This document shows positions 1 to 64,000 of a DNA stretch of 64,000 nt, piece by piece; the stretch's first letter is position 1, and each line of letters starts with the position of its first letter. This stretch comes from Stutzerimonas degradans. GTDB lineage: Bacteria; Pseudomonadota; Gammaproteobacteria; Pseudomonadales; Pseudomonadaceae. Made by a program: the position numbers and the translations under genes. The notes below the pieces were generated by a model. That model was not told where the DNA came from. It did no database searches and saw only the letters and a program-made list of their open reading frames with translations. The stretch is from the NCBI RefSeq assembly GCF_024448505.1, contig NZ_JAMOHV010000005.1, forward strand, positions 124,001-188,000, given 5' to 3'.

Positions 1-581
1 CCAAGAGCCTCGGCAACTTCTTCACCATCCGCGAGGTGCTGGAGAAGTACCACCCCGAGGTGGTGCGCTACCTGCTGGTGTCCAGCCACTACCGCAGCCC
101 GATCAACTACTCCGAGGACAGCCTGCGCGAGGCCAAGGGCGCCCTGGAGCGCTTCTACAACGGCCTCAAGGGCCTGCCGGAGGCGGCGCCTGCCGGTGGC
201 GAGGCGTTCGTCGCGCGCTTCGGCGCGGCGATGGACGACGACTTCAACTCGCCGGAAGCCTGCGCGGTGTTGTTCGAGATGATCCGCGAGGTCAACCGCC
301 TGCGCGACAGCGACCTGAACGCCGCTGCCGCGCTGGCCGCGCGCCTCAAGGAACTGGCCGGTGTGCTCGGTGTGCTGCAACTCGACCCCGACGCCTTCCT
401 GCAGGCCGGTGCCGCTGGTAAGGTCGATGCCGCCGAGGTCGAGGCGCTGATCGCGGCGCGCCTGGCCGCGCGCGCCGAGAAGAACTGGGCCGAATCCGAC
501 CGCATTCGCGACCAGCTCACCGCCATGGGCGTGGTGCTGGAGGACGGCAAGGGCGGAACGACCTGGCGTTTGGCTGAGTGA
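1..581 (+). CDS. cysS: Cysteinyl-tRNA synthetase, C-terminal part (5' end outside window)
   Basis: This is the 3' portion of a class Ia aminoacyl-tRNA synthetase that charges tRNA-Cys in the cytoplasm. The visible frame is open from base 3 and gives 192 residues. It opens with [13 protein letters not shown], where KS is the end of the KMSKS ATP-binding loop, followed by the helical DALR-type anticodon-binding region ([17 protein letters not shown], then [10 protein letters not shown]). The [10 protein letters not shown] stretch is typical of CysS. The rest of the catalytic domain, including the HIGH motif and zinc ligands, lies upstream of the window. The gene ends just before a bidirectional terminator shared with folD, and cysS facing folD beside a tRNA cluster is a common Pseudomonas arrangement. 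Identification is firm; only the start is unknown. Confidence 0.96.
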
Positions 582-593
582 TTTCGAAGCCAT

Positions 594-624
594 AAAAAAA
601 CGGCGCCATAGGGCGCCGTTTTTA
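594..624. terminator. Bidirectional intrinsic terminator between cysS and folD
   Basis: The hairpin has arms AAAAACGGCGCC (596-607) and GGCGCCGTTTTT (612-623) around a 4-base ATAG loop. It has an A-run on one side and a T-run on the other, so it can stop transcription of the two convergent genes. Confidence 0.92.
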
Positions 625-639
625 TTGGTGGATCGTGAC

Positions 640-1494
640 CTAGCGATGCAGGTGCTCGGCGGCGTGCAGGGTGTTTTCCAGCAGGCAAGCGCGCGTCATC
701 GGGCCGACTCCGCCCGGCACCGGAGTGATCCAGGCGGCACGTTCGCTGGCGGGCTCGAATTCCACGTCACCGAGAAGGCGGCCATCAGCCTGGCGGTTGA
801 TGCCGACATCGATGACGATCGCGCCTGGCTTGATCCAATCGCCTTTGACCAGGTCGGTAATGCCGGTGGCGACGACCACCAGGTCCGCGCGTCTGACGTG
901 CTCGGCGAGGTTGTGGGTGAAGCGGTGCGTCACCGTGGTGGTGCAGCCGGCCAGCAGCAATTCCAGCGCCATCGGGCGGCCGACGATGTTCGAGGCGCCT
1001 ACGACCACGGCATCCAGGCCGTGCAGGTCGATGCCGGTGCTTTCCAGCAGGGTCATGATGCCTTTCGGTGTGCACGGACGTAGCAGTGGCATGCGCTGCG
1101 CGAGACGGCCGACGTTATAGGGATGGAAGCCATCCACATCCTTGTCCGGGCGGATCCGCTCGAGCAGTTGCGAGGCATCCAGGTGCTTGGGCAGAGGCAG
1201 CTGGACGAGTATGCCGTCGATGGAAGCGTCGTCATTGAGCTGGTCGATAAGCGCCAGCAGATCCTCCTGGCGAGTATCGGCCGGAAGGTCGTGGGCGATG
1301 GAGTTGAAGCCCACTTCCTCGCAATCCTTGCGCTTGTGCGCCACGTACACCTGGGAGGCGGGATCGTTGCCCACCAGAATCACTGCCAGACCTGGCGCGC
1401 GAAGTCCCTGCGCACGACGTTCGGCAACACGACCGGAGATCTGTTGGCGAATGTTGGCTGCAATCGTTTTACCGTCGATCAGTTGTGCGGTCAT
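640..1494 (-). CDS. folD: Bifunctional methylenetetrahydrofolate dehydrogenase / methenyl-THF cyclohydrolase
   Basis: FolD interconverts 5,10-methylene-THF and 10-formyl-THF in the cytoplasm, supplying one-carbon units for purine and formyl-Met synthesis. The protein has 284 residues, the usual length. Visible signatures are [14 protein letters not shown] around residues 50-63 (Tyr50 and Lys54 are the expected catalytic pair), QLPLPKHLD, the [16 protein letters not shown] stretch, [11 protein letters not shown], and the NADP-binding GASNIVGRP loop. The start ATG at 1494 gives MTAQLIDGK, the normal FolD N-terminus. It converges on cysS and is divergent from the tRNA cluster. No odd features were seen. 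Confidence 0.97.
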
Positions 1495-1769
1495 GACGCT
1501 TGGTTAACCACCGGAAAGAACTTGGAAAGGGCGCGCATTCTCTCACGCCGAGACGATGTGGCAAAGGCGGAGGGGCCGCAGCCACGTGTAACCCCTTTAT
1601 CTAGCTGAAATTTTTTTCAGCTTTGCTGTTGACGACTATCGGGAGCCTCTATAACATTCGCCCCGCTTGTCGAGCACAGCCTGCTGCTGGGTAAGATGGC
1701 TTGCGAAGAAAACCACTTCTTCTACAGCCGGAGCTTCAAGTCTGCGCTCCGAACAGAATGCAGATAAAA
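1495..1769 (+). promoter_or_regulatory. tRNA operon promoter region with AT-rich dyad
   Basis: A promoter-like pair, TTGACG (1629-1634) and TAACAT (1652-1657) with 17-base spacing, points toward the tRNAs and is followed by a GC-rich discriminator (CGCCCCGC), as at stringently controlled stable-RNA promoters. Just upstream at 1603-1622 is a dyad (AGCTGAAA, TTTT, TTTCAGCT) that could act as an UP-like element or as a weak terminator. The leader to tRNA-Arg would be roughly 105 bases. The folD promoter must also lie here, but I could not place it. Confidence 0.6.
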
Positions 1770-1846
1770 GCGCCCGTAGCTCAGCTGGATAGAGCATCCG
1801 CCTTCTAAGCGGATGGTCGCAGGTTCGAGTCCTGCCGGGTGCGCCA
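1770..1846 (+). tRNA. tRNA-Arg (anticodon TCT)
   Basis: The cloverleaf is complete and 77 bases long. The acceptor arms are GCGCCCG and CGGGTGC, followed by G and an encoded CCA. The anticodon stem is ATCCGC/GCGGAT, and the loop CTTCTAA carries TCT. The T arm contains GGTTCGAGTCC. It is the first gene of a three-tRNA cluster. Confidence 0.96.
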
Positions 1847-1879
1847 TGTCGGGCTTCTGGCACAAGCAAATGCAATATG

Positions 1880-1955
1880 GTGGGCGTAGCTCAGTTGGTA
1901 GAGCACAGGATTGTGGCTCCTGGTGTCGAGGGTTCGATCCCCTTCGTCCACCCCA
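1880..1955 (+). tRNA. tRNA-His (anticodon GTG)
   Basis: The acceptor GTGGGCG pairs with CGTCCAC, and the gene ends in C plus an encoded CCA. An extra G at 1879 faces the C discriminator, as expected for the G-1 identity element of tRNA-His. The anticodon stem CAGGA/TCCTG holds loop TTGTGGC with GTG at 1913-1915. Confidence 0.96.
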
Positions 1956-1966
1956 TATTCCAGAAG

Positions 1967-1995
1967 ACGCCAGGCATTGCCTGGCGTTTTCGTTT
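1967..1995 (+). terminator. Intrinsic terminator between tRNA-His and tRNA-Leu
   Basis: The arms ACGCCAGGC (1967-1975) and GCCTGGCGT (1979-1987) enclose a 3-base loop and are followed by TTTTCGTTT. It would reduce readthrough from tRNA-Arg/His into tRNA-Leu, so tRNA-Leu may be attenuated or have its own promoter. The hairpin might also take part in processing. Confidence 0.75.
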
Positions 1996-2007
1996 CAAGC
2001 CCGCTTG

Positions 2008-2092
2008 GCGGACGTGGTGAAATTGGTAGACACACCAGATTTAGGTTCTGGCGCCGCAAGGTGTGAGAGTTCGAGTCTCTCCGTCCGCACCA
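2008..2092 (+). tRNA. tRNA-Leu (anticodon TAG)
   Basis: This is an 85-base class II tRNA with a long variable arm. The acceptor arms are GCGGACG and CGTCCGC, followed by A and an encoded CCA. The anticodon stem CCAGA/TCTGG holds loop TTTAGGT with TAG, which reads CTN leucine codons. It marks the left border of the accessory block that follows. Confidence 0.96.
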
Positions 2093-2133
2093 CTACATGG
2101 TTTCGAGGAGTCAACGATTCCCGAAACACGCTC

Positions 2134-2158
2134 AAAGCCCCGTCATCGGGGCTTTTTT
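2134..2158 (+). terminator. Intrinsic terminator after the tRNA cluster
   Basis: The arms AAAGCCCCG (2134-2142) and CGGGGCTTT (2147-2155) enclose loop TCAT and are followed by more T residues. Confidence 0.88.
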
Positions 2159-2278
2159 GTGCCCGATGGATACCGCTTCCGGCCGCGGCCCGGCCCTGCC
2201 ATTGCTTGACGAACATAACCGCGCACGTTGCGTTGGCGAGTTAGCCCCCGCCGTTTCTGTTTGCGCGGCTTTGCGGTG

Positions 2279-3301
2279 CTACCCGAACAGTCGTCGTAAA
2301 CCGCTCGGCACCATGCCGGTCCAGCGCTTGAAGGAACGGCGAAAGTTGGTGGTGTCGGTGAAGCGCAGGTAAGCCGCGACCTCGTCGTTGCCATAGCCTC
2401 TGACCTGATACAGATACAGCGCCACGTGCTTGCGCGCCAGGTCGAGCTGCTCCTGAAAGTGCGTGTCGTGTTTCTGCAGCTTGCGCTTGAGCGTTGCCGG
2501 ACTCATCCCGAAGGCCAGGGCGACCCGTTCGAGGTTCAACGGCGTGCGGATGTTGGCCTGCAGGTACTCGTATAGCCGATCGAGAAAACTGCACTGCCAG
2601 CCCAGGCTCGCCAGCTGCGTCTGGCTGGCCAGCTCGGCGACCTGGCCGGCCGTCGCCGAGGCATCCGGCCTGGGGCGATGCAGATACTCGCGTGGCAGGC
2701 TCATCATCGTCAGCTGACTGTCGAAGGTCAGCTCCTCGCCCAGATGGACCCAGTACTGCTCGATGTAGCGAGGTTTGGCGTAGCTGAAATGAAAACGCCA
2801 GGGCAGGCGCTCGGCCGAGAGCCGGCGGCTCATGGCAACAACAGCAGTCATGCAGGCTTCGGCCAGAAAGATCCGTGAATGTCCGGTGCCGCAACTGTCG
2901 AGCCAGTAGAGGTACGCCTGCTTGTCGTCGAGCAGCAAGCGGGGCGTGAACAGCGGGCTGAGCAGCGCGCGAAAGCACTGCAGCCGCTCCAATGCCTGGT
3001 GCAGTGTGCAGGCGTTTTCCAGCGTATGGCTGGCCTCGCCGTAATGGCCGGGTAGCAACCGCTGGCCGAACAGAAAGCTGCTGTCGTCAGCATCCAGCAG
3101 ACGCTGGGCGTTGCCGATCAGTGTGACGAACTGCTCCGGGCTGAGCTTGGCGCGCCCCTCGGCGATATCGGCATAGAACAGCCCTGTGCCGCGCAGCAGC
3201 CGATGGCTGTCGATCCCTCGTGACAGCGCCAGGTCGATCAACAGCGCCGGCTGATGATGCGCGGGGATGAAGCGGGTATCGCATTCGTAGCCGATCACCA
3301 T
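2279..3301 (-). CDS. AraC-family transcriptional regulator
   Basis: This is a 340-residue regulator with an N-terminal ligand/oligomerisation domain of the type seen in OruR-like pseudomonad activators (about residues 15-210). The C-terminal AraC double helix-turn-helix spans about 235-338: LNLERVALAFGMSPATLKRKL is the first HTH and FTDTTNFRRSFKRWTGMVPS the second. I chose the ATG at 3301 because GTGAGGA lies just upstream and an extension to 3388 would run into the preceding gene. The stop of the membrane GGDEF-like gene (3312) is only 10 bases away, so the two are probably co-transcribed. Its position opposite the phytase/receptor operon suggests control of that operon, but the ligand is unknown. 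Confidence 0.88.
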   Translation of the reverse strand: MVIGYECDTRFIPAHHQPALLIDLALSRGIDSHRLLRGTGLFYADIAEGRAKLSPEQFVTLIGNAQRLLDADDSSFLFGQRLLPGHYGEASHTLENACTLHQALERLQCFRALLSPLFTPRLLLDDKQAYLYWLDSCGTGHSRIFLAEACMTAVVAMSRRLSAERLPWRFHFSYAKPRYIEQYWVHLGEELTFDSQLTMMSLPREYLHRPRPDASATAGQVAELASQTQLASLGWQCSFLDRLYEYLQANIRTPLNLERVALAFGMSPATLKRKLQKHDTHFQEQLDLARKHVALYLYQVRGYGNDEVAAYLRFTDTTNFRRSFKRWTGMVPSGLRRLFG

Positions 3302-3311
3302 CGTCCGGTCC

Positions 3312-4226
3312 TCACGCGCAGCGCGGTAGTTGCTGCTTGGCCTTGGCCAGACCGAGGTTGAGGCGCCTGAGCAACTGCTCCGAATCATCGTCCAGCGCCA
3401 TCACGGCTGCGGTACTGGCGCGCAGCACAAGGCGTTCGCCATGTTGCCCGGTCCGGTGCGCCAGGCTGGCTACTGCCTGCTGCAACTCGTCGGCGATCAT
3501 CCGCGCCTGGGCTTCGCCGGTGTTGGGCAGCACCGCGACGAAGCGATCCCCCGCCAGGCGGCACAGCAGATCCTGCCGGCGCAAATTGAGCATCAGCAGC
3601 TGCGCGATGGCCTGCAGCACGGCATCGCCTTCGTTCTGACCAAAACGCCGGTTGATGGCGTCGAAGTCGTCCAGGTCCACGGCGACAAGCGACAGCGGCT
3701 GCTCGTTCTCGCGGGCCTCCGCCAGGGCATGCTGGATTTGCTGGCGCAAGTATTCGGCGGCACCCAGCGGCGTCACCTTGTCGAACAGGCGATGTTCGCG
3801 AAACAGCTTCTCGCGTTTGCTCATCTGCTGGCTGATAGCGCGCTGTTCCTGGTTGAGGTGGTAGATGCCGAGCGTGAGCAGCAGCAGACCGACGGGCATC
3901 GGTGCCGTTTCGAGCCAGTTGTCCCAGGCGACCTGCTGCGGCATCTGGACGAACTCGTCCAGCGTATCCATCCACCAGGCGAAGAAGATGCAGGCGAGTC
4001 CGAGCGTCAGCAGCCGGGTCACCCGGCCCGCCGGTCGGCTGCGCAGCAGCATGACCAGCCAGACCAGCGCCAGCACGGCCGAACCGCCTTCGCCGGCGAC
4101 GTCCATCCAGTCGATTTGCGCCCATTCTTTCAGCTCACCGGTGGCGAGGTAGAGCTGCAGGCCGAGATTGGCGGCGATGGCGAGACACACCAGGGGCCAG
4201 GTGTGCAGTCTGAGAAACGATTTCAT
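3312..4226 (-). CDS. Membrane protein with degenerate GGDEF domain
   Basis: The 304-residue protein has about four predicted N-terminal transmembrane segments (near residues 5-27, 43-60, 70-90 and 108-130), a short charged linker (YHLNQEQRAISQQMSKREKLF), and a GGDEF-type domain from about 145 to 300. The domain keeps the DLDDFDAINRRFGQNEGD substrate-site region, but the signature GGDEF reads AGDRF, which loses the catalytic and metal-binding acid. An active diguanylate cyclase is therefore unlikely; it may sense or scaffold instead. I chose ATG 4226 over ATG 4262 because CCGGAG precedes it and the membrane segment follows directly. It lies upstream of the araC-type gene in the same direction and diverges from the TonB receptor. 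Confidence 0.85.
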   Translation of the reverse strand: MKSFLRLHTWPLVCLAIAANLGLQLYLATGELKEWAQIDWMDVAGEGGSAVLALVWLVMLLRSRPAGRVTRLLTLGLACIFFAWWMDTLDEFVQMPQQVAWDNWLETAPMPVGLLLLTLGIYHLNQEQRAISQQMSKREKLFREHRLFDKVTPLGAAEYLRQQIQHALAEARENEQPLSLVAVDLDDFDAINRRFGQNEGDAVLQAIAQLLMLNLRRQDLLCRLAGDRFVAVLPNTGEAQARMIADELQQAVASLAHRTGQHGERLVLRASTAAVMALDDDSEQLLRRLNLGLAKAKQQLPRCA

Positions 4227-4302
4227 CGGCTCCGGCCCGTCGCTAGTGGTTGAACTCGGCACCTAAGCAGATCGCTGTGACAGTCGGGTTACGCACCCCG
4301 GG

Positions 4303-4317
4303 GGTCAATTCGGCTCA
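4303..4317 (+). repeat. 15-bp direct repeat, copy 1 (candidate regulator site)
   Basis: GGTCAATTCGGCTCA occurs here and identically at 4422-4436, with a start-to-start distance of 119 bases (a little over 11 helical turns). Partial TCAATT repeats also follow copy 1. AraC-family activators often use same-orientation sites, so the neighbouring AraC protein is the obvious candidate binder; this is inference. Confidence 0.6.
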
Positions 4318-4421
4318 GCTCAATTGCACGTCGCGGGGGCAATCGAAGGCATTTGGTTTGCTGGCAGTCGCGCTCAACGCCGTGGTAGCCCGCGACGCCG
4401 CTCTTGATCGTCGGCCAGACA

Positions 4422-4436
4422 GGTCAATTCGGCTCA
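4422..4436 (+). repeat. 15-bp direct repeat, copy 2 (candidate regulator site)
   Basis: This is the second exact copy of GGTCAATTCGGCTCA. It lies 54 bases upstream of the Pho box, a reasonable position for an activator acting on the receptor promoter. Confidence 0.6.
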
Positions 4437-4490
4437 AAAGTGGGCAGAAACAGCCTATTACGCCGCTGATTCGCGCTTGCCGCACCCGCG

Positions 4491-4508
4491 CTGTCACAGA
4501 ACTGCCAC
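4491..4508 (+). promoter_or_regulatory. Pho box (PhoB binding site) upstream of TonB receptor
   Basis: CTGTCAC-AGAA-CTGCCAC matches the two 7-base repeats with a 4-base A-rich spacer known for PhoB sites (consensus CTGTCAY N4 CTGTCAY), with one difference in the second repeat. A weak -10-like TACCGT lies 10 bases downstream (4519-4524), which is the spacing of PhoB-activated promoters that lack a -35 element. It predicts induction of the locus by phosphate starvation. Confidence 0.72.
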
Positions 4509-4573
4509 GGTGCCTGCCTACCGTCCGCTGCAGTTCCGGGATCGGCCCGGATGGGTTCCGGAGAGGGGACGGG

Positions 4574-7054
4574 ATGAGCGCTCATTGCTACCAACAGCGA
4601 AAACAGCGATTCAGGATCAGCGCACTGGCGCTGGCGATTGCCGCCAGCTCGGCAGCGCTGGCGCAGGAGGCAGGTGTCGAGCACGTCGAAGTGGTCGGCC
4701 AGGCGGTGAGCATCGACAAGGCGCTCAAGGAACAGCGCAGTTCCGACAGCGTGAAGAGCGTGGTGCATGCCGATGGCATCGGCCAGCTGCCGGACGACAA
4801 TGCCGCCGAGGCGCTGCAGCGCATTCCGGGGCTGTCGGTGGAGCGCGATCAGGGCGAGGGCCGCTTCGTCAGCGTGCGCGGTATTGCGCCGGACCTGAAC
4901 AGCGTGACCATCAACGGCACCCTGGTGCCCTCGCCGGAAGGCGACCGGCGGGCCGTGGCGCTCGATGTACTGCCGTCGGAACTGGTGCAGTCGCTGTCGG
5001 TGGTCAAGACGCTCACCCCGGACATGGACGCCAACTCCCTGGGCGGCACCATCGAAGTGGAAAGCCTGTCGGCCTTCGATCATGACGGTCTGTTCTACAG
5101 CATCAGCGGCGAAGGCAGCCACGATGACAACGTCGGCAAGACCAGCCCGAAATTCTCCGGCGCCTTCAGCAACCGTTTCAGCCTGGGCGATGGTGTCGAC
5201 AACTTCGGCGTGGCCGCGGCGCTGAGCTGGCAGGAGCGCGATTTCGGTTCGGACAACGTCGAAACCGGCGGCAAATGGGATTTTGAGGACGGCGCGCGGC
5301 TCGAAGAGCTGGAACAGCGCGATTATGAGATCACCCGCGAGCGCACCGGCTTCGGCCTCAACTTCGACTACAAGCCGGATGATCTCAGCAGCTACTATCT
5401 GCGCACGCTCTACAGCCGCTTCAAGGACACCGAGACGCGCAACGCCGCCGGGGTCGCCTTCGAGGAGGCGCAGCAGGCCGGCGAGCGCGGTGACGCCGAG
5501 GGCTGGCGCGAACTCAAATCGCGCGAGGACACCCAGACCATCCAATCCTATGTGTTCGGTGGTGAACGCCTGTTTGGCCTGTGGACGCTGAGCGGCCAGA
5601 CCGGCTACAGCGAGTCGCGCGAGCGCAACCCCGGCGGTATCGCCGGTGCCGTGTTCGAGGGCGACTTCAGCGATGCGGGCTTTTCCAGCACGCGCAAGCC
5701 GCGGCTGGCCGTCGAATCGGGTTTCTACGATCCGTCCCGCTTCGAGCTTGACGAGGTGGAGTGGGAGAAGAGCGATGCCCGCGACCGCGAGAAAAACATC
5801 CGCCTGGATCTGGCGCGCGATTACGACCTTAAGGGCTACGCGGCGCAGCTCAAGTTCGGCGGCAAGCTCAGCCGCCGCGACAAGTCAAACGACAGCGAGA
5901 TCTGGGTCTACGACGATTTCGATGACCTGACCTTGGCCGATTTCCAGGCTGGACGCGTCGATTACGGCCTCGGTCGCTTCGGTCCGGGTATCAGTGCATC
6001 GGGCATCAAGGGCCTGATCGGTGGGTTCGACGCCAGCGAGTTCTATGACGAGGAACAGTCGCGCATCAACGACTTCGACATGCGCGAGGACATCGATGCC
6101 GCCTATGTGATGAACACCCTGGATCTGGACCGCTGGCGCTTCATCGCGGGCATGCGCTACGAGGGCACCGACTTCAGTGCCAAGGGTACGGGTGTGCGTG
6201 ACGGGGTTTTCGAGACGATATCCAGCAGCCGACGCTACGAGCACTGGCTGCCGGGGTTGCACGCTCGCTACCAGCTGAGCCCCAGCACGCAGTTGCGTGC
6301 AGCCTGGACCAACAGCGTGGTGCGACCGACGTTCGGCCAGCTGGCGCCCGGCTTCGTCATCGAGGACGACGAGGCGGAGTTCGGCAATCCGAACCTCAAA
6401 CCGCTGGAGTCGGTGAACTACGATCTGGGCATCGAGCACTACATGGGCCGGGCCGGCGCCGTCTCGGCGTTCCTGTTCTACAAGGACATCGACAACTTCA
6501 TCTACAACACCGACCTGGCCGGAACCGGCCAGTGGGCGAACTTCGCCGAGGCGCTGAGCTACGAGAACGGCAGTGGCGCCACGCTCTATGGCATCGAGCT
6601 GGCCTATTCGCAGAAATTCGACTGGCTGCCGGCCCCTTGGAACGGCCTGCTGTTGGGCGCCAACGCCACGTTCAGTCGCTCCGATGCGGATATCGAAGGA
6701 CAGGGCGCCAAGCGCAGCATCGACCTGCCGAATCACTCCGATACCGTCGGCAACCTCATGATTGGCTGGGAGAACGAGCGCTTCAACACGCGCCTGGCGG
6801 CCAACTACAAGTCCGAGTACCTGGCCGAGGTTTCCGGCGTCGACGATGCCGCGCATGACCTGTATGTGGACGGCCAGCTGTTCGTCGATTTCAAGGCCGG
6901 CTACTTCATCACGCCCAGCCTGCAGCTGACCTTCGAGGCGCTGAATCTGACCGACGAAGCCTATTTCGTCTACGCCGGCCGCCAGCGCTACAACGCCCAG
7001 TACGAAGAGTACGGCCCGACCTACAAGCTCGGCCTGACGCTCACCCATTTCTGA
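4574..7054 (+). CDS. TonB-dependent outer-membrane receptor (TIGR01782-like)
   Basis: The 826-residue outer-membrane receptor has a signal peptide of about 30 residues ending SAALA/QEAG. A short TonB-box-like stretch (EHVEVVG) is followed by the plug domain (about 55-175), which includes NAAEALQRIPGLSVERDQGEG, SVRGIAPDLNSVTING and LPSELVQSLSVVKTLTPDMD. The remainder is a 22-strand-type barrel ending in the aromatic Phe expected of barrel proteins. Plug and barrel resemble the Xanthomonas/Caulobacter-type family often linked to complex carbohydrates and to phytase genes, not classical siderophore receptors. I start it at ATG 4574, where a purine-rich GGAGAGGGG sequence precedes it; the longer frame from 4250 would swallow the Pho box. 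It leads the phytase/motor operon, suggesting import of phytate, a metal-phytate complex or a product. The substrate is not proven. Confidence 0.9.
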   Translation: MSAHCYQQRKQRFRISALALAIAASSAALAQEAGVEHVEVVGQAVSIDKALKEQRSSDSVKSVVHADGIGQLPDDNAAEALQRIPGLSVERDQGEGRFVSVRGIAPDLNSVTINGTLVPSPEGDRRAVALDVLPSELVQSLSVVKTLTPDMDANSLGGTIEVESLSAFDHDGLFYSISGEGSHDDNVGKTSPKFSGAFSNRFSLGDGVDNFGVAAALSWQERDFGSDNVETGGKWDFEDGARLEELEQRDYEITRERTGFGLNFDYKPDDLSSYYLRTLYSRFKDTETRNAAGVAFEEAQQAGERGDAEGWRELKSREDTQTIQSYVFGGERLFGLWTLSGQTGYSESRERNPGGIAGAVFEGDFSDAGFSSTRKPRLAVESGFYDPSRFELDEVEWEKSDARDREKNIRLDLARDYDLKGYAAQLKFGGKLSRRDKSNDSEIWVYDDFDDLTLADFQAGRVDYGLGRFGPGISASGIKGLIGGFDASEFYDEEQSRINDFDMREDIDAAYVMNTLDLDRWRFIAGMRYEGTDFSAKGTGVRDGVFETISSSRRYEHWLPGLHARYQLSPSTQLRAAWTNSVVRPTFGQLAPGFVIEDDEAEFGNPNLKPLESVNYDLGIEHYMGRAGAVSAFLFYKDIDNFIYNTDLAGTGQWANFAEALSYENGSGATLYGIELAYSQKFDWLPAPWNGLLLGANATFSRSDADIEGQGAKRSIDLPNHSDTVGNLMIGWENERFNTRLAANYKSEYLAEVSGVDDAAHDLYVDGQLFVDFKAGYFITPSLQLTFEALNLTDEAYFVYAGRQRYNAQYEEYGPTYKLGLTLTHF

Positions 7055-7065
7055 CCCTTGCCGTC

Positions 7066-7087
7066 CCGTCACCCACTCGGGTGACGG
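7066..7087 (+). other. Perfect hairpin between receptor and phytase genes
   Basis: The 9-bp arms CCGTCACCC (7066-7074) and GGGTGACGG (7079-7087) have a 4-base loop and no T-run. It is more likely an mRNA stabiliser or partial attenuator that sets different receptor and phytase levels than a full terminator. Confidence 0.6.
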
Positions 7088-7114
7088 CGGGCGGCTGCCT
7101 GACTGGAACACTTC

Positions 7115-9013
7115 ATGTACGTACATCTGCAACGAAAACTCCTGCTGGCCACCTGCATCGCGCTGGCCGCCTGCCAAAGCACGGGTGAGCGCGCCGCGGC
7201 TACCTTGTCCGTCGCCGCGGCCGCACCCGCTGTGATCGAGGCCGCACGGCTGCTGGGCACGGACGGGTTCGACCGTGTCGAACTGGACGGCCAGGGCCTG
7301 CGACTGCTCGACCCACAGGGGCAGGTGCGGGCCAACCTCCCTGGACGTTTCGAGGGACTCGATCACCGCGAGAGTGACGAGGGGCTGCTGCTGGCGACCG
7401 TCGAGCGCAAACGCCAGCAGGCGATGCTCGTCGGGCTGACTCGCGGGGGGCAGTGGAGCGCACCGCTGTTTCTGCCCAAGACGACTTTCGCCATCGAAGG
7501 GCTGTGCCTGTTCCGCGATGCCGGTCGCAACGACTTTCTGTTCCTCGTCGGTGAGGAAGGCGTCGGCGAGCAATGGCTGGTTGGCGCGGACGGCCAACTG
7601 CTGGGCGAGGCCCGTCGTGTGCGCGGCCTGAGCCTGCCGCCGGGCAGCAGTCATTGTCAGGTCGACGATGCGGCCGGGCGGCTGTTCGTCAACGAGGAAG
7701 CGGTCGGCCTCTGGACCTATCCCGCCAACGCCGAGGCGCCGCTGGAACGGGTTCCGGTGGACCTGCGCGCTCCCTTTGGTGGGCTTGCAGAGGGCGCCGC
7801 AGGCATGGCGCTGGTGCCCGGTGGCGTGCTGCTGCTGGATGCCGAAGCCGCGGCGCTGCACCTTTATCAGGAGCAGGCCGATGGCTGGCAGGCCAGTCAG
7901 GTATTGGCGCTGAAGGGCTTCGACGAGCCTGAGCAGATCAGCGCGCGAGCGACGCCCGAGGGCCTGGCGCTGCTGCTGGTGGATGATCGCGGTAGCCGCC
8001 AGGCTGCTCTCGATTGGACGCCACGGCCGGTCGCGCGCAAGCCGCCGTTGCCCTTGCTGCCGGCCGAGGTCGAGAGCGGCCCGGTACCGAGCCTGGGCGA
8101 TGCGGCTGACGACCCGGCCATCTGGGTCAACCGCAGCGAACCGGGCGTAAGCCGGGTGCTGGGCACCGACAAGAAGGGCGGGCTGGTGGTGTATGACCTG
8201 CAGGGCCGCCAGGTGCAGAGCCTGCCAGTAGGGCGGCTGAACAACGTCGATGTACGCGACGGCTTCCGTCTCGGTCAGCGCCAGGTCGATCTGGCGGTGG
8301 CGAGCAATCGTGATCGCAACAGCCTGCATCTGTTCGCCATTGATCCGGCCAACGGCCGGCTGGAGAACATCGGCCAGATCGCCACGCCGCTCGCGGACAT
8401 CTACGGACTTTGCCTGTTCAAGGATCGCCAGGGCGCCATCCATGCCTTCGCCAACGACAAGGACGGCACCTTCCTGCAGTACCGCCTCGATGGGCGCAGT
8501 GGCAAGCCCCGGGGTGAGCTGGTACGGCGCTTCAAGGTCGACAGCCAGCCGGAAGGCTGTGTGGCGGACGACCGCCGCGAGCGATTGTTCATCGGCGAGG
8601 AAGACGTTGCTGTGTGGACGCTGGGTGCCGCGGCCAACGCGCCGACCGCTCTGGAAAAGGTCATCGGCGTGGGCGAAAGCGTGCACGACGATATCGAAGG
8701 GCTGGCGCTGTACCACGGCCAGCGCGCCGACTATCTGGTGATCTCCAGCCAGGGCAACGACAGCTACGTGGTGCTGGATGCCACGGCGCCCTATGCCGTG
8801 CGTGGTGCGTTCCGCATCGGCCTCAATGCTGCGCACGGCATCGACGGCGCCTCGGAAACCGATGGTCTGGAAGTCACCTCGGTCAACCTCGGCGGGCCGT
8901 GGAGCCAGGGGCTGTTGGTAGTGCAGGACGGGCGCAAGCGGATGCCCGAGGGCACGCAGAACTACAAGTACCTGCCGTGGACCGCGGTGGCCGATGCCCT
9001 GGGCCTGGAATAG
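7115..9013 (+). CDS. Two-domain beta-propeller phytase, lipoprotein
   Basis: Beta-propeller (BPP) phytases release phosphate from myo-inositol hexakisphosphate using calcium. The 632-residue product starts with a lipoprotein signal, with lipobox LAAC at Cys20 followed by Gln, so outer-membrane sorting is expected. Residues from about 40 to 310 form an incomplete first propeller without the hallmark sites. Residues from about 325 to 630 form the full catalytic domain with DAADDPAIWVN (329-339) and NNVDVRDGF (376-384), the two signature calcium/substrate motifs of BPPs. Tandem BPPs with an incomplete first domain are known, and that domain is thought to help binding. It sits directly after a TonB receptor gene, a linkage reported for BPP genes in Proteobacteria. 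The start ATG at 7115 is set by the signal peptide; its ribosome site is weak (TGGAA). Confidence 0.9.
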   Translation: MYVHLQRKLLLATCIALAACQSTGERAAATLSVAAAAPAVIEAARLLGTDGFDRVELDGQGLRLLDPQGQVRANLPGRFEGLDHRESDEGLLLATVERKRQQAMLVGLTRGGQWSAPLFLPKTTFAIEGLCLFRDAGRNDFLFLVGEEGVGEQWLVGADGQLLGEARRVRGLSLPPGSSHCQVDDAAGRLFVNEEAVGLWTYPANAEAPLERVPVDLRAPFGGLAEGAAGMALVPGGVLLLDAEAAALHLYQEQADGWQASQVLALKGFDEPEQISARATPEGLALLLVDDRGSRQAALDWTPRPVARKPPLPLLPAEVESGPVPSLGDAADDPAIWVNRSEPGVSRVLGTDKKGGLVVYDLQGRQVQSLPVGRLNNVDVRDGFRLGQRQVDLAVASNRDRNSLHLFAIDPANGRLENIGQIATPLADIYGLCLFKDRQGAIHAFANDKDGTFLQYRLDGRSGKPRGELVRRFKVDSQPEGCVADDRRERLFIGEEDVAVWTLGAAANAPTALEKVIGVGESVHDDIEGLALYHGQRADYLVISSQGNDSYVVLDATAPYAVRGAFRIGLNAAHGIDGASETDGLEVTSVNLGGPWSQGLLVVQDGRKRMPEGTQNYKYLPWTAVADALGLE

Positions 9014-9077
9014 TCATCTTCCGGTAACGCGGCCGTCATTCACTTACAGCTGCCCGGCCGGGCAGGAGGAAGCAGCG

Positions 9078-9794
9078 ATGCAACATGCAGTCGAACAGAT
9101 GTCGATCTGGGGGCTGGTCAGCGAGGCCAGCGTGGTGGTTCAGGCCGTCATGGCGATTCTGGTGCTGGCGTCGGTGGCCAGCTGGTATCTGATCATCCAG
9201 CGCAGCGTGGTGCTTAGGCGCAGTGAGCGCCTGCTGCGCGAGTTCCTGCGTCAGTTCCGCCAGAGCGCTGATCTGGCCCAGCTGCAGCGCGACGTCGAGC
9301 ACCAGGCGCGGTTGCCGGAGGCTGCGCTGCAGCGCATCTTCCGCGATGGTCTGCAGATGTTCAGCCAGCTGCAGCGCCAGCCCGGCCTTGCCCCGCAGAC
9401 GCTCGGCGAAGCGGTGGATCGCAGCCTCTATGTGGCGGTCGCCGAGCAGGAGGAGCGTCTGGACCACGGCCTGCAGGCACTCGCCACCATCGGCTCGGTG
9501 AGCCCGTACATCGGGTTGTTCGGCACCGTGTGGGGGATCATGAATGCCTTTATCGGGCTTTCCCAGGTACAGCAGGTCACCCTTGCCACCGTGGCGCCCG
9601 GCATTGCCGAAGCGCTGATCGCCACGGCGATCGGCCTGTTCGCGGCGATTCCGGCGGTGATCGCCTACAACCGCTTCGCCGCCCGCGGTCAAGCGCTCGC
9701 CGGCCGCTACTACGCCTTCGCCAACGAACTGCAAGCCCGTCTGTTGCCGCGACTGCATGCCAGCGCGCCGAGCTTCGCCGCCGCCGCGGCCTGA
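9078..9794 (+). CDS. TolQ/ExbB-type proton-channel subunit
   Basis: The 238-residue inner-membrane protein of the MotA/TolQ/ExbB family forms the proton-driven motor of a Ton or Tol system. The first transmembrane segment lies near residues 18-40, and TM2/TM3 near 130-205. The strongly conserved core (ATIGSVSPYIGLFGTVWGIM, then APGIAEALIATAIGLFAAIPAVIAYNR) is closer to TolQ than to typical ExbB. I start it at ATG 9078, preceded by a strong AGGAGGA; the longer frame from 8994 overlaps the phytase. It is followed 11 bases later by a TolR/ExbD-like gene. Location in the phytase operon argues that it powers the receptor and is not the housekeeping Tol system. Confidence 0.92.
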   Translation: MQHAVEQMSIWGLVSEASVVVQAVMAILVLASVASWYLIIQRSVVLRRSERLLREFLRQFRQSADLAQLQRDVEHQARLPEAALQRIFRDGLQMFSQLQRQPGLAPQTLGEAVDRSLYVAVAEQEERLDHGLQALATIGSVSPYIGLFGTVWGIMNAFIGLSQVQQVTLATVAPGIAEALIATAIGLFAAIPAVIAYNRFAARGQALAGRYYAFANELQARLLPRLHASAPSFAAAAA

Positions 9795-9805
9795 GGAGAA
9801 CGCCC

Positions 9806-10279
9806 ATGCTAGTCAGGCCTCAGCGCAAGCACGGTCCGAAGGCGGAAATGAACGTGGTGCCCTACATCGACGTCATGCTGGTGTTGCTGGTGATCTTCAT
9901 GGTCACCGCACCGATGCTGGTGCAGGGCGTGAACATCGAGCTGCCCAAGGTCGCCGCCGAGGCGCTGCCGACGGAGAACGAGCGCAAGCTGCTCACCCTC
10001 TCGGTCAAGGCGGACGGCAGCTTCTACTGGAACCTGGGCAGCGAGATCGACATCGAGCAACAGGCGGACACGGCCGTGGAGCTGGCGGAGATGCGCGCCA
10101 AGGTGGCGTCGCTCATCGCCGTGCACGGCGATGCCCAGGTCTATGTTCGTGCCGACGATGCCGCGGACTACGGGCGCGTGGTCGCCGCCATCGCCGAGTT
10201 GCAGCGCGGCGGGGTGGTCAACCTCGGGCTGATCACTGAAGCGCCGGATACGCTGGCGCCGGGGGCTGGACAGCCATGA
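9806..10279 (+). CDS. TolR/ExbD-type motor subunit
   Basis: The 157-residue single-pass inner-membrane protein has one transmembrane helix at about residues 18-40. It contains the essential Asp in NVVPYIDVMLVLLVIFMVTAP, followed by a periplasmic domain ending GVVNLGLITEAP. The VTAPMLVQGVNIELP stretch and the end of the domain resemble TolR more than ExbD. The start ATG at 9806 is preceded by GAGGAG overlapping the end of the previous gene. Its TGA overlaps the next start (ATGA at 10276), so translation is coupled to the TonB-like gene. Confidence 0.92.
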   Translation: MLVRPQRKHGPKAEMNVVPYIDVMLVLLVIFMVTAPMLVQGVNIELPKVAAEALPTENERKLLTLSVKADGSFYWNLGSEIDIEQQADTAVELAEMRAKVASLIAVHGDAQVYVRADDAADYGRVVAAIAELQRGGVVNLGLITEAPDTLAPGAGQP

Positions 10280-11073
10280 ATGCGGCGCTGATGGACGCGG
10301 CGATGCTGCGCGAACCTGCGCCGTCCCACGCCTCGCAAGGGCTGGCGCTGCTGGGGGCGATCGGCCTGCACCTGGCGTTGGGTGCAGCAGTGCTGCTGAA
10401 TAGCTGGACGCCGACATTCGAGGCACCGAGCAATGCGCAAATCCTGCGCACCCAGCTGGTGAGCCTGCCGGTGCCGGTCGAGCCGCAAGCTCTGCCCGAA
10501 ACGCCGGTCGAGCCGCCCCCCGAAGCTGCCGCACCGGAGCCGGTGGCGGAGCCCACGGCACCGACCGAAGCCGAGCTGGCCTTCAAGCGGGCCGAGCAGA
10601 AGCGGGTCGCCGAAGCGGCCCGCCAACAGCAGTTGCGCCAGCAGCGCGAGACCGTCGAGCGCGAGCGGCAGGCCCGCGAGCGTGAACAGCAGCGTCTGGC
10701 TCAGGAGGCCGAACGCACTGCCGAGGCCCGGCGCCGAATCGAAGCCGAGCGAGCCCGTGTCGCGGCGGCCGAACAGGCGCGGCGCGAGGCCGCCGCCGCG
10801 GCGGACCGGCAGTACCTGCCCATCGCCAAGGCGCCGCCGGTGTATCCGCAGCGCGCGCTGGACTCGGGCGTGCAGGGCGAATGCACGGTCAGTTACGACG
10901 TCGATCCGACCGGTCGCGTGGTGTCGCCGCAAGTGGCGGGGCAGTGCCATCCGCTGTTCATCCGCCCCTCGCTCGAGGCGGCCAAGCGTTTCCGCTACCA
11001 CCCGCGCATCGTCGACGGCCAGGCCGTGACGGTGCGTGGCGTACAGAACACCTTTCACTACCGCATCGAATGA
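10276..11073 (+). CDS. TonB protein with TolA-like coiled-coil stalk
   Basis: The 265-residue periplasm-spanning energy transducer has one N-terminal membrane anchor (about residues 22-43), a Pro/Glu-rich stretch (about 70-100) and a long highly charged helix (about 103-180, rich in Arg, Glu, Gln and Ala) like TolA domain II. It ends in a TonB_C domain (about 185-265: PPVYPQRALDSGVQGE, then VSYDVDPTGRV, and FRYHPR). Two Cys residues in the C-terminal domain may form a disulfide. It combines a Tol-type stalk with a Ton-type receptor-contact domain and is encoded with a TolQ/TolR-like pair. It probably couples the proton motive force to the receptor at 4574-7054. Confidence 0.88.
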   Translation: MNAALMDAAMLREPAPSHASQGLALLGAIGLHLALGAAVLLNSWTPTFEAPSNAQILRTQLVSLPVPVEPQALPETPVEPPPEAAAPEPVAEPTAPTEAELAFKRAEQKRVAEAARQQQLRQQRETVERERQAREREQQRLAQEAERTAEARRRIEAERARVAAAEQARREAAAAADRQYLPIAKAPPVYPQRALDSGVQGECTVSYDVDPTGRVVSPQVAGQCHPLFIRPSLEAAKRFRYHPRIVDGQAVTVRGVQNTFHYRIE

Positions 11074-11094
11074 CGCGTTCAGGATTCAATCGAT

Positions 11095-13056
11095 ATGAAA
11101 CAGGATTTTCGCGACTTTCACGCCGCCCTCGCGGCGCTCGACGATCAGTCGATCAATCCGGGCCGCCAGCCGAGCCTGAGCGATCTGGTCGACCACAGCC
11201 GGCGCGGGCTGCTCAAGGGCAGCCTGGGCCTGGCGGGCATGGCCTTTCTCGGCGGCGGGCTGTCCGCTTGTGGAGCGGTTGCGGCACGCAGTCGGCTGCT
11301 GGGTTTCGAGTCCGTTCCGGCGCAGCTGGATCCGGCCTTCGACAGCGTGCAGGTACCGCCGGGCTATCGTGCGCGGGTGTTCTTTTCCTGGGGCGACCGG
11401 GTGGAGACCGACGCACCGCAATGGAAAGCCGATGCCAGCGACGACTGGCAGGCACAACTGCTGCAGGCCGGGGACAATCACGACGGCATGCACTTTTTCC
11501 CGTTCACGGACGCGCCGACCGAGCACGGTTTGCTGGCGATCAACCATGAGTACGTCAATCCGCCGCTGCACCCCGACGGCATGAGCCTGGTGGATGGCCG
11601 CCGGCCGCTGGCAGAGGTGCGCAAGGAGCAGGCGGCGCATGGCGTCAGCATCATCGAGGTGCGCAAGGATGCCTCCGGCCAGTGGCAGCGGGTCCATCCG
11701 TCGCGCTACAACCGGCGCATCAGCACGCTGACGCCGATGGCCGTCGGCGGCCCGCTGGCCGGGCACGAACTGCTCCGAACCGCCGCCGATCCGAGCGGCA
11801 CCCGCATCATTGGCACGCTGAACAACTGTTCCAGCGGCTTCACGCCGTGGGGCACCTACCTGACCTGCGAGGAAAACTGGCACAACTACTTCCTCAATCG
11901 CGATGCCGAGGACCTGGCCGCACGTACCGCGCACGCCCGCTACGGCGTTGCCGGCGGTGAGCGCAGCAAGCTCTACGGCTGGGAAAGTGCCGACGAGCGC
12001 TTCGATGCCACACCCGATGCCAGCCTGCCGCACGGCGGCTATGTCAACGAACCGAACCGTTTCGGCTGGGTGGTGGAGATCGATCCCTTCGATCCGCAGG
12101 CGCAGCCGGTCAAACGCACCGCATTCGGTCGCTACTGCCGCGAATGCGCGGTGTTGTCGCTGGGGGAGGACGGACGCATGGCGTTCTATTCCGGCGACGA
12201 CTCGCGCGGCGAGTACATCTACAAGTTCGTCCCCAGCGGCCGCTATGTACCCGGCGCGGATCAGCAGAATCGCCAGCTGCTCGATGACGGCACGCTCTAC
12301 GTTGCGCGTTTCGACGCCGATGGCAGCGGTCGCTGGCTGGCGCTGGTTCACGGGCAGAACGGCCTGACCGCCGAGCATGGCTTCCCCAGCCAGGCCGAGG
12401 TGCTGCTTAACGCGCGCGCCGCAGCCGACCGGCTCGGCGCAACGCCCATGGACCGCCCGGAATGGGTCGCGGTGCATCCTCGTACGCGCGAGGTCTACGT
12501 CACCCTGACCAACAACGATCAACGCGGGGACAAGGCGGCGGTCGACAAGGCGAACCCGCGCCCGCAGAACCTGCACGGGCAGATCCTGCGCTGGCGTGAG
12601 GCGGGAGGCGACCCCGCGGCGACGCGCTTCGAGTGGGAAATTTTCCTGCTCGCTGGCGAGCGAAAGGGCGCGCGCGGTGCGGACGGCAAACCCGTGCCTG
12701 CACATCTGACCGGCACCATCGAGGGCGATGCGTTCTCCTCGCCGGATGGTCTGGCCTTCGATGCCGATGGCCGGCTGTGGATACAGACCGACTACGGCGA
12801 CGACGAACCGGCGATGCAGGTCATGGGGACCAACCAGCTGCTATGCGCCGATCCCGGCACGCGTGAGGTGCGTCGCTTTCTGGTCGGGCCGCGTGGCTGC
12901 GAGATCACCGGCATCACCTGGAGCCCGGACTACCGCGCCATGTGGATCAACGTGCAGCACCCCGAGCTGAGCTTCCCGGCCAGTGATGGTCAGTCGCGAC
13001 CGCGCTCTTCGACGGTGCTGATTACGCGGGACGATGGTGGCGTGATCGGCACCTGA
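11095..13056 (+). CDS. PhoX-family alkaline phosphatase, Tat-exported
   Basis: PhoX enzymes are calcium/iron phosphomonoesterases made during phosphate starvation. The 653-residue product has a twin-arginine signal (SRRGLLKG near 35-42) followed by a hydrophobic run. The run ends LSAC, a possible lipobox with Cys59, so it could be a Tat lipoprotein. Family hallmarks include HFFPF, INHEYVNP, the metal-site stretch FTPWGTYLTCEENWHNYF whose Cys and Glu are expected metal ligands, and EWVAVHPRTREVYVTLTNN. The start ATG at 11095 has CAGGA upstream, and it lies 21 bases after the TonB-like gene, so it is probably in the same operon. It could dephosphorylate phytate breakdown products. No strong terminator follows. 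Confidence 0.9.
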   Translation: MKQDFRDFHAALAALDDQSINPGRQPSLSDLVDHSRRGLLKGSLGLAGMAFLGGGLSACGAVAARSRLLGFESVPAQLDPAFDSVQVPPGYRARVFFSWGDRVETDAPQWKADASDDWQAQLLQAGDNHDGMHFFPFTDAPTEHGLLAINHEYVNPPLHPDGMSLVDGRRPLAEVRKEQAAHGVSIIEVRKDASGQWQRVHPSRYNRRISTLTPMAVGGPLAGHELLRTAADPSGTRIIGTLNNCSSGFTPWGTYLTCEENWHNYFLNRDAEDLAARTAHARYGVAGGERSKLYGWESADERFDATPDASLPHGGYVNEPNRFGWVVEIDPFDPQAQPVKRTAFGRYCRECAVLSLGEDGRMAFYSGDDSRGEYIYKFVPSGRYVPGADQQNRQLLDDGTLYVARFDADGSGRWLALVHGQNGLTAEHGFPSQAEVLLNARAAADRLGATPMDRPEWVAVHPRTREVYVTLTNNDQRGDKAAVDKANPRPQNLHGQILRWREAGGDPAATRFEWEIFLLAGERKGARGADGKPVPAHLTGTIEGDAFSSPDGLAFDADGRLWIQTDYGDDEPAMQVMGTNQLLCADPGTREVRRFLVGPRGCEITGITWSPDYRAMWINVQHPELSFPASDGQSRPRSSTVLITRDDGGVIGT

Positions 13057-13125
13057 GGCTGTTGTGGCGCGGCCCGCGCGATGTGGCTAGAGGCTTGTAA
13101 CGGTTTCGTTGGCCCGAGATCGCCG

Positions 13126-13686
13126 TCAGGCGGCCGTCCAGAAGAACGGCAGCACCATCATCCAGACGATGACGGCCGCGCCGAACGCCGTCTGGGTGAT
13201 GGCGGCCGCCTCCAGGCGGTCGTCCACCCGGCACAGCGAACAGGTGCCCTGGTAGAGCAGGACGCAGCACGAGGCCAGCGCGCTGAGCGGTAGCACCGTG
13301 TTCAGAAACGGGTTGTTCACCAGCAGGCCGAGAGATGACAGCCATAGCGGCACGCAGGCGATAGTGGCTACCAGATAAGCTTCGGCATAGGTCACGTCGT
13401 GGCTGCAGGCGTGGGCGACGTGTTTGATCAGCCAGCCCATCACGAACACCGAAAATATTTCGCCACCGAAGAACAGGCCGGCCGTGCCCGTCGAGGGCTG
13501 GATCTGGAAGATGGGCAGGTAGGCGCTCAGCGGTGCGTCCAGCAGGGCGATCATCGTCGGCGGCAACAGCGACAGCGGCACGATGAATGCCCAGAGCCGG
13601 ATTCGAGGCGGCAGTTGATCGCTCGTCCAGTCGGAAGGGGCGAGTGCACTGCACAACAGCATGCGCATGAGGACAAGGAGATTCAT
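13126..13686 (-). CDS. Yip1-family integral membrane protein
   Basis: The 186-residue protein has about five hydrophobic helices and Yip1-like features (RLWAFIVPLSLLPP near the N-terminus, FSVFVMGWLIKHVAHACSHDVTYAEAYLVATIACVPLWLS in two spans). I start it at ATG 13686, preceded by AAAGGAA; the frame extends back to 14151 only as an overlap with marR. It diverges from the MarR gene across a short AT-rich operator region, so it is likely repressed or controlled by that regulator. Bacterial Yip1 proteins have no settled function. Confidence 0.82.
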   Translation of the reverse strand: MNLLVLMRMLLCSALAPSDWTSDQLPPRIRLWAFIVPLSLLPPTMIALLDAPLSAYLPIFQIQPSTGTAGLFFGGEIFSVFVMGWLIKHVAHACSHDVTYAEAYLVATIACVPLWLSSLGLLVNNPFLNTVLPLSALASCCVLLYQGTCSLCRVDDRLEAAAITQTAFGAAVIVWMMVLPFFWTAA

Positions 13687-13730
13687 GACGTTCCTTTCTG
13701 GGGCGGACGGAATCGGCTGGGCGGTTCCGG

Positions 13731-13766
13731 TGAAATATATATCGTGGTGTGATATATATCGTGCAC
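13731..13766. promoter_or_regulatory. Repeated AT-rich operator between yip1-like and marR-like genes
   Basis: ATATATATCGTG occurs twice in the same direction at 13735-13746 and 13752-13763, 17 bases apart. The second copy sits on the palindrome GATATATATC (13751-13760). The divergent genes leave only this short intergenic space, so it is the natural MarR binding site and overlaps both promoters. Confidence 0.65.
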
Positions 13767-13800
13767 AATGCTGCGAAAAGGTCAACGAGGAAATCGTCTC

Positions 13801-14199
13801 TTGGAAAAATCCGATTACCAGCGGCTGGCGCATTTCCGTCATCGCCTGCGCCGATTCCTGCGCAACAGCGAGTTGCTGTGCCTGGAAAACGGTGCGACGG
13901 CGCTGCAGTACCAGCTGCTGCTCCAGATTCGTGGCGCTTCGGCGCGTGATTGGGCGACGGTTGGTGAGCTCGCCGAACAGCTGCAATCGAAACATAACAG
14001 CGTCGTGGCGCTGATCGACCGCTGCGAAAAAATGGGCTTGGTCGAGCGAAAGGCGGGGCGGGAAGACCGGCGTCAGGTTGAGGTTCACCTGCTGCCTGCC
14101 GGCGAGGAGCTGCTGGCGCGCATCGCCGAATTGCATCAGGAAGAGGTGCAACTGCTGCGTGCGGAGTTCAGCCTGCCGGGTTGGGACAGGGCCGAATAA
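13801..14199 (+). CDS. MarR-family transcriptional regulator
   Basis: This is a winged-helix regulator of 132 residues if read from TTG 13801, or 143 from ATG 13768. I prefer the TTG because ACGAGGAAA lies 9 bases upstream and the following EKSDYQRLAHFRHRLRRFL looks like a natural N-terminus; the upstream ATG lies 4 bases after the operator with no ribosome site. The HTH lies near VGELAEQLQSKHNSVVALIDRCEKMGLVERKAG and the wing in REDRRQVEVHLLPAG. It is followed by a P450 gene 53 bases on and diverges from the Yip1-like gene, so it probably senses an organic compound handled by the P450. Confidence 0.85.
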   Translation: MEKSDYQRLAHFRHRLRRFLRNSELLCLENGATALQYQLLLQIRGASARDWATVGELAEQLQSKHNSVVALIDRCEKMGLVERKAGREDRRQVEVHLLPAGEELLARIAELHQEEVQLLRAEFSLPGWDRAE

Positions 14200-14252
14200 T
14201 TCATCACCACCGAGGCGGTCCGATTATCGAGAGGTCCGCAAGAGGAGTTGCT

Positions 14253-15431
14253 ATGGAGAATAAATCAGCCGATTGGGATCCGAGATCCGAGGCGGTACTC
14301 AAGGACCAGTTGGCCACCTACGACGACATGCGCCGTCGCTGCCCGGTGGCAACCAGTCGTTACGGCTACACCTCGCTGTTCCGACACGCGGATGTCATGC
14401 ACGTATTGATGGACCACGAGACCTACAGCAACGCCGTCTCGCGTTTCCCCTCCGTGCCCAACGGCATGGACCCGCCGGAGCATACGGCGTACCGGCGGCT
14501 CATCGAGCCTTACTTCGAGCCGCAGCAGATGGAAGCCTTCGCGCCGGTGTGCCGGGAGGTTGCGGTACGGCTGGTGCAGGCCTTGCCGGAGCAGGCGGAT
14601 GTCGAGCTGATGGCGGACTTTGCGCAGATTTTCGCGTTGCAGATTCAGTGCGCCTGGCTGGGCTGGCCGGTGGAGCTGCACGAGCCGCTGCGCCTGTGGA
14701 CGCTGAAGAACCAGGCGGCGACGTTGGCCAGGGACGAAGCGGCGATGAGTGCGGTTGCGCTAGAATTCGACGGCTACATCAAGGATCTGCTCACGGCGCG
14801 CCGCAACGCCGGTAGCGCGGCGCCAGACGACGTGACCACCCGTCTGCTGCGCGATCAGGCCTTGGGCAGACCGCTGACCGACGATGAAATCGTCAGCATC
14901 CTGCGTAACTGGACGGTCGGCGAGCTGGGTACCATTGCCGCCTCGATCGGCATCCTCGTGCATTACCTCGCCGGCCATGCCGCGTTGCAGCAGCAGTTGC
15001 GCGAGCAGCCGGCGCTGCTGCCGGCCGCCATCGACGAGATACTGCGCATCCACGCGCCGCTCGTTATGAACCGGCGGGTCACCACCAGAGAGGTCACGCT
15101 GGGTGAGCGCACGTTGGCGGCCGGTACGCGTCTGGCGCTCATCTGGGCATCGGCCAATCGCGACGAAGCGGTGTTCGGCGATCCCGATGAGTTTCGTCTC
15201 GACCGCGAGCCGCAGCTGAATCTGCTGTATGGCGCCGGCATCCATGTCTGTCCCGGAGCCCCGCTTGCCAGGCTGGAGCTGCGCGTTGTGATGGAGGAGC
15301 TGCTGGGGCGCACCCGCCGAATGGCGCTGCTGGCGGATCAGCAACCGGTAAAGGCGTTCTTTCCCGCCAGCGGGTTTTCTTCGCTACCCCTGCATATCGA
15401 GAAGGCCGAGAACGCTACCCCGCACGGCTGA
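14253..15431 (+). CDS. Cytochrome P450
   Basis: The 392-residue soluble bacterial P450 (heme monooxygenase type) has an I-helix stretch WTVGELGTIAASIGI with the conserved Thr, an ExxR motif in AAIDEILRIHAP, and a heme-binding loop LLYGAGIHVCPGAPLARLEL whose Cys is the axial heme ligand. The loop starts LYG where most members have FG. I chose ATG 14253 because AGAGGAG is 5 bases upstream. No ferredoxin or reductase gene is nearby, so redox partners must come from elsewhere. The substrate is unknown, and regulation by the preceding MarR gene is likely. Confidence 0.92.
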   Translation: MENKSADWDPRSEAVLKDQLATYDDMRRRCPVATSRYGYTSLFRHADVMHVLMDHETYSNAVSRFPSVPNGMDPPEHTAYRRLIEPYFEPQQMEAFAPVCREVAVRLVQALPEQADVELMADFAQIFALQIQCAWLGWPVELHEPLRLWTLKNQAATLARDEAAMSAVALEFDGYIKDLLTARRNAGSAAPDDVTTRLLRDQALGRPLTDDEIVSILRNWTVGELGTIAASIGILVHYLAGHAALQQQLREQPALLPAAIDEILRIHAPLVMNRRVTTREVTLGERTLAAGTRLALIWASANRDEAVFGDPDEFRLDREPQLNLLYGAGIHVCPGAPLARLELRVVMEELLGRTRRMALLADQQPVKAFFPASGFSSLPLHIEKAENATPHG

Positions 15432-15479
15432 GCGACGAGCGCACCTCGCGCAGTGCCTGAGGTTGAAGTCCGAAAACAG

Positions 15480-15505
15480 AAACGCCCCGAGTAATCGGGG
15501 CGTTT
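15480..15505. terminator. Bidirectional terminator between P450 and nuoN
   Basis: The 11-bp arms AAACGCCCCGA (15480-15490) and TCGGGGCGTTT (15495-15505) enclose loop GTAA, with A-rich and T-rich flanks. It serves the convergent P450 gene and the end of the complex I operon. Confidence 0.88.
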
Positions 15506-15523
15506 CGTTATCTGGTGCGGTGC

Positions 15524-16993
15524 TCAGAGCGTAGCGAAGATCGCATGCTGAGCCAGTTCCAGCAGTGGCTGCGGGTAGACACCGAGGAGGAAGGCGAGGG
15601 CGGCGACGGCCAGCAGCATGATGCCACCGGCTTGTTGACCCCAGTTGAGCGGTGCGTCGTGACGGCGTATGCCGGGCTCGACCAGATACAGCGTCACCAT
15701 CACGCGCAGGTAGTAGTACAGGCCGATGGCGCTGCCGATGATCAAGCTGCCCAGCAACCACCACTGCTGCGATTGCACGCCAGCGGCGATCACGTAGAAC
15801 TTGCCGATGAAGCCCGCCGTCATCGGAATGCCAGCCAGCGACAGCATCATCACGGTGAGCACCGCAGTCAGGTACGGCCGGCGCCAGAACAGGCCGCGGT
15901 ACTCGTACAGGGCATCGGCGTCGCGGCCCTGGAATGGGCTGGACATCAGCGTGATCACACCGAAGGCACCGAGGCTGGTCAGCACGTAGGTCGCCAGGTA
16001 AACGCCGACTGCCTCGACAGCAAGGCCTTCGCTGGCGATCAGCGCCACCAGCAGGTAGCCGAAGTGGGCGATGGACGAATAACCGAGCAGGCGCTTGAGG
16101 TTGCTCTGATTCAGCGCCAGCAGGTTGCCGATCAGGATCGAGGCGATGGCGATCAGCGTCAGACCATCGTTCAGCCAGCCGCCACTGGTCGCTGGCGACA
16201 GCTGGTAGAGGCGCAGCAGCACAGCGAACACGGCGAGTTTGCTGGCAGTGGCGAGGAATGCGGAAACCGGTGCCGGAGCGCCCTCGTAGACATCCGGCGT
16301 CCACAGATGGAAGGGCACCAGCGAAAGCTTGAAGCCCAGCCCGACCAGCATCATGCCAATGCCGGCCTGCACCAGAACGGTCGACTGTTGCGCCGCCAGG
16401 CTGGCGCCAATGCCGGCGAAGCTCAGGCTACCGGACTCAGCGTACAGCAGCGCCATGCCGAACAGCAGGAACGCGCTGCCGGCGGCCGACAGCACCATGT
16501 ACTTGATTCCGGCTTCCAGCGAACGCTTGTTGAAGAAGGCGTAGGCGACCAGCCCGTAGACCGGCACCGAAAGCAGCTCCAGGCCGATGAACAGACCGGC
16601 CAGATGCTGGCTGGACACGAGCACCTGACCGCCGAGGGCCGACAGCACCATCAGCAGATAGAGTTCCTCGCGATTGCCTGGGAAGCCCTGGCCGCCCGGC
16701 TTCTCGCCCAGATAGGCATGCGCCAGGGTGACGCAGGCCAGCGTGGCCAGCAGCAGTAGCGCCATGTGGAAGTAGGCGAAGCGGTCCAGCTGCAGCAGCT
16801 GGGTAACCTCCAGCGGCGCTACCTGCAACGCTGGCGCAATCGATAGCAGCGCAAGAACCAACCCGGCTGCGGTCAGCATGTAGGTCAGGCCATGGTTGCG
16901 ACGCCACGCAATCGCCAGCATCACCACCACGGTGGTGGCACTGACGATGAGCAACGGCAGCAGGGCGATGAAGTGTTGTTGAGTGAATTCCAT
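15524..16993 (-). CDS. nuoN: NADH-quinone oxidoreductase subunit N
   Basis: This is a 489-residue antiporter-like membrane subunit of respiratory complex I with about 14 helices. It contains the proton-pathway region [29 protein letters not shown] and the [21 protein letters not shown] stretch, including the conserved Lys residues of TM7/TM8. I start it at ATG 16993 (MEFTQQHF), 7 bases after nuoM ends; the longer frame overlaps nuoM. It is the last gene of the nuoA-N operon and ends at a terminator. Confidence 0.96.
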
Positions 16994-17000
16994 AGCGCGA

Positions 17001-18530
17001 CTACCGGACCGAAGCGAGTTGGGAGAAAGCGGTACTGAACCACTGCTGTACGCCACTCATGGTGGCCAGCGAGGTGTCGAATACCGGCTGCGGATAGACC
17101 CCGAGCAGCACCAGCAGCGCCGCCAGCAGCAGAATCATGCCGACCTCGCGCGCGTCCAGCCCGCGCAGGCTGCCCTCGGCCTTGACCGGACCGAAATGCG
17201 CGCGATGGATCATCGCCAGCGAATACACCGAGGAGAGCACCAGACCGAAGGTGGCGATCACCACGATCCACGGCCACTGGCCGAAAGCACCGAACAGCAC
17301 CACGAACTCGCCGACGAAGTTGCCGGTACCGGGCAGGCCCAGCGAGGCGGCGGCGAAGAACAGGCTCAGCGCCGGCAGCCACGGCAGGCGCGACCACAGA
17401 CCGCCCATCTCACGCATGTCACGGGTATGCAGGCGCTCATAGAGCTGGCCACAGAGGATGAACAGCGCAGCAGCCGACAGGCCGTGGGCGATCATCAACA
17501 CCACCGCGCCCTGCAACGCCAGCTCGCTGCCCGAGTAGATGCCGATAAGCACGAACCCCATGTGCGAGATGCTGGAGTAGGCAACCAGACGCTTGATGTC
17601 GGTCTGGCCGAACGACAGCAGTGCACCGTAGAAGATGCCAATCAGGCCGAGCGTCATGGCGATCGGCGCGAAGTCCGCCGAAGCCTCGGGGAACAGCGGC
17701 AGGGCGAAGCGGATCATGCCGTAGGCGGCAGTTTTCAACAGGATGCCGGCCAGGTCCACGGAGCCTGCGGTCGGGGCCTGGGCGTGGGCAGCCGGCAACC
17801 AGGCGTGCAGCGGTACGATCGGGAACTTAACCGCGAAGGCGATGAAGAAGCCGAGCATCAGCAGGAACTCGATCTTCGGATCGAGCTCGGCGTCGAGCAG
17901 CAGGGCGTAATCGAAGGTCAGTACACCGGTGTTGTGGTAATTCACCAGCACCAGCCCGAGGATCGCCACCAGCATGATCAGGCCGCTGGCCTGGGTATAG
18001 ATGAAGAATTTGGTCGCCGCGTTGATCCGCGAACGCTTGCCTTCGGAGCTGTGACCCCAGAGCGCGATGAGGAAGTACATCGGCACCAGCATCATTTCCC
18101 AGAAGAAGAAGAACAGGAACAAGTCCAGCGAGAGGAACACGCCGACCACGCCGCCGAGGATCCACATCAGGTTGAGGTGGAAGAAACCGACGTGGCGCTG
18201 GATCTCCTTCCACGAGCAGAGCACCGACAGCACACCGAGCAGGCCGGTGAGCAGCACCATCAGCAACGACAGACCATCGAGTGCCAGGTGCAGGTTGATG
18301 CCAAAGCGCTCGATCCAGACGTGCTTGAACTCCAGCGCCCAGGTCGAGCCGGCTTCAGGCGTCGGCGCCAGGCTGTAATCGCCGTTGCTCCAGAGCCAGA
18401 GGCCCAGACCGAACAGCAGCGTCATGGTGAACAGGGCGATCCAGCGTGGCAGGGTTTGGTCGAAGCGTTCGACCAGCCAGCAGAGCAAGCCGCCGATGAA
18501 GGGAATCAGGATTAGCCAGGGCAGAATCAC
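17001..18530 (-). CDS. nuoM: NADH-quinone oxidoreductase subunit M
   Basis: The 509-residue antiporter-like proton-pumping subunit shows the family core [21 protein letters not shown] with the conserved Glu of TM5, [37 protein letters not shown], and the [27 protein letters not shown] region. It lies 21 bases downstream of nuoL in the same operon. Length and sequence are typical. Confidence 0.97.
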
Positions 18531-18551
18531 GATTTCGAGTCCTTGGGCAAT

Positions 18552-20396
18552 TCAGAGCAGGATGATGCCGAGCAGCAGCACGGCTCCGCCGACGATGGAC
18601 AGGGCATACCAGCGCAACTGGCCGGTTTCGCTGCGGCTCAGGGCGGCGTGGCTGCCACGGGCGGTGCGCGGCACCAGACCGATGGTGGCGTCGATGGGGT
18701 CACGGGCGAGCAGGCGGCACAGCCACAGATAGGGCTGCACGAAAAGCTTGTCGTAGATCCAGTCGAAGCCCCACGCGGCGAACCACCAGGTGCTCAGCAG
18801 GCGTCCGGGTGCGCTTTGGGCGATGGACGTGACCAGCCCGCGCTTGCCGAGGAACAGTGCTGCGGCGAGCAGGATGCCGGCGATTGCAACGGCGCCGGAC
18901 ACCAGCTCCAGGCTGTGCTTGGCCTCGCCACCGGCATGGCCGAGGCTCTCAGGCAGCACGCCGGCCAGCGGCGGGGTGATCAGCGCGCCGACCACCGTGG
19001 AAAGCACGATCAGCACCGCCAGCGGCAGGTTGTGGGCGAGGCCGCTTCCGGCATGCGCCTCGGTCTGCGGCTTGCCGTGGAAGGCAATGAAGATCAGTCG
19101 GAAGGTATACAGCGAAGTCAGGAAAGCGCCTGCCAGACCGGCATAGAGCAGCCCGTTGTGTCCGCTGGCAAATGCTTCCCAGAGGATTTCGTCCTTGGAG
19201 TAGAAGCCCGCGGTGATCAGCGGCAGCGCGGCCAGCGCGGCGCCGCCGACGATGAAACTGGCGTAGGCCAGCGGCAGCTTCTTCCACAGGCCACCCATGC
19301 GAAAGATGTTCTGCTCGTGGTGGCAGGCGTGGATAACCGAGCCGGACGCGAGGAACAGCAGAGCCTTGAAGAAGGCGTGCGTCATCAGGTGGAAGATCGC
19401 TGCGTCCCACGCACCAACGCCGAGGGCAAGGAACATGTAGCCGATCTGGCTCATGGTCGAGTAGGCCAGGATGCGCTTGATGTCGGTCTGCACCAGTGCG
19501 GCGAAGCCGGCCAGCACCAGCGTCACGCCGCCGACGATGCCGACCAGCTCGTGCACGTCGGGCGCCAGCAGGAACAGGCCATGGGTACGGGCGATCAGGT
19601 AGACACCGGCGGTGACCATGGTGGCAGCGTGGATCAGCGCGGACACCGGCGTCGGGCCCGCCATCGCATCTGCCAGCCAGGTCTGCAGCGGCAGTTGTGC
19701 CGACTTGCCCACTGCGCCGCCAAGCAGCGCCAGGGTGGCCAGGGTGATCCACAGATCGCCCTCGGCGAACTTCTGCGGCGCCAGCGTCAGCAGGTCCTGG
19801 ATGTTCAGCGTGCCGAGCTGGACGAACAGGATGAACAGGCCGAAGGCCATCAGCACGTCGCCCACGCGGGTGACGATGAAGGCCTTGAGCGCCGCGTTGC
19901 CGTTCTTGCGCTCCTTGAAGTAGAAGCCGATCAGCAGGTAGGAGCACAACCCCACGCCTTCCCAGCCGAAGTACAGCAGCAGCAGGTTGTCGCCCAACAC
20001 CAGCAGCAGCATGCTGAAGATGAACAGGTTGGTGTAGGCGAAGAAGCGCGAGTAGCCCTCTTCACCCCGCATGTACCAGCTGGCGAACAGGTGGATCAGG
20101 AAGCCCACGCCCGTGACTACGCCGAGCATGGTCAGCGACAGGCCGTCCAGATGCAGGCCGAAGGATGCCTGCAGGTTGGCGACGTCCAGCCACTGCCATA
20201 GCTGCAGGGTGAAGACCCCCTCGGCCGGCGGCGTGGTGTTGAACTGCCAGATGATCCAGGCGCTGGTCAGCGCGCTGAGCCCCACCGAGCCGACGCCGAT
20301 GGTCGCAGCAAGGTTCTCGGAAATCCGTCCGCGGGAAAAAGCGAGCAGGAAGTAGCCGAGCAGCGGAAAAACGAAGGTCAGGAATAGAAGATTCAT
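18552..20396 (-). CDS. nuoL: NADH-quinone oxidoreductase subunit L
   Basis: The 614-residue largest antiporter-like subunit carries the lateral helix that ties the membrane arm together. Core motifs include [62 protein letters not shown] and [24 protein letters not shown] long C-terminal extension ends in a final membrane helix, [13 protein letters not shown]. Its start overlaps the nuoK stop by 4 bases, giving coupled translation. Confidence 0.97.
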
Positions 20397-20701
20397 CCGT
20401 GCATCTCGCTTGCGGCATCGACATCGAGGGTATTGAAGCGGCGGTATAGCTGCAGCAGGATCGCCAGGCCGATGGCGGCTTCAGCCGCCGCCAGGGTGAT
20501 CACCAGAATGAACATGATCTGCCCGTCCGCCTGTGCCCAGCGGCTACCGGCGACGACGAAGGCCAGGCCCGCAGCGTTCATCATGATTTCCAGGCTCATC
20601 AGCATGAACAGGATGTTGCGCCGAACCATCAGACCGACCAGCCCGAGGCAGAAGAGGATCGCGGCGACTGCCAGCCCGTGTTCGAGAGGAATGCTTTGCA
20701 T
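20393..20701 (-). CDS. nuoK: NADH-quinone oxidoreductase subunit K
   Basis: The 102-residue three-helix membrane subunit contains the conserved buried Glu in [15 protein letters not shown] and the second in [20 protein letters not shown]. Length is standard. It starts 3 bases after nuoJ ends. Confidence 0.97.
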
Positions 20702-20704
20702 GAA

Positions 20705-21205
20705 TTACTCCTTCGCCTCATGGCGGCCCAGGTGGTAGGCCGCGATCAGCGCCGCGAGCAGCAGCAGCGAGGCCAGTTCGACCGCCAGCAGGTAGGGCCC
20801 GAACAGCGATACGCCGACTTCCTTGGGACCAACGCTGGTGAGCGCCAGCGGTGCATTGCTCGGTTCGGCGAACAGCGCCCAAAGCAGTTGCAGCAGCAGC
20901 ACACCGGCCAGCAGCGACGGGCCGATCCAGATCCGTGGTGTCAGCCAGGCTCGCTCCTGCTGGGCAATGGCCGGGCCGAGGTTGAGCATCATCACCACGA
21001 AGACGAACAGCACCATGATCGCGCCGGCGTAGACGATGATTTCCAGCGCACCGGCAAACGGCGCGCCGAGACTGAAGAAGCACATGGCGACCGCCAGCAG
21101 CGAGACGACCAGGTAGAGCAGGGCGTGAACCGGATTCGTGCCGGTGACCACCCGCAGGGTGGACACCACCGCTACACCGGCGGAGAAGTAGAACGCGAAG
21201 TCCAT
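20705..21205 (-). CDS. nuoJ: NADH-quinone oxidoreductase subunit J
   Basis: The 166-residue five-helix membrane subunit contains the NPVHALLYLVVSLLAVA and EIIVYAGAIMVLFVFVVMML stretches typical of NuoJ near the quinone/proton E-channel. It is preceded by a 78-base gap after nuoI, the longest in the distal part of the operon, in which I see no promoter. Confidence 0.96.
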   Translation of the reverse strand: MDFAFYFSAGVAVVSTLRVVTGTNPVHALLYLVVSLLAVAMCFFSLGAPFAGALEIIVYAGAIMVLFVFVVMMLNLGPAIAQQERAWLTPRIWIGPSLLAGVLLLQLLWALFAEPSNAPLALTSVGPKEVGVSLFGPYLLAVELASLLLLAALIAAYHLGRHEAKE

Positions 21206-21283
21206 GACGTCAGGTCCTCGAAACTGTGGCGTCGCTCGCCCATGAGGCGAGCGGGCGGAAGGAGCGGGGGCGCGGCGATACGG

Positions 21284-21832
<549 letters not shown>

Positions 21833-21843
21833 GAATTTTCTCC

Positions 21844-22836
21844 TTACTGCGCGGCCAGCACGAGCGCGCCGGTCACCAGCAGGTTGAGCAGCGTCAGCGG
21901 CAGGCAAAACTTCCAGCCGAAAGCCATTACCTGGTCGTAGCGTGGCCGGGGCAGGGACGCTCGCAGCAGGATGAAGAGCATGATGAAGAAGCCGGTCTTG
22001 AGCGCGAACCAGAAGAACGACAGCCACGGCAGGGTATCGAGGAACGGACCGTGCCAGCCGCCGAAGAACAGCGTGGTCAGCAGCGCCGAGATGGTCACGA
22101 TGCCGATGTACTCACCGACGAAGAACATGCCCCATTTCATGCCGGCATATTCGACGTGATAGCCGTCGGCCAATTCCTGCTCGGCTTCTGGCTGGTCGAA
22201 CGGGTGACGGTGGGTGACCGCGACACCGGCGATGAAGAAGGTCGCGAAGCCGAGAATCTGCGGGATGACGAACCAGAGGTTCTGCTGCTGGTACTCGACG
22301 ATGTCGCGCATGTTGAACGAGCCGACCTGGGCGACGATGCCCATCAGCGACAGGCCCAAGAACACTTCGTAGGACACCGTCTGTGCCGAAGCGCGCAGGG
22401 CGCCGAGCAGGGCGAACTTGTTGTTGCTGGCCCAGCCGGCGAACAGCACCGCATAGACGGTGAGGCCCGCCATCGCGAAGAAGAACAGCAGGCCGATGTT
22501 CAGGTCGGCCACACCCCAGGTTGGTGTCACTGGCACGATGGCGAAGGCGATCAGCAGCGAGCCCATCGCCACCACTGGCGCCAGGGTGAAGATCGGCTTG
22601 TCGACGAAGGGCGGTGTCCAGTCCTCCTTGAAGAACATCTTCAGCATGTCGGCGGCGAGCTGGAACAGGCCGTAGGGGCCGACCCGGTTCGGACCGTAGC
22701 GATCCTGCCAGAGACCGAGCAGACGGCGCTCGACGAAGCTCAGCAGCGCACCGGCCACCACCACCACCAGCATGATGACGAGGGACTTGAGCACCTGGAT
22801 GATCACGTCGATGATTTCGGGAGTCAGCCAGCTCAT
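21844..22836 (-). CDS. nuoH: NADH-quinone oxidoreductase subunit H
   Basis: The 330-residue eight-helix subunit contributes to the quinone chamber. Hallmarks are [38 protein letters not shown], and the acidic loop [29 protein letters not shown]. It overlaps the nuoG stop by 4 bases. Confidence 0.97.
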
Positions 22837-25562
22837 TGCGCAGCCTCCTGCAGATTGCTGACGATCGCGCCCGCGAACGCTGCCGGCACGCCGGGCAGGC
22901 CGACCGGCAGCCCGACCAGCCCGACCGCCAGGTCTTCAACGATACGCAGCGGCAGGTGCAGCTCATGTCCGTTCACCAGCAGGGCCAAGCGCACACCGTC
23001 GTTGACGCCCAGACGTGCGGCTTCGGCTTCGTTCAGTGCCACATACGGTTGCGGAATACGCGTCTGGATCGGCGCGGCCAGTGACGAGGTTTCGTCGCTG
23101 CCGAACAGGTGATACAGCGGCACGGCCTGCCAATGCCCCGGTTGCGGAGCGAAGGCTGCGGTCGGCGCGAACCAGGGCAGCGTGGCGCCGCGCGATTCGA
23201 GCAGGCGTACGCCCGGATCGCCGGCGCGCAGATGGCCGCCGACCTCGTCCTGAAACTTGTTCCAGGCCTGCGGCGAGTTCCATCCCGGCGACCAGGCGAA
23301 CGGGATTTGCTGACGTGCTTCGGCCGAGCCGGAATAGCCTTCCATGGAGAAGGCGAACGGCGAGTCGATGTCTTGTGGCTGGCGCGGCTCGTGCACGCTG
23401 ATGTCGGCACGCATCGCCGTGCGACCGCTGTAGCGAAGGGGCTCGCGGGCCATTTTCAGACCCTTGATGCGAAATTCGGCCTTCGGCGCCGCATCACGAA
23501 TCGCGGCCAGCAGTGGATGGCTGGAGGCACAGGCTTCGGTCGCCTGATCGAGGCGGGTCCAGTCCACCGGGCGATGCTCGCGGGTCGACTGCAGTGCATG
23601 CAGCCAGCGCCAGCCTTCGCGGATCAGGATGCTGCTGTCGTAGTAGCTCGGCTCGAACACCTGGAAGAAACGCTGGGCGCGGCCTTCCTGGCTGACCAGG
23701 GTGCCGTCGCCCTCGGCGAAACTGGCGACCGGGAGCAACAGATCGGCGCGCGCGGCGGTCTCGGTATGCTGGTGGTCGGCGACGATCAGCACGTGCGCGG
23801 CATCCAGCGCGGCGTCCACCTCGGCGCGTGCGGCGCGGCGGTACAGATCATTTTCCAGCACCAGCACGGCATCGGCCTGGCCACTACGAAGCGCCTGCAG
23901 CGCGGCGTCCACCGACTTGTCGGCGCGCTCGTCGGCCAGCAGCAGGGCCATGCCCAGGCTGTTGGCTTCGGCAGCCACCAGGCTGATCGAGGCGTTCTTC
24001 TCGCGGTTCTTCAGCGCCTGGGCGATGTTCGCTGCGGCCTTGAGCACGGCTTCGGAGCCGAGCGACGCGCCGGAGACGATCAGCGGGCGCTTGCCTGCGA
24101 GCAGGGCGTCGGCAATGCGTTGCGCCAGTTGCACCGCGTCGGCTTCCAGGCCGGTAACCGCTGGTGCGCTGGGGTCGATGGCGTGTGCGACGGCGAAGCC
24201 CAGTCGGGCCAGGTCGTCGGGCGCGGCCTGTACGCTTTCGGCCGCCACATCGTCCAGGCGGGTTTCGCTCACGCAGGCGATGAACAGCGGGCTCAGCGCG
24301 CGCTGGGCAACGTTCTGCACGGCGGCCTGATGCCACCCGGGAATCTTCGCCGCGGCGGCGATTTCGGTGGCCTTGCCCTTGACGGCTTGGCGCAGTGACA
24401 GCGCCAGACGCGGAGCAGTCTGGGTCAGGTCCTCGCCGAGGATGAAGACGGCGTCGTGTTCTTCGATCTCGCGCATCGACGGCGTTGGCAGCGGGCCGTT
24501 CTGCAACAGCTCACGGATCAGTTGCAGGTTGTGCAGTTCCTGGGCGGCGATGCCGGAATAGAAGTTGTCCGCGCCGACCAGTTCGCGTAGCGCATGGTTG
24601 CTTTCCAGGCTGGCGCGCGGCGAGCCGATGCCGATCAGCCGACGACCGGCAAGCAGCGCGGCGGCCTTGTCCAGTGCGGCGTCGACGCCCAGTTGGGCCT
24701 GTCCGGCGCGCAGCAGCGGCTGGCGCGGACGATCCTTGCGGTTCACGTAGCCGTAGCCGAAGCGGCCGCGATCGCAGAGGAAATAGTGGTTCACCGCACC
24801 GTTGAAGCGGTTCTCGATGCGGCGGATCTCGCCATAGCGCTCGCCGGGGCTGATGTTGCAACCGGCCGAGCACTGCTGGCAGATGCTCGGGGCGAACTGC
24901 ATGTCCCACTTGCGGTTGTAGCGTTCGGAGTGGGTCTTGTCGGTGAACACGCCGGTCGGGCAGACCTCGACCAGGTTGCCGGAGAACTCGCTCTCGAGCA
25001 CGCCGTCCTCGACGCGACCGAAATAGACGTTGTCATGCGCGCCGAACACGCCAAGGTCTTCACCGCCGGCATAGTCCTTGTAGTAGCGCACGCAGCGATA
25101 GCAGGCGATGCAACGATTCATCTCGTGGGCGATGAACGGGCCGAGTTCCTGGTTCTGGTGGGTGCGCTTGGTGAAGCGGTAGCGGCGCTTGTTATGGCCG
25201 GTCATCACCGTCATGTCTTGCAGATGGCAGTGACCGCCTTCCTCGCACACCGGGCAGTCGTGCGGGTGGTTAATCATCAGCCACTCCACCACGCTGGCGC
25301 GGAAGGCTTTGGCTTCCTCGTCGTCGATGGAGATCCAGGTCTTGTCGGTGGCCGGGGTCATGCAGGACATGACCAGGCGACCGCGGGTATCGTTTTCGTC
25401 GCTGTACTGCTTGACCGCGCATTGGCGGCAGGCACCGACGCTGCCCAGCGCCGGGTGCCAGCAGAAGTAGGGAATGTCGAGTCCGAGGGACAGACAGGCC
25501 TGCAACAGGTTGTCCGCACCGTCGACCTCGTAGGCTTTGCCGTCTACGTGGATCGTGGCCAT
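22833..25562 (-). CDS. nuoG: NADH-quinone oxidoreductase subunit G (iron-sulfur/molybdopterin-like)
   Basis: The 909-residue largest peripheral subunit holds several clusters. These are a [2Fe-2S] site ([20 protein letters not shown]), the His-coordinated [4Fe-4S] site ([18 protein letters not shown]), the [11 protein letters not shown]...CPTGVF site, and an extra N7-type motif CQQCSAGCN followed by a fourth Cys. N7 motifs occur in E. coli-type NuoG. The rest is a molybdopterin-oxidoreductase-like fold without cofactor function. It starts at ATG 25562, after a 128-base spacer from nuoF. Confidence 0.96.
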
Positions 25563-25690
25563 TTCTAGGTCTTCTCATCCGCTTGCGCGGGTCAGGCTAA
25601 TAGGAAATCTGCTTCTGAGGCGGAGCGCTGAGGCTGACGGGCTGAATGCGCCTCGCGTCGAGCCTTTCGCGCTCTGCGTCGTTCAATTCT
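25563..25690 (-). other. nuoF-nuoG spacer without gene
   Basis: This is the longest gap inside the complex I operon, 128 bases. I see no gene, no clear terminator and no convincing promoter in it. Confidence 0.5.
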
Positions 25691-27043
25691 CTATGCCGGC
25701 TGCATAGGCGCCTTCGCCTCTTGCGCGACGCCTGCCTCGAACTCATGTCGGAAATATTTCACCGCGCTGCCTAACGGCTCCACCGCGCCCGGCGCGTGGG
25801 CGCAGAAGGTGCGGCCCGGTCCGAGGAAGTCGACCAGTTGCAGCAGCGTATCGATGTCCTGGCGGCTCCCCTGACCGCGTTCGAGCGCACGCAGGATCTT
25901 CACGCTCCACGGAAGGCCGTCGCGGCATGGCGTGCACCAGCCGCAAGATTCGCGGGCGAAGAACTCTTCCATGTTGCGCAGCAGCGAGACCATGTTGATG
26001 GTGTCGTCCACCGCCAGCGCCAGCCCGGTGCCCATCCGCGTACCGACCTTGGCGATGCCGCCGGCATACATCTGCGCCTCGAGATGCTCGGGCAGCAGGA
26101 AGCCGGTGCCTGCGCCGCCGGGCTGCCAGCACTTGAGGCGGTAGCCGTCGCGCATGCCGCCGGCGTAGTCCTCGAACAGCTCGCGGGCGCTGATGCCAAA
26201 GGGCAGCTCCCAGATGCCGGGGTGCTTGACCTTGCCGGAGAAGCCCATGAGCTTGCTGCCCATGTCTTCGCTGCCCGGCCGCGCCAGGCCTTTATACCAG
26301 TCCACGCCGTTGCCGATGATCGCCGGCACGTTGCACAGCGTTTCGACGTTGTTCACGCAGGTCGGCTTGCCCCAGACGCCGACGGCGGCAGGGAAGGGCG
26401 GTTTGGCGCGCGGGTTGGCGCGGCGGCCTTCGAGGGAGTTGATCAATGCGGTTTCTTCACCGCAGATGTAGCGTCCGGCACCGGTGTGTACGAACAGCTC
26501 GAAATCGAAGCCGGAACCGAGGATGTTCTTGCCGAGCAGGCCGGCGGCCTTGGCTTCCTCGATGGCGCGGTTGAGGTTGTGCGCCGCATCGACGTATTCG
26601 CCGCGCAGGAAGATGTAACCGCGATAGGCCTTGAGCGCCCGGGCGCTGATCAGCATGCCCTCGACCAGAAGGTGCGGCAGCTGCTCCATGAGCAAGCGGT
26701 CCTTCCAGGTATTGGGTTCCATCTCGTCGGCATTGCACAGCAGGTAGCGGATGTTCTGCGCTTCGTCTGCTGGCATCAGGCCCCACTTGACGCCGGTGGG
26801 GAAGCCGGCGCCGCCGCGACCCTTGAGTCCGGAATCCTTTACCGTCTGCACGATGTCGACCTGGGCCATTTCGGCCAGCGCCTTGCGCGCGGCAGCGTAG
26901 CCGTTTTTCTGCTGGTATTCGTCGAGCCAGACCGGCTGACCGTCGTCGCGCAGGCGCCAGGTCAGCGGGTGGGTTTCCTCGTTGCGCGCCACGCGGTTGG
27001 CCGGGCCGAGGGAGGCGAGCATTTTCGTCGTGCTGCGCGTCAT
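25691..27043 (-). CDS. nuoF: NADH-quinone oxidoreductase subunit F (NADH/FMN)
   Basis: The 450-residue subunit binds NADH, FMN and cluster N3, the electron entry point of complex I. It shows the NADH/FMN loops [14 protein letters not shown] and [20 protein letters not shown], and the cluster motif [12 protein letters not shown] with the later Cys in [15 protein letters not shown]. It overlaps nuoE by 4 bases. Confidence 0.97.
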
Positions 27044-27534
27044 GGGTAGGCCTCCAGCAGGGCGGCGACGCCTTCGCTGCGTACATCGCCGAAGGTGTCA
27101 TCGTCGATCATCAGTGCCGGGGCCTTGTCGCAGTTGCCCAGACAGCACACCGGAATGAGGGTAAAGCGGCCGTCGGCGGTGGTCTGACCCGGTGCGATGC
27201 CCAGCTGATGCTGCAGTGCCTCGAGGATCGATTCGTGGCCGCCGATGAAGCAGGTCATGCTGTCGCAGACGCGGATGATGTGGCGACCCACCGGTTGGCG
27301 GAAGATCTGGCTGTAGAAGGTCGCCACGCCCTCGACATCGCTGGCGGGAATGCCGAGCAGCTCGCCGATCGCATCGGCGGCACCGTCCGGCACCCAGCCG
27401 CGGGCCTTCTGCACGATCTTCAGGGCTTCGATGGAAGCCGCGCGCGGGTCTTCGTAGTGGTGCATCTCATGCTCGATGGCCGAGCGTTCGGCTGCGCTGA
27501 GGGCGAAACGGTCAGTCTGGATAAGCGTGCTCAT
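27040..27534 (-). CDS. nuoE: NADH-quinone oxidoreductase subunit E ([2Fe-2S])
   Basis: The 164-residue thioredoxin-fold subunit carries cluster N1a. The Cys pairs are visible in [11 protein letters not shown] and [15 protein letters not shown]. It is almost contiguous with nuoCD (one base apart) and overlaps nuoF. Confidence 0.97.
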
Positions 27535-27535
27535 A

Positions 27536-29317
27536 TCAGCGGTCCACGTCGGCCATGACGAAATCGATACTGCCCAGATAGGCGATGAGGTCCGCGACCA
27601 TGCTGCCGCGGATCACGGCCGGGATCTGCTGCAGGTGCGGGAAGCTCGGCGTGCGAATGCGCGTGCGATAGCTCATGGTGCTGCCGTCGCTGGTCAAGTA
27701 ATAGCTGTTGATGCCCTTGGTCGCCTCGATCATCTGGAAGCTCTCGTTGGCCGGCATCACCGGCCCCCACGATACCTGCAGGAAGTGCGTGATCATGGTT
27801 TCGATGTGCTGCAGCGTGCGTTCCTTCGGCGGCGGCGTAGTCAGCGGGTGATCGGCTTTGTAAGGACCTTCGGGCATGTGTTTCAGGCACTGCTCGATGA
27901 TGCGCAGGCTTTCGCGCATCTCGCCCATCTTCACCAGGCAGCGGTCGTAGGCATCGCCATTAACCGCCAGCGGAACCTCGAACTCGAAATGCTGGTAGCC
28001 CGAGTAGGGGCGTGCCTTGCGGATGTCGAAGTCGCAGCCGGTAGCGCGCAGGCCAGCACCGGTGGTGCCCCACTCCAGAGCCTCCTTGGTGTTGTAGGCA
28101 GCCACGCCCTTGGTGCGACCGATCAGAATGCTGTTTTTCAGCGCGGCCTTCTCATACTCGGCCAAGCGCTTGGGCATCCAGTCGAGGAACTCGCGGACCA
28201 GCTTGTCCCAACCGCGCGGCAAGTCATGCGCCACACCGCCGATGCGGTACCAGGCCGGGTGCATACGGAAACCGGTGATCGCCTCGATCACCTGGTAGGC
28301 GCGCTGGCGGTCGGTGAAGGTAAAGAACACCGGCGTCATGGCGCCAACGTCCTGAATATAGGTGCCCAGGTACAGCAGATGGTTCTGGATGCGGAAGAAC
28401 TCCGCCATCATCACGCGAATGAAGTCGACGCGGTCCGGCACCTTGATGCCGGCGAGTTTCTCCACCGCCAGCACGTAGGGCAGGTTGTTCATCACCCCGC
28501 CGAGGTAGTCGATACGGTCCGTATAGGGAATGAAGCTGTGCCAGCTCTGGCGCTCGGCCATCTTCTCGGCGCCGCGATGGTGATAACCGATCTCCGGTAC
28601 GCAATCGATGATTTCCTCGCCATCGAGTTGCAGGATGATGCGGAAAGCGCCGTGCGCCGAGGGGTGGTTCGGGCCGAGGTTGAGGAACATGTAGTCCTCA
28701 TGAGGGCCGCTGCGCTTCATGCCCCAGTCCTCGGGCTTGAAGCGCAGGGCCTCCTGCTCCAAGTCCTGCTTGGCGGCGGTTAGGCTGTAGGGATCGAACT
28801 CGGTCGCGCGTGCCGGGTAGTCCTTGCGCAGCGGATGCCCTTCCCAGGTCGGCGGCATGAGCATGCGCGCAAGACGAGGATGTCCGGTGAAGTCGATGCC
28901 ATACATGTCCCAGACTTCGCGCTCGTACCAGTTGGCGTTCGGCCAGACACCGGTAGCAGTCGGCAGGCTGAGATCCTTCTCCGACAGTGCGACCTTGATC
29001 ATCACGTCGCTGTTACGCTCCAGCGACATCAGATGATAGAAGACGCTGAAGTCCGCGGCGGGCAGACCCTGGCGCTGGGTGCGCAGGCGCTCGTCGACAC
29101 CGTGCAGGTCGTAGAGCATTACGTAGGGTTTGCGTACCTGGCGCAGGAAGCTCAGGACCTCGATCAGGCGCTCGCGTGGCACCCAGAGGACCGGCATGCC
29201 AGTGCGGGTGGGCTGCGCGGTAAAGAGGTCGGCGCCAAAGCGCGCATTCAGTTCGACGACGATATCCTGGTCGTCAGCCTTGTAGGGCGGGATGTACAGA
29301 GCGCTGTCTGCAGTCAT
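27536..29317 (-). CDS. nuoCD: Fused NADH-quinone oxidoreductase subunit C/D
   Basis: The 593-residue fusion joins the NuoC 30-kDa domain (about residues 1-190, with [25 protein letters not shown]) to the NuoD 49-kDa domain (about 205-593, with [22 protein letters not shown] and [14 protein letters not shown] at the quinone site). It ends in [11 protein letters not shown], the usual NuoD C-terminus. The fusion is typical of Pseudomonas and enterobacteria. Confidence 0.97.
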
Positions 29318-29386
29318 GATCTCGGTCGCTTTCGGTCAACGTTGGGGTGCGAGCAGACCTTCCCGCGAGGGAAGGCGGAAGCTGGA

Positions 29387-30061
29387 TCACACGTCGTCGG
29401 GGCTGCGCAGGTTGGTTACCTGGATACGCTGTTCGCGTCGCTGTTCTTTCTGCGAAGGCATTTCGGCACGGTAGATGCCTTGGTCGCCAACGACCCAGGA
29501 CAGCGGGCGGCGCTCCTTGCCTATGGAGTCCTGCAGCAGTTGCAAGCCTTGCAGGAATGCCTCAGGACGGGGCGGGCAGCCGGGTATGTAGACGTCGACG
29601 GGGAGGAACTTGTCGACCCCCTGAACGACCGAGTAGATGTCGTACATACCACCGGAATTGGCGCACGAGCCCATCGAGATGACCCACTTGGGCTCGAGCA
29701 TTTGTTCGTAGAGACGCTGGATGATCGGCGCCATCTTGATGAAGCAGGTGCCGGCGATGACCATGAAATCGGCCTGACGCGGTGATGCTCGAATCACTTC
29801 GGCACCAAATCGGGCGATGTCATGCGGAGCGGTGAAGGCAGTCGTCATCTCCACGTAGCAGCAGGACAGACCGAAGTTATATGGCCAAAGGGAGTTCTTG
29901 CGTCCCCAGTTGACCGCATTGCTCAGTACGTCTTCCAGCTTGCCCATGTAGATGTTGCGATGGACTTGTCCTTCTAGTGGGTCGGCAACAGTCTCCTGCT
30001 GACCGATCGGATAGCGGTCATTGACCGCATCCGGATCGATCCGGGTAAGTTTGTATTGCAT
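29387..30061 (-). CDS. nuoB: NADH-quinone oxidoreductase subunit B (cluster N2)
   Basis: The 224-residue subunit binds the terminal [4Fe-4S] cluster N2 next to quinone. The consecutive Cys pair is in [11 protein letters not shown], with further ligands in GTCFIKMAP and PGCPPRPEA. It follows nuoA by 10 bases. Confidence 0.97.
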
Positions 30062-30071
30062 GTGAAGAGCC

Positions 30072-30479
30072 TCATTGTTTTAGCTTCGCCTGTCGCTCGC
30101 GACGGCTCGCAGGTGCCCAATCGAGCGCCCCGACCCGCCAAAGGTAGACAAGACCTGCCAACAGAATTGCTATGAATACGGTAGCTTCAATGAGGCCCGC
30201 CCAGCCGCTTTCGCGCACTGATACGGCCCAGGCAAAGAGATAAAGGGCTTCAACGTCGAAGATCACGAAGAGCATCGCGACCAGATAGAATTTTGCGGAG
30301 AGTCGCAGGCGGGCGCTGCCAGTGGGGACGATGCCGGATTCGAAGGGTTCGTTCTTGGCACGGCCCCAGGCTTTGCTGCCCAGCAGGCTGGAGGCGCCGA
30401 GCATGAAAGCGCAAAGGGCGATGACACCAAGAAGAAATACTGCGAAGCCCCAATTGTGGGACAGAGCTACATCAGGCAT
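30072..30479 (-). CDS. nuoA: NADH-quinone oxidoreductase subunit A
   Basis: The 135-residue three-helix membrane subunit is the first of the operon. It contains the [44 protein letters not shown] stretch typical of NuoA/ND3, including the loop that contacts the quinone site. AAAGGGG precedes ATG 30479. Confidence 0.97.
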
Positions 30480-30518
30480 GCCGGGCCCCTTTAACGGAAC
30501 GGCTTGAATAAGTCCAGC

Positions 30519-30588
30519 TTGCGACAGCGACCATGCGTCGCAACTCCTAATGGCCGGGCATTCTATGCGTCTGCAAAAATTAAGTACA
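30519..30588 (-). promoter_or_regulatory. Candidate nuo operon promoter and 5'-UTR hairpin
   Basis: On the minus strand a -10-like TAGAAT (30560-30565) has a weak -35-like TGTACT 17 bases upstream (30583-30588). The predicted 5' UTR then contains arms TTGCGAC/GTCGCAA (30519-30525 and 30537-30543) separated by 11 bases. I see no good FNR/ANR site. Confidence 0.4.
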
Positions 30589-30625
30589 TGTTTCTGTATG
30601 AAACTTATTGAGGTTTTCTCTAGCT

Positions 30626-31450
30626 TTAATTGATTTCATCAATGCTCGCAGCGTAGTTCGACATCATCCGCACCAGGCCGTCTGGGGTGCGTGCCAGCTT
30701 CGAATTACGATGGTGGTCGGCGCGAGAAAAAGCCCCGTCGCTACTTCTTGCTGCGACTTCGCCGATCACGAGAATCGCAGGGCTCTTCAGCTTGAAGGTC
30801 AAGGCGTCGCGGTACATGTCGGCGAGGCTGGAGCGGCATTCGAGCTGCTGCGGCAATGAGGCGTTCTCGATCATCGCCACTGGCGTCGAAGCGGCAAGAC
30901 CACCTTCCAGCAGCCCGGCCTGCACCTGCTCCAGCTTGCTCACACCCATGTACACCACCAGCGTGGTGCCGCTTTTGGCCAGCGCCTGCCATTCCGGACT
31001 GCTGTCGTCGAGCGTGTGCGCTGTTACCAGGGTGACGCCGCGGGCGACGCCGCGCTGGGTCAGCGAGATACCGCATTGCGTGGCGCCGGCCAGGCCGGCG
31101 GTGATGCCGTTGACCAGCTCGACCTCGATGCCGCGTGCCGACAGCCATTCGGCTTCTTCGCCACCGCGGCCGAAGATGCACGGATCGCCACCCTTGAGGC
31201 GCACCACGCACTTGCCCTGGCGGGCGTAACGCAGCATCAGACGGTGGATGAAGGCTTGCGGTGTGGAGCGGCAGCCGCCGCGCTTGCCCACCGGGATGAT
31301 GCGAGCGTTCGGGCAGTGTTCGAGCACGGCGGGGTTGACCAGATCGTCGATCATCACCACCTGTGCCTCGCCCAGCGCGCGCACGGCCTTGAGGGTCAGC
31401 AGTTCCGGGTCGCCGGGGCCGGCGCCTACCAGCCAGACTTTTGCGCTCAT
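30626..31450 (-). CDS. cobA: Uroporphyrinogen-III C-methyltransferase (SUMT)
   Basis: SUMT makes precorrin-2 from uroporphyrinogen III with S-adenosylmethionine, the first step toward the siroheme that NirB requires. The 274-residue product has the family motifs [19 protein letters not shown] near the N-terminus, [21 protein letters not shown], and the [14 protein letters not shown] region. I start it at ATG 31450 (MSAKVWLVG) with GAGGA upstream. It has no CysG-type N-terminal dehydrogenase/ferrochelatase domain, so those steps are encoded elsewhere. It is the last gene of the nirB operon, 25 bases after nasA. Confidence 0.94.
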
Positions 31451-31475
31451 GGGGTAATCCTCGTCTTGGTTGGTA

Positions 31476-34181
31476 TCAGAGAAGTGCGCGTTCCGGCTGG
31501 CTGGCCAGCAGACGCTTAATTTCGGGTACGCAGGAGCCACAGCTGGTGCCGCAGCCGAGCTCCTGCTTGAGGCCGGTCAGATCGAGACCGCGCTCGATGC
31601 CTGCACGGACCTTGCTCTGGCTGACGTTCATGCAGTTGCACAGAATACGGTCGGTGCTGATGGTCGCGCCGCCAGGTGGCGCGCTGAGTGGCGCCAGCAG
31701 CCAGCGGCGCAGTTCGGCGTCCGCACTGCCGCTTTCCCAGAGCCCGCGCAGCCACTGCCGGGCGACGGTTTCGCCGGCCAGGCGCAGGGCGACGATGCGG
31801 CCGTCCTCGATGCGTACGCGCTTGCCGACAGCACGGCGGGGATCGTCATAGGCCAGCATCGGACCTTCATCGAGGCCGAGCAGGTGGTCGATGGTATCCA
31901 GCTCGACGGCCGTTGGCGCCGCATCTCGGGCGCCGCGGATCAGCAGCGCCGAGCGCTCGCGACCGCCGAGGCTGAAGCTGGCGTAGTCGAAGGTTTCGAA
32001 CAATGGCCGCAACGCCTCGAAGCGTCGCTGCACATCGCCCTCAACCAGCGCGAAGAACTGCCAGGGCAATTCGGCTTGTTCCACTTCAATGCCGGCGTGC
32101 TTGAGTTCGGGCTGCTTCGACAAAGGGTCGACGCTGGCCAGGGTAAGCACGTTGCAGCCCAGCCCCTTGAGGAATCGATCACCCCAGTGCATCGGCAGGA
32201 AGGCCTGGCCGGCGCGCAGGCTTTCATCCTTCTGCACCGGCAGGATCAGGCTGCCGCGCCGGCTCTTCACCTGTACCAGCTGGCCGTCCAGCAGACGTCG
32301 GCGACGCATATCCTCGGCGTTCATGCCGAGTAGAGCTTCCTCGACATGGCCGAACAGCCGCGCCGCGGTGCCGGTGCGGCTCATGCCGTGCCACTGGTCG
32401 CGCAGCCGGCCGGTATTGAGGGTTAGCGGGTAGCGCGCCTCGCGCTTTTCCTTCGGCGCCTGGTAGTGCTCGGCGATAAAGCGCGCACGACCAGTGGCAG
32501 TGGGAAACACACCGTCACCATACAGCCGCGCGGTGCCCTGTTGGCTGCCCGGCGGGAATGGCCACTGCTGCGGACCGAGCGTGTCGATCAGTGCGTAGCT
32601 CAGGCCGCTGTAGTCCAGATCGCGGGCGGCGGTGAGCGGCTTGTACTCCTCGAACAGCGCCTCGGCATTCTCGAACGCGAACAGGCTCGGCTCGCCGGGG
32701 CGCAGGCGACGTTCCAGCCGTCGGGCGAAATCGCAGGTGATCGCCCAGTCCGCGCGCGCTTCGCCGGGCGCCGGCACGGCGCGACGCACATGGCTGATGC
32801 GGCGCTCGGAGTTGGTCACCGTGCCTTCCTTCTCGCCCCAGCTCGCGGCCGGCAGCAGCAGGTCGGCGTGGCGGCAGGTTTCGGTGGTGAAGAAGGCTTC
32901 CTGCACCACGACGAAGGGACAGGCGGCCAGAGCCTCATGGACTTTCTGTTGGTCCGGCAGTGACTGCGCCGGGTTGGTGCAAGCGATCCACAGCGCCTTG
33001 ATCTTGCCGGCGCGCACCGCCTCGAACAGCTCGATAGCGGACAGTCCAGGCTGTTTCGGCAGCTGCTCGACACCCCAGTAGCCCGCCACTTCAGCGCGGT
33101 GTTCGGCATTGGCCGCGTCGCGGTGGCCGGGCAGCAGGTTGGACAGGCTGCCGGTTTCGCGTCCGCCCATGGCGTTCGGTTGGCCGGTGAGCGAGAAAGG
33201 GCCGGCACCCGGCTTGCCGATCTGTCCGGTGGCCAGGTGCAGGTTGATCAGCGCGCTGTTCTTGGCGCTGCCGGCGGTTGACTGATTCAGCCCCATGCAC
33301 CACAGGGAGAGGAAGGCTGGTGCGCTTCCAATCAGCCGCGCGCAGGTTTGCAGATAATCTACCGGGATGCCGCAGAGGTCGGCGACCATCGCCGGAGTGT
33401 AGTCGCGCACCAGGCTTTTCAGCGCATCGAAGCCTTCGGTATGGGCATCGATGAAGCGGCGGTCGATCCAGCCTTCCCACATGAGGATATGCAGCAGGCC
33501 GTGGAACAGCGCGACATCGGTGCCGGGCAGGATCGGCAGGTGCAGATCGGCCAGCTCGCTGGTGTCGGTGCGCCGCGGGTCGACGACGATGAGGGTCATC
33601 TCCGGTCGCTTCGCCTTGGCTTCTTCCAGACGGCGGAACAACACCGGATGCGCATAGGCCATGTTGCTCCCGGCGATCAGCAGGCAGTCGGCCAGCTCGA
33701 TGTCCTCGTACGAGCAGGGTGGGGCGTCGGCGCCCAGGCTGCGCTTGTAGCCGACCACCGCCGAGGACATGCACAGCCGCGAGTTGGAATCCAGGTTGTT
33801 GGTGCCGACCAGGGCGCGGGCCAGTTTGTTGAAGGCGTAGTAGTCCTCGGTCAGCAGCTGGCCGGAGACATAGAAGGCGACGCTGTCCGGCCCGTGTTCG
33901 CGGATGGTCTCGGCGAAAACGTTGGCCGCGTGCTCCAGCGCGCTGTCCCAGTCGGTGCGGCTGCGGGCCAGGCCCTTGCCCAGACGCAGCTCAGGGTAGA
34001 GCGCGCGGGCCCCCAGGTCGCCGGTCAGGTGCAGGGTCGAGCCCTTGCTGCACAGCTTGCCAAGGTTGGCCGGATGGCTGGGGTCGCCAGCCACGTCGAG
34101 GATGCGCTCGCCGTCGTGCTCGATCAGCACGCCACAGCCGACTCCGCAGTAGCAGCAGGTCGAGGCGGTTGTCATACGCAT
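31476..34181 (-). CDS. nasA: Assimilatory nitrate reductase, molybdopterin catalytic subunit
   Basis: This cytoplasmic enzyme reduces nitrate to nitrite for nitrogen assimilation. The 901-residue product starts with a [4Fe-4S] motif (CCYCGVGCG...LCSKGSTLH), continues with the bis-MGD oxidoreductase fold (SNMAYAHPVLFRR, WCMGLNQSTAGSAKN, GQPNAMGGRETG), and has a C-terminal molybdopterin-dinucleotide-binding domain (about 620-720). It ends in a BFD-like [2Fe-2S] domain (CNCMNVSQSKVRAGIE, then CGTSCGSC), an extra electron-entry module of NasA-type enzymes. I start it at ATG 34181 with AGGAG 8 bases upstream; ATG 34175 is the alternative. No NADH-diaphorase partner gene is present here, so the donor is probably ferredoxin/flavodoxin or an unlinked reductase. 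Confidence 0.94.
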   Translation of the reverse strand: MRMTTASTCCYCGVGCGVLIEHDGERILDVAGDPSHPANLGKLCSKGSTLHLTGDLGARALYPELRLGKGLARSRTDWDSALEHAANVFAETIREHGPDSVAFYVSGQLLTEDYYAFNKLARALVGTNNLDSNSRLCMSSAVVGYKRSLGADAPPCSYEDIELADCLLIAGSNMAYAHPVLFRRLEEAKAKRPEMTLIVVDPRRTDTSELADLHLPILPGTDVALFHGLLHILMWEGWIDRRFIDAHTEGFDALKSLVRDYTPAMVADLCGIPVDYLQTCARLIGSAPAFLSLWCMGLNQSTAGSAKNSALINLHLATGQIGKPGAGPFSLTGQPNAMGGRETGSLSNLLPGHRDAANAEHRAEVAGYWGVEQLPKQPGLSAIELFEAVRAGKIKALWIACTNPAQSLPDQQKVHEALAACPFVVVQEAFFTTETCRHADLLLPAASWGEKEGTVTNSERRISHVRRAVPAPGEARADWAITCDFARRLERRLRPGEPSLFAFENAEALFEEYKPLTAARDLDYSGLSYALIDTLGPQQWPFPPGSQQGTARLYGDGVFPTATGRARFIAEHYQAPKEKREARYPLTLNTGRLRDQWHGMSRTGTAARLFGHVEEALLGMNAEDMRRRRLLDGQLVQVKSRRGSLILPVQKDESLRAGQAFLPMHWGDRFLKGLGCNVLTLASVDPLSKQPELKHAGIEVEQAELPWQFFALVEGDVQRRFEALRPLFETFDYASFSLGGRERSALLIRGARDAAPTAVELDTIDHLLGLDEGPMLAYDDPRRAVGKRVRIEDGRIVALRLAGETVARQWLRGLWESGSADAELRRWLLAPLSAPPGGATISTDRILCNCMNVSQSKVRAGIERGLDLTGLKQELGCGTSCGSCVPEIKRLLASQPERALL

Positions 34182-34263
34182 GGCGTGGTCTCCTGGAAGG
34201 TCGAGCGGGTGCGACGTCGTAGGGTGGACAACGCTTCGCTTGTCCACCGCTTCGTCGGTCGTA

Positions 34264-34590
34264 TCAGGCACATTTGGCTGCGCTATTCAGCGCCAGTTGT
34301 ACGCGACCATTCTCGACGCGTGCCTCGTGGCGGTGTGCGCAGCCCACATCGGGTGCAAGCGCCTCGCCGCTGGCTAGATCGATCTGCCAGTTGTGCAGCG
34401 GGCAGGCGACCTGCTTGCCGTAGACGATCCCCTGCGACAGCGGGCCGCCCTTGTGTGGGCAGCGGTCGTCGAGGGCAAAGACCTGATCGTCCGCGGTGCG
34501 GAAGATCGCGATATCACCCTTGGGGCCGGCGACGATGCGCGAGCCGAGCGGGTTGATTTCATCCAGTGCGCAGATATCGAGCCAGTTCAT
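34264..34590 (-). CDS. nirD: Nitrite reductase small subunit
   Basis: The 108-residue Rieske-fold small subunit of NADH-dependent assimilatory nitrite reductase has CPHKGGPLSQG and CPLHNWQIDL, which keep the Cys-His pairs of a [2Fe-2S] Rieske site. Many NirD proteins have lost them, so this one may bind a cluster. It sits 24 bases after nirB and 82 bases before nasA. Confidence 0.95.
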   Translation of the reverse strand: MNWLDICALDEINPLGSRIVAGPKGDIAIFRTADDQVFALDDRCPHKGGPLSQGIVYGKQVACPLHNWQIDLASGEALAPDVGCAHRHEARVENGRVQLALNSAAKCA

Positions 34591-34614
34591 GCGGTGTTCC
34601 TCCAGATCAGGTTC

Positions 34615-37065
34615 TCAGGCGTTTTCCAGCTGCTTGACGGCGATGCGGTCGAATTCCTTCTTCAGCTGCGGCTTGGAAAGCTGCTCCTGCCACGGGTCCT
34701 GCTCGAAGGAGAGCGAGAACAACAGCCGTTGATGCAGCGCCTTGCGTCGCTCGGCGTCGTCCAGCACGGCCTTCTTGATGTGGTCCATGCCGACGCGCTG
34801 CATGTAGTGCACGGTGCGCTCGAGGTAGAAGGCTTCCTCGCGGTAGAGCTGGAGGAACGCCAGGCTGTGTTCCATGACCTCCTCGGCCGTCTTCACCTTG
34901 ACGAAGAACTCGCCGGCCTCGGTCTTGATGCCGCCGTTGCCGCCGATGTACAGCTCCCAGCCGGAGTCCACGCCGATGATGCCGACGTCCTTGATGCCGG
35001 ATTCGGCGCAGTTGCGCGGGCAGCCGGAGACGGCCAGCTTGACCTTGTGCGGCGACCACATGTTGAAAAGGGCGTGTTCCAGGTCAATGCCCATCTGCGT
35101 GCTGTTCTGCGTACCGAAGCGGCAGAACTCGCTGCCGACGCAGGTCTTCACTGTGCGGATGGATTTGCCGTAGGCGTGGCCGGAAGGCATATCCAGGTCT
35201 TTCCAGACACCCGGCAGGTCTTCCTTCCTGATGCCCAGCAGGTCGATGCGCTGGCCGCCGGTGACCTTGACCATCGGCACCTGATACTTGTCCGCCACAT
35301 CGGCGATGCGCCGCAGCTCGGCGGCATTGGTGACGCCGCCCCACATCCGCGGGATGACCGAGTAGGTGCCGTCCTTCTGGATGTTGGCGTGGGCGCGCTC
35401 GTTGATGAAGCGCGATTGCGGGTCGTCCTTGGCTTCGCCCGGCCAGGTGGAGATCAGGTAGTAGTTCAACGCCGGCCGGCAGGTGGCGCAGCCGTTTGGC
35501 GTGCGCCAATCCATGAAGGCCATGGCCGCCGGGATGCTGGTCAAGTGGTGCTCGCGAATGGCCTTGCGCACCTGACCGTGGTTGAGGTCGCTGCAGCCGC
35601 AGATGGCCTTCTCGCTCTTCGGCTTGACGTCGGCCGCGCCGCCCACGGTGTTGATCAGAATCTGTTCGACCAGCCCGGTGCAGGAACCGCAGGAACTGGC
35701 GGCCTTGGTGTGCTTTTTCACCTCGTCCACCGAGAACAGCCCGTGTTCCTGGATCGCCTTGACGATGGTGCCCTTGCACACCCCGTTGCAGCCGCAGACT
35801 TCCATGTCGTCCGGCATGGACATGGCCTTGCTCTGGCCCTGATGGCCGGCATCGCCGATGGCGCCCTCGCCAAACATCAGATGGTCGCGGATCTGCGCGA
35901 CGTTCTGGCCCTCGCGGACCTGGCGGAAGTACCAGCCGCCATCGGCGGTGTCGCCGTAGAGGCAGGCGCCGACCAGTACGTCGTCCTTGATCACCAGCTT
36001 CTTGTAGACGCCGCCGATGGGGTCGGAGAGGGTGATGGTCTCGGTGCCGTCGCCGCCGATGAAATCGCCGGCCGAGAACAGATCGATGCCGGTGACCTTG
36101 AGCTTGGTCGAGGTCACCGAGCCCAGATAGCGGGAGAAGCCGAGCATGGCCAAGTGATTGGCGCAGACCTTGGCCTGTTCGAACAGCGGCGCGACCAGGC
36201 CATAGGCGATGCCGCGATGGTTGGCGCATTCGCCGACAGCGTAGATGCGCGGGTCGTAGGTCTGCAGGGTGTCGTTGACCAGAATGCCGCGATTGCACGG
36301 GATGCCGGCCTGTTCGGCCAGTTCGCTGTTGGGGCGGATGCCGGCGGCCATCACCACCAAGTCGGCGGGGATCACTTCACCGTCCTTGAACTTGACCGCG
36401 CAGACCCGGCGTTCGCCGTTGTCGAGCAGTTCGGCGGTGTGCTTCGGCAGGAGAAACTTCAGGCCACGGCTTTCCAGCGCGCTCTGCAGCAGGGTGCCGG
36501 CGGTCTTGTCGAGCTGGCGTTCCATCAGCCAGTCACCGATGTGCACCACGGTGACGTCCATGCCCCGCAGCTTGAGGCCGTTCGCCGCTTCCAGGCCGAG
36601 CAGGCCGCCGCCGATGACCACCGCGTGTTTGTGGGTTTTGGCTGTTTCCATCATCACCTGGGTGTCGGCAATGTCGCGGTAGCCGATTACGCCCTGCAGG
36701 TCCTTGCCGGGAATCGGCAGGATGAACGGGCTGGAGCCGGTGGCGATGAGCAAGCGGTCGTATTCCGCCTCGCTGCCGTCATCGGCGATGACCCGGCGTC
36801 TGACGCGGTCGATCTTCACCACCTTGCGGTTGAGCATCAGGCGGATGTCGTTCTCGGCGTACCAGTTCAGGTCGTTGAGCACGATCTCTTCGAACTGTTG
36901 TTCGCCGGCCAGCACGGGCGAGAGTAGGATGCGGTTGTAGTTGGGATGCGGCTCGGCGCCGAACACCGTGATGTCGTAGAGGTCGCGGGTGAGCTTGAGC
37001 AGCTCCTCCAGGGTTCGTACGCCGGCCATGCCGTTGCCGATCATCACCAGTTTGAGTTTCTTCAT
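34615..37065 (-). CDS. nirB: Nitrite reductase [NAD(P)H] large subunit
   Basis: NirB reduces nitrite to ammonium in the cytoplasm. The 816-residue product has an N-terminal FAD/NAD(P)H reductase region (GNGMAGVRTLEELL at the FAD site, VVIGGGLLGLEAANGL at the NAD site). Two BFD-like [2Fe-2S] domains follow (CGCNGVCKG...SCGSCTGL, then ICGCSDLNHGQVR...GCATCRPALNYY). The C-terminal sulfite/nitrite reductase domain has siroheme-[4Fe-4S] ligands in CVGSEFCRFG and SGCPRNCAESG. I start it at ATG 37065 (MKKLKLVMIGNG) with CGGAGAA upstream; the longer frame runs through the leader terminator. It heads nirB-nirD-nasA-cobA and is preceded by a NasT-type leader. Confidence 0.96.
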   Translation of the reverse strand: MKKLKLVMIGNGMAGVRTLEELLKLTRDLYDITVFGAEPHPNYNRILLSPVLAGEQQFEEIVLNDLNWYAENDIRLMLNRKVVKIDRVRRRVIADDGSEAEYDRLLIATGSSPFILPIPGKDLQGVIGYRDIADTQVMMETAKTHKHAVVIGGGLLGLEAANGLKLRGMDVTVVHIGDWLMERQLDKTAGTLLQSALESRGLKFLLPKHTAELLDNGERRVCAVKFKDGEVIPADLVVMAAGIRPNSELAEQAGIPCNRGILVNDTLQTYDPRIYAVGECANHRGIAYGLVAPLFEQAKVCANHLAMLGFSRYLGSVTSTKLKVTGIDLFSAGDFIGGDGTETITLSDPIGGVYKKLVIKDDVLVGACLYGDTADGGWYFRQVREGQNVAQIRDHLMFGEGAIGDAGHQGQSKAMSMPDDMEVCGCNGVCKGTIVKAIQEHGLFSVDEVKKHTKAASSCGSCTGLVEQILINTVGGAADVKPKSEKAICGCSDLNHGQVRKAIREHHLTSIPAAMAFMDWRTPNGCATCRPALNYYLISTWPGEAKDDPQSRFINERAHANIQKDGTYSVIPRMWGGVTNAAELRRIADVADKYQVPMVKVTGGQRIDLLGIRKEDLPGVWKDLDMPSGHAYGKSIRTVKTCVGSEFCRFGTQNSTQMGIDLEHALFNMWSPHKVKLAVSGCPRNCAESGIKDVGIIGVDSGWELYIGGNGGIKTEAGEFFVKVKTAEEVMEHSLAFLQLYREEAFYLERTVHYMQRVGMDHIKKAVLDDAERRKALHQRLLFSLSFEQDPWQEQLSKPQLKKEFDRIAVKQLENA

Positions 37066-37117
37066 GCCCGTTCTCCGTGCCAGCTGCCGTCCGGCCTGCT
37101 CGAAATTTTTCAACAAC

Positions 37118-37157
37118 AAAAAAGGCGTCCCACCGGTTATCCGGTGAGGACGCCTTT
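37118..37157 (-). terminator. Leader terminator of nirB operon
   Basis: On the minus strand AAAGGCGTCC pairs with GGACGCCTTT, extended by CACCGG/CCGGTG past a one-base bulge, with loop ATAA and a following T-run. It lies inside the nirB 5' UTR, about 50 bases before the gene, so transcription would stop here by default. Its 5' arm is shared with the P2 hairpin of the antiterminator. Confidence 0.88.
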
Positions 37158-37180
37158 GTCCGTGTCCCGCTCGATCGGGA
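37148..37180 (-). promoter_or_regulatory. ANTAR-type dual hexaloop antiterminator (NasT target) of nirB
   Basis: Two successive hairpins each have a six-base loop with A at position 1 and G at position 4, the signature recognised by ANTAR proteins. P1 has arms TCCCG/CGGGA and loop ATCGAG (37165-37180). P2 has arms GGAC/GTCC and loop AAAGGC (37148-37161). The linker is three bases. P2 uses the loop and 3' arm that form the terminator's 5' arm, so the two structures exclude each other. The ANTAR protein NasT is encoded at 42061-42651. Confidence 0.85.
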
Positions 37181-37233
37181 AGCCAGGCTCTCGTCGTTGA
37201 GGGGCTGGCGCTATGTTCGCTGGTGATTGGTAT

Positions 37234-37249
37234 AGCAGATGCCATGCCA
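37234..37249 (-). promoter_or_regulatory. Sigma-54 promoter of nirB operon
   Basis: On the minus strand TGGCATG-GCAT-CTGCT keeps GG and GC exactly 10 bases apart and fits TGGCAYR-N4-YTGCW. The predicted start is near 37223, giving a leader of about 158 bases that contains the NasT target and terminator. Confidence 0.78.
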
Positions 37250-37332
37250 ATTCGTCGCGAGCCGTAAATGCCGGTGAAGGCGGGCGCGAGAGGGATCTGT
37301 GCAGCTGCCGGACGCACCACGGCGAGGCCTTA

Positions 37333-37349
37333 TGCGCGCTGCTGGTGCG
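37333..37349. promoter_or_regulatory. Candidate NtrC site upstream of nirB
   Basis: TGCGCGCTGCTGGTGCG resembles the NtrC dyad TGCACC-N5-GGTGCA: the right half is nearly perfect and the left half has mismatches. It lies about 110-125 bases upstream of the predicted sigma-54 start, a usual enhancer distance. Confidence 0.42.
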
Positions 37350-37539
37350 CCCTTGTTGTAGCGGAGCGCCGATTGACAGGCGCGCGGCCGCTTGCATAAA
37401 GTCGTGCCCATGCGCCGATTTAGTCAGCTACTTGCGGGGCGCCGGGAACCGAGAGGTTTCGAAATACCGCTAAAGCGCTGGTTCCGGTGAAGCCTCCCAC
37501 CGCTGCCCAGCGGAACTCGTGAGGCGGAATCTCCAAAGC

Positions 37540-37848
37540 ATGAACGCAACGCACGCACAGCTACGCCTGGCCCCGATCACCAGCGGCCTGATCCGTTCCA
37601 ATCCCAAGGTTCTTCTTGGCGGCGCTCACCAGCCGTCCCTGTTGCGCTACCTCGATGGCTGGCCGCGGCGCAACAGTCGCTCGCGTGCGCTGCTGGTGCA
37701 GTTCGCCGGTGCCGATGAGTCGCTGGCGCGCTTCGCCGACGACAGTTTCGACCTCGCGGTGATCCAGTCGCCTTCGCCGGACAATCTCGACGAATGCATC
37801 CGCGAACTGACCCGCGTGGCGCGGCAGGGCTTGATCACCCGTCGCTGA
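37540..37848 (+). CDS. Small methyltransferase-like protein of unknown function
   Basis: The 102-residue protein resembles the C-terminal half of a class I SAM methyltransferase (DDSFDLAVIQSPSPDNLDECIRELTRVARQG). It lacks the glycine-rich SAM-binding motif, so it is probably not a working methyltransferase by itself. I start it at ATG 37540, with GAGGCGGA 11 bases or so upstream; ATG 37519 is possible. It diverges from nirB and overlaps the end of the kinase gene by 14 bases. I recognise no precise function. Confidence 0.6.
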   Translation: MNATHAQLRLAPITSGLIRSNPKVLLGGAHQPSLLRYLDGWPRRNSRSRALLVQFAGADESLARFADDSFDLAVIQSPSPDNLDECIRELTRVARQGLITRR

Positions 37849-39508
37849 GCAGCACCAGCCACAACAGCAGATTCGCCAGCAACGAGAGCAGCGCCAGGCC
37901 ACGCCAGACTTTCAGCGGTTCGCGCTCCAGCCAGGGGCGCGGGCGCTCCGGCGTAGCCAGACATTCCCCCTGTTCGAGGCGCAGCAGCCATTGCTCGGCG
38001 GTTTCGAAGCGCTGTTGCGGATCGGCGGCGACCGCCTGCGCCAGCATTGCTTCCAGCCATGTCGGCAGGTCCGGGCGATAGCGGCCGAGCGGCGTCGGCA
38101 CGCCGAAGCGGCGGTGCTGAAAGGGTTCGATTTCACCGTACGGAAACTGTCCGCTGAGCAGGTAATAGAGGGTGACGCCGACGGCATAGAGATCCTGGGC
38201 CACGCTCGGCGCGGCGCCGGCAAACGCCTCGGGGGCGAGAAAACTCGGTGTGCCGGGCAGGCTGCCGGGTGCATGGCGTGACAGCCCCGGGCAGAACGCC
38301 AGGCCGAAATCGAGGATGCGCAGCTCGCCGTCGTCGCCGATGTGCAGGTTCTCCGGTTTGATGTCGCGATGCAGGATGTTGCGTCGATGCAGCAGGCCCA
38401 CCGCGCGGATCAGTTGCGTGGCCAGCGGCAGCCACTCGTCCAGATTCAGCGGACCGGCTTGCTGCACGCGCTCGGCCAGCGTCTGGCCGGCGTATTCACG
38501 CTGCACGTAGTACAGCTGCTGGCGTTGTGGCAGCGGGTGCAACTGGGCGACGCTGCGTGCGGCGGCGCGACGCATGAACCACTCCTCCTGCAGCAGCGCC
38601 GTCGCCGCCTCGGGGTCGTCCCGCCGAGTCGCCGGCAGGGTTTTCAGCAGCCAGGCCTGGGCCTGCTCGTCGCGCACGCGATACAGCAGCGACTGGCGCG
38701 ACGTGTGCAGCAGGCTTTCCACCCGCCAGCCTTCGAACAGCTGGCCGGTGCGTAGCGGCGGCGGCAACGGCCAGTGCGGCAGCTGCGCGAGGGCGTCGGC
38801 CAGCACTGCGTCGGGCAGGGCGTCGATGCGCAGCAGCAGGGCGCTGGCGTTGTCCTGGCTGCCGTTGCGATGGGCCTGCTGAATCAACGTGCGAGCCGCC
38901 ACGTTGAGATCCGGCTGTTCGCCCAGCAGTCGCGCGATGGTGCGCTCGTCGACGCTCGCCCAGACGCCATCGCTGAGCAGCACGAAGCAGTCGCCGACGT
39001 GCAGCTCGCCGTCCAGATAGTCCATCCGCAGATGCTGATCCAGCCCCAACGCGCGCTTGAGCACGTGCTGCATGCCGGCCTGTTCCCACACGTGGTCTTC
39101 GGTCAGCCGCTGCAGCTGCCCGCCCTGCCAGCGATAGGCGCGGCAGTCGCCGATATGCGCGAGGGTAAAGCGCCGGCCGCGCAGCACCAGCGCGGTGAGT
39201 GTCGTCAGCAACGGCTGGCCGCCGCCACTGGCCTGCAGCCAGCGGTTGTGCGCGACCAGCACGCGGTCCAGCGCCTGGGCCACTGCCCAGGTTTCCGGGG
39301 TGGCGTAGTAATCCAGCGCCAGCGCCTGCAGCGTCGCCCGCGCGGCCAGCCCACCGTCGGTGCACTGGCTGACGCCGTCGGCCAGGGCAAACAGGCAGCC
39401 CTTGCTGGCAGCCAACCCGGGCAGCGGGGTCGCCACGCGGATGGCGTCCTGGTTCTCTTCACGCGGGCCGGTGGCGCTGGCTTCGCCGAAAGACAGTTGT
39501 AAAGACAC
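37835..39508 (-). CDS. PP2C phosphatase-Ser/Thr kinase fusion, membrane-anchored
   Basis: The 557-residue protein joins an N-terminal PP2C-type phosphatase (about 1-235: GPREENQDAIRV, LFALADGVSQC, HIGDCRAYRW, LLSDGVWASV, GSQDNASALLLR) to a Hanks-type protein kinase (about 260-520). The kinase keeps catalytic HRDIKPENL and DFGLAF, plus APEAF. A C-terminal membrane helix (GLALLSLLANLLLWLVLL) anchors it. I start it at GTG 39508, six bases after CGGAGG; the frame itself runs on upstream without a better start. It follows the nitrate transporter gene by 17 bases, so it should share its sigma-54/NasT control. A role in phosphorylating the transporter or reductase is plausible but untested. Confidence 0.9.
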   Translation of the reverse strand: MSLQLSFGEASATGPREENQDAIRVATPLPGLAASKGCLFALADGVSQCTDGGLAARATLQALALDYYATPETWAVAQALDRVLVAHNRWLQASGGGQPLLTTLTALVLRGRRFTLAHIGDCRAYRWQGGQLQRLTEDHVWEQAGMQHVLKRALGLDQHLRMDYLDGELHVGDCFVLLSDGVWASVDERTIARLLGEQPDLNVAARTLIQQAHRNGSQDNASALLLRIDALPDAVLADALAQLPHWPLPPPLRTGQLFEGWRVESLLHTSRQSLLYRVRDEQAQAWLLKTLPATRRDDPEAATALLQEEWFMRRAAARSVAQLHPLPQRQQLYYVQREYAGQTLAERVQQAGPLNLDEWLPLATQLIRAVGLLHRRNILHRDIKPENLHIGDDGELRILDFGLAFCPGLSRHAPGSLPGTPSFLAPEAFAGAAPSVAQDLYAVGVTLYYLLSGQFPYGEIEPFQHRRFGVPTPLGRYRPDLPTWLEAMLAQAVAADPQQRFETAEQWLLRLEQGECLATPERPRPWLEREPLKVWRGLALLSLLANLLLWLVLLSDG

Positions 39509-39525
39509 GGCAACCTCCGGCCGCG

Positions 39526-40737
39526 CTAGACCCGCGCGGCGGTTACGGCCGCCGAGCCCCAGGTGGTGCGCCAGCGGCGCTTGACGCCCTGCAGGCCGAA
39601 CCAGGCCACCACACCGAGACTGGCGAACAGCCACAGGCCGAGCTGGTAATCGCCGGTGGACTGCTTGACCGCGCCGAGCCCGGCGGTGAGCAGGAAGCCA
39701 CCGATACCGCCGGCCATGCCGACCAGCCCGGTCATCACGCCGATCTCCTTGTGAAAACGCTGCGGCACCAGCTGGAACACCGCACCGTTGCCGGCGCCCA
39801 GGCTGAGCATGGCGACCACGAACAGTGCCAGCGCAGCCGTGGCACTGGGCAGGTTGAAGCCAACCGCGGCGATACAGATCGACGCCACGGTGTACATCAC
39901 CAGCAGCGCGCGAATGCCGCCGATGCGATCGGCCAGGGCGCCGCCGAGCGGGCGCAGCAGGCTGCCGGCGAACACACAGGCTGCGGTGTAGTAACCGGCC
40001 TTCACCGGGTCGAAGGCGTACTGGTCGTGGAAGTAGCCGGGCAGGGTGCTGGCCAGGCCGAGGAAGCCGCCGAAGGTCACGCTGTAGAAGAACATGAACC
40101 ACCAGCTGTCGCGGTCGCCCAGCGCCTTCAGGTAGTCGGCGACGGATTTCGCTTTGGGCCGGTTGGGCGCGTTTTTCGCCACGCTGGCAAAGATACCGAG
40201 CGTCAGCACCAGCGGGATCAGCGCCAGGCCGAACACATTGTTCCAGCCGAACATCGACGCCAGCACCGGCGCGAACAGCGCCGCCAGCACGGTACCCGAG
40301 TTGCCTGCGCCGGCGATGCCCATCGCCTTGCCCTGGTGTTGCGGCGGATACCACTGCGAGGCCAGCGGCAGCGCCACGGCGAACGAAGCGCCGGCCATGC
40401 CGAGGAACAGGCCGAGCAGCAAAGCCTGCTCGTAGCTGCGGATGCCATGCAGCCAGGCCACCAGCAGCGCGCCGATCACCACGACCTGGCCCAGCAGCCC
40501 GGCACTTTTGGGCGAGGTGCGGTCGGCCAGCATGCCGAGCAGCAGGCGCAGCACCGCGCCGGAAAGGATCGGCGTGGCGACCATGAAGGCGCGTTGCTGG
40601 GTGGTCAGGCCCAGGTCCGCGGCGATCTGCACGCCGAGTGGGCCTAGCACGTACCAGACCATAAAGCTCAGGTCGAAGTAGAGGAAGGCGGCAAACAGGG
40701 TCGGCGCATGGCCGGATTTCCAGAAACTCGTGTTCAT
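39526..40737 (-). CDS. Nitrate/nitrite MFS transporter (NarK/NasA type)
   Basis: The 403-residue, 12-helix major facilitator of the nitrate/nitrite porter family imports nitrate for assimilation. Nitrate-signature glycine-rich stretches are visible in GIAGAGNSGTVLAALFAPVLA and GLVGMAGGIGGFLLTAGLG, and the cytoplasmic loop ADRTSPK matches the MFS loop 2-3 motif. I chose ATG 40737 (MNTSFWKSGHAP). The leader carries a NasT-type terminator/antiterminator. Among pseudomonads this gene is variously named nasA or narK, so no symbol is assigned to avoid confusion with the reductase. Confidence 0.93.
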   Translation of the reverse strand: MNTSFWKSGHAPTLFAAFLYFDLSFMVWYVLGPLGVQIAADLGLTTQQRAFMVATPILSGAVLRLLLGMLADRTSPKSAGLLGQVVVIGALLVAWLHGIRSYEQALLLGLFLGMAGASFAVALPLASQWYPPQHQGKAMGIAGAGNSGTVLAALFAPVLASMFGWNNVFGLALIPLVLTLGIFASVAKNAPNRPKAKSVADYLKALGDRDSWWFMFFYSVTFGGFLGLASTLPGYFHDQYAFDPVKAGYYTAACVFAGSLLRPLGGALADRIGGIRALLVMYTVASICIAAVGFNLPSATAALALFVVAMLSLGAGNGAVFQLVPQRFHKEIGVMTGLVGMAGGIGGFLLTAGLGAVKQSTGDYQLGLWLFASLGVVAWFGLQGVKRRWRTTWGSAAVTAARV

Positions 40738-40818
40738 CGTTCGGCTCCAGTTCGGAAGGCGCGGCGGCGCTGCCGTCGCGCATGAGGCGGTTGCTTCGTG
40801 GCCCCGACAGCGGGGCGG

Positions 40819-40875
40819 AAACGACAAAGGCGCCGCAGCACACCTGCCAGAACAGGGTGATGCGACGCCTTTGTC
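40819..40875 (-). terminator. Leader terminator-like hairpin of nitrate transporter operon
   Basis: On the minus strand GACAAAGGCG-T-CGCA pairs with TGCG-G-CGCCTTTGTC (15 pairs including one T-G) across a loop of about 23 bases. The T-run is short (GTTT), so intrinsic strength is uncertain. The 5' arm is shared with P2. Confidence 0.68.
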
Positions 40876-40903
40876 GGGGGTCGGTAGCCGCCGTTGGTTA
40901 CCG
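40863..40903 (-). promoter_or_regulatory. ANTAR-type dual hexaloop antiterminator (NasT target) of nitrate transporter
   Basis: P1 has arms CGGTAACC and GGCTACCG with one mismatch and loop AACGGC (40882-40903). P2 has arms CGAC and GTCG with loop AAAGGC (40863-40876). Both loops have A1 and G4, and the linker is five bases. P2 has the same loop and overlaps the terminator arm in the same way as the nirB leader, so both operons should respond together to NasT. P1 starts almost at the predicted 5' end. Confidence 0.82.
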
Positions 40904-40916
40904 TTGCAGAGCGTTG

Positions 40917-40932
40917 AGCAGAAAGCGTGCCA
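40917..40932 (-). promoter_or_regulatory. Sigma-54 promoter of nitrate transporter operon
   Basis: On the minus strand TGGCACG-CTTT-CTGCT is an almost perfect -24/-12 element with GG and GC 10 bases apart. The predicted start near 40906 gives a leader of about 170 bases containing the NasT target. Confidence 0.85.
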
Positions 40933-41099
40933 GGCGGCGGAGCGTGCTGTGGCGCGGCGTGCGGGCAACCCTGGTGGCCGGTTTGCGTGGCCGACGCGCG
41001 CTTATGGCGCATGCTGGGTGCAAATCGGGGCGCTGACGCACGGCGCCGGGCTGCTGGTAGGCTTGCCGCAAAGCGACTGCAAGCTGCAAGGAGTGAACG

Positions 41100-42044
41100 A
41101 TGACGCGTATCGCCACGCTGACCCTCAACCCGGCGATGGACCTGGCTGTCAGCACGGCACGGGTGCTGCCCACCGAGAAGCTGCGCTGCGCGCATCCGCG
41201 TCACGACCCCGGTGGCGGCGGCATCAACGTGGCGCGGGTGGTGCGCATCCTCGGGGGCGACTCGCTGGCCGTCTATCCCGCCGGCGGCCCGTTCGGCGAT
41301 CTGCTGCGCCGCGCGCTGGACGACATCGGTCTGGCGCATCTGCCGGTGGCGATCGCCGGCGACACCCGCGAGAGTTTCACCGTCGACGAGCAGGAAACCG
41401 GTCTGCAGTACCGCTTCGTGCTGCCCGGTCCGGTGCTCGGCGAGCAGGAGCGCCTGGGCTGCCTGGCCGCGTTGCGCGGGCTGCATCCGGCGCCGGGCTA
41501 TCTGGTGGTCAGCGGCAGCTTCACGCCCGGTATCGAGCCGGCGTTCTTCGATGAAATGCTGGCGCTGGCGCGGCAGATCGGCGCGCGGCTGGTGATCGAT
41601 CTGTCCGGCGAGCCGCTGGCCTACGCCGCGCGGCGCGGAGGCGCTTACCTGGTCAAGCCGAGCCTGAACGAACTCGCCGGTCTCATGGGGCGGCCGCTGG
41701 AAAGCGAGGCGGCGCAGGCGGCGGCGCTGCGTGAGCTGATCCAGCGTGGCGCCGCCGAGATCATCGTGCTGTCGCTGGGGGCGCAGGGCGCGCTGTTCGC
41801 CTGTGGCGACCGGCTCGAACGCCTGCCTTCACCGGCGGTGCCGGTGGTCAGCGCGGTGGGTGCCGGCGACAGCATGCTGGGCGCCATCGTGCATGCCCTG
41901 GCGCAAGGCTATGAGCTGGGTGCGGCCGTGCGTTTTGGCGCGGCGGCTGGCGCGGCGACGGTGATGCGTCCGGGCACCCAGCTCTGCCTGCGCACGGATG
42001 TCGAGCGGCTGTTCGCCGGACGGCCGCTCGACGCCGGCGCGTGA
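41100..42044 (+). CDS. pfkB: PfkB-family sugar-phosphate kinase (6-phosphofructokinase 2-like)
   Basis: The 314-residue ribokinase-fold kinase closely resembles E. coli PfkB in layout. It has LTLNPAMDLA near the start, EKLRCAHPRHDPGGGGINVAR at the sugar site, YRFVLPGP, LVKPSLNELAGL, and the ATP/anion-hole motif VSAVGAGDSMLGAIVHA with catalytic Asp. CAAGGAG precedes ATG 41100. It could phosphorylate fructose 6-phosphate, or fructose 1-phosphate/tagatose 6-phosphate like relatives. It lies between the two halves of the nitrate locus and reads the opposite way, with only 16 bases before the convergent nasT, so it is not part of those operons. Many pseudomonads lack phosphofructokinase, which makes its role worth testing. 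Confidence 0.8.
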   Translation: MTRIATLTLNPAMDLAVSTARVLPTEKLRCAHPRHDPGGGGINVARVVRILGGDSLAVYPAGGPFGDLLRRALDDIGLAHLPVAIAGDTRESFTVDEQETGLQYRFVLPGPVLGEQERLGCLAALRGLHPAPGYLVVSGSFTPGIEPAFFDEMLALARQIGARLVIDLSGEPLAYAARRGGAYLVKPSLNELAGLMGRPLESEAAQAAALRELIQRGAAEIIVLSLGAQGALFACGDRLERLPSPAVPVVSAVGAGDSMLGAIVHALAQGYELGAAVRFGAAAGAATVMRPGTQLCLRTDVERLFAGRPLDAGA

Positions 42045-42060
42045 GCCCGCCGCCTGCCGC

Positions 42061-42651
42061 TCAGTGGCCGAGCAGTTCGTTCATCGCGATGATCTGTTCG
42101 GCCACCTGGATCAGCTTCTGCTGGCGGCTCATGGCCTGACGCCGCATCAGCGTGTAGGCCTCCTCCTCGTTGCATTCGCGCAGCTTCATCAGCATGCCCT
42201 TGGCCAGCTCGATGCGCTTGCGCTCGGCAAGCTGCTGATCGCGGGCATGCAGCTGGGCACGCAGCGCCTGGTCACTCTCGAAGCGCGCCATCGCCACGTC
42301 GAGAATCGGCTTCAAGCGCCGCGCGTGGATGCCCTCGACGATATAGGCGCTGACCCCAGCACCGATGGCCTGGCGCATGGTATTTGGGTCGTCGTCGTCG
42401 GTGAACAGCACGATCGGCCGCGGGCGATCGCGGCTGACCAGCACGACCTGTTCCATCACGTCGCGGCCGGGGGAGTCGGTATCGATCAGCACCACGTCCG
42501 GGCGCACGGTCTCGACGCGTTCGGGCAGGTCGATGATCGAGCTGCAGGCGTCGATGACCTCGAAGCCGGCGTCGACCAGCGCGCTGCGCAGGCGCCCGAC
42601 CTTCTTCGGCGTATCGTCGACCAGCAGGATGCGCAGTACGTCGCTCTGCAT
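42061..42651 (-). CDS. nasT: ANTAR-domain antiterminator NasT
   Basis: NasT is a nitrate-responsive RNA-binding antiterminator. The 196-residue product has an N-terminal receiver-like domain (about 5-125: LRILLVDDTPKK, VVLIDTDSPGRDV) and a C-terminal ANTAR domain (about 130-190: QLAERKRIELAKGMLMKLRECNEEEAYTLMRRQAMSRQQKLIQVAEQII). In the known NasS-NasT model NasS holds NasT without nitrate, and nitrate frees NasT to stabilise leader hairpins. Matching leaders are at 37118-37180 and 40819-40903. Its ATG overlaps the nasS stop (TGATG), so the pair is translationally coupled. Confidence 0.94.
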   Translation of the reverse strand: MQSDVLRILLVDDTPKKVGRLRSALVDAGFEVIDACSSIIDLPERVETVRPDVVLIDTDSPGRDVMEQVVLVSRDRPRPIVLFTDDDDPNTMRQAIGAGVSAYIVEGIHARRLKPILDVAMARFESDQALRAQLHARDQQLAERKRIELAKGMLMKLRECNEEEAYTLMRRQAMSRQQKLIQVAEQIIAMNELLGH

Positions 42652-43871
42652 CAGCGGCTACCTCCCGAGACATCATCGGCCAGCGCATGCAGGGCGAAGC
42701 TGCGGGCATAGGCGGCTGGATCGCTGCCGTCCCAATGGCTGTCGCCCAGCAGCCGGCTGCTGCGATTCGACGCAACAGGCACGGCAACACCCAACGCACC
42801 GGCGGCGTCCCGATACAGCGCGGTCTGCTGCACGGCGCGGGCCACGGCGTGGTAGTCCGGGTCATGCCGCAGCAGGCCCCAGCGGCGCAGCTGGGTCATG
42901 AACCAGATGCCGTCGGAATGGAACGGCATGTTCACCGCGCCGTCGGCGAAGAAGCGCAGCGGATGGGCGTCCTGCCAGGCGTTGCCGAGGCCGTCGCAGT
43001 AATGCCCGAGAAAGCGCGGCGCGATGGCCGTCAGCGGTGCGTCGACGTAGTCGCGGGCGGCGAGCAGCTGCGCGGTGCTGCGGCGGTTCTCGTCGTTGCG
43101 CTCGATGAAACGGCTGGCGGCGAGTACCGCCATGATCAGCGCGCGGGCGGTATTGGGGTATTGCTCGACGAACGCACGGGTGCAGCCGAGGACTTTTTCC
43201 GGGTGATCCGGCCAGATCGACTGGCTGGTTGCGAGGGTGAAACCGGTCTGTTCGGCCACGGCTTGCGCGCCCCAGGGTTCGCCCGCGCAGAAGCCGTCGA
43301 TGCGACCGTGGCGCAGGTAGCCCACCATCTGGGCCGGCGGAACCACCAGGGTGCGCACGTCGCGCAGCGGATGGATGCCGTGGGCGGCGAGCCAGTAATA
43401 CAGCCACAACGCGTGGGTGCCGGTGGGGAAGGTCTGGGCGAAGGTCAGCCGTGCACCGCTTTGGCGCACGCAGCGGTGCAGCGCTTCGGCATCGGTCACG
43501 CCGGCTTCCTTGAGCGGCATCGAAAGGCTGATGCTCTGGCCGTTCTGCGCCAGCCCCATGAGCACGGCCATGTCCACCGGCGCACTGCCACCGATGCCCA
43601 GGTGCACGGCATAGATCAGGCCGTAGAGCCCGTGGGCGGCATCCAGCTCGCCGCCGAGCAGCTTGTCGCGCAGCCCGGCCCAGGAATGCTGGCGGCGCAG
43701 GTTGAGCGTCAGCCCGAACGGTTGGGCGAAGCCTTGGGTAGCGGCGACGATCAGCGAGGCGGCATCGGTCAGCGCCATGAAGCCGAGGTTGATGCTGCTT
43801 TTCTCCGGAGCATCGCTTCCGGCGACCCAGGCGAGGGCGTCATGGCGCGGTGAGCGGGGCGTTGCGGGCAT
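42651..43871 (-). CDS. nasS: Nitrate-sensing NrtA-like protein NasS
   Basis: The 406-residue cytoplasmic protein belongs to the NrtA/SsuA-like periplasmic-binding fold but has no signal peptide, as expected for the sensor NasS. Typical stretches are INLGFMALTDAASLIVAATQGFAQPFGL, GGELDAAHGLYGLIYAVHLGIGG, and GRIDGFCAGEPWGAQAV, which contribute to nitrate binding in the family. I start it at ATG 43871 (MPATPRSP) with AAGG upstream; the open frame continues far back into batD without cause. It overlaps nasT and lies downstream of the bat operon, with 109 bases between that may hold its own promoter. Confidence 0.92.
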   Translation of the reverse strand: MPATPRSPRHDALAWVAGSDAPEKSSINLGFMALTDAASLIVAATQGFAQPFGLTLNLRRQHSWAGLRDKLLGGELDAAHGLYGLIYAVHLGIGGSAPVDMAVLMGLAQNGQSISLSMPLKEAGVTDAEALHRCVRQSGARLTFAQTFPTGTHALWLYYWLAAHGIHPLRDVRTLVVPPAQMVGYLRHGRIDGFCAGEPWGAQAVAEQTGFTLATSQSIWPDHPEKVLGCTRAFVEQYPNTARALIMAVLAASRFIERNDENRRSTAQLLAARDYVDAPLTAIAPRFLGHYCDGLGNAWQDAHPLRFFADGAVNMPFHSDGIWFMTQLRRWGLLRHDPDYHAVARAVQQTALYRDAAGALGVAVPVASNRSSRLLGDSHWDGSDPAAYARSFALHALADDVSGGSR

Positions 43872-43980
43872 GCGGGCGACCTTGTTGGTGCGGGCCGGCA
43901 CGCAGTTCGCACCGGCTTCGGTCAGCTCCGTAGCAAGCGATATGCCAGGGCCGCTGCGGCCAGGCACATCGGCGGGGAGG

Positions 43981-45603
43981 TCAGCGTGGGTACAGCGGCG
44001 GCAGCACGCCGGGTTCCTGCTCGGCGGCGGGAGTCTGCGCCGGCGGCAGGGTCTGGATCGCCTGCCAGAGCGCGTCGCCTTGCCAGCGCTGGCCGGTTTC
44101 GCTGTACAGGGCGCCGTTGAGGCCGTCGAGCGCATCGGACAGCGGCACGAAGCGCGCCGCCATATCGGCGAGGGTTTCCGGTTGCTGCCGCGCCCAGGCG
44201 TCCAGCGCCTGGCGGGTGGCCTGGGTGTCGTTGGCCTGGCAGGCCCGACGCAGGTCATCCAGCAGGCTGCGGGGGGTGGGCCCGGGCTGCAGGGTGCGCA
44301 CGGCCGGCTGGCGCCGTGCACGCCACCACAGCGCGAAGCCGAGTGCGGTGGTGAGCGCGAACAGCGCGGTGCTCAGCTGCCACGGCCAGAGCAGTGCGCG
44401 CGGACGGGTGCGCGTGCCGGCCGGCAGCGGTTCCAGCGGTGGCTGGTCGAGGTTGGCGTTGGGCGCGACCTGCAGGGTGCGCGCGGCGAGCGTGGTGCGT
44501 TCGAGACGATCCTCCAGGGTGTTCCACCAGACCACTTCGATGGCCGGCAGCCGCAGCTCACCGCTGCCGGTCGGAACCAGCGCCTCGCGTTCCTCGCGGC
44601 TGCCGATCAGGCCGTTGCTGTCGACCTCGTCGGCGAGGTTGGGCTGGTCTGGATAGCGCCGCAGGCCGGCGATACGCGCGGTGCCGATGGACGGCAGCTG
44701 CGCGCCGGACAGGCCTTCGGCCTTGAGCAGCAGGCTGCGGGTCAGGGCTTCGCCATGCATGGCCTGATCCGGCTCCGGGCTCCAGGCTTCCACCAGGGTT
44801 ACACGGGTGGCCGGCAGCCAGGGGGCGTCAGCCGGATAGCTGGCGGGCCTGGGCTTGACGTGCAGCGGGATGCTCGGCGACTTGACCTGGGTGGCCTTGC
44901 CCGGACGTGGGCCGAGCAGGGAACTGCCGCTGGCGACGGTGGTGGCGCTGAACAGCTGGCTGGGAATCAGCAGATCGCCGCTTTGCTGCGGGAACAGCGC
45001 ATAGCGGATCTCGATGACGCCGTGGCGCAGGCCGTTGATGGTCTTTTCGTAGGTGCGCGGCTCGCCGAGGCGCTCCACTCGCGCGTTCTGCATCTGCAAG
45101 GGTGACAGGTTGCTGTCGTCGTACAGCGACACGGAGTGGAAGATGCGCAGGGTGAGGATCACCTGCGCCTGAACGTAGACGCTGTCGCGGTCGAGGCTGG
45201 CGTCGATGAAGATCGGTGCCAGCTGGTCGCCGTCATCCGTGTTGCCCGAATCCTTTACCAGCAGCGTGATCGGCTCGCTGCGTAGCTCGCCCAGCTGCAG
45301 CGGCGGAATGACCAGCTGGCCGCTGCGCCGGGGGCGCAGGGTGGTGAGCCAGCGGGTGGTCGAGCGGGTTTCGCCCTGGACGTTGGACAGGCTGTTGAGC
45401 TGGCGGGTATCGAAGACCTCGAACAGCTCGTCCAGCGGCTGCAGGTCGGGCTTGCCGAAGACCGTGGCGTTGCGCACCTCGAGGGTCAGTTCGAGGGTTT
45501 CATCGAGGCTCAGCTGCGTGCGATCGACACTGGCATGCAGGTCCGCGGCGTGGCTCGGGACAGCCAGGAGAGCGAGCAGTACAAAGGCCATCAGGCGGAT
45601 CAT
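43981..45603 (-). CDS. batD: BatD-family protein (oxygen-tolerance protein)
   Basis: The 540-residue periplasm-facing protein has a signal peptide ending SHAADLHASVDRT, a long beta-rich BatD region (RTQLSLDETLELTLEV, TRPRRSGQLVIPP-like repeats LRPRRSGQLVIPPLQLGELRS), a membrane helix near residue 425 (LFALTTALGFALWWRAR), and a cytoplasmic tail. Bat proteins act with MoxR ATPases in envelope stress or metal-chelatase-like assembly, but the exact function is unsettled. I start it at ATG 45603, overlapping the batB stop by 4 bases. It is the last gene of the moxR operon. Confidence 0.88.
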   Translation of the reverse strand: MIRLMAFVLLALLAVPSHAADLHASVDRTQLSLDETLELTLEVRNATVFGKPDLQPLDELFEVFDTRQLNSLSNVQGETRSTTRWLTTLRPRRSGQLVIPPLQLGELRSEPITLLVKDSGNTDDGDQLAPIFIDASLDRDSVYVQAQVILTLRIFHSVSLYDDSNLSPLQMQNARVERLGEPRTYEKTINGLRHGVIEIRYALFPQQSGDLLIPSQLFSATTVASGSSLLGPRPGKATQVKSPSIPLHVKPRPASYPADAPWLPATRVTLVEAWSPEPDQAMHGEALTRSLLLKAEGLSGAQLPSIGTARIAGLRRYPDQPNLADEVDSNGLIGSREEREALVPTGSGELRLPAIEVVWWNTLEDRLERTTLAARTLQVAPNANLDQPPLEPLPAGTRTRPRALLWPWQLSTALFALTTALGFALWWRARRQPAVRTLQPGPTPRSLLDDLRRACQANDTQATRQALDAWARQQPETLADMAARFVPLSDALDGLNGALYSETGQRWQGDALWQAIQTLPPAQTPAAEQEPGVLPPLYPR

Positions 45604-47315
45604 CGATTCAGTTCCTGGCGCTTGCGTTGTTCGTAAAGGAATTTGCGGCGCAGCAGCTCGCCCGGATCGTCCGGAATCTGCCGTAGCCACTGCTCCATCG
45701 CCTGCTGGCGCTCACGGGCTGGCAGGTCTTCGAGCGGCGTTGCGGGGGCCTCGGTATCCGCCTCGGCTGGCGGCGGTTCGCTGGCCTGCGACGCGTTGGC
45801 GGGCGCTTCGCTGGCGCCCGGTTCGGCGTTGGGCGGCGGCGTTGCCGGCTGTGTGGTGTCCGGCGTGGTGGGGCTGGTCTGTGAGGTGGGCGGCGGCGGT
45901 GATGTGGCACCGGGTTGCTCGCCGGTTTGCGGCTGCTCGGGTGCTGACTCCTGCTGGCGCTGACGCAACAGTTCTTCGACCAGCGCCTTGTTGCGCTGTG
46001 CCGGCGCCAGGTCGGGTTGCCGCTCCAGCGCCTGTTCGTAGGCTTCGAGGGCGGCCTCCAGCTGTTCGCTGCGTGCCAGCGCATTGCCGCGGTTGTAGTG
46101 ATCGCTGGCGCTGTTGCCAGTGGCGAAGCGTTCGGCGGCGGCCGCGTATTCACCGGCACGGTAGAGCGCGATGCCTTGCCAGCGCGGGTCGTCGAAGCGT
46201 TTCGCGGCCTCGGCCGGTCGCTGCGCCTGCAGCAGGCGCTGGCCCTGCTGATCCGGGCGCAGCCAGAGGTCGGTGAACTCCAGGGCACTGGCCGGTTGCG
46301 GCTGCAGCAGCAGGAGCGGCAGGCAGAACAGCCAGCCGCGGCGCCCGGCGCAGGCGGCGAGCAGCAGCAGCGGCAGCAGCAGCCAGTAGCCCTGATCGAG
46401 CCAGGCGTCCAGGCGGGTGGTTTCGTCCTGTTTGAGCATGCCGCCGCTGGCCTCCAGCAGGCCGAGGTTGCGCAGGTCGGCATCGTCCAGGCGTGCCTGC
46501 TGGTAGCGGGCCCCCAGTTCGGCGGCGAAGCGGCGCAGACCGGCGTTGTCCAGCCGCGGGATGAGGATGGCGCCGTGTTCGTCCTTGAGGAAACTGCCGT
46601 CCTCGCCGGCGATCGGCGCGCCCTGTTCGCTGCCGATGCCGAGGATCGCCAGGCGCTCGCCGCGCCCGCCCAGCAGTTCGGCGATGTGTTGCTGCGCCGC
46701 ATCGTCGATCGCGCTGGTCATCAGCAGCAGTCGCCCGCGGCCCTGCGCGCCCTGTTCGAGCAGCGCCAGGCCTTGCGCCACGGCGAGGTCGGCGCGTCGC
46801 CCGGGTTCGGGCATCAGTGCAGGGCTCAGCACGTTCAGCAGGTTGGCGGTGGTGGCCAGGTCGTCGGACAGCGGCACCAGCGTGTGCGCGCTGCCGGCAT
46901 AGACGACCACGGCCGTCTGCGCGTCCGGGCGGCTTTCGATCAGGTCGAGCAGCTTGCGTTTGGCCTGTTCCAGGCGTGAGGGCGGGCTGTCGGCGGCAAG
47001 CATGGAGGGCGTCGTTTCGAGCAGCACCACCAGCGGATCGGCGCGTTTCAGGCTGGGTTGCTCCAGGCGCTGCCAGCTCGGCCCGAGCAGGGCCAGGCAG
47101 GCCAGCAGCCAGGCCAGCCCGAGGGCGACCCACGGCAGGCGGCTGTTGCGCAGGCGGCCGCGGGTTAGCAGCGCGGCGTGGAACGCCTCGGGAAGCAGGC
47201 GCTGCCAGCGGCCGATCTGCCGCTGGCGGTGCCAGAGCCGCCACAGCAGCCAGATCAGCAGCGGTACGATCAGCAGCCAGAAGGGCCGCAGCATATGCGG
47301 CCAGAACGCGCTCAT
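45600..47315 (-). CDS. batB: BatB/BatC-type VWA-TPR membrane protein
   Basis: The 571-residue protein begins with two membrane helices and a VWA domain (about 80-310). After two more helices near 320-350 come TPR repeats (about 375-450: GIALYRAGEYAAAAERFA, ASDHYNRGNALARSEQLEAALEAYEQAL) and a Pro/Glu/Thr-rich tail. It thus combines BatB and BatC. The VWA metal-site motif, usually DxSxS, reads ETTPSM, so the MIDAS lacks its key Asp and may not bind metal; the neighbouring BatA keeps an intact one. It overlaps batA by 4 bases and batD by 4. Confidence 0.9.
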   Translation of the reverse strand: MSAFWPHMLRPFWLLIVPLLIWLLWRLWHRQRQIGRWQRLLPEAFHAALLTRGRLRNSRLPWVALGLAWLLACLALLGPSWQRLEQPSLKRADPLVVLLETTPSMLAADSPPSRLEQAKRKLLDLIESRPDAQTAVVVYAGSAHTLVPLSDDLATTANLLNVLSPALMPEPGRRADLAVAQGLALLEQGAQGRGRLLLMTSAIDDAAQQHIAELLGGRGERLAILGIGSEQGAPIAGEDGSFLKDEHGAILIPRLDNAGLRRFAAELGARYQQARLDDADLRNLGLLEASGGMLKQDETTRLDAWLDQGYWLLLPLLLLAACAGRRGWLFCLPLLLLQPQPASALEFTDLWLRPDQQGQRLLQAQRPAEAAKRFDDPRWQGIALYRAGEYAAAAERFATGNSASDHYNRGNALARSEQLEAALEAYEQALERQPDLAPAQRNKALVEELLRQRQQESAPEQPQTGEQPGATSPPPPTSQTSPTTPDTTQPATPPPNAEPGASEAPANASQASEPPPAEADTEAPATPLEDLPARERQQAMEQWLRQIPDDPGELLRRKFLYEQRKRQELNR

Positions 47316-48331
47316 CGACGTCGCTCCAGAGCCGCGGCGAGGCGTTGCAGCGGCGCCTGCCAGAGATCGGCGGCGACCAGCAGCAGGCTGATCAGCAGCG
47401 CTGCGCTGAGCGGCCAGGCGTACAGCGGCTGGGCGATGCGGGCGCGGGCGGGCTGCTGCGCCGCTGGTTCGAGACGATCGAGGGTATCGCCGATGGCTTG
47501 CAGCTCGGCGCTCGAACGCGCACGGAAATAGCGACCTCCGGTGCGCTCGGCGATGGCCTGCAGGGTCGCCTCGTCCAGCTCCAGTCCGGGATTGAAGCCG
47601 AAGCGACTGAGCACGCCGCCTTCCTCGGCGTCGGCACCGATACCGATGGTGTGGATCTTCACCTGCTCATCGGCAGCCAGCTGTGCCGCGATCAATGGTG
47701 CGATCTCGCCGCCGTTGTTGGCGCCATCGGTGATCAGCACCAGCACCCGGCTGTGCGCTGGGCGCTCGCGCAGGCGCTTGACGGCCAGGCCGATGGCGTC
47801 GCCGATGGCGGTGTTGCTGCCGGCGATGCCGACCACGGCTTCGTCCAGCCAGGTGCGCACGGTGCGTCGGTCGAAGGTCAGCGGCGATTGCAGATAGGCC
47901 TTGCTGCCGAACAGGATCAGCCCGACGCGATCACCGTGGCGGGCCTCGATGAAGTCGCCGAGCAGCAGCTTGACCAGCTCCAGACGGCTGATCTGCTCGT
48001 CCTGCCATTGCATGTCGGGGTAATCCATCGAGCCGGACACGTCCACCGCCAGCAGCAGGTCGCGCCCGCTGGTGGGCAGCGGCAGCGGCTCACCAAGCCA
48101 TTGCGGGCGGGCGGCGGCGAACAGCAGCAGCAGCCAGATCGTCAGGTAGGGCAGCTGCTGACGCCACGCCGGAAGCGCGACCCGTGCGCGGCGGCCGGAC
48201 AGGGTTTCCAGCTCGGCGAGAAAACTCACCTTGAGCGCCGCTTCGCCGCTGTCGGCCGCGGGCAGCAGCCAGCGCAGCAGCCAGGGCAGCGGCAACAGCA
48301 GCAGCATCCACGGCCAGGCCAGCTCAAACAT
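47312..48331 (-). CDS. batA: BatA-type VWA-domain membrane protein
   Basis: The 339-residue protein has N-terminal membrane helices (about 5-25 and 60-78), a VWA domain with an intact MIDAS motif (LLAVDVSGSMDYPDM, then SNTAIGDAIG and ITDGANNGGE), and a C-terminal helix (AWPLSAALLISLLLVAADLW). VWA proteins paired with MoxR AAA+ ATPases are thought to work as substrate adapters. It overlaps the upstream DUF4381 gene by 8 bases. Confidence 0.93.
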   Translation of the reverse strand: MFELAWPWMLLLLPLPWLLRWLLPAADSGEAALKVSFLAELETLSGRRARVALPAWRQQLPYLTIWLLLLFAAARPQWLGEPLPLPTSGRDLLLAVDVSGSMDYPDMQWQDEQISRLELVKLLLGDFIEARHGDRVGLILFGSKAYLQSPLTFDRRTVRTWLDEAVVGIAGSNTAIGDAIGLAVKRLRERPAHSRVLVLITDGANNGGEIAPLIAAQLAADEQVKIHTIGIGADAEEGGVLSRFGFNPGLELDEATLQAIAERTGGRYFRARSSAELQAIGDTLDRLEPAAQQPARARIAQPLYAWPLSAALLISLLLVAADLWQAPLQRLAAALERRR

Positions 48332-48824
48332 GCTTGCGAATCCAGGTTTCGACGGCTTGTTCCAGCCCGTCGATGGCCTTGTCGTCGAGCCGGCATTCGG
48401 CGCGGTAGGAGCCTTCGACCAGCACCATCCAGCGGGTCAGGCCGGCGGCCGGGCAGCGGCTGTCGAGAAACGCCAGCCAGGCGCGACCGCTGAGCGTATG
48501 TGGGTGGTTGTCCGGGTAGCGCGTGCGGCACAGCCGCTTGAGCAGGGCGTTGAGCTGTTGCAGCCAGTGGCTCGCGGGCTGCCCGCCGTACGGCTTGATG
48601 AGCTTGGCCAGTTCGATCAGTGCGGCCTGGCGCTGCGGGTCCAGCGGCGCTTCGGCGGGTGCGCGGCGCGGGCGCACCCGCTGCAGCAGACGGTAGCGCT
48701 GGTGCCACAGACCGGCAAAAGTGCCGATCAGCAGCAGCGCCAGCAGCCACCAGCCCGGTGCCGGCGGCCACCAGGAAATCGCGGCCGGCAGGATCGGCGG
48801 TGCGAGCTGATCGAGCGGGTTCAT
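48324..48824 (-). CDS. DUF4381 single-pass membrane protein
   Basis: The 166-residue protein has one membrane helix (PGWWLLALLLIGTFAGLWH at about 24-43) and a helical cytoplasmic part (PQRQAALIELAKLIKPYGG, LSGRAWLAFLDSR). The short proline-rich start NPLDQLAPPILP is typical of this family in moxR/bat operons. I start it at ATG 48824, overlapping the DUF58 stop by 4 bases. Biochemical function is unknown. Confidence 0.88.
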   Translation of the reverse strand: MNPLDQLAPPILPAAISWWPPAPGWWLLALLLIGTFAGLWHQRYRLLQRVRPRRAPAEAPLDPQRQAALIELAKLIKPYGGQPASHWLQQLNALLKRLCRTRYPDNHPHTLSGRAWLAFLDSRCPAAGLTRWMVLVEGSYRAECRLDDKAIDGLEQAVETWIRKHV

Positions 48825-49780
48825 GCGTGTGCCCCCGCGTGCTGCACGCTGAGGTGTTCGCGCAGTTGTTCGACCGGGTCGCGCTGCGTGTCGAGCGGCA
48901 TCAGCGGCACGCGCAGGCGGTCGGCCAGGCGCTGCCAGCGAGTGCTGCGCGCCTCGCCCAGCTGACGGTAGGTCTGGCGCAGCGTGGCGTCGTGGGTGTC
49001 CAGCTCCAGTCGCGCGCCGCGCTCGGCGAAGCGCAGCAGGCCGGCGGCGGGGAGGGCGTGGTCGAGCGGATCGAAGACCGGCAGCAGCAGCAGATCGACG
49101 TGCCGCGCCAGCAGGCTGAGCTGCTGCTCGGCGGTGTCGGTCAGGGTGCGTTCGTCGCACAGGATCACCGCCAGACTGCCCGGACGCAGCACCTCCCGCG
49201 CGCGGCGCAGGGCCAGGCCGAAGGCATCCGCTTCGATGGGCGTATCGCTGTCGAGCCGGCCGTTGGCGCGGGCCAGGCGGTCGAGCAGTTGCAGCAGGCT
49301 CTGCTTGTTGCGCCGCGGTTTGATCTCGTGGTGCTCGGCGTTACCGAACACCAGCCCGCCAACCCGGTCGTTGTGCAGCAGCGCGGCCCAGCCGATCAGG
49401 CTGGCGGCCTCGGCGGCAAGCACCGACTTGAACACCCGCGCGCTACCGAAGAACAGCCGGCGGCTCTGTTCGACCAGCAGGTAGATGGGCCGCTCGCGTT
49501 CCTCGTGGAACAGCTTGGTGTGGGGCTCCTGGGTGCGCGCGGTGACGCGCCAGTCGATGGTGCGCACGTCGTCGCCGGCCTGGTAGACACGCACCTGATC
49601 GAAGTCCACGCCGCGCCCGCGCAGCTTGGAGTGATGCAGGCCGACCAGCGGGCTGCGCCGGTGCGGCGTGGAGAACAGCGGCACCTCGCGCACGCGATGG
49701 CGCAGGTCGATGAGTGCTTTCAGGCTGGTACGCACGCCGGTTTCGGCCGGCGGCGCGGAGGGCTGCGCGGCCGGGTGCAT
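48821..49780 (-). CDS. DUF58 domain protein
   Basis: The 319-residue protein contains the DUF58 signature SKLRGRGVDFDQVRVYQAGDDVRTIDWRVTARTQEPHTKLFHEE around residues 52-94, followed by a VWA-like fold (RPIYLLVEQSRRL). The VWA-like metal site is degenerate (EQSRR). It follows moxR directly, one base apart, the near-universal partner arrangement. Confidence 0.93.
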   Translation of the reverse strand: MHPAAQPSAPPAETGVRTSLKALIDLRHRVREVPLFSTPHRRSPLVGLHHSKLRGRGVDFDQVRVYQAGDDVRTIDWRVTARTQEPHTKLFHEERERPIYLLVEQSRRLFFGSARVFKSVLAAEAASLIGWAALLHNDRVGGLVFGNAEHHEIKPRRNKQSLLQLLDRLARANGRLDSDTPIEADAFGLALRRAREVLRPGSLAVILCDERTLTDTAEQQLSLLARHVDLLLLPVFDPLDHALPAAGLLRFAERGARLELDTHDATLRQTYRQLGEARSTRWQRLADRLRVPLMPLDTQRDPVEQLREHLSVQHAGAHA

Positions 49781-49781
49781 T

Positions 49782-50741
49782 TCAGGCGACCGCGACCACG
49801 TCGAGGATGCGCTGCAGCACGCGGTCCTGGTCGATGCCGGCGGCTTCGGCCTCGAACGAGAGGATCAGGCGGTGGCGCAACACATCGAAGAGCATGGCCT
49901 GGATGTCTTCCGGGCTGACGAAATCGCGTCCGGCCAGCCAGGCATGCGCCCGCGCGCAACGGTCGAGCGAGATCGAGCCGCGCGGGCTGGCGCCGTAGGC
50001 GATCCATTCGGCCAGCTCGGCGTCGTACTTGGCCGGGGTGCGCGTGGCCATGATCAGCTGCACCAGGTATTCCTCCACCGCGTCGGCCATGTACAGCCCG
50101 AGGATTTCCTTGCGTGCGGCGAAGATCGCCTGCTGGCTGACGCGGTGCTCCGGCGCGGTTTCGCCATTGATGGCCTCGCCGCGCGCCTGCTGCAGGATGC
50201 GACGCTCCACCGAGGCGTCGGGAAAGCCGATCTTGACGTGCAGCAGGAAGCGGTCGAGCTGCGCCTCGGGCAGCGGGTAGGTGCCTTCCTGCTCGATGGG
50301 ATTCTGCGTGGCCATGACCAGAAACAGCGGCGGCAGGTCGTAGGTGCTGCGGCCGATGCTGACCTGGCGCTCGGCCATCGCCTCGAGCAGCGCCGACTGC
50401 ACCTTGGCCGGCGCGCGGTTGATTTCGTCGGCCAGCACCAGGTTGTGGAAGATCGGCCCCTGCTGAAAGACGAAACTGCCGGTTTCCGGGCGGTAGATCT
50501 CGGTGCCGGTGATGTCCGCCGGGAGCAGGTCGGGGGTGAACTGGATACGGTGGAATTCGGCTTCCAGGCCTTCGGCCAGCTCCTTGATCGCGCGGGTCTT
50601 GGCCAGGCCGGGGGCGCCTTCGACCAGCATGTGACCATCGGCGAGCAGGGCGATCAGCAGACGCTCGATCAGGCGGTCCTGCCCGAGGATCTGGGTGGAA
50701 AGGAACTGTCGCAGCGCGATTATCGATTCACGATGATCCAT
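49782..50741 (-). CDS. MoxR-family AAA+ ATPase
   Basis: The 319-residue AAA+ chaperone-like ATPase has Walker A EGAPGLAKTRA (about 41-51), Walker B LVLADEINRAP (about 104-114), sensor ATQNPIEQEGTYPLPEAQLDRF and the C-terminal lid with ASPRGS. I start it at ATG 50741 (MDHRESIIALRQF) with GGAAG upstream. It heads a six-gene operon with short overlaps (DUF58, DUF4381, BatA, BatB/C, BatD) and probably remodels client proteins with their VWA domains. Confidence 0.94.
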   Translation of the reverse strand: MDHRESIIALRQFLSTQILGQDRLIERLLIALLADGHMLVEGAPGLAKTRAIKELAEGLEAEFHRIQFTPDLLPADITGTEIYRPETGSFVFQQGPIFHNLVLADEINRAPAKVQSALLEAMAERQVSIGRSTYDLPPLFLVMATQNPIEQEGTYPLPEAQLDRFLLHVKIGFPDASVERRILQQARGEAINGETAPEHRVSQQAIFAARKEILGLYMADAVEEYLVQLIMATRTPAKYDAELAEWIAYGASPRGSISLDRCARAHAWLAGRDFVSPEDIQAMLFDVLRHRLILSFEAEAAGIDQDRVLQRILDVVAVA

Positions 50742-50926
50742 CGTTTCAAGGCTTCCGGTGGGGAGGAAACGCCGGCGTGCCCGGCTGCTGGCGTGCGGCC
50801 CCGCGCCGCGCCGACGAGCGCGCACTTTACTGCATTTGCGGGCATCTGGACTAACGTTGAACCATGAGCCTGTGGCCTCGGTCACTACCGACGGTCCCCC
50901 TTTCTGCAAGCCAGATGGAGCATTTC
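50742..50926. promoter_or_regulatory. Divergent intergenic region moxR / gdhB
   Basis: This 185-base gap must hold both promoters. I could not assign a clear -35/-10 pair to either gene. Confidence 0.3.
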
Positions 50927-53900
50927 ATGGCGTTCTTCACCGCTGCCAGCAAGGCCGATTTCCAGCAGCAGTTGCAATCGGCGCTGGCACAACACGTAGA
51001 CGGACAGCTGCTTGCCCAGCTGGCGCTGTTCGCCGAGCAGTTCTTCGGTATCGTTGCGCTGGCCGAACTCACCGAGCGACGCATGAGCGATCTGGTCGGC
51101 TCGACCCTGGCCTCCTGGCGCCTGCTGGAGCGCTTCGAGCCGGAGCATCCGCAGGTGCGGGTATTCAATCCGGACTACGAGAAGCACGGCTGGCAGTCGA
51201 CGCACAGCGTGGTCGAGGTGCTGCACCCGGACATGCCATTTCTGGTCGACTCGGTGCGCATGGAACTGACGCGCCGCGGCTACAGCATCCACACCCTGCA
51301 GAATAGCGTGCTGCAGGTGCGCCGCGCGGCCGATGGCAGCCTGCTCGAGCTGTTGCCGGCGGATGTGGTCGCTGACGACAGCTCGGTCGAGTCGCTGATC
51401 TTCATCGAGATCGACCGCTGCGCCAGCCCAACTGATCTGCGTGAGCTGGAGCAGGCGCTGCTCGGCGTGCTGGCCGATGTGCGGCTGGCGGTTGGTGATT
51501 TCCATGCGATGAAGAGCAAGGTGGCGGAGGTGCGCACCCTGGTGCAAGCCGGCGATCTGGCCCAGCGCATCGATGGCGACGAGCTGGCGGAAATCGAGGA
51601 TTTTCTCGATTGGCTGGCCGATGATCATTTCACCTTCCTCGGCTACGAGGAATTCACTCTCAGCGACTCGCCCGAAGGCGGCTGCATTGTCTACGACGAG
51701 GGCTCTCTGCTCGGACTGTCGCGCAAGCTGCGGGTCGATCTGAGCGCTGAGGAACGCTCGCTGCTGCCGTCGTCGCTGGCTTATCTGCGCGAGCCGCTGC
51801 TGTTGTCGTTCGCCAAGTCGTCGACGCCCTGTCGCGTGCATCGTCCGGCTTATCCGGATTTCGTCTCGATACGGGAGTTCGATGCCCACGGCCAGGTCGT
51901 GCGCGAGTGCCGTTTCATGGGCCTGTTCACCTCGTCGGTGTACACGCAGAGCGTGCGGCGCATCCCCTACATCCGGCGCAAGGTCGATGCGGTGGTGCGG
52001 CGTTCCGACTTCGGCGGTTCGACGCATCTGGCCAAGGAGCTGGTGCAGGTGCTGGAGATGTTGCCGCGCGACGAGCTGTTCCAGGCTTCCGAGCGGGAGC
52101 TTTACGAGAACGCCGTGGCCATCGTGCAGATTCAGGAACGGGCGCGGTTGCGCCTGTTCCTGCGCTTCGATCCGTACCGGCGCTTCTGCTATTGCCTGGT
52201 CTACGTGCCGCGCGACAGCTATTCGACCGAGTCGCGCATGCGCATGCAGCAGGTTCTGCTGGATCGCTTGCAGGCCAGTGATTGCGAGTTCTCCACCTAC
52301 TTTTCCGAGTCGGTGCTGATTCGCGTGCAGTTCATCCTGCGCCTGGACCCCAGCCGGTTGCCGGAAGTCGATCCGCAACGGCTGGAGCAGGAAGTGCTGC
52401 AGGCCTGCCGCAGCTGGCAGGACGAGTACGCCGGGCTGGTGGTCGAACGCTTCGGCGAAGCGCAGGGCATCAACCTGCTCGGCGACTATCCCAAGGGCTT
52501 TCCGGCGGGCTACCGCGAGCGCTTCTCGGCGCAGTCGGCGGTGGTGGACATGCAGCACGTGCTCAGCCTGAGTGACGAGCGCCCGCTGGTGATGAGCTTC
52601 TACCAGCCGATCACCGCCGAGGAGAACCGCCTGCACTGCAAGCTCTACCACATCGATACGCCGCTGCCGCTGTCGGATGTGCTGCCGATCATGGAGAACC
52701 TCGGCCTGCGCGTGCTGGGTGAATTTCCGTTCCGCCTGCAGCACAAGAGTGGGCGCGAGTGCTGGATTCACGATTTCGCGTTTACCTATGCGGCAGGGCT
52801 GGAAATCGACCTGCTGGAAATCAACGAGCCGCTGCAGGATGCCTTCGTCAACATCAACAACGGCGCGGCGGAGAACGATGCCTTCAACCGCCTGGTGCTG
52901 ACGGCCGGCCTCACCTGGCGCGAGGTGGCGCTGCTGCGCGCATATGCGCGTTACCTCAAGCAGATTCGCATGGGCTTCGACCTGGGCTACATCGCCAGCA
53001 CGCTGCTCAACCACACCGATATCGCTCGCGAGCTGGTGCGCCTGTTCAAGATGCGTTTCTACCTGGCGCGCAAGCTCGGCGAGGATGACCTGGCCGACAA
53101 GCAACAGCGGCTGGAACAAGCCATCCTGACCGCGCTGGACGAGGTCGCGGTGCTCAATGAGGACCGCATCCTGCGGCGCTACCTGGCGCTGATCAAGGCG
53201 ACCCTGCGGACCAACTTCTACCAGCCGGACGCGAATGGCCGGGCCAAGGAGTACTTCAGCTTCAAGTTCGATCCGCGCGCGATCCCGGAAATGCCGCGGC
53301 CGATCCCGATGTTCGAGATATTCGTCTATTCGCCGCGCGTCGAGGGCGTGCACCTGCGGGCCGGCAAGGTGGCGCGCGGCGGTTTGCGCTGGTCCGATCG
53401 CGAGGAGGACTACCGCACCGAGGTGCTCGGCCTGGTCAAGGCGCAGCAGGTGAAGAACGCCGTGATCGTGCCGGGGGGTGCCAAGGGCGGCTTCATCCCG
53501 CGCCGCCTGCCGGCCGGCGGTTCGCGCGACGAGATCCAGGCCGAGGCGATTGCCTGCTACCGCATTTTCATCAGTGGTCTGCTGGATCTCACTGACAATC
53601 TCAAGGACGGCCAGGTGGTGGCGCCGGCCGGCGTGCTGCGCTATGACGCGGACGATCCCTACCTGGTGGTGGCTGCGGACAAGGGCACGGCGAGCTTCTC
53701 CGATATCGCCAATGGCATCGCCGCCGAGTACGACTTCTGGCTCGGCGACGCCTTCGCCTCCGGCGGCTCGGCCGGGTATGACCACAAGAAGATGGGCATC
53801 ACGGCGCGCGGCGCCTGGGTCTCGGTGCAACGGCACTTTCGCGAGCGCGGGATCGATGTGCAGCGCGATGCCATCAGCGTGATCGGCATCGGCGACATGG

Positions 53901-55789
53901 CCGGCGACGTGTTCGGTAACGGCCTACTGATGTCGCCTGCCGTGCAGCTGGTGGCGGCGTTCAACCACCTGCACATCTTCGTCGACCCCGATCCGGACCC
54001 GGCACGCAGCTTTGCCGAGCGCCGGCGGCTGTTCGAGTTGCCGCGTTCGGCCTGGACCGATTACGACAGCACGCTGATCTCGTCCGGCGGCGGCGTGTTC
54101 TCCCGTTCGGCCAAGCGCATCGTCATCACCGCGCAGATGCGCGAACGCTTTGCCATCGATGCCGAGCAACTGACGCCGAACGAGCTGATCAATGCGTTGC
54201 TCAAGGCGCCGGTCGATCTGCTGTGGAACGGCGGCATCGGCACCTACGTCAAGAGCAGCACGGAAACCCACGCCGACGTGGGCGACAAGGCCAACGACGC
54301 GGTGCGCGTGGACGGCAACGAGCTGCGCGCCAAGGTGGTAGGCGAGGGCGGCAACCTCGGCATGACCCAGCTGGGGCGTGTGGAGTACGCACTGCACGGT
54401 GGCAGCAGCAACACCGATTTCATCGACAATGCCGGCGGCGTGGACTGCTCCGACCACGAGGTGAACATCAAGATTCTGCTCAACGAGCTGCTGGCCGCCG
54501 GCGACATGACCGGCAAGCAGCGCGATCAGCTGCTGCACGAGATGACCGACGCGGTCGCCGAGCTGGTGCTGTACGACAACTACAAGCAAACCCAGGCGCT
54601 GTCACAGGCACAATACCGCTCGCGTGAGCGCGCCGGTGAATACGTGCGGCTGATCGCGGCGCTGGAAAGCGAAGGGCTGCTCGATCGCAAGCTCGAGTTC
54701 CTGCCCAGCGACGACGCGCTCGCCGAACGGGCGGCGCTGGGCAAGGGGCTGACCCGTCCGGAGCTGTCGGTACTGATCTCCTACAGCAAGATCGAGCTGA
54801 AGGAGGCGCTGCTCAAATCACGCGTGCCGGACGATGATTACCTTGCCCGCGAAATGGAGAGTGCGTTTCCGCAGCTGCTCGGCGAGCGCCACCGCGACGT
54901 CATGCTGCGCCATCGCCTGCGACGCGAGATCGTCAGCACGCAGATCGCCAACGATCTGGTCAACCATATGGGCATCACCTTCGTTCAGCGGCTCAGCGAG
55001 GCTACCGGCATGAGTGCGGCCAACGTTGCCGGTGCCTATGTGATCGTGCGCGACATCTTCCATCTGCCGCACTGGTTCCGGCAGATCGAGGCGCTGGACT
55101 ACAAGGTGCCGGCCGAGTTGCAGCTGCGGCTGATGGACGAGCTGGTCCGGCTCGGCCGCCGGGCAACCCGCTGGTTCCTGCGCAACCGTCGCAGCGAGCT
55201 GGACGCCGCCCGCGACGTTGCGCATTTCGGCCCGCGTGTCGCCGCGCTGGGGCTCAAACTTGACGGGTTGCTCGAAGGTTCGACGCGCGAACTCTGGCAG
55301 TCGCGCTACCAGCGTTACACCGCGGCGGGTGTTCCGGAATTGCTCGCGCGAATGGTCGCCGGCACCAGTCACCTGTATACGCTGCTGCCGATTCTCGAAG
55401 CGGCAGACGAAACCGGGCAGCCGCCAATCAAGGTCGCGTCGACCTATTTCGCCGTCGGCGGTGCGCTGGAATTGCCCTGGTATCTGCAGCAACTCACCAG
55501 CCTGCCGGTGGAGAGCACCTGGCAGGCACTGGCGCGCGAGGGCTTTCGTGACGATCTCGACAGCCAGCAGCGCGCCATCACCGTGTCGATTCTGCAGATG
55601 GAGAGTGGCGCACAGCAGCCGGCCGCCTGCGTCATGGAATGGCTGGAGCAGCGTGGCTATCACGTCGATCGCTGGCGCGGCATGCTGGCCGAGCTGCGCG
55701 CCACCAGCACGCCCGACTACGCGATGTACGTCGTAGCCAGCCGCGAGCTGCAGGATCTGGCGCAGGCGCCCGTGAGGCATGGTGAATAA
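50927..55789 (+). CDS. gdhB: NAD-specific glutamate dehydrogenase, large (about 180 kDa) type
   Basis: It interconverts glutamate and 2-oxoglutarate plus ammonium with NAD, mainly in the catabolic direction. The product has 1620 residues, the length known for the Pseudomonas aeruginosa enzyme. A long N-terminal regulatory region containing ACT-like segments precedes the dehydrogenase core at about 780-1200. The core has [34 protein letters not shown], the catalytic-Lys loop [10 protein letters not shown], and the NAD-binding [13 protein letters not shown]. I chose ATG 50927 ([12 protein letters not shown]) because GGAG lies six bases upstream and it matches the family N-terminus; ATGs at 50864 and 50915 are alternatives. 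It diverges from moxR. Confidence 0.96.
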   Translation: [1620 protein letters not shown]

Positions 55790-55798
55790 ATGGCGAGG

Positions 55799-55822
55799 GT
55801 GGCGGCTGAGGATAGCCGCCAC
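55799..55822. terminator. Hairpin between gdhB and the next convergent gene
   Basis: The 9-bp arms GTGGCGGCT (55799-55807) and AGCCGCCAC (55814-55822) have a 6-base loop. A TTTTA follows about 10 bases later. It probably terminates gdhB. Confidence 0.65.
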
Positions 55823-55833
55823 TGCGGACTGTT

Positions 55834-56730
55834 TTAGGAGTCTTGCGGCTGGCCGAGCTTGAAGCGGGTGATCTGCGGCAGGTTGCGCAGATAGCGCACC
55901 ATGTCCGGCGCGCCGGCACGTTTCAGCCCTTCGCCGATGGCGCTGGCGGTGGGGTGGTGTTTCTCCAACAGCAGCAATTCCGAGTTGCTGGCGTCGCGCA
56001 GCACGGTCAGGCGCGCATAAGGCACCTGCGTGTCGAGCAGCAGCGCCATGAACTCCGCATCGCTCCAGGCCTGGGCGGGCATCGCGATGGCGTGGTACTG
56101 CTCGTCCAGCGCGCGCAGTCCGGCCCGGTCGAGGCGATAGACGACAAGCTCGGCAGGCATGAGCAGCTCCAGGCCACGCAGGCGCGCGTAGGCCACCGCA
56201 CTGGCGAATGCCTCGACATGGTGCTCACCCGCCCAGTACAAGCGCTCGCCCAGCCAGCCGGCCTGGCGCAGCTCGATGGGCTCACCCTGTGCATGGCCGG
56301 GCAGGGCGATGCCGAGGGTACGCAGGAAGTCCTTGTAGCTGATGATGCGAGTGCGCCGGCAAGCCTCGGTGGCGGCGAATGCTTCGATGCTCGAATAGGC
56401 GATCCCGTCTGGGCTCTGGCCGCCGAGGCCGTCGATCTGGCGCAGGTCCATGCTGGTCAGAGACTGGCTGTCTTTTTGAATCAACCGGCTCAGCGCAGCA
56501 TGCGCGCGCGCCTTGTCTTCCTGTACCGGACCCGAAAGCGCACCGCGCGGCAGCTCCAGTAGACGCTGCAGGCACGGACCGTCGTTCCAGAAAATGCTTG
56601 GCTCCGGCTCGTAAAGCGGTGCGAAAGGCAGGTTCAGCCGACTCGCACGCTCGAGCGTCTGATGGCCGGGTTGCGCGCGCAGCCCCAGGCGCTGGGCCAG
56701 GCGGGTGAGGTGAGTGGACAGTGAAGGCAT
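55834..56730 (-). CDS. Conserved pseudomonad hypothetical protein
   Basis: The 298-residue soluble protein has no signal peptide or membrane helix. Recognisable stretches are FAPLYEPEPSIFWNDGPC, GIAYSSIEAFAATEACRRTRIISYKDFLRTLG and HVEAFASAVAYARLRGLELLMP. The middle reads like a small alpha/beta domain, but I see no catalytic motif. A hypothetical gene accompanies gdhB and the moxR operon in P. aeruginosa, so it seems a stable neighbour. I start it at ATG 56730; GTG 56751 would add seven residues, and neither has a strong ribosome site. Confidence 0.8.
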   Translation of the reverse strand: MPSLSTHLTRLAQRLGLRAQPGHQTLERASRLNLPFAPLYEPEPSIFWNDGPCLQRLLELPRGALSGPVQEDKARAHAALSRLIQKDSQSLTSMDLRQIDGLGGQSPDGIAYSSIEAFAATEACRRTRIISYKDFLRTLGIALPGHAQGEPIELRQAGWLGERLYWAGEHHVEAFASAVAYARLRGLELLMPAELVVYRLDRAGLRALDEQYHAIAMPAQAWSDAEFMALLLDTQVPYARLTVLRDASNSELLLLEKHHPTASAIGEGLKRAGAPDMVRYLRNLPQITRFKLGQPQDS

Positions 56731-56917
56731 GGACTCGGGCAGGCTCGTCACGATGCTTGAGCTCGGAAAGTACGCTTGGGAGTGTGGCAGACCGAGCCGC
56801 GAAGCGCACCTGCCTTGCGCGCATGATGGGCCGGGTAGCGACGAGTCGATCGGCTATGGCGGCCGGAACGGTACGCCGATGTGCGAGGATTGTTGCAATT
56901 GAACACGAGGAGCCTCC

Positions 56918-57139
56918 ATGCCTAGCCTGGTGCTGGATATCGCACTACCTGCCGAACGCCTGCTGGCTGCCTATCAAGGGCACGCCAACCGCGTCCTGCT
57001 ACGCAGCCGCGACGGCAGACGAATCAGCCTACCGGTTCATCATCTGCGGCCCTTTGTGACTCGCGAAGGGGTATTTGGTTCCTTCGAGCTGGAATTTGCC
57101 GAGCAAGGCCAGCTGGTCGGCCTGCATCGCTTGCGCTGA
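56918..57139 (+). CDS. DUF2835 family small protein
   Basis: The 73-residue protein matches the small DUF2835 family: LDIALPAERLLAAYQG, then VLLRSRDGRRISLPVHHLRPFVT, then GSFELEFAEQGQLVGLHRL. It looks like a compact beta-rich domain. A good AGGAG precedes ATG 56918. It lies upstream of pyrD with a separate promoter between. Function is unknown. Confidence 0.85.
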   Translation: MPSLVLDIALPAERLLAAYQGHANRVLLRSRDGRRISLPVHHLRPFVTREGVFGSFELEFAEQGQLVGLHRLR

Positions 57140-57185
57140 GGTGCCTTCTGAGCAGCCTTGCAGGCGGCTGAAACACCGCGTCGCC

Positions 57186-57194
57186 TGCTATACT
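57186..57194 (+). promoter_or_regulatory. Extended -10 promoter for pyrD
   Basis: TGCTATACT is an extended -10 element (TGN plus TATACT) 35 bases before the pyrD ATG. No -35 fits at 17 bases; TTGCAG at 57158-57163 is too far. Confidence 0.55.
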
Positions 57195-57229
57195 CCGCGG
57201 CCATCACTTCCCGAGATTCTAGGCTGCGT

Positions 57230-58261
57230 ATGTATAACCTGGCCCGCCAGATGCTGTTCAAGCTGTCCCCGGAAACGTCTCACGAGCTGTCGCTCGATCT
57301 CATTGGCGCGGGCGGCCGTCTGGGTATCAACCGGTTGCTGAGCAAGTCGCCGGCCAGCCTGCCGGTGCGCGTCATGGGAATCGATTTCCCGAACCCGGTC
57401 GGGCTCGCTGCAGGCCTGGACAAGAACGGCGAGGCCATTTGCGGATTGTCGCAGCTGGGCTTCGGTTTCATCGAAGTCGGCACCGTCACGCCGCGCCCGC
57501 AGCCGGGCAATCCGAAGCCGCGCATTTTCCGCCTGCCGGAAGCCGAGGCGATCATTAATCGCATGGGCTTCAACAATCACGGCGTCGATGCGCTGCTCGC
57601 ACGGGTGGATGCCGCGCATTTCAAGGGCGTGCTGGGTATCAACATCGGCAAGAATTTCGATACGCCAGTGGAGCGCGCCGACGAGGATTACCTGCTGTGC
57701 CTGGACAAGGTTTACCACCATGCCAGCTATGTGACCGTCAACGTGAGCTCGCCCAATACGCCGGGGCTGCGCAGCCTGCAGTTCGGCGACTCGCTCAAGC
57801 GCCTGCTCGAAGCGTTGCGCCTGCGCCGCGAGGATCTGGAGATCGAGCATGGCAAGCGGGTGCCGCTGGCGATCAAGATCGCCCCGGACATGACCGACGA
57901 CGAAACCGTGCTGGTAGCCGAGGCGGTTCTGCAAGCGGGAATGGATGCGATCATCGCGACCAACACCACGTTGAGCCGTGAGGGCGTTGCAGGGTTGGCG
58001 CATGCCGACGAAGCAGGCGGATTGTCGGGCGCCCCGGTGCGCGAGAAATCCACCCATACCGTGCGCGTGCTGGCGCAGACCCTCAGCGGGCGATTGCCGA
58101 TCATCGCCGTGGGCGGGATCACCGAGGGGCGCCATGCCGCTGAGAAGATCGCCGCCGGGGCGAGCCTGGTTCAGTTGTATTCGGGATTCATCTACAAGGG
58201 GCCGGCGCTGATTCGCGAGGCGGTGGACGCAATTGCCGAGTTGCGCGCGAAGGTGCAGTGA
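57230..58261 (+). CDS. pyrD: Dihydroorotate dehydrogenase (quinone), class 2
   Basis: PyrD oxidises dihydroorotate to orotate at the inner membrane, feeding electrons to quinone in pyrimidine synthesis. The 343-residue product has the N-terminal helical quinone-tunnel extension ([21 protein letters not shown]), the FMN site [22 protein letters not shown], the catalytic-Ser loop [14 protein letters not shown], and the phosphate loop [12 protein letters not shown] start it at ATG 57230 (MYNLARQM). It is followed by a hairpin shared with rmf. Confidence 0.97.
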
Positions 58262-58287
58262 CTAAGAGGTCGGAATCGGCCCGATGC

Positions 58288-58308
58288 GGGGCTCCGGATC
58301 GGAGCCCC
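58288..58308. terminator. Strong GC hairpin between pyrD and rmf
   Basis: The 9-bp arms GGGGCTCCG (58288-58296) and CGGAGCCCC (58300-58308) have a 3-base loop. There is no T-run, so it may act as a weak or factor-assisted terminator for convergent pyrD and rmf, or protect the rmf mRNA end. Confidence 0.55.
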
Positions 58309-58368
58309 TGGGCTTCTAGCCCGCCGCCCGGATGGGGCGTGCGATGAAGAGTCGGTCAGGTCGGGTAA

Positions 58369-58584
58369 TCAGCCGACCGCGTGGAGTTCGTTCAGTCGAT
58401 GCAGACCGGCGGTGCCGGTCAGACCATCCCAGTTGTCGCCGCGACCCTCCCGCCAGCCGTTGATCCAGGCTTGGCGCACAGTGGGATGGGTGAAAGGACA
58501 CAGGTCGCGAGATTTGCCATGTATGCCGTGTTGATAACCGCGCAGGAATGCTCGTTCCATCGGATCACGCTTGAGTCTTCTCAT
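58369..58584 (-). CDS. rmf: Ribosome modulation factor
   Basis: RMF dimerises 70S ribosomes into inactive 100S particles in stationary phase. The 71-residue basic protein shows the family core MRRLKRDPMERAFLRGYQHG, HGKSRDLCPF and RQAWINGWREGRGDNWDG. GAGGG precedes ATG 58584. It lies between pyrD and rlmKL as in P. aeruginosa, and its long upstream region is rich in hairpins. Confidence 0.95.
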   Translation of the reverse strand: MRRLKRDPMERAFLRGYQHGIHGKSRDLCPFTHPTVRQAWINGWREGRGDNWDGLTGTAGLHRLNELHAVG

Positions 58585-58940
58585 TGGGTATTGCCCTCAG
58601 TGGTTGACTGGTGTTCCTGGTGGCCTCATGGCGAGACCGGGCAGACAGGCTGCCGTTGGGTCCGCTGCCGGCGTGGCGGACGCCATCGACCTCATTGCGA
58701 TGGTCGATTGGGACGAGTTCTAACCCAATGGCCGAGAGGCTGGAATGATCGTTTTGTCATAAGTAGGTAACCAAACTATGGTTCAGCCCATAAGCAGTGT
58801 GTACTGCCGGGCCTAGAGCCACCCGCCCGCAACCGTGCGACAGCGCCGGCGCGCGTCTGTGTGACGCAGGGCAATTTTTTGCTGGGCCATTCCGACGAAG
58901 GGTCGGATCGTTCCGCTTCGAACACTCACTGGAAGCATCC
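58585..58940. promoter_or_regulatory. Structured upstream region of rmf (356-bp gap, rmf/rlmKL)
   Basis: No gene is evident. Three inverted repeats lie in a row: GTCCGC/GCGGAC (58660-58681), ATCGACC/GGTCGAT (58685-58708) and ATTGGG/CCCAAT (58707-58729). The last two overlap and could compete. Further up, the minus strand contains CCTACTTA near 58763-58770, vaguely like a sigma-S -10. If transcription of rmf starts there, the repeats fall in its 5' UTR. I see no clear rlmKL promoter. Confidence 0.45.
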
Positions 58941-61118
58941 ATGACCGACCGTCACGAACTCATTCTCACCTGTCCCAAGGGACTCGAAGGTTTGTTGCTG
59001 GAGGAAGCCCGGCAATTGGGACTGGAGGACGCGCGTGAGCAGACCGCGGCAATCCGCGGTTTCGGCGCCCTGGAAGTCGCGTACCGTCTGTGTCTCTGGT
59101 CGCGCCTGGCCAATCGCGTGCTGCTGGTGATCAGCCGCTTTCCGACCACGACCGCTGAGACCCTTTACGAAGGCGTGCGCAGCGTGGACTGGGCCGAGCA
59201 TCTGGAACCTGGCGGCAGCCTGGCGGTCGAGTTCAGCGGGCGCGGGTCGGGTATCGACAACACTCACTTCGGTGCGCTCAAGGTCAAGGATGGCATCGTC
59301 GACCGTCTGCGCACCGCCAGCGGCGAGCGGCCCACGGTCGACAAGCTGAACCCCGACCTGCGCGTGCACCTGCGCCTGGACAAGGGCGAGGCGGTGCTGT
59401 CGCTCGATCTGTCCGGGCACAGCCTGCATCAGCGCGGTTATCGCCTACAGCAGGGCGCTGCGCCTCTCAAGGAAAACCTGGCGGCGGCGGTGCTGATCCG
59501 CGCCGGCTGGCCGCGCATTGCGGCGGAAGGCGGCGCGCTGACCGATCCGATGTGCGGCGTGGGTACTTTCCTCATCGAGGGCGCCATGATCGCCGCGGAC
59601 ATCGCGCCCAACCTCAAGCGCGAGCGCTGGGGCTTTAGCGCCTGGCTCGGACATGTGCCGGCGCTATGGCACCGCTTGCATGATGAGGCCGAGGCTCGCG
59701 CTGCGGCCGGTCTGGCGCGTCCGCCATTGTGGATTCGGGGCTACGAGGCCGATCCGCGCCTGATCCAGCCAGGACGCAACAACATCGAGCGTGCCGGGCT
59801 GGGGAGCTGGATTCGCATCTATCAGGGTGATGTGGCGACGTTCGAGCCGCGTCCCGACCAGAACCAGAAGGGGCTGGTCATCTGCAACCCGCCCTATGGC
59901 GAGCGCCTGGGCGACGAAGCGAGCCTGCTGTATCTCTATCAGAACCTCGGCGAGCGCCTGCGCCAGGCTTGCCTCGGCTGGGAGGCGGGGATCTTCACCG
60001 CGGCGCCTGACCTGGGAAAACGCATGGGCATTCGTAGCCACAAGCAGTACGCCTTCTGGAACGGCGCGCTGCCGTGTAAGCTGCTGCTAATCAAGGTCGA
60101 GCTCGACCAGTTCGTGACCGACAATCGCACCGCGCCGCCGCAGCCAAACGCCGCGCCGGCGCCCGTCGAAGTGGCGCGGCTGAGCGAAGGCGGGCAGATG
60201 TTTGCCAATCGCCTGCAGAAGAACCTGCGCCTGTTGGGGAAATGGGCGCGCCGCGAGGGTATCGAGTGCTACCGCCTATACGACGCCGACATGCCCGAAT
60301 ACGCCGTGGCGGTGGACCTGTATCGCGACTGGGTGCATGTGCAGGAGTACGCGCCGCCGCGCTCGATCGACCCGGACAAGGCCCAGGCGCGTCTGCTTGA
60401 TGCCTTGGCGGCCATTCCGCAGGCGCTGGGTGTGCCGCGCAAGAAGGTTGTGGTCAAGCGTCGCGAGCGGCAGAGCGGGACGCGCCAGTACGAACGGCAA
60501 GCGGCGCAAGGGCAATTTCTGGAGGTAATCGAAGGCGGCGTGAAGCTGCTGGTCAATCTCACCGATTACCTCGATACCGGGCTGTTCCTCGATCACCGGC
60601 CGCTGCGCCTGCGCATCCAGCGCGAGGCAGCGGGCAAGCGCTTTCTCAACCTGTTTTGCTACACCGCGACGGCTACGGTGCACGCGGCCAAGGGCGGCGC
60701 CCGCAGCACCACCAGCGTGGACTTGTCGCGCACCTACCTGGACTGGGCGCGGCGCAATCTTTCGCTCAACGGTTTCTCTGATCGCCAGCGGTTGGAACAG
60801 GCCGATGTCATGGAATGGCTGGCGGCTGATCGCGGCGAATACGATCTGATCTTCATCGATCCGCCGACCTTCTCCAACTCCAAGCGAATGGAGGGGGTGT
60901 TCGACGTGCAACGTGACCATGCCGCCCTGCTGGACCTGGCGATGGCGCGGCTCGCGGCTGGTGGCACGCTGTATTTCTCCAACAATTTCCGCAAGTTCGA
61001 GCTCGACCTGAGTATCGCCGAGCGCTACGCGGTGGAAGAGATCAGCGCCGCTACGCTGGATGAGGATTTCCGGCGCAACCCGAAGATCCACCGCGCCTGG
61101 CGACTACAGGCTCGCTGA
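58941..61118 (+). CDS. rlmL: Bifunctional 23S rRNA methyltransferase RlmKL
   Basis: It modifies 23S rRNA, making m2G2445 (RlmL half) and m7G2069 (RlmK half). The 725-residue product has an N-terminal THUMP domain (about 45-155), an RlmL methyltransferase with DPMCGVGTFLIEGA and catalytic CNPPYGERLGD near residue 315, and an RlmK methyltransferase with FLNLFCYTATATVHAAKGGA and FIDPPTFSNSKRM near 637. I start it at ATG 58941 (MTDRHELILTCPKG) after TGGAAG. A long perfect hairpin terminates it. Confidence 0.96.
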   Translation: MTDRHELILTCPKGLEGLLLEEARQLGLEDAREQTAAIRGFGALEVAYRLCLWSRLANRVLLVISRFPTTTAETLYEGVRSVDWAEHLEPGGSLAVEFSGRGSGIDNTHFGALKVKDGIVDRLRTASGERPTVDKLNPDLRVHLRLDKGEAVLSLDLSGHSLHQRGYRLQQGAAPLKENLAAAVLIRAGWPRIAAEGGALTDPMCGVGTFLIEGAMIAADIAPNLKRERWGFSAWLGHVPALWHRLHDEAEARAAAGLARPPLWIRGYEADPRLIQPGRNNIERAGLGSWIRIYQGDVATFEPRPDQNQKGLVICNPPYGERLGDEASLLYLYQNLGERLRQACLGWEAGIFTAAPDLGKRMGIRSHKQYAFWNGALPCKLLLIKVELDQFVTDNRTAPPQPNAAPAPVEVARLSEGGQMFANRLQKNLRLLGKWARREGIECYRLYDADMPEYAVAVDLYRDWVHVQEYAPPRSIDPDKAQARLLDALAAIPQALGVPRKKVVVKRRERQSGTRQYERQAAQGQFLEVIEGGVKLLVNLTDYLDTGLFLDHRPLRLRIQREAAGKRFLNLFCYTATATVHAAKGGARSTTSVDLSRTYLDWARRNLSLNGFSDRQRLEQADVMEWLAADRGEYDLIFIDPPTFSNSKRMEGVFDVQRDHAALLDLAMARLAAGGTLYFSNNFRKFELDLSIAERYAVEEISAATLDEDFRRNPKIHRAWRLQAR

Positions 61119-61132
61119 CGGTACTGGCCGAT

Positions 61133-61166
61133 TGCATGAGGGCGGCCCGAAGGCCGCCCTCATGCA
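61133..61166. terminator. 15-bp perfect hairpin between rlmKL and dacB
   Basis: The arms TGCATGAGGGCGGCC (61133-61147) and GGCCGCCCTCATGCA (61152-61166) enclose loop CGAA, a stable tetraloop-like turn. There is no T-run, but it lies exactly between two convergent genes and is probably bidirectional. Confidence 0.72.
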
Positions 61167-61170
61167 TTAA

Positions 61171-62628
61171 TCAGCGCTGGGCTGTGTCCGCGTGACGCTG
61201 GTTGTGCAGGCTGACCAGCACCTGATCGAGGATAGATGACGCGCCCCACGGGCGGGGATGGTTGAGAATCGCCACCACCGCCCAGGTGTTGCCGTCACCG
61301 TCGCGGCTGTAGCCGGCAATCGCGCGCACCGTGTTGAGCGTACCGGTCTTGATGTGCGCCTTGCCGGCGACTTCGGTGTTGCGCAGACGCTTGCGCATGG
61401 TGCCGTCCACTGCAGCGAGCGGCATCGAGGAGATGAATTCCGCTGCATAGGGGCTGCGCCACGCGGCCTGCAACAGACTGGCCAGTTCGCGTGCGCTCAC
61501 GCGTTCAGCGCGCGAAAGGCCGGAGCCGTTCTCGATGACCAGATGCGGGGAAATCAGCCCCTTCTTCGCCAGCCACTGCCGAATGACGCGCTGCGCGGCC
61601 TTGGAGTCGTCGCCATCCGCTTCGTTGCGAAACTCCGCGCCGAGGCTGAGGAACAGCTGCCGGGCCATCGTGTTGTTACTGTACTTGTTGATATCGCGGA
61701 TGATCTCCACCAGGTCCGGCGAGAACGCCCGCGCGAGCAGGCGCGCATCCTCCGGCACCTGGGCGACGCGATCCTGGCCGAGAATGCTACCGCCCAGTTC
61801 CTGCCAGATTGCGCGCACTGCGCCGGCGGCGTAGTTGGGATGGTCAAGTAGCGAGAGGTAGGTCTGGGACCGGCAGCCGGCGGCCAGTTTGCCGCTGACC
61901 ACCACCGTCACGCTGTCGGCATCGCGGACCGGATTGAACAGCACGTCCGGCCAGCCTGGGCATTTGGCGGCTGGCAGCGGCTTGACGCGGTTGTCGATCT
62001 TCACGTTGGCAATCGGCGGTTCGACGGCCACGCTCACCTTGCCTGCATCGTTGCGCACGATGAAGCGCAGCGCCTTTAGGTTGACCAGCAGCGAGTCGGG
62101 GCCGACCAGAAAGGGTTTGTTCTGGTCGCCGCCATCGTCATTGAAAATTGGCAGTTCGGGCTGGATGAAATGGCTGCGATCGAGCACCAGATCACCGGTG
62201 ACCTTGCGCACGCCGTTGGCCCGCAGATCACGCAGCAGCAGCCAGAGCTTCTCCATGTTCAGCTTCGGATCGCCGCCACCCTTGAGATAGAGGTTGCCGT
62301 TGAGCGTGCCGTCGACCAGCGGGCCGTCGGCATAGAATTCGGTCTTCCACTGGTGGCTGGGGCCGAGCAGTTCCAGCGCGGCGTAGGTCGTCACCAGTTT
62401 CATCGTGGATGCGGGGTTGACCGAGACGTCGGCGTTGACGAAGGTCGGTGCGCCTTTGGCGTTGAGCGGCAGCATCACCACCGACAGGGCATTGGTCTCG
62501 ATCTTGTTGGCCTTGAGCGCCTTGACTACCTGCGGCGGCAGGTTCTGGTTGACCGGCGCAGCGTGCGCGGGCCAGGCCAGCGGCGCCGCCAGTGCGGCGA
62601 TGGCCATGCAGCGGAGAAAGTTATTCAT
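61171..62628 (-). CDS. dacB: D-alanyl-D-alanine carboxypeptidase/endopeptidase (PBP4, DacB)
   Basis: This periplasmic class C low-molecular-mass penicillin-binding protein trims or cleaves peptidoglycan cross-links. The 485-residue product has a signal peptide ending WPAHA/APVNQN, the SxxK motif in NPASTMKLVTT (near residue 75), SxN in KYSNNTMARQL and KTG in AHIKTGTLN (near 423), with the large inserted domain between the first two that typifies PBP4. I start it at ATG 62628 (MNNFLRCM). A 271-base gap separates it from divergent yggL. Confidence 0.95.
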   Translation of the reverse strand: MNNFLRCMAIAALAAPLAWPAHAAPVNQNLPPQVVKALKANKIETNALSVVMLPLNAKGAPTFVNADVSVNPASTMKLVTTYAALELLGPSHQWKTEFYADGPLVDGTLNGNLYLKGGGDPKLNMEKLWLLLRDLRANGVRKVTGDLVLDRSHFIQPELPIFNDDGGDQNKPFLVGPDSLLVNLKALRFIVRNDAGKVSVAVEPPIANVKIDNRVKPLPAAKCPGWPDVLFNPVRDADSVTVVVSGKLAAGCRSQTYLSLLDHPNYAAGAVRAIWQELGGSILGQDRVAQVPEDARLLARAFSPDLVEIIRDINKYSNNTMARQLFLSLGAEFRNEADGDDSKAAQRVIRQWLAKKGLISPHLVIENGSGLSRAERVSARELASLLQAAWRSPYAAEFISSMPLAAVDGTMRKRLRNTEVAGKAHIKTGTLNTVRAIAGYSRDGDGNTWAVVAILNHPRPWGASSILDQVLVSLHNQRHADTAQR

Positions 62629-62854
62629 CTGACGGCGCCTCTGAAAAACGGGCACGAATTGCTGATCGCGGCATATGGATTCCCACTGCTTCAAGGGAAA
62701 AGGTGCGGGCATTATGCCTGCGCACCGGAGGCACGGTGCCCCCACTCCGATAAGCGTAGCCGGGCAGGCCATCATCCTGCAAAAGGGCAGTGCGATGAAT
62801 ATTGGCGGCCAGTGCTGCGGGCAGGGTGGTTTCGTCGCCTAAGCGCGGCGTAGC

Positions 62855-62863
62855 TGGTACAGT
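62855..62863 (+). promoter_or_regulatory. Extended -10 promoter for yggL
   Basis: TGGTACAGT forms an extended -10 element (TGN plus TACAGT) 37 bases before the yggL start. No clear -35 is visible. Confidence 0.45.
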
Positions 62864-62899
62864 GCGCGCCGTTATCAAACTAGAAAAGGATCACTCCAG

Positions 62900-63244
62900 A
62901 TGGCTACCAACCGTTCGCGTCGCCTGCGCAAGAAGCTCTGTGTCGACGAATTCCAGGAGCTCGGCTTCGAGATCAACCTGACCTATCGCGAAGGCGTGGA
63001 CGCCAAGGCCGTGGATGACTTCCTTGAGGAGTTCGTTACCGAAGCGATGGAAGCCAAGGGTCTCGGCTATATCGGTGGCGAAGATTATGGTTTCGTTTGC
63101 CTCGCTCGTCGCGGCTCGGTCAGCGAAGAGCAGCGTGCGCAAGTGGATGCCTGGCTGAAGGGGCGTGCCGAGCTGGCCGAATACTCCGTCAGTCCGCTGA
63201 TGGATGTCTGGTACCCGGAAAACCCGATCAGGACCGAGGCGTAG
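62900..63244 (+). CDS. yggL: YggL family 50S ribosome-binding protein
   Basis: The 114-residue DUF469 protein has NRSRRLRKKLCVDEFQELGFEI, then DFLEEFVTEAMEAKGLGYIGG and CLARRGSVSEEQRAQVDAWL. The E. coli homologue binds the 50S subunit. AAGGA precedes ATG 62900. It overlaps the end of the convergent FUSC gene by 17 bases. Confidence 0.94.
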   Translation: MATNRSRRLRKKLCVDEFQELGFEINLTYREGVDAKAVDDFLEEFVTEAMEAKGLGYIGGEDYGFVCLARRGSVSEEQRAQVDAWLKGRAELAEYSVSPLMDVWYPENPIRTEA

Positions 63245-64000
63245 TCGCGTCTCGCGCCTGGTCCTCTTGAGCCGTCGCCTGCGGTCGTTTCGACGACCGC
63301 CTGGTGATGAGTCGGCGCAGCAGGTACATGACCAGCGTTGCGCCGAGGGCGATCCCGACGCCGATGGTCGCATTGATCAACCGCATTTGCGGCAGGTTCC
63401 AGTCCTGCGCCAGGGTTTCGGCCAGCAGCAGGAAGCCAAGCGTCGCCTGCAGGACGAACAGTCCGTAGTGATGCGCCTGGAACGCCCGTCCGAAAAAGAT
63501 CAGCGGCAGCAGGATCATCACCATCAACGGTGGATCCGCCAGGCTGTGCCCCATGTAAATCAGGATGGCCGCCGCTCCGAGAACGCCCAGGCAAGCCTGT
63601 AGCGCCCGCATCAGACTCCGTTCCATATCCAGTTGCAGCGTGGTGAATACCGCCAGCGTCAGCCAGTAGCCGCGTGGCAGGTCCGCCAGTTCGACGATCG
63701 CGCCGCCGAGCGCACAGGCCAGCACATAGGTCAGCGCATGTTGCCTCCACTGACGGATCGGCGTACGCCGTGCATGGCGTCGCAGCACGCGCAGCAGGCT
63801 CATCAGACGCGGCATGTAAGGCCACATGCGCAAGCCATGTACGCCGCGCATGCCGAACGCGAGCAGCGTCACCCACAGCCCACCGAGCGCAAACAATATT
63901 GCAATCGCATAAGGGTTGTTGAAATCGGCGATGCCGTACTGGCCCTGCCCCAGGCACAGGCAGATCGCCAGGCCGATGCCCAGCTTGCCGGCTTCGTTGC
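63228..64000 (-). CDS. FUSC-family membrane transporter, C-terminal part (5' end outside window)
   Basis: The frame is open to the window edge, giving 256 visible residues and no start. The visible part has a hydrophobic block (about four to five helices including PYAIAILFALGGLWVTLLAFGMRG and the later LTYVLACALGGAIVELADLPRGYWLTLAVFTTLQLDMERS), repeated glycine/leucine helices and a basic C-terminal tail. It matches the C-terminal membrane half of FUSC/YccS-type proteins, which export aromatic acids or similar compounds. The substrate is unknown. The stop lies inside yggL on the other strand. Confidence 0.85.
   Translation of the reverse strand, partial: NEAGKLGIGLAICLCLGQGQYGIADFNNPYAIAILFALGGLWVTLLAFGMRGVHGLRMWPYMPRLMSLLRVLRRHARRTPIRQWRQHALTYVLACALGGAIVELADLPRGYWLTLAVFTTLQLDMERSLMRALQACLGVLGAAAILIYMGHSLADPPLMVMILLPLIFFGRAFQAHHYGLFVLQATLGFLLLAETLAQDWNLPQMRLINATIGVGIALGATLVMYLLRRLITRRSSKRPQATAQEDQARDATTPRS

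Follow-up and report, generated by a model that had tools for sequence, protein, structure and literature searches.

Does the phytase locus described here possess a force generator reserved for a single outer-membrane receptor, and from which parts was this generator built? The window (the whole stretch of DNA analysed, 64,000 nucleotides of a Stutzerimonas degradans contig) contains a run of six genes which an earlier note had taken for one organic-phosphate uptake unit. Our own reading, held with moderate confidence, is that five of these genes form a mobile phytate-uptake cassette, to which PhoX is an optional addition, and that the cassette is equipped with its own Tol-derived force generator. 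The features on which this reading stands are the origin of the motor, the mismatch between a TonB-type tip and the rest of the transducer, the linkage of both to the receptor, and a conserved Pho box; substrate, energisation and regulation of the cassette are what we infer from them.

Layout of the locus and its enzymes

The source genome is a 4.0 Mb draft close to Stutzerimonas nitrititolerans (locus L014, 93% identity in the phytase half). It encodes one phytase, two PhoX proteins and four TonB_C proteins including TolA, with two TonB genes besides TolA and the locus transducer, here called TonB'. A separate tolQRA set is located elsewhere in this genome, as are TonB2-type and lpxK-linked motor genes, the latter two named by eye. 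ORF coordinates and family searches placed all six genes of the locus on the forward strand in the order that the earlier note had given, with the short spacers it had described (60, 64, 11, -4 and 21 bases).

The first gene (4574 to 7054, forward strand) encodes an 826 aa TonB-dependent receptor of the Xanth-Caul class (TIGR01782, 621.5 bits in NCBIfam against a cut-off of 310), with Pfam Plug and barrel domains. Its ATG is at 4574, within an open frame that begins earlier, at 4250. The gap behind it holds an RNA hairpin without a T run (7060 to 7095, forward strand; -29.6 kcal/mol, z -3.2), which is strong in the window and not a general trait, as perfect stems of at least 8 pairs were found in 10 of 79 loci, the window included. 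Promoter and terminator scans gave no signal above chance.

The phytase gene (7115 to 9013, forward strand) encodes a beta-propeller phytase lipoprotein of 632 aa (Pfam Phytase 2.5e-83, best stretch 317-630). Both motifs previously pointed out, DAADDPAIWVN and NNVDVRDGF, were found, and the structural model agrees with the two-domain description, having two beta halves at residues about 40-300 and 310-632 (mean pLDDT 89). The N-terminal half (about 7232-8014) lacks the phytase motifs. The catalytic C-terminal half (about 8042-9010) matches the Bacillus phytase 3amr (1.5e-64, residues 317-631), and the catalytic and calcium-binding residues are conserved in the alignment with it except for one Glu (KEG) replaced by Asp (KDG). 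In fold and active-site residues the protein is thus a beta-propeller phytase, and inspection by eye revealed the lipobox expected of the lipoprotein (LAAC, Cys20).

At the end of the run lies the gene of a 653 aa PhoX alkaline phosphatase (11095 to 13056, forward strand), assigned by its PhoX domain (Pfam 2.9e-164) and by its match to the solved PhoX 3zwu (1.1e-161). The Tat signal noted before is present as RR at residues 36-37, and the protein has a lipobox as well (LSAC, Cys59; both by eye).

A foreign origin of the locus was also sought in base composition; no clear island appeared, with a G+C content of 63-71% in locus bins and 58-67% in flanking bins. The plasmid collection searched contained no near copy of 4400-7400.

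Origin of the motor and its transducer

Two genes behind the phytase encode the motor: TolQ', the ring protein (9078 to 9794, forward strand, 238 aa), and TolR', the shaft protein (9806 to 10279, forward strand, 157 aa). TolQ' passes the curated cut-off for TolQ (TIGR02796, 246.5 bits, cut-off 221) and stays below that for ExbB (181 bits, cut-off 206.2); TolR' likewise passes the TolR cut-off (TIGR02801, 131 bits, cut-off 127.3) and falls below the ExbD cut-off. By these profiles the pair consists of a TolQ and a TolR of the Tol-Pal type and not of the ExbB/ExbD motor of a TonB system. Each protein is 56% identical to its counterpart in the source genome. The alignment shows no change in the membrane Asp of TolR (Asp22 in TolR') or in two TolQ segments, FGTVWG and IATAIGL, all of which have a role in the motor.

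Phylogenetic trees, in which a neighbouring YbgC or TolB served to label the TolQ rows, agree with this assignment. In the first trees, all 24 locus TolQ' sequences formed one clade (98) that was sister to Pseudomonadaceae TolQ (90), and all 24 TolR' sequences formed one clade (90) sister to Pseudomonadaceae TolR (98). Bootstrap trees were built from chosen subsets of the 72 rows of each set (38 rows for TolQ alone, 36 for TolQ and TolR joined), the joined tree leaving out L158 and L186, which had long TolR/ExbD branches in the first TolR tree. With TolQ alone, the pairing with Pseudomonadaceae received 99/94, and the rival topology was not rejected (p-AU 0.12). In the joined tree, the locus motors formed one clade (98/99), sister to Pseudomonadaceae TolQR (97/100), and the rival that unites all TolQR to the exclusion of the locus was rejected at p-AU 0.006, for a question posed after the first trees were known. 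Sequence comparison therefore places the origin of the motor in a copy of Pseudomonadaceae tolQ-tolR, not in ExbB-ExbD. The earlier wording "TolQ/TolR-like" was correct as to kinship and too weak as to descent, and the dedicated motor, which had been singled out as the unusual part of the locus, proved stranger than first claimed, being a rebuilt division-type Tol motor. The TolQ' proteins of Oxalobacteraceae, Acinetobacter, Methylophaga and Brenneria fall within the Pseudomonadaceae-linked clade, which fits horizontal spread.

The transducer TonB' (10276 to 11073, forward strand, 265 aa) was characterized by profiles, trees, fold search and a structural model. It combines a TolA-like membrane helix (residues 18-42, with His32), a long helix (98-177) and a TonB tip (182-265) bearing a conserved Cys pair; His32 and the Cys pair are invariant across 17 rows. 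As for the tip, it carries the C-terminal domain of TonB systems (Pfam TonB_C 55.9 bits, cut-off 24.6), and TonB structures led its fold search (6i97, 9e-7), with TolA tips at E 0.19 or worse. As a TolA, the protein reached 45 bits with tolA_full, below the cut-off of 59.45, and it does not have TolA domain III; conversely, the source genome's own TolA was not matched by the TonB' tip profile. The nearest outside tips are of TonB2 type and come from five gammaproteobacteria (G348, G139, G537, G086 and G474; support 96, in a short tree of 83 columns that carries a long-branch warning). All but that of G086 belong to ExbB-ExbD-TonB sets that also include a repeat protein, and G348, G537 and G474 also carry motor-less phytase loci (L100, L109 and L126).

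The membrane half has different kin. When 82 excerpts were scored against it, Pseudomonadaceae TolA took ranks 1, 3, 4 and 6 (34.5-25.0 bits), the genome's own TonB1 rank 62, and eight added TonB2-type proteins ranks 57-75 (at most 5.6 bits). Only the ranks were used: a Mann-Whitney test was discarded because, of the 18 rows labelled "TonB", at least 7 were in a wrong frame (L185, L189, L234, L235, L236, L238 and L246), L240 is probably a TolA, and the TolA row L217 looks wrong. The match with the genome's own TolA runs without gaps from the His through the following Thr. Among TonB2-type proteins, the membrane His is absent from L253, L254 and L258 and stands at the helix end in L255 and L260. 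The stalk is predicted as a single helix of 80 residues (98-177; for the most part with block pLDDT 91-98), and its content of charged residues, Gln and Ala (79%) is close to that of TolA (83%), compared with 37% in the genome's own TonB2; judged by eye from sequence, the stalk is less helix-like in Methylophaga L073 and Acinetobacter L078 and L084. Tip and membrane half thus differ in their nearest relatives, the former being close to TonB2-type proteins and the latter to TolA. The comparisons establish that a TonB-type tip is joined to a membrane half foreign to the tip's nearest relatives, and a TolA origin of that membrane half is well supported by them.

TolQ'-TolR'-TonB' repeats the gene order tolQ-tolR-tolA. 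We think it probable that all three genes were copied together and that the TolA tip was then replaced by a TonB tip suiting a foreign receptor, giving a natural TolA-TolA-TonB transducer that spread across gamma- and betaproteobacteria. Two other explanations bear on the same data. The membrane half could stem from another TonB with a membrane histidine and have converged on TolA, and the matched region is indeed short, with one TonB (L245, rank 5, 25.9 bits) standing amid the TolA rows; given the ranks of Pseudomonadaceae TolA and of TonB1, the gapless His-to-Thr match and the shared gene order, we find this rather unlikely. A spare Tol motor that steadies the outer membrane under phosphate starvation would account for the nearest relatives being TolQ and TolR and for the TolA-like helical stalk. 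It leaves unexplained the TonB-type tip, to whose profile the genome's own TolA does not respond, the lack of tolB and pal in the scan of the six genes and four neighbours, and the tie to the receptor described below, and we consider it very improbable.

Recurrence of the gene order and linkage to the receptor

One possible refutation named beforehand was that no other genome would show this order; a search showed that it recurs. In named genomes, we examined the best 80 of 563 confirmed matches to the phytase catalytic half, a set biased to close relatives. Phytase, TolQ', TolR' and TonB' occurred together in 75 of these 80 loci; L020 ends after TolQ', and L089-L092 have no motor. The receptor accompanied 73 of the 75 complete loci (cut or split in L028, L086 and L088), and the remaining two, L067 and L071, begin within the phytase. 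PhoX followed TonB' in 38 of the 75, was absent from 34 and could not be called in three. The view of receptor, phytase and private motor as one unit was thereby borne out, whereas PhoX, next to TonB' in only about half of the loci, has to be placed outside the core as an optional member.

Broader samples, in both of which the source genome was counted, contained a phytase in 11 of 369 genomes of the class and 43 of 398 genomes of the phylum. From 48 of these genomes 49 neighbourhoods were taken, the source genome and the weak phytase matches G209 and G746 being left out. A motor adjoined the phytase in 9 of 9 other loci of the same family and in 0 of 40 outside it, two of the latter (L096 and L125) ending just after the phytase. 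The samples overlap slightly with the other loci (L117 is L045, L266 is L015 and L270 is L070). L099 and L109 consist of receptor, phytase and PhoX without a motor, and it can be inferred from this that the motor was apparently inserted into an older arrangement; by the same token, motor-less receptor-phytase pairs exist, so in principle such a pair can do without a private motor. Motor loci outside the family belong to Acinetobacter, Methylophaga, Oxalicibacterium, Herminiimonas, Brenneria and Ectothiorhodospira. In the phytase tree, built without L096 and L104, the P. citronellolis/duriflava group is joined to motor-less loci of the Massilia type, so that the motor state needs two changes instead of one. 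These may represent one gain and one loss, or an exchange of partners.

The linkage of receptor and transducer was followed in 59 genomes of the family, with at most 13 receptor candidates scored per genome. TIGR01782 receptors above cut-off were present in 17 of them, one in each, and TonB' tips of at least 93 bits in the identical 17 genomes, with contig and strand agreeing each time; no other tip in the 59 genomes exceeded 53.3 bits. As these genomes are related, the 17 do not equal independent events. Five of the 17 loci were inspected, and all showed the full order, four of them with PhoX. A further genome of the same genus, G791, has a 19 kb stretch with PhoX (77% identical) and a tip fragment of TonB' (a match of about 47 residues, with an internal stop); receptor, phytase, TolQ' and TolR' were not found in this stretch, nor a TIGR01782 receptor above cut-off in the genome. 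Judged from its sequence, this remnant looks like the scar of a joint loss of receptor and motor. Such linkage makes TonB' the putative driver of this receptor.

Possible phosphate control and mode of working

A Pho box-like direct repeat, CTGTCAC-N4-CTGCCAC (CTGTCACAGAACTGCCAC, 4491 to 4508, forward strand), ends 65 bases upstream of the receptor ATG and has 3 mismatches to the Pho box consensus. The earlier note had read it as a Pho box. Alone, the site is not above chance: the window had 12 matches against 18.9 expected, the comparison with shuffled upstream sequence gave P 0.19, and sites with at most 3 mismatches numbered 901 genome-wide against 468 for the reversed control. What stood of the claim is the position. 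Measured to the plug motif, the best forward-strand site kept the same distance in 68 of 74 loci. Of the 74, 58 have a site with no more than 3 mismatches; the other 16, Acinetobacter L078, L079 and L087 among them, offer nothing better than 4 or 5 mismatches in the searched stretch. Without the window and L089-L093, 53 of 67 loci had a site of at most 3 mismatches in the corresponding 70-base bin, whereas 14 other bins held such a site in 0-3 of the 67 loci apiece; since related sequences share ancestry, these counts are not probabilities. More telling are perfect boxes at the same position in another family, namely in the Methylophaga records L073, L074, L080, L083 and L093, 289-294 bases from the plug motif. 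An upstream PhoB box, weak alone and conserved in position, is consistent with membership in the Pho regulon and argues for phosphate control of the operon. A second candidate box in the gap between phytase and TolQ' (9022-9039) was rejected, as the position and quality of the best sites there vary in 76 loci.

Published observations on phytase control point in several directions. For P. stutzeri DSM4166 and P. fluorescens SBW25, PMC5082522 reports no evidence that PhoBR regulates their phytases, which may or may not belong to this locus type; its abstract names only exoproteome analysis for these strains, so that a lipoprotein phytase could be missed. The P. syringae pv. phaseolicola phytase PSPPH_2990, which may be another gene, rises in bean leaf extract according to PMC2803797, and this may reflect substrate control. 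A Flavobacterium phytase and its neighbouring receptor (Fjoh_1367/1368) rise at low phosphate (PMC8115612), and the Caulobacter PhoB regulon includes phytase and receptors (PMC11208175).

The TolQR trees and the hybrid TonB' point to a duplicated Tol motor that apparently received a new tip to serve a single receptor, and the following working can be proposed. Low phosphate would lead PhoB to act on the box and switch on the operon. The receptor would take phytate, perhaps in its calcium form, and TolQ'-TolR' would draw on the proton gradient. The TolA-like helix with His32 would keep TonB' at the motor, the stiff helical stalk would pass on the force, and the TonB tip would grip the receptor, opening its plug and admitting phytate to the periplasm. 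There, the outer-membrane phytase lipoprotein would strip off phosphates, PhoX or other phosphatases would complete the hydrolysis, and free phosphate would enter through Pst; a scan of the six genes and four neighbours turned up no inner-membrane importer of inositol phosphates. As for its history, a receptor-phytase(-PhoX) set may have passed from another gammaproteobacterial source to a Pseudomonadaceae ancestor with other receptor classes, where a tolQRA copy with a TonB2-type tip could have become the driver of the receptor. The cassette might later have moved to Acinetobacter, Methylophaga, Oxalobacteraceae, Brenneria and Ectothiorhodospira.

Two alternatives to this working concern the motor's use and the site of hydrolysis. 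If a housekeeping TonB drove the receptor, TolQ'R'-TonB' would be redundant and merely carried along, as the 40 sampled non-family phytase loci without an adjoining motor and the two further TonB genes of the genome would allow. Were the motor redundant, some loci should have lost it by itself, and the motor-less L089, L091 and L092, which adjoin motor loci in the phytase tree, could be such losses; yet 75 of 80 loci, from several families, keep the motor, the 17 genomes of 59 that have the receptor are also those that have TonB', and G791 bears an apparent scar of their joint loss. We regard redundancy as distinctly unlikely. The phytase might instead act at the cell surface, with the receptor importing a lower inositol phosphate product or a metal-phytate complex. 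The lipobox is compatible with either face of the outer membrane, and iron-phytate uptake is conceivable; no inner-membrane importer or iron gene is present among the six genes and four neighbours, however, the box is of phosphate type, and 38 of 75 loci have PhoX as the following gene. We therefore judge surface action unlikely, and prefer the import of phytate by a receptor with its own Tol-derived driver.

Relation to known systems

The locus shares with Tol-Pal its TolQ and TolR by curated cut-offs, the gene order, and the TolA-like membrane half with its long helix. It differs in having a TonB-type tip in place of TolA domain III and in its place beside receptor and phytase, and neither TolB nor Pal is encoded by the six genes or the four neighbours scanned. 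A SusCD-like phosphate utilisation system is likewise not indicated, no SusD-like lid lipoprotein being found among these same genes. Dedicated TonB systems, such as the TonB2/TtpC type, use ExbB-ExbD. The locus resembles them, and HasB of Serratia (a dedicated TonB according to PMC12204202), in a TonB reserved for one or few receptors and in the tip of TonB', which is nearest to the TonB2 type; in contrast to them, its motor is a copied TolQR and its transducer has a TolA-like membrane half.

Receptor-phytase neighbours are known from Citromicrobium JL354 (PMC3400609) and from Fjoh_1367/1368 (PMC8115612); the pairs are alike, and the available portions of both papers mention no private motor. 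Closer in its motor genes is P. aeruginosa PUMA3, where exbB2-exbD2 lie in a region with the alkaline phosphatase PA0688; it differs by ECF sigma factor control and another gene order, and the part of the paper at hand mentions no phytase (PMC2729926). Among the literature matches listed, which cover few subscription journals, no description of a phytase-linked Tol-derived motor appeared.

In E. coli, swapped parts of TolA and TonB still transmit force (PMC10666116). Those chimeras are laboratory constructs, whereas the locus would be their natural, conserved and spread counterpart with a motor of its own; because such a natural example exists, the compatibility of motor, stalk and tip becomes testable with evolved parts. 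TolA has been argued in PMC12204202 to descend from a TonB paralogue, and some TonB stalks are described there as helical. If tolQ-tolR-tolA was copied whole, the present case would run opposite to that published route from TonB to TolA. It also suggests that a foreign receptor can become usable through a driver built from parts at hand. Phytate is a main organic form of phosphorus in soil and the phosphate store of plants, and the locus, as a set of genes that can be deleted, offers a way to ask whether intact phytate is taken up by Gram-negative bacteria.

Remnant and split forms of the locus

In a genome of the same genus (G791), phoX has been retained and adjoins a broken fragment of the tip of TonB', the hybrid transducer of the locus (L265, G791:C1:264000-283000, at 7635-9753 of this stretch). 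The receptor, phytase, TolQ' and TolR' genes were not found in these 19 kb. This remnant in a sister genome is a natural record of joint loss. In Stutzerimonas stutzeri RM2 (L088, 6369-15049), the reading frames of the receptor, phytase and PhoX are split, which reflects either decay or sequencing errors.

Motor presence and the phytase tree

In the phytase tree, the loci of P. citronellolis/duriflava (L082, L085, L115), which bear the TolQ'-TolR' motor genes beside the phytase, pair with Massilia-type loci lacking them (L089, L091, L092). This pairing hints at partner exchange or motor loss.

Hairpin, surroundings and TonB2-type set

A strong RNA hairpin without a T run lies between the receptor and phytase genes (window 7060-7095). 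It was found in few relatives, and may set the ratio of receptor to phytase product. Upstream of the locus, three tRNA genes (Arg, His and Leu) are located at window 1770-2092. The window's own genome also contains a TonB2-type set (L149, G000:C3:23000-29500), comprising ExbD, TonB and two ExbB-like matches, plus one more open frame downstream.
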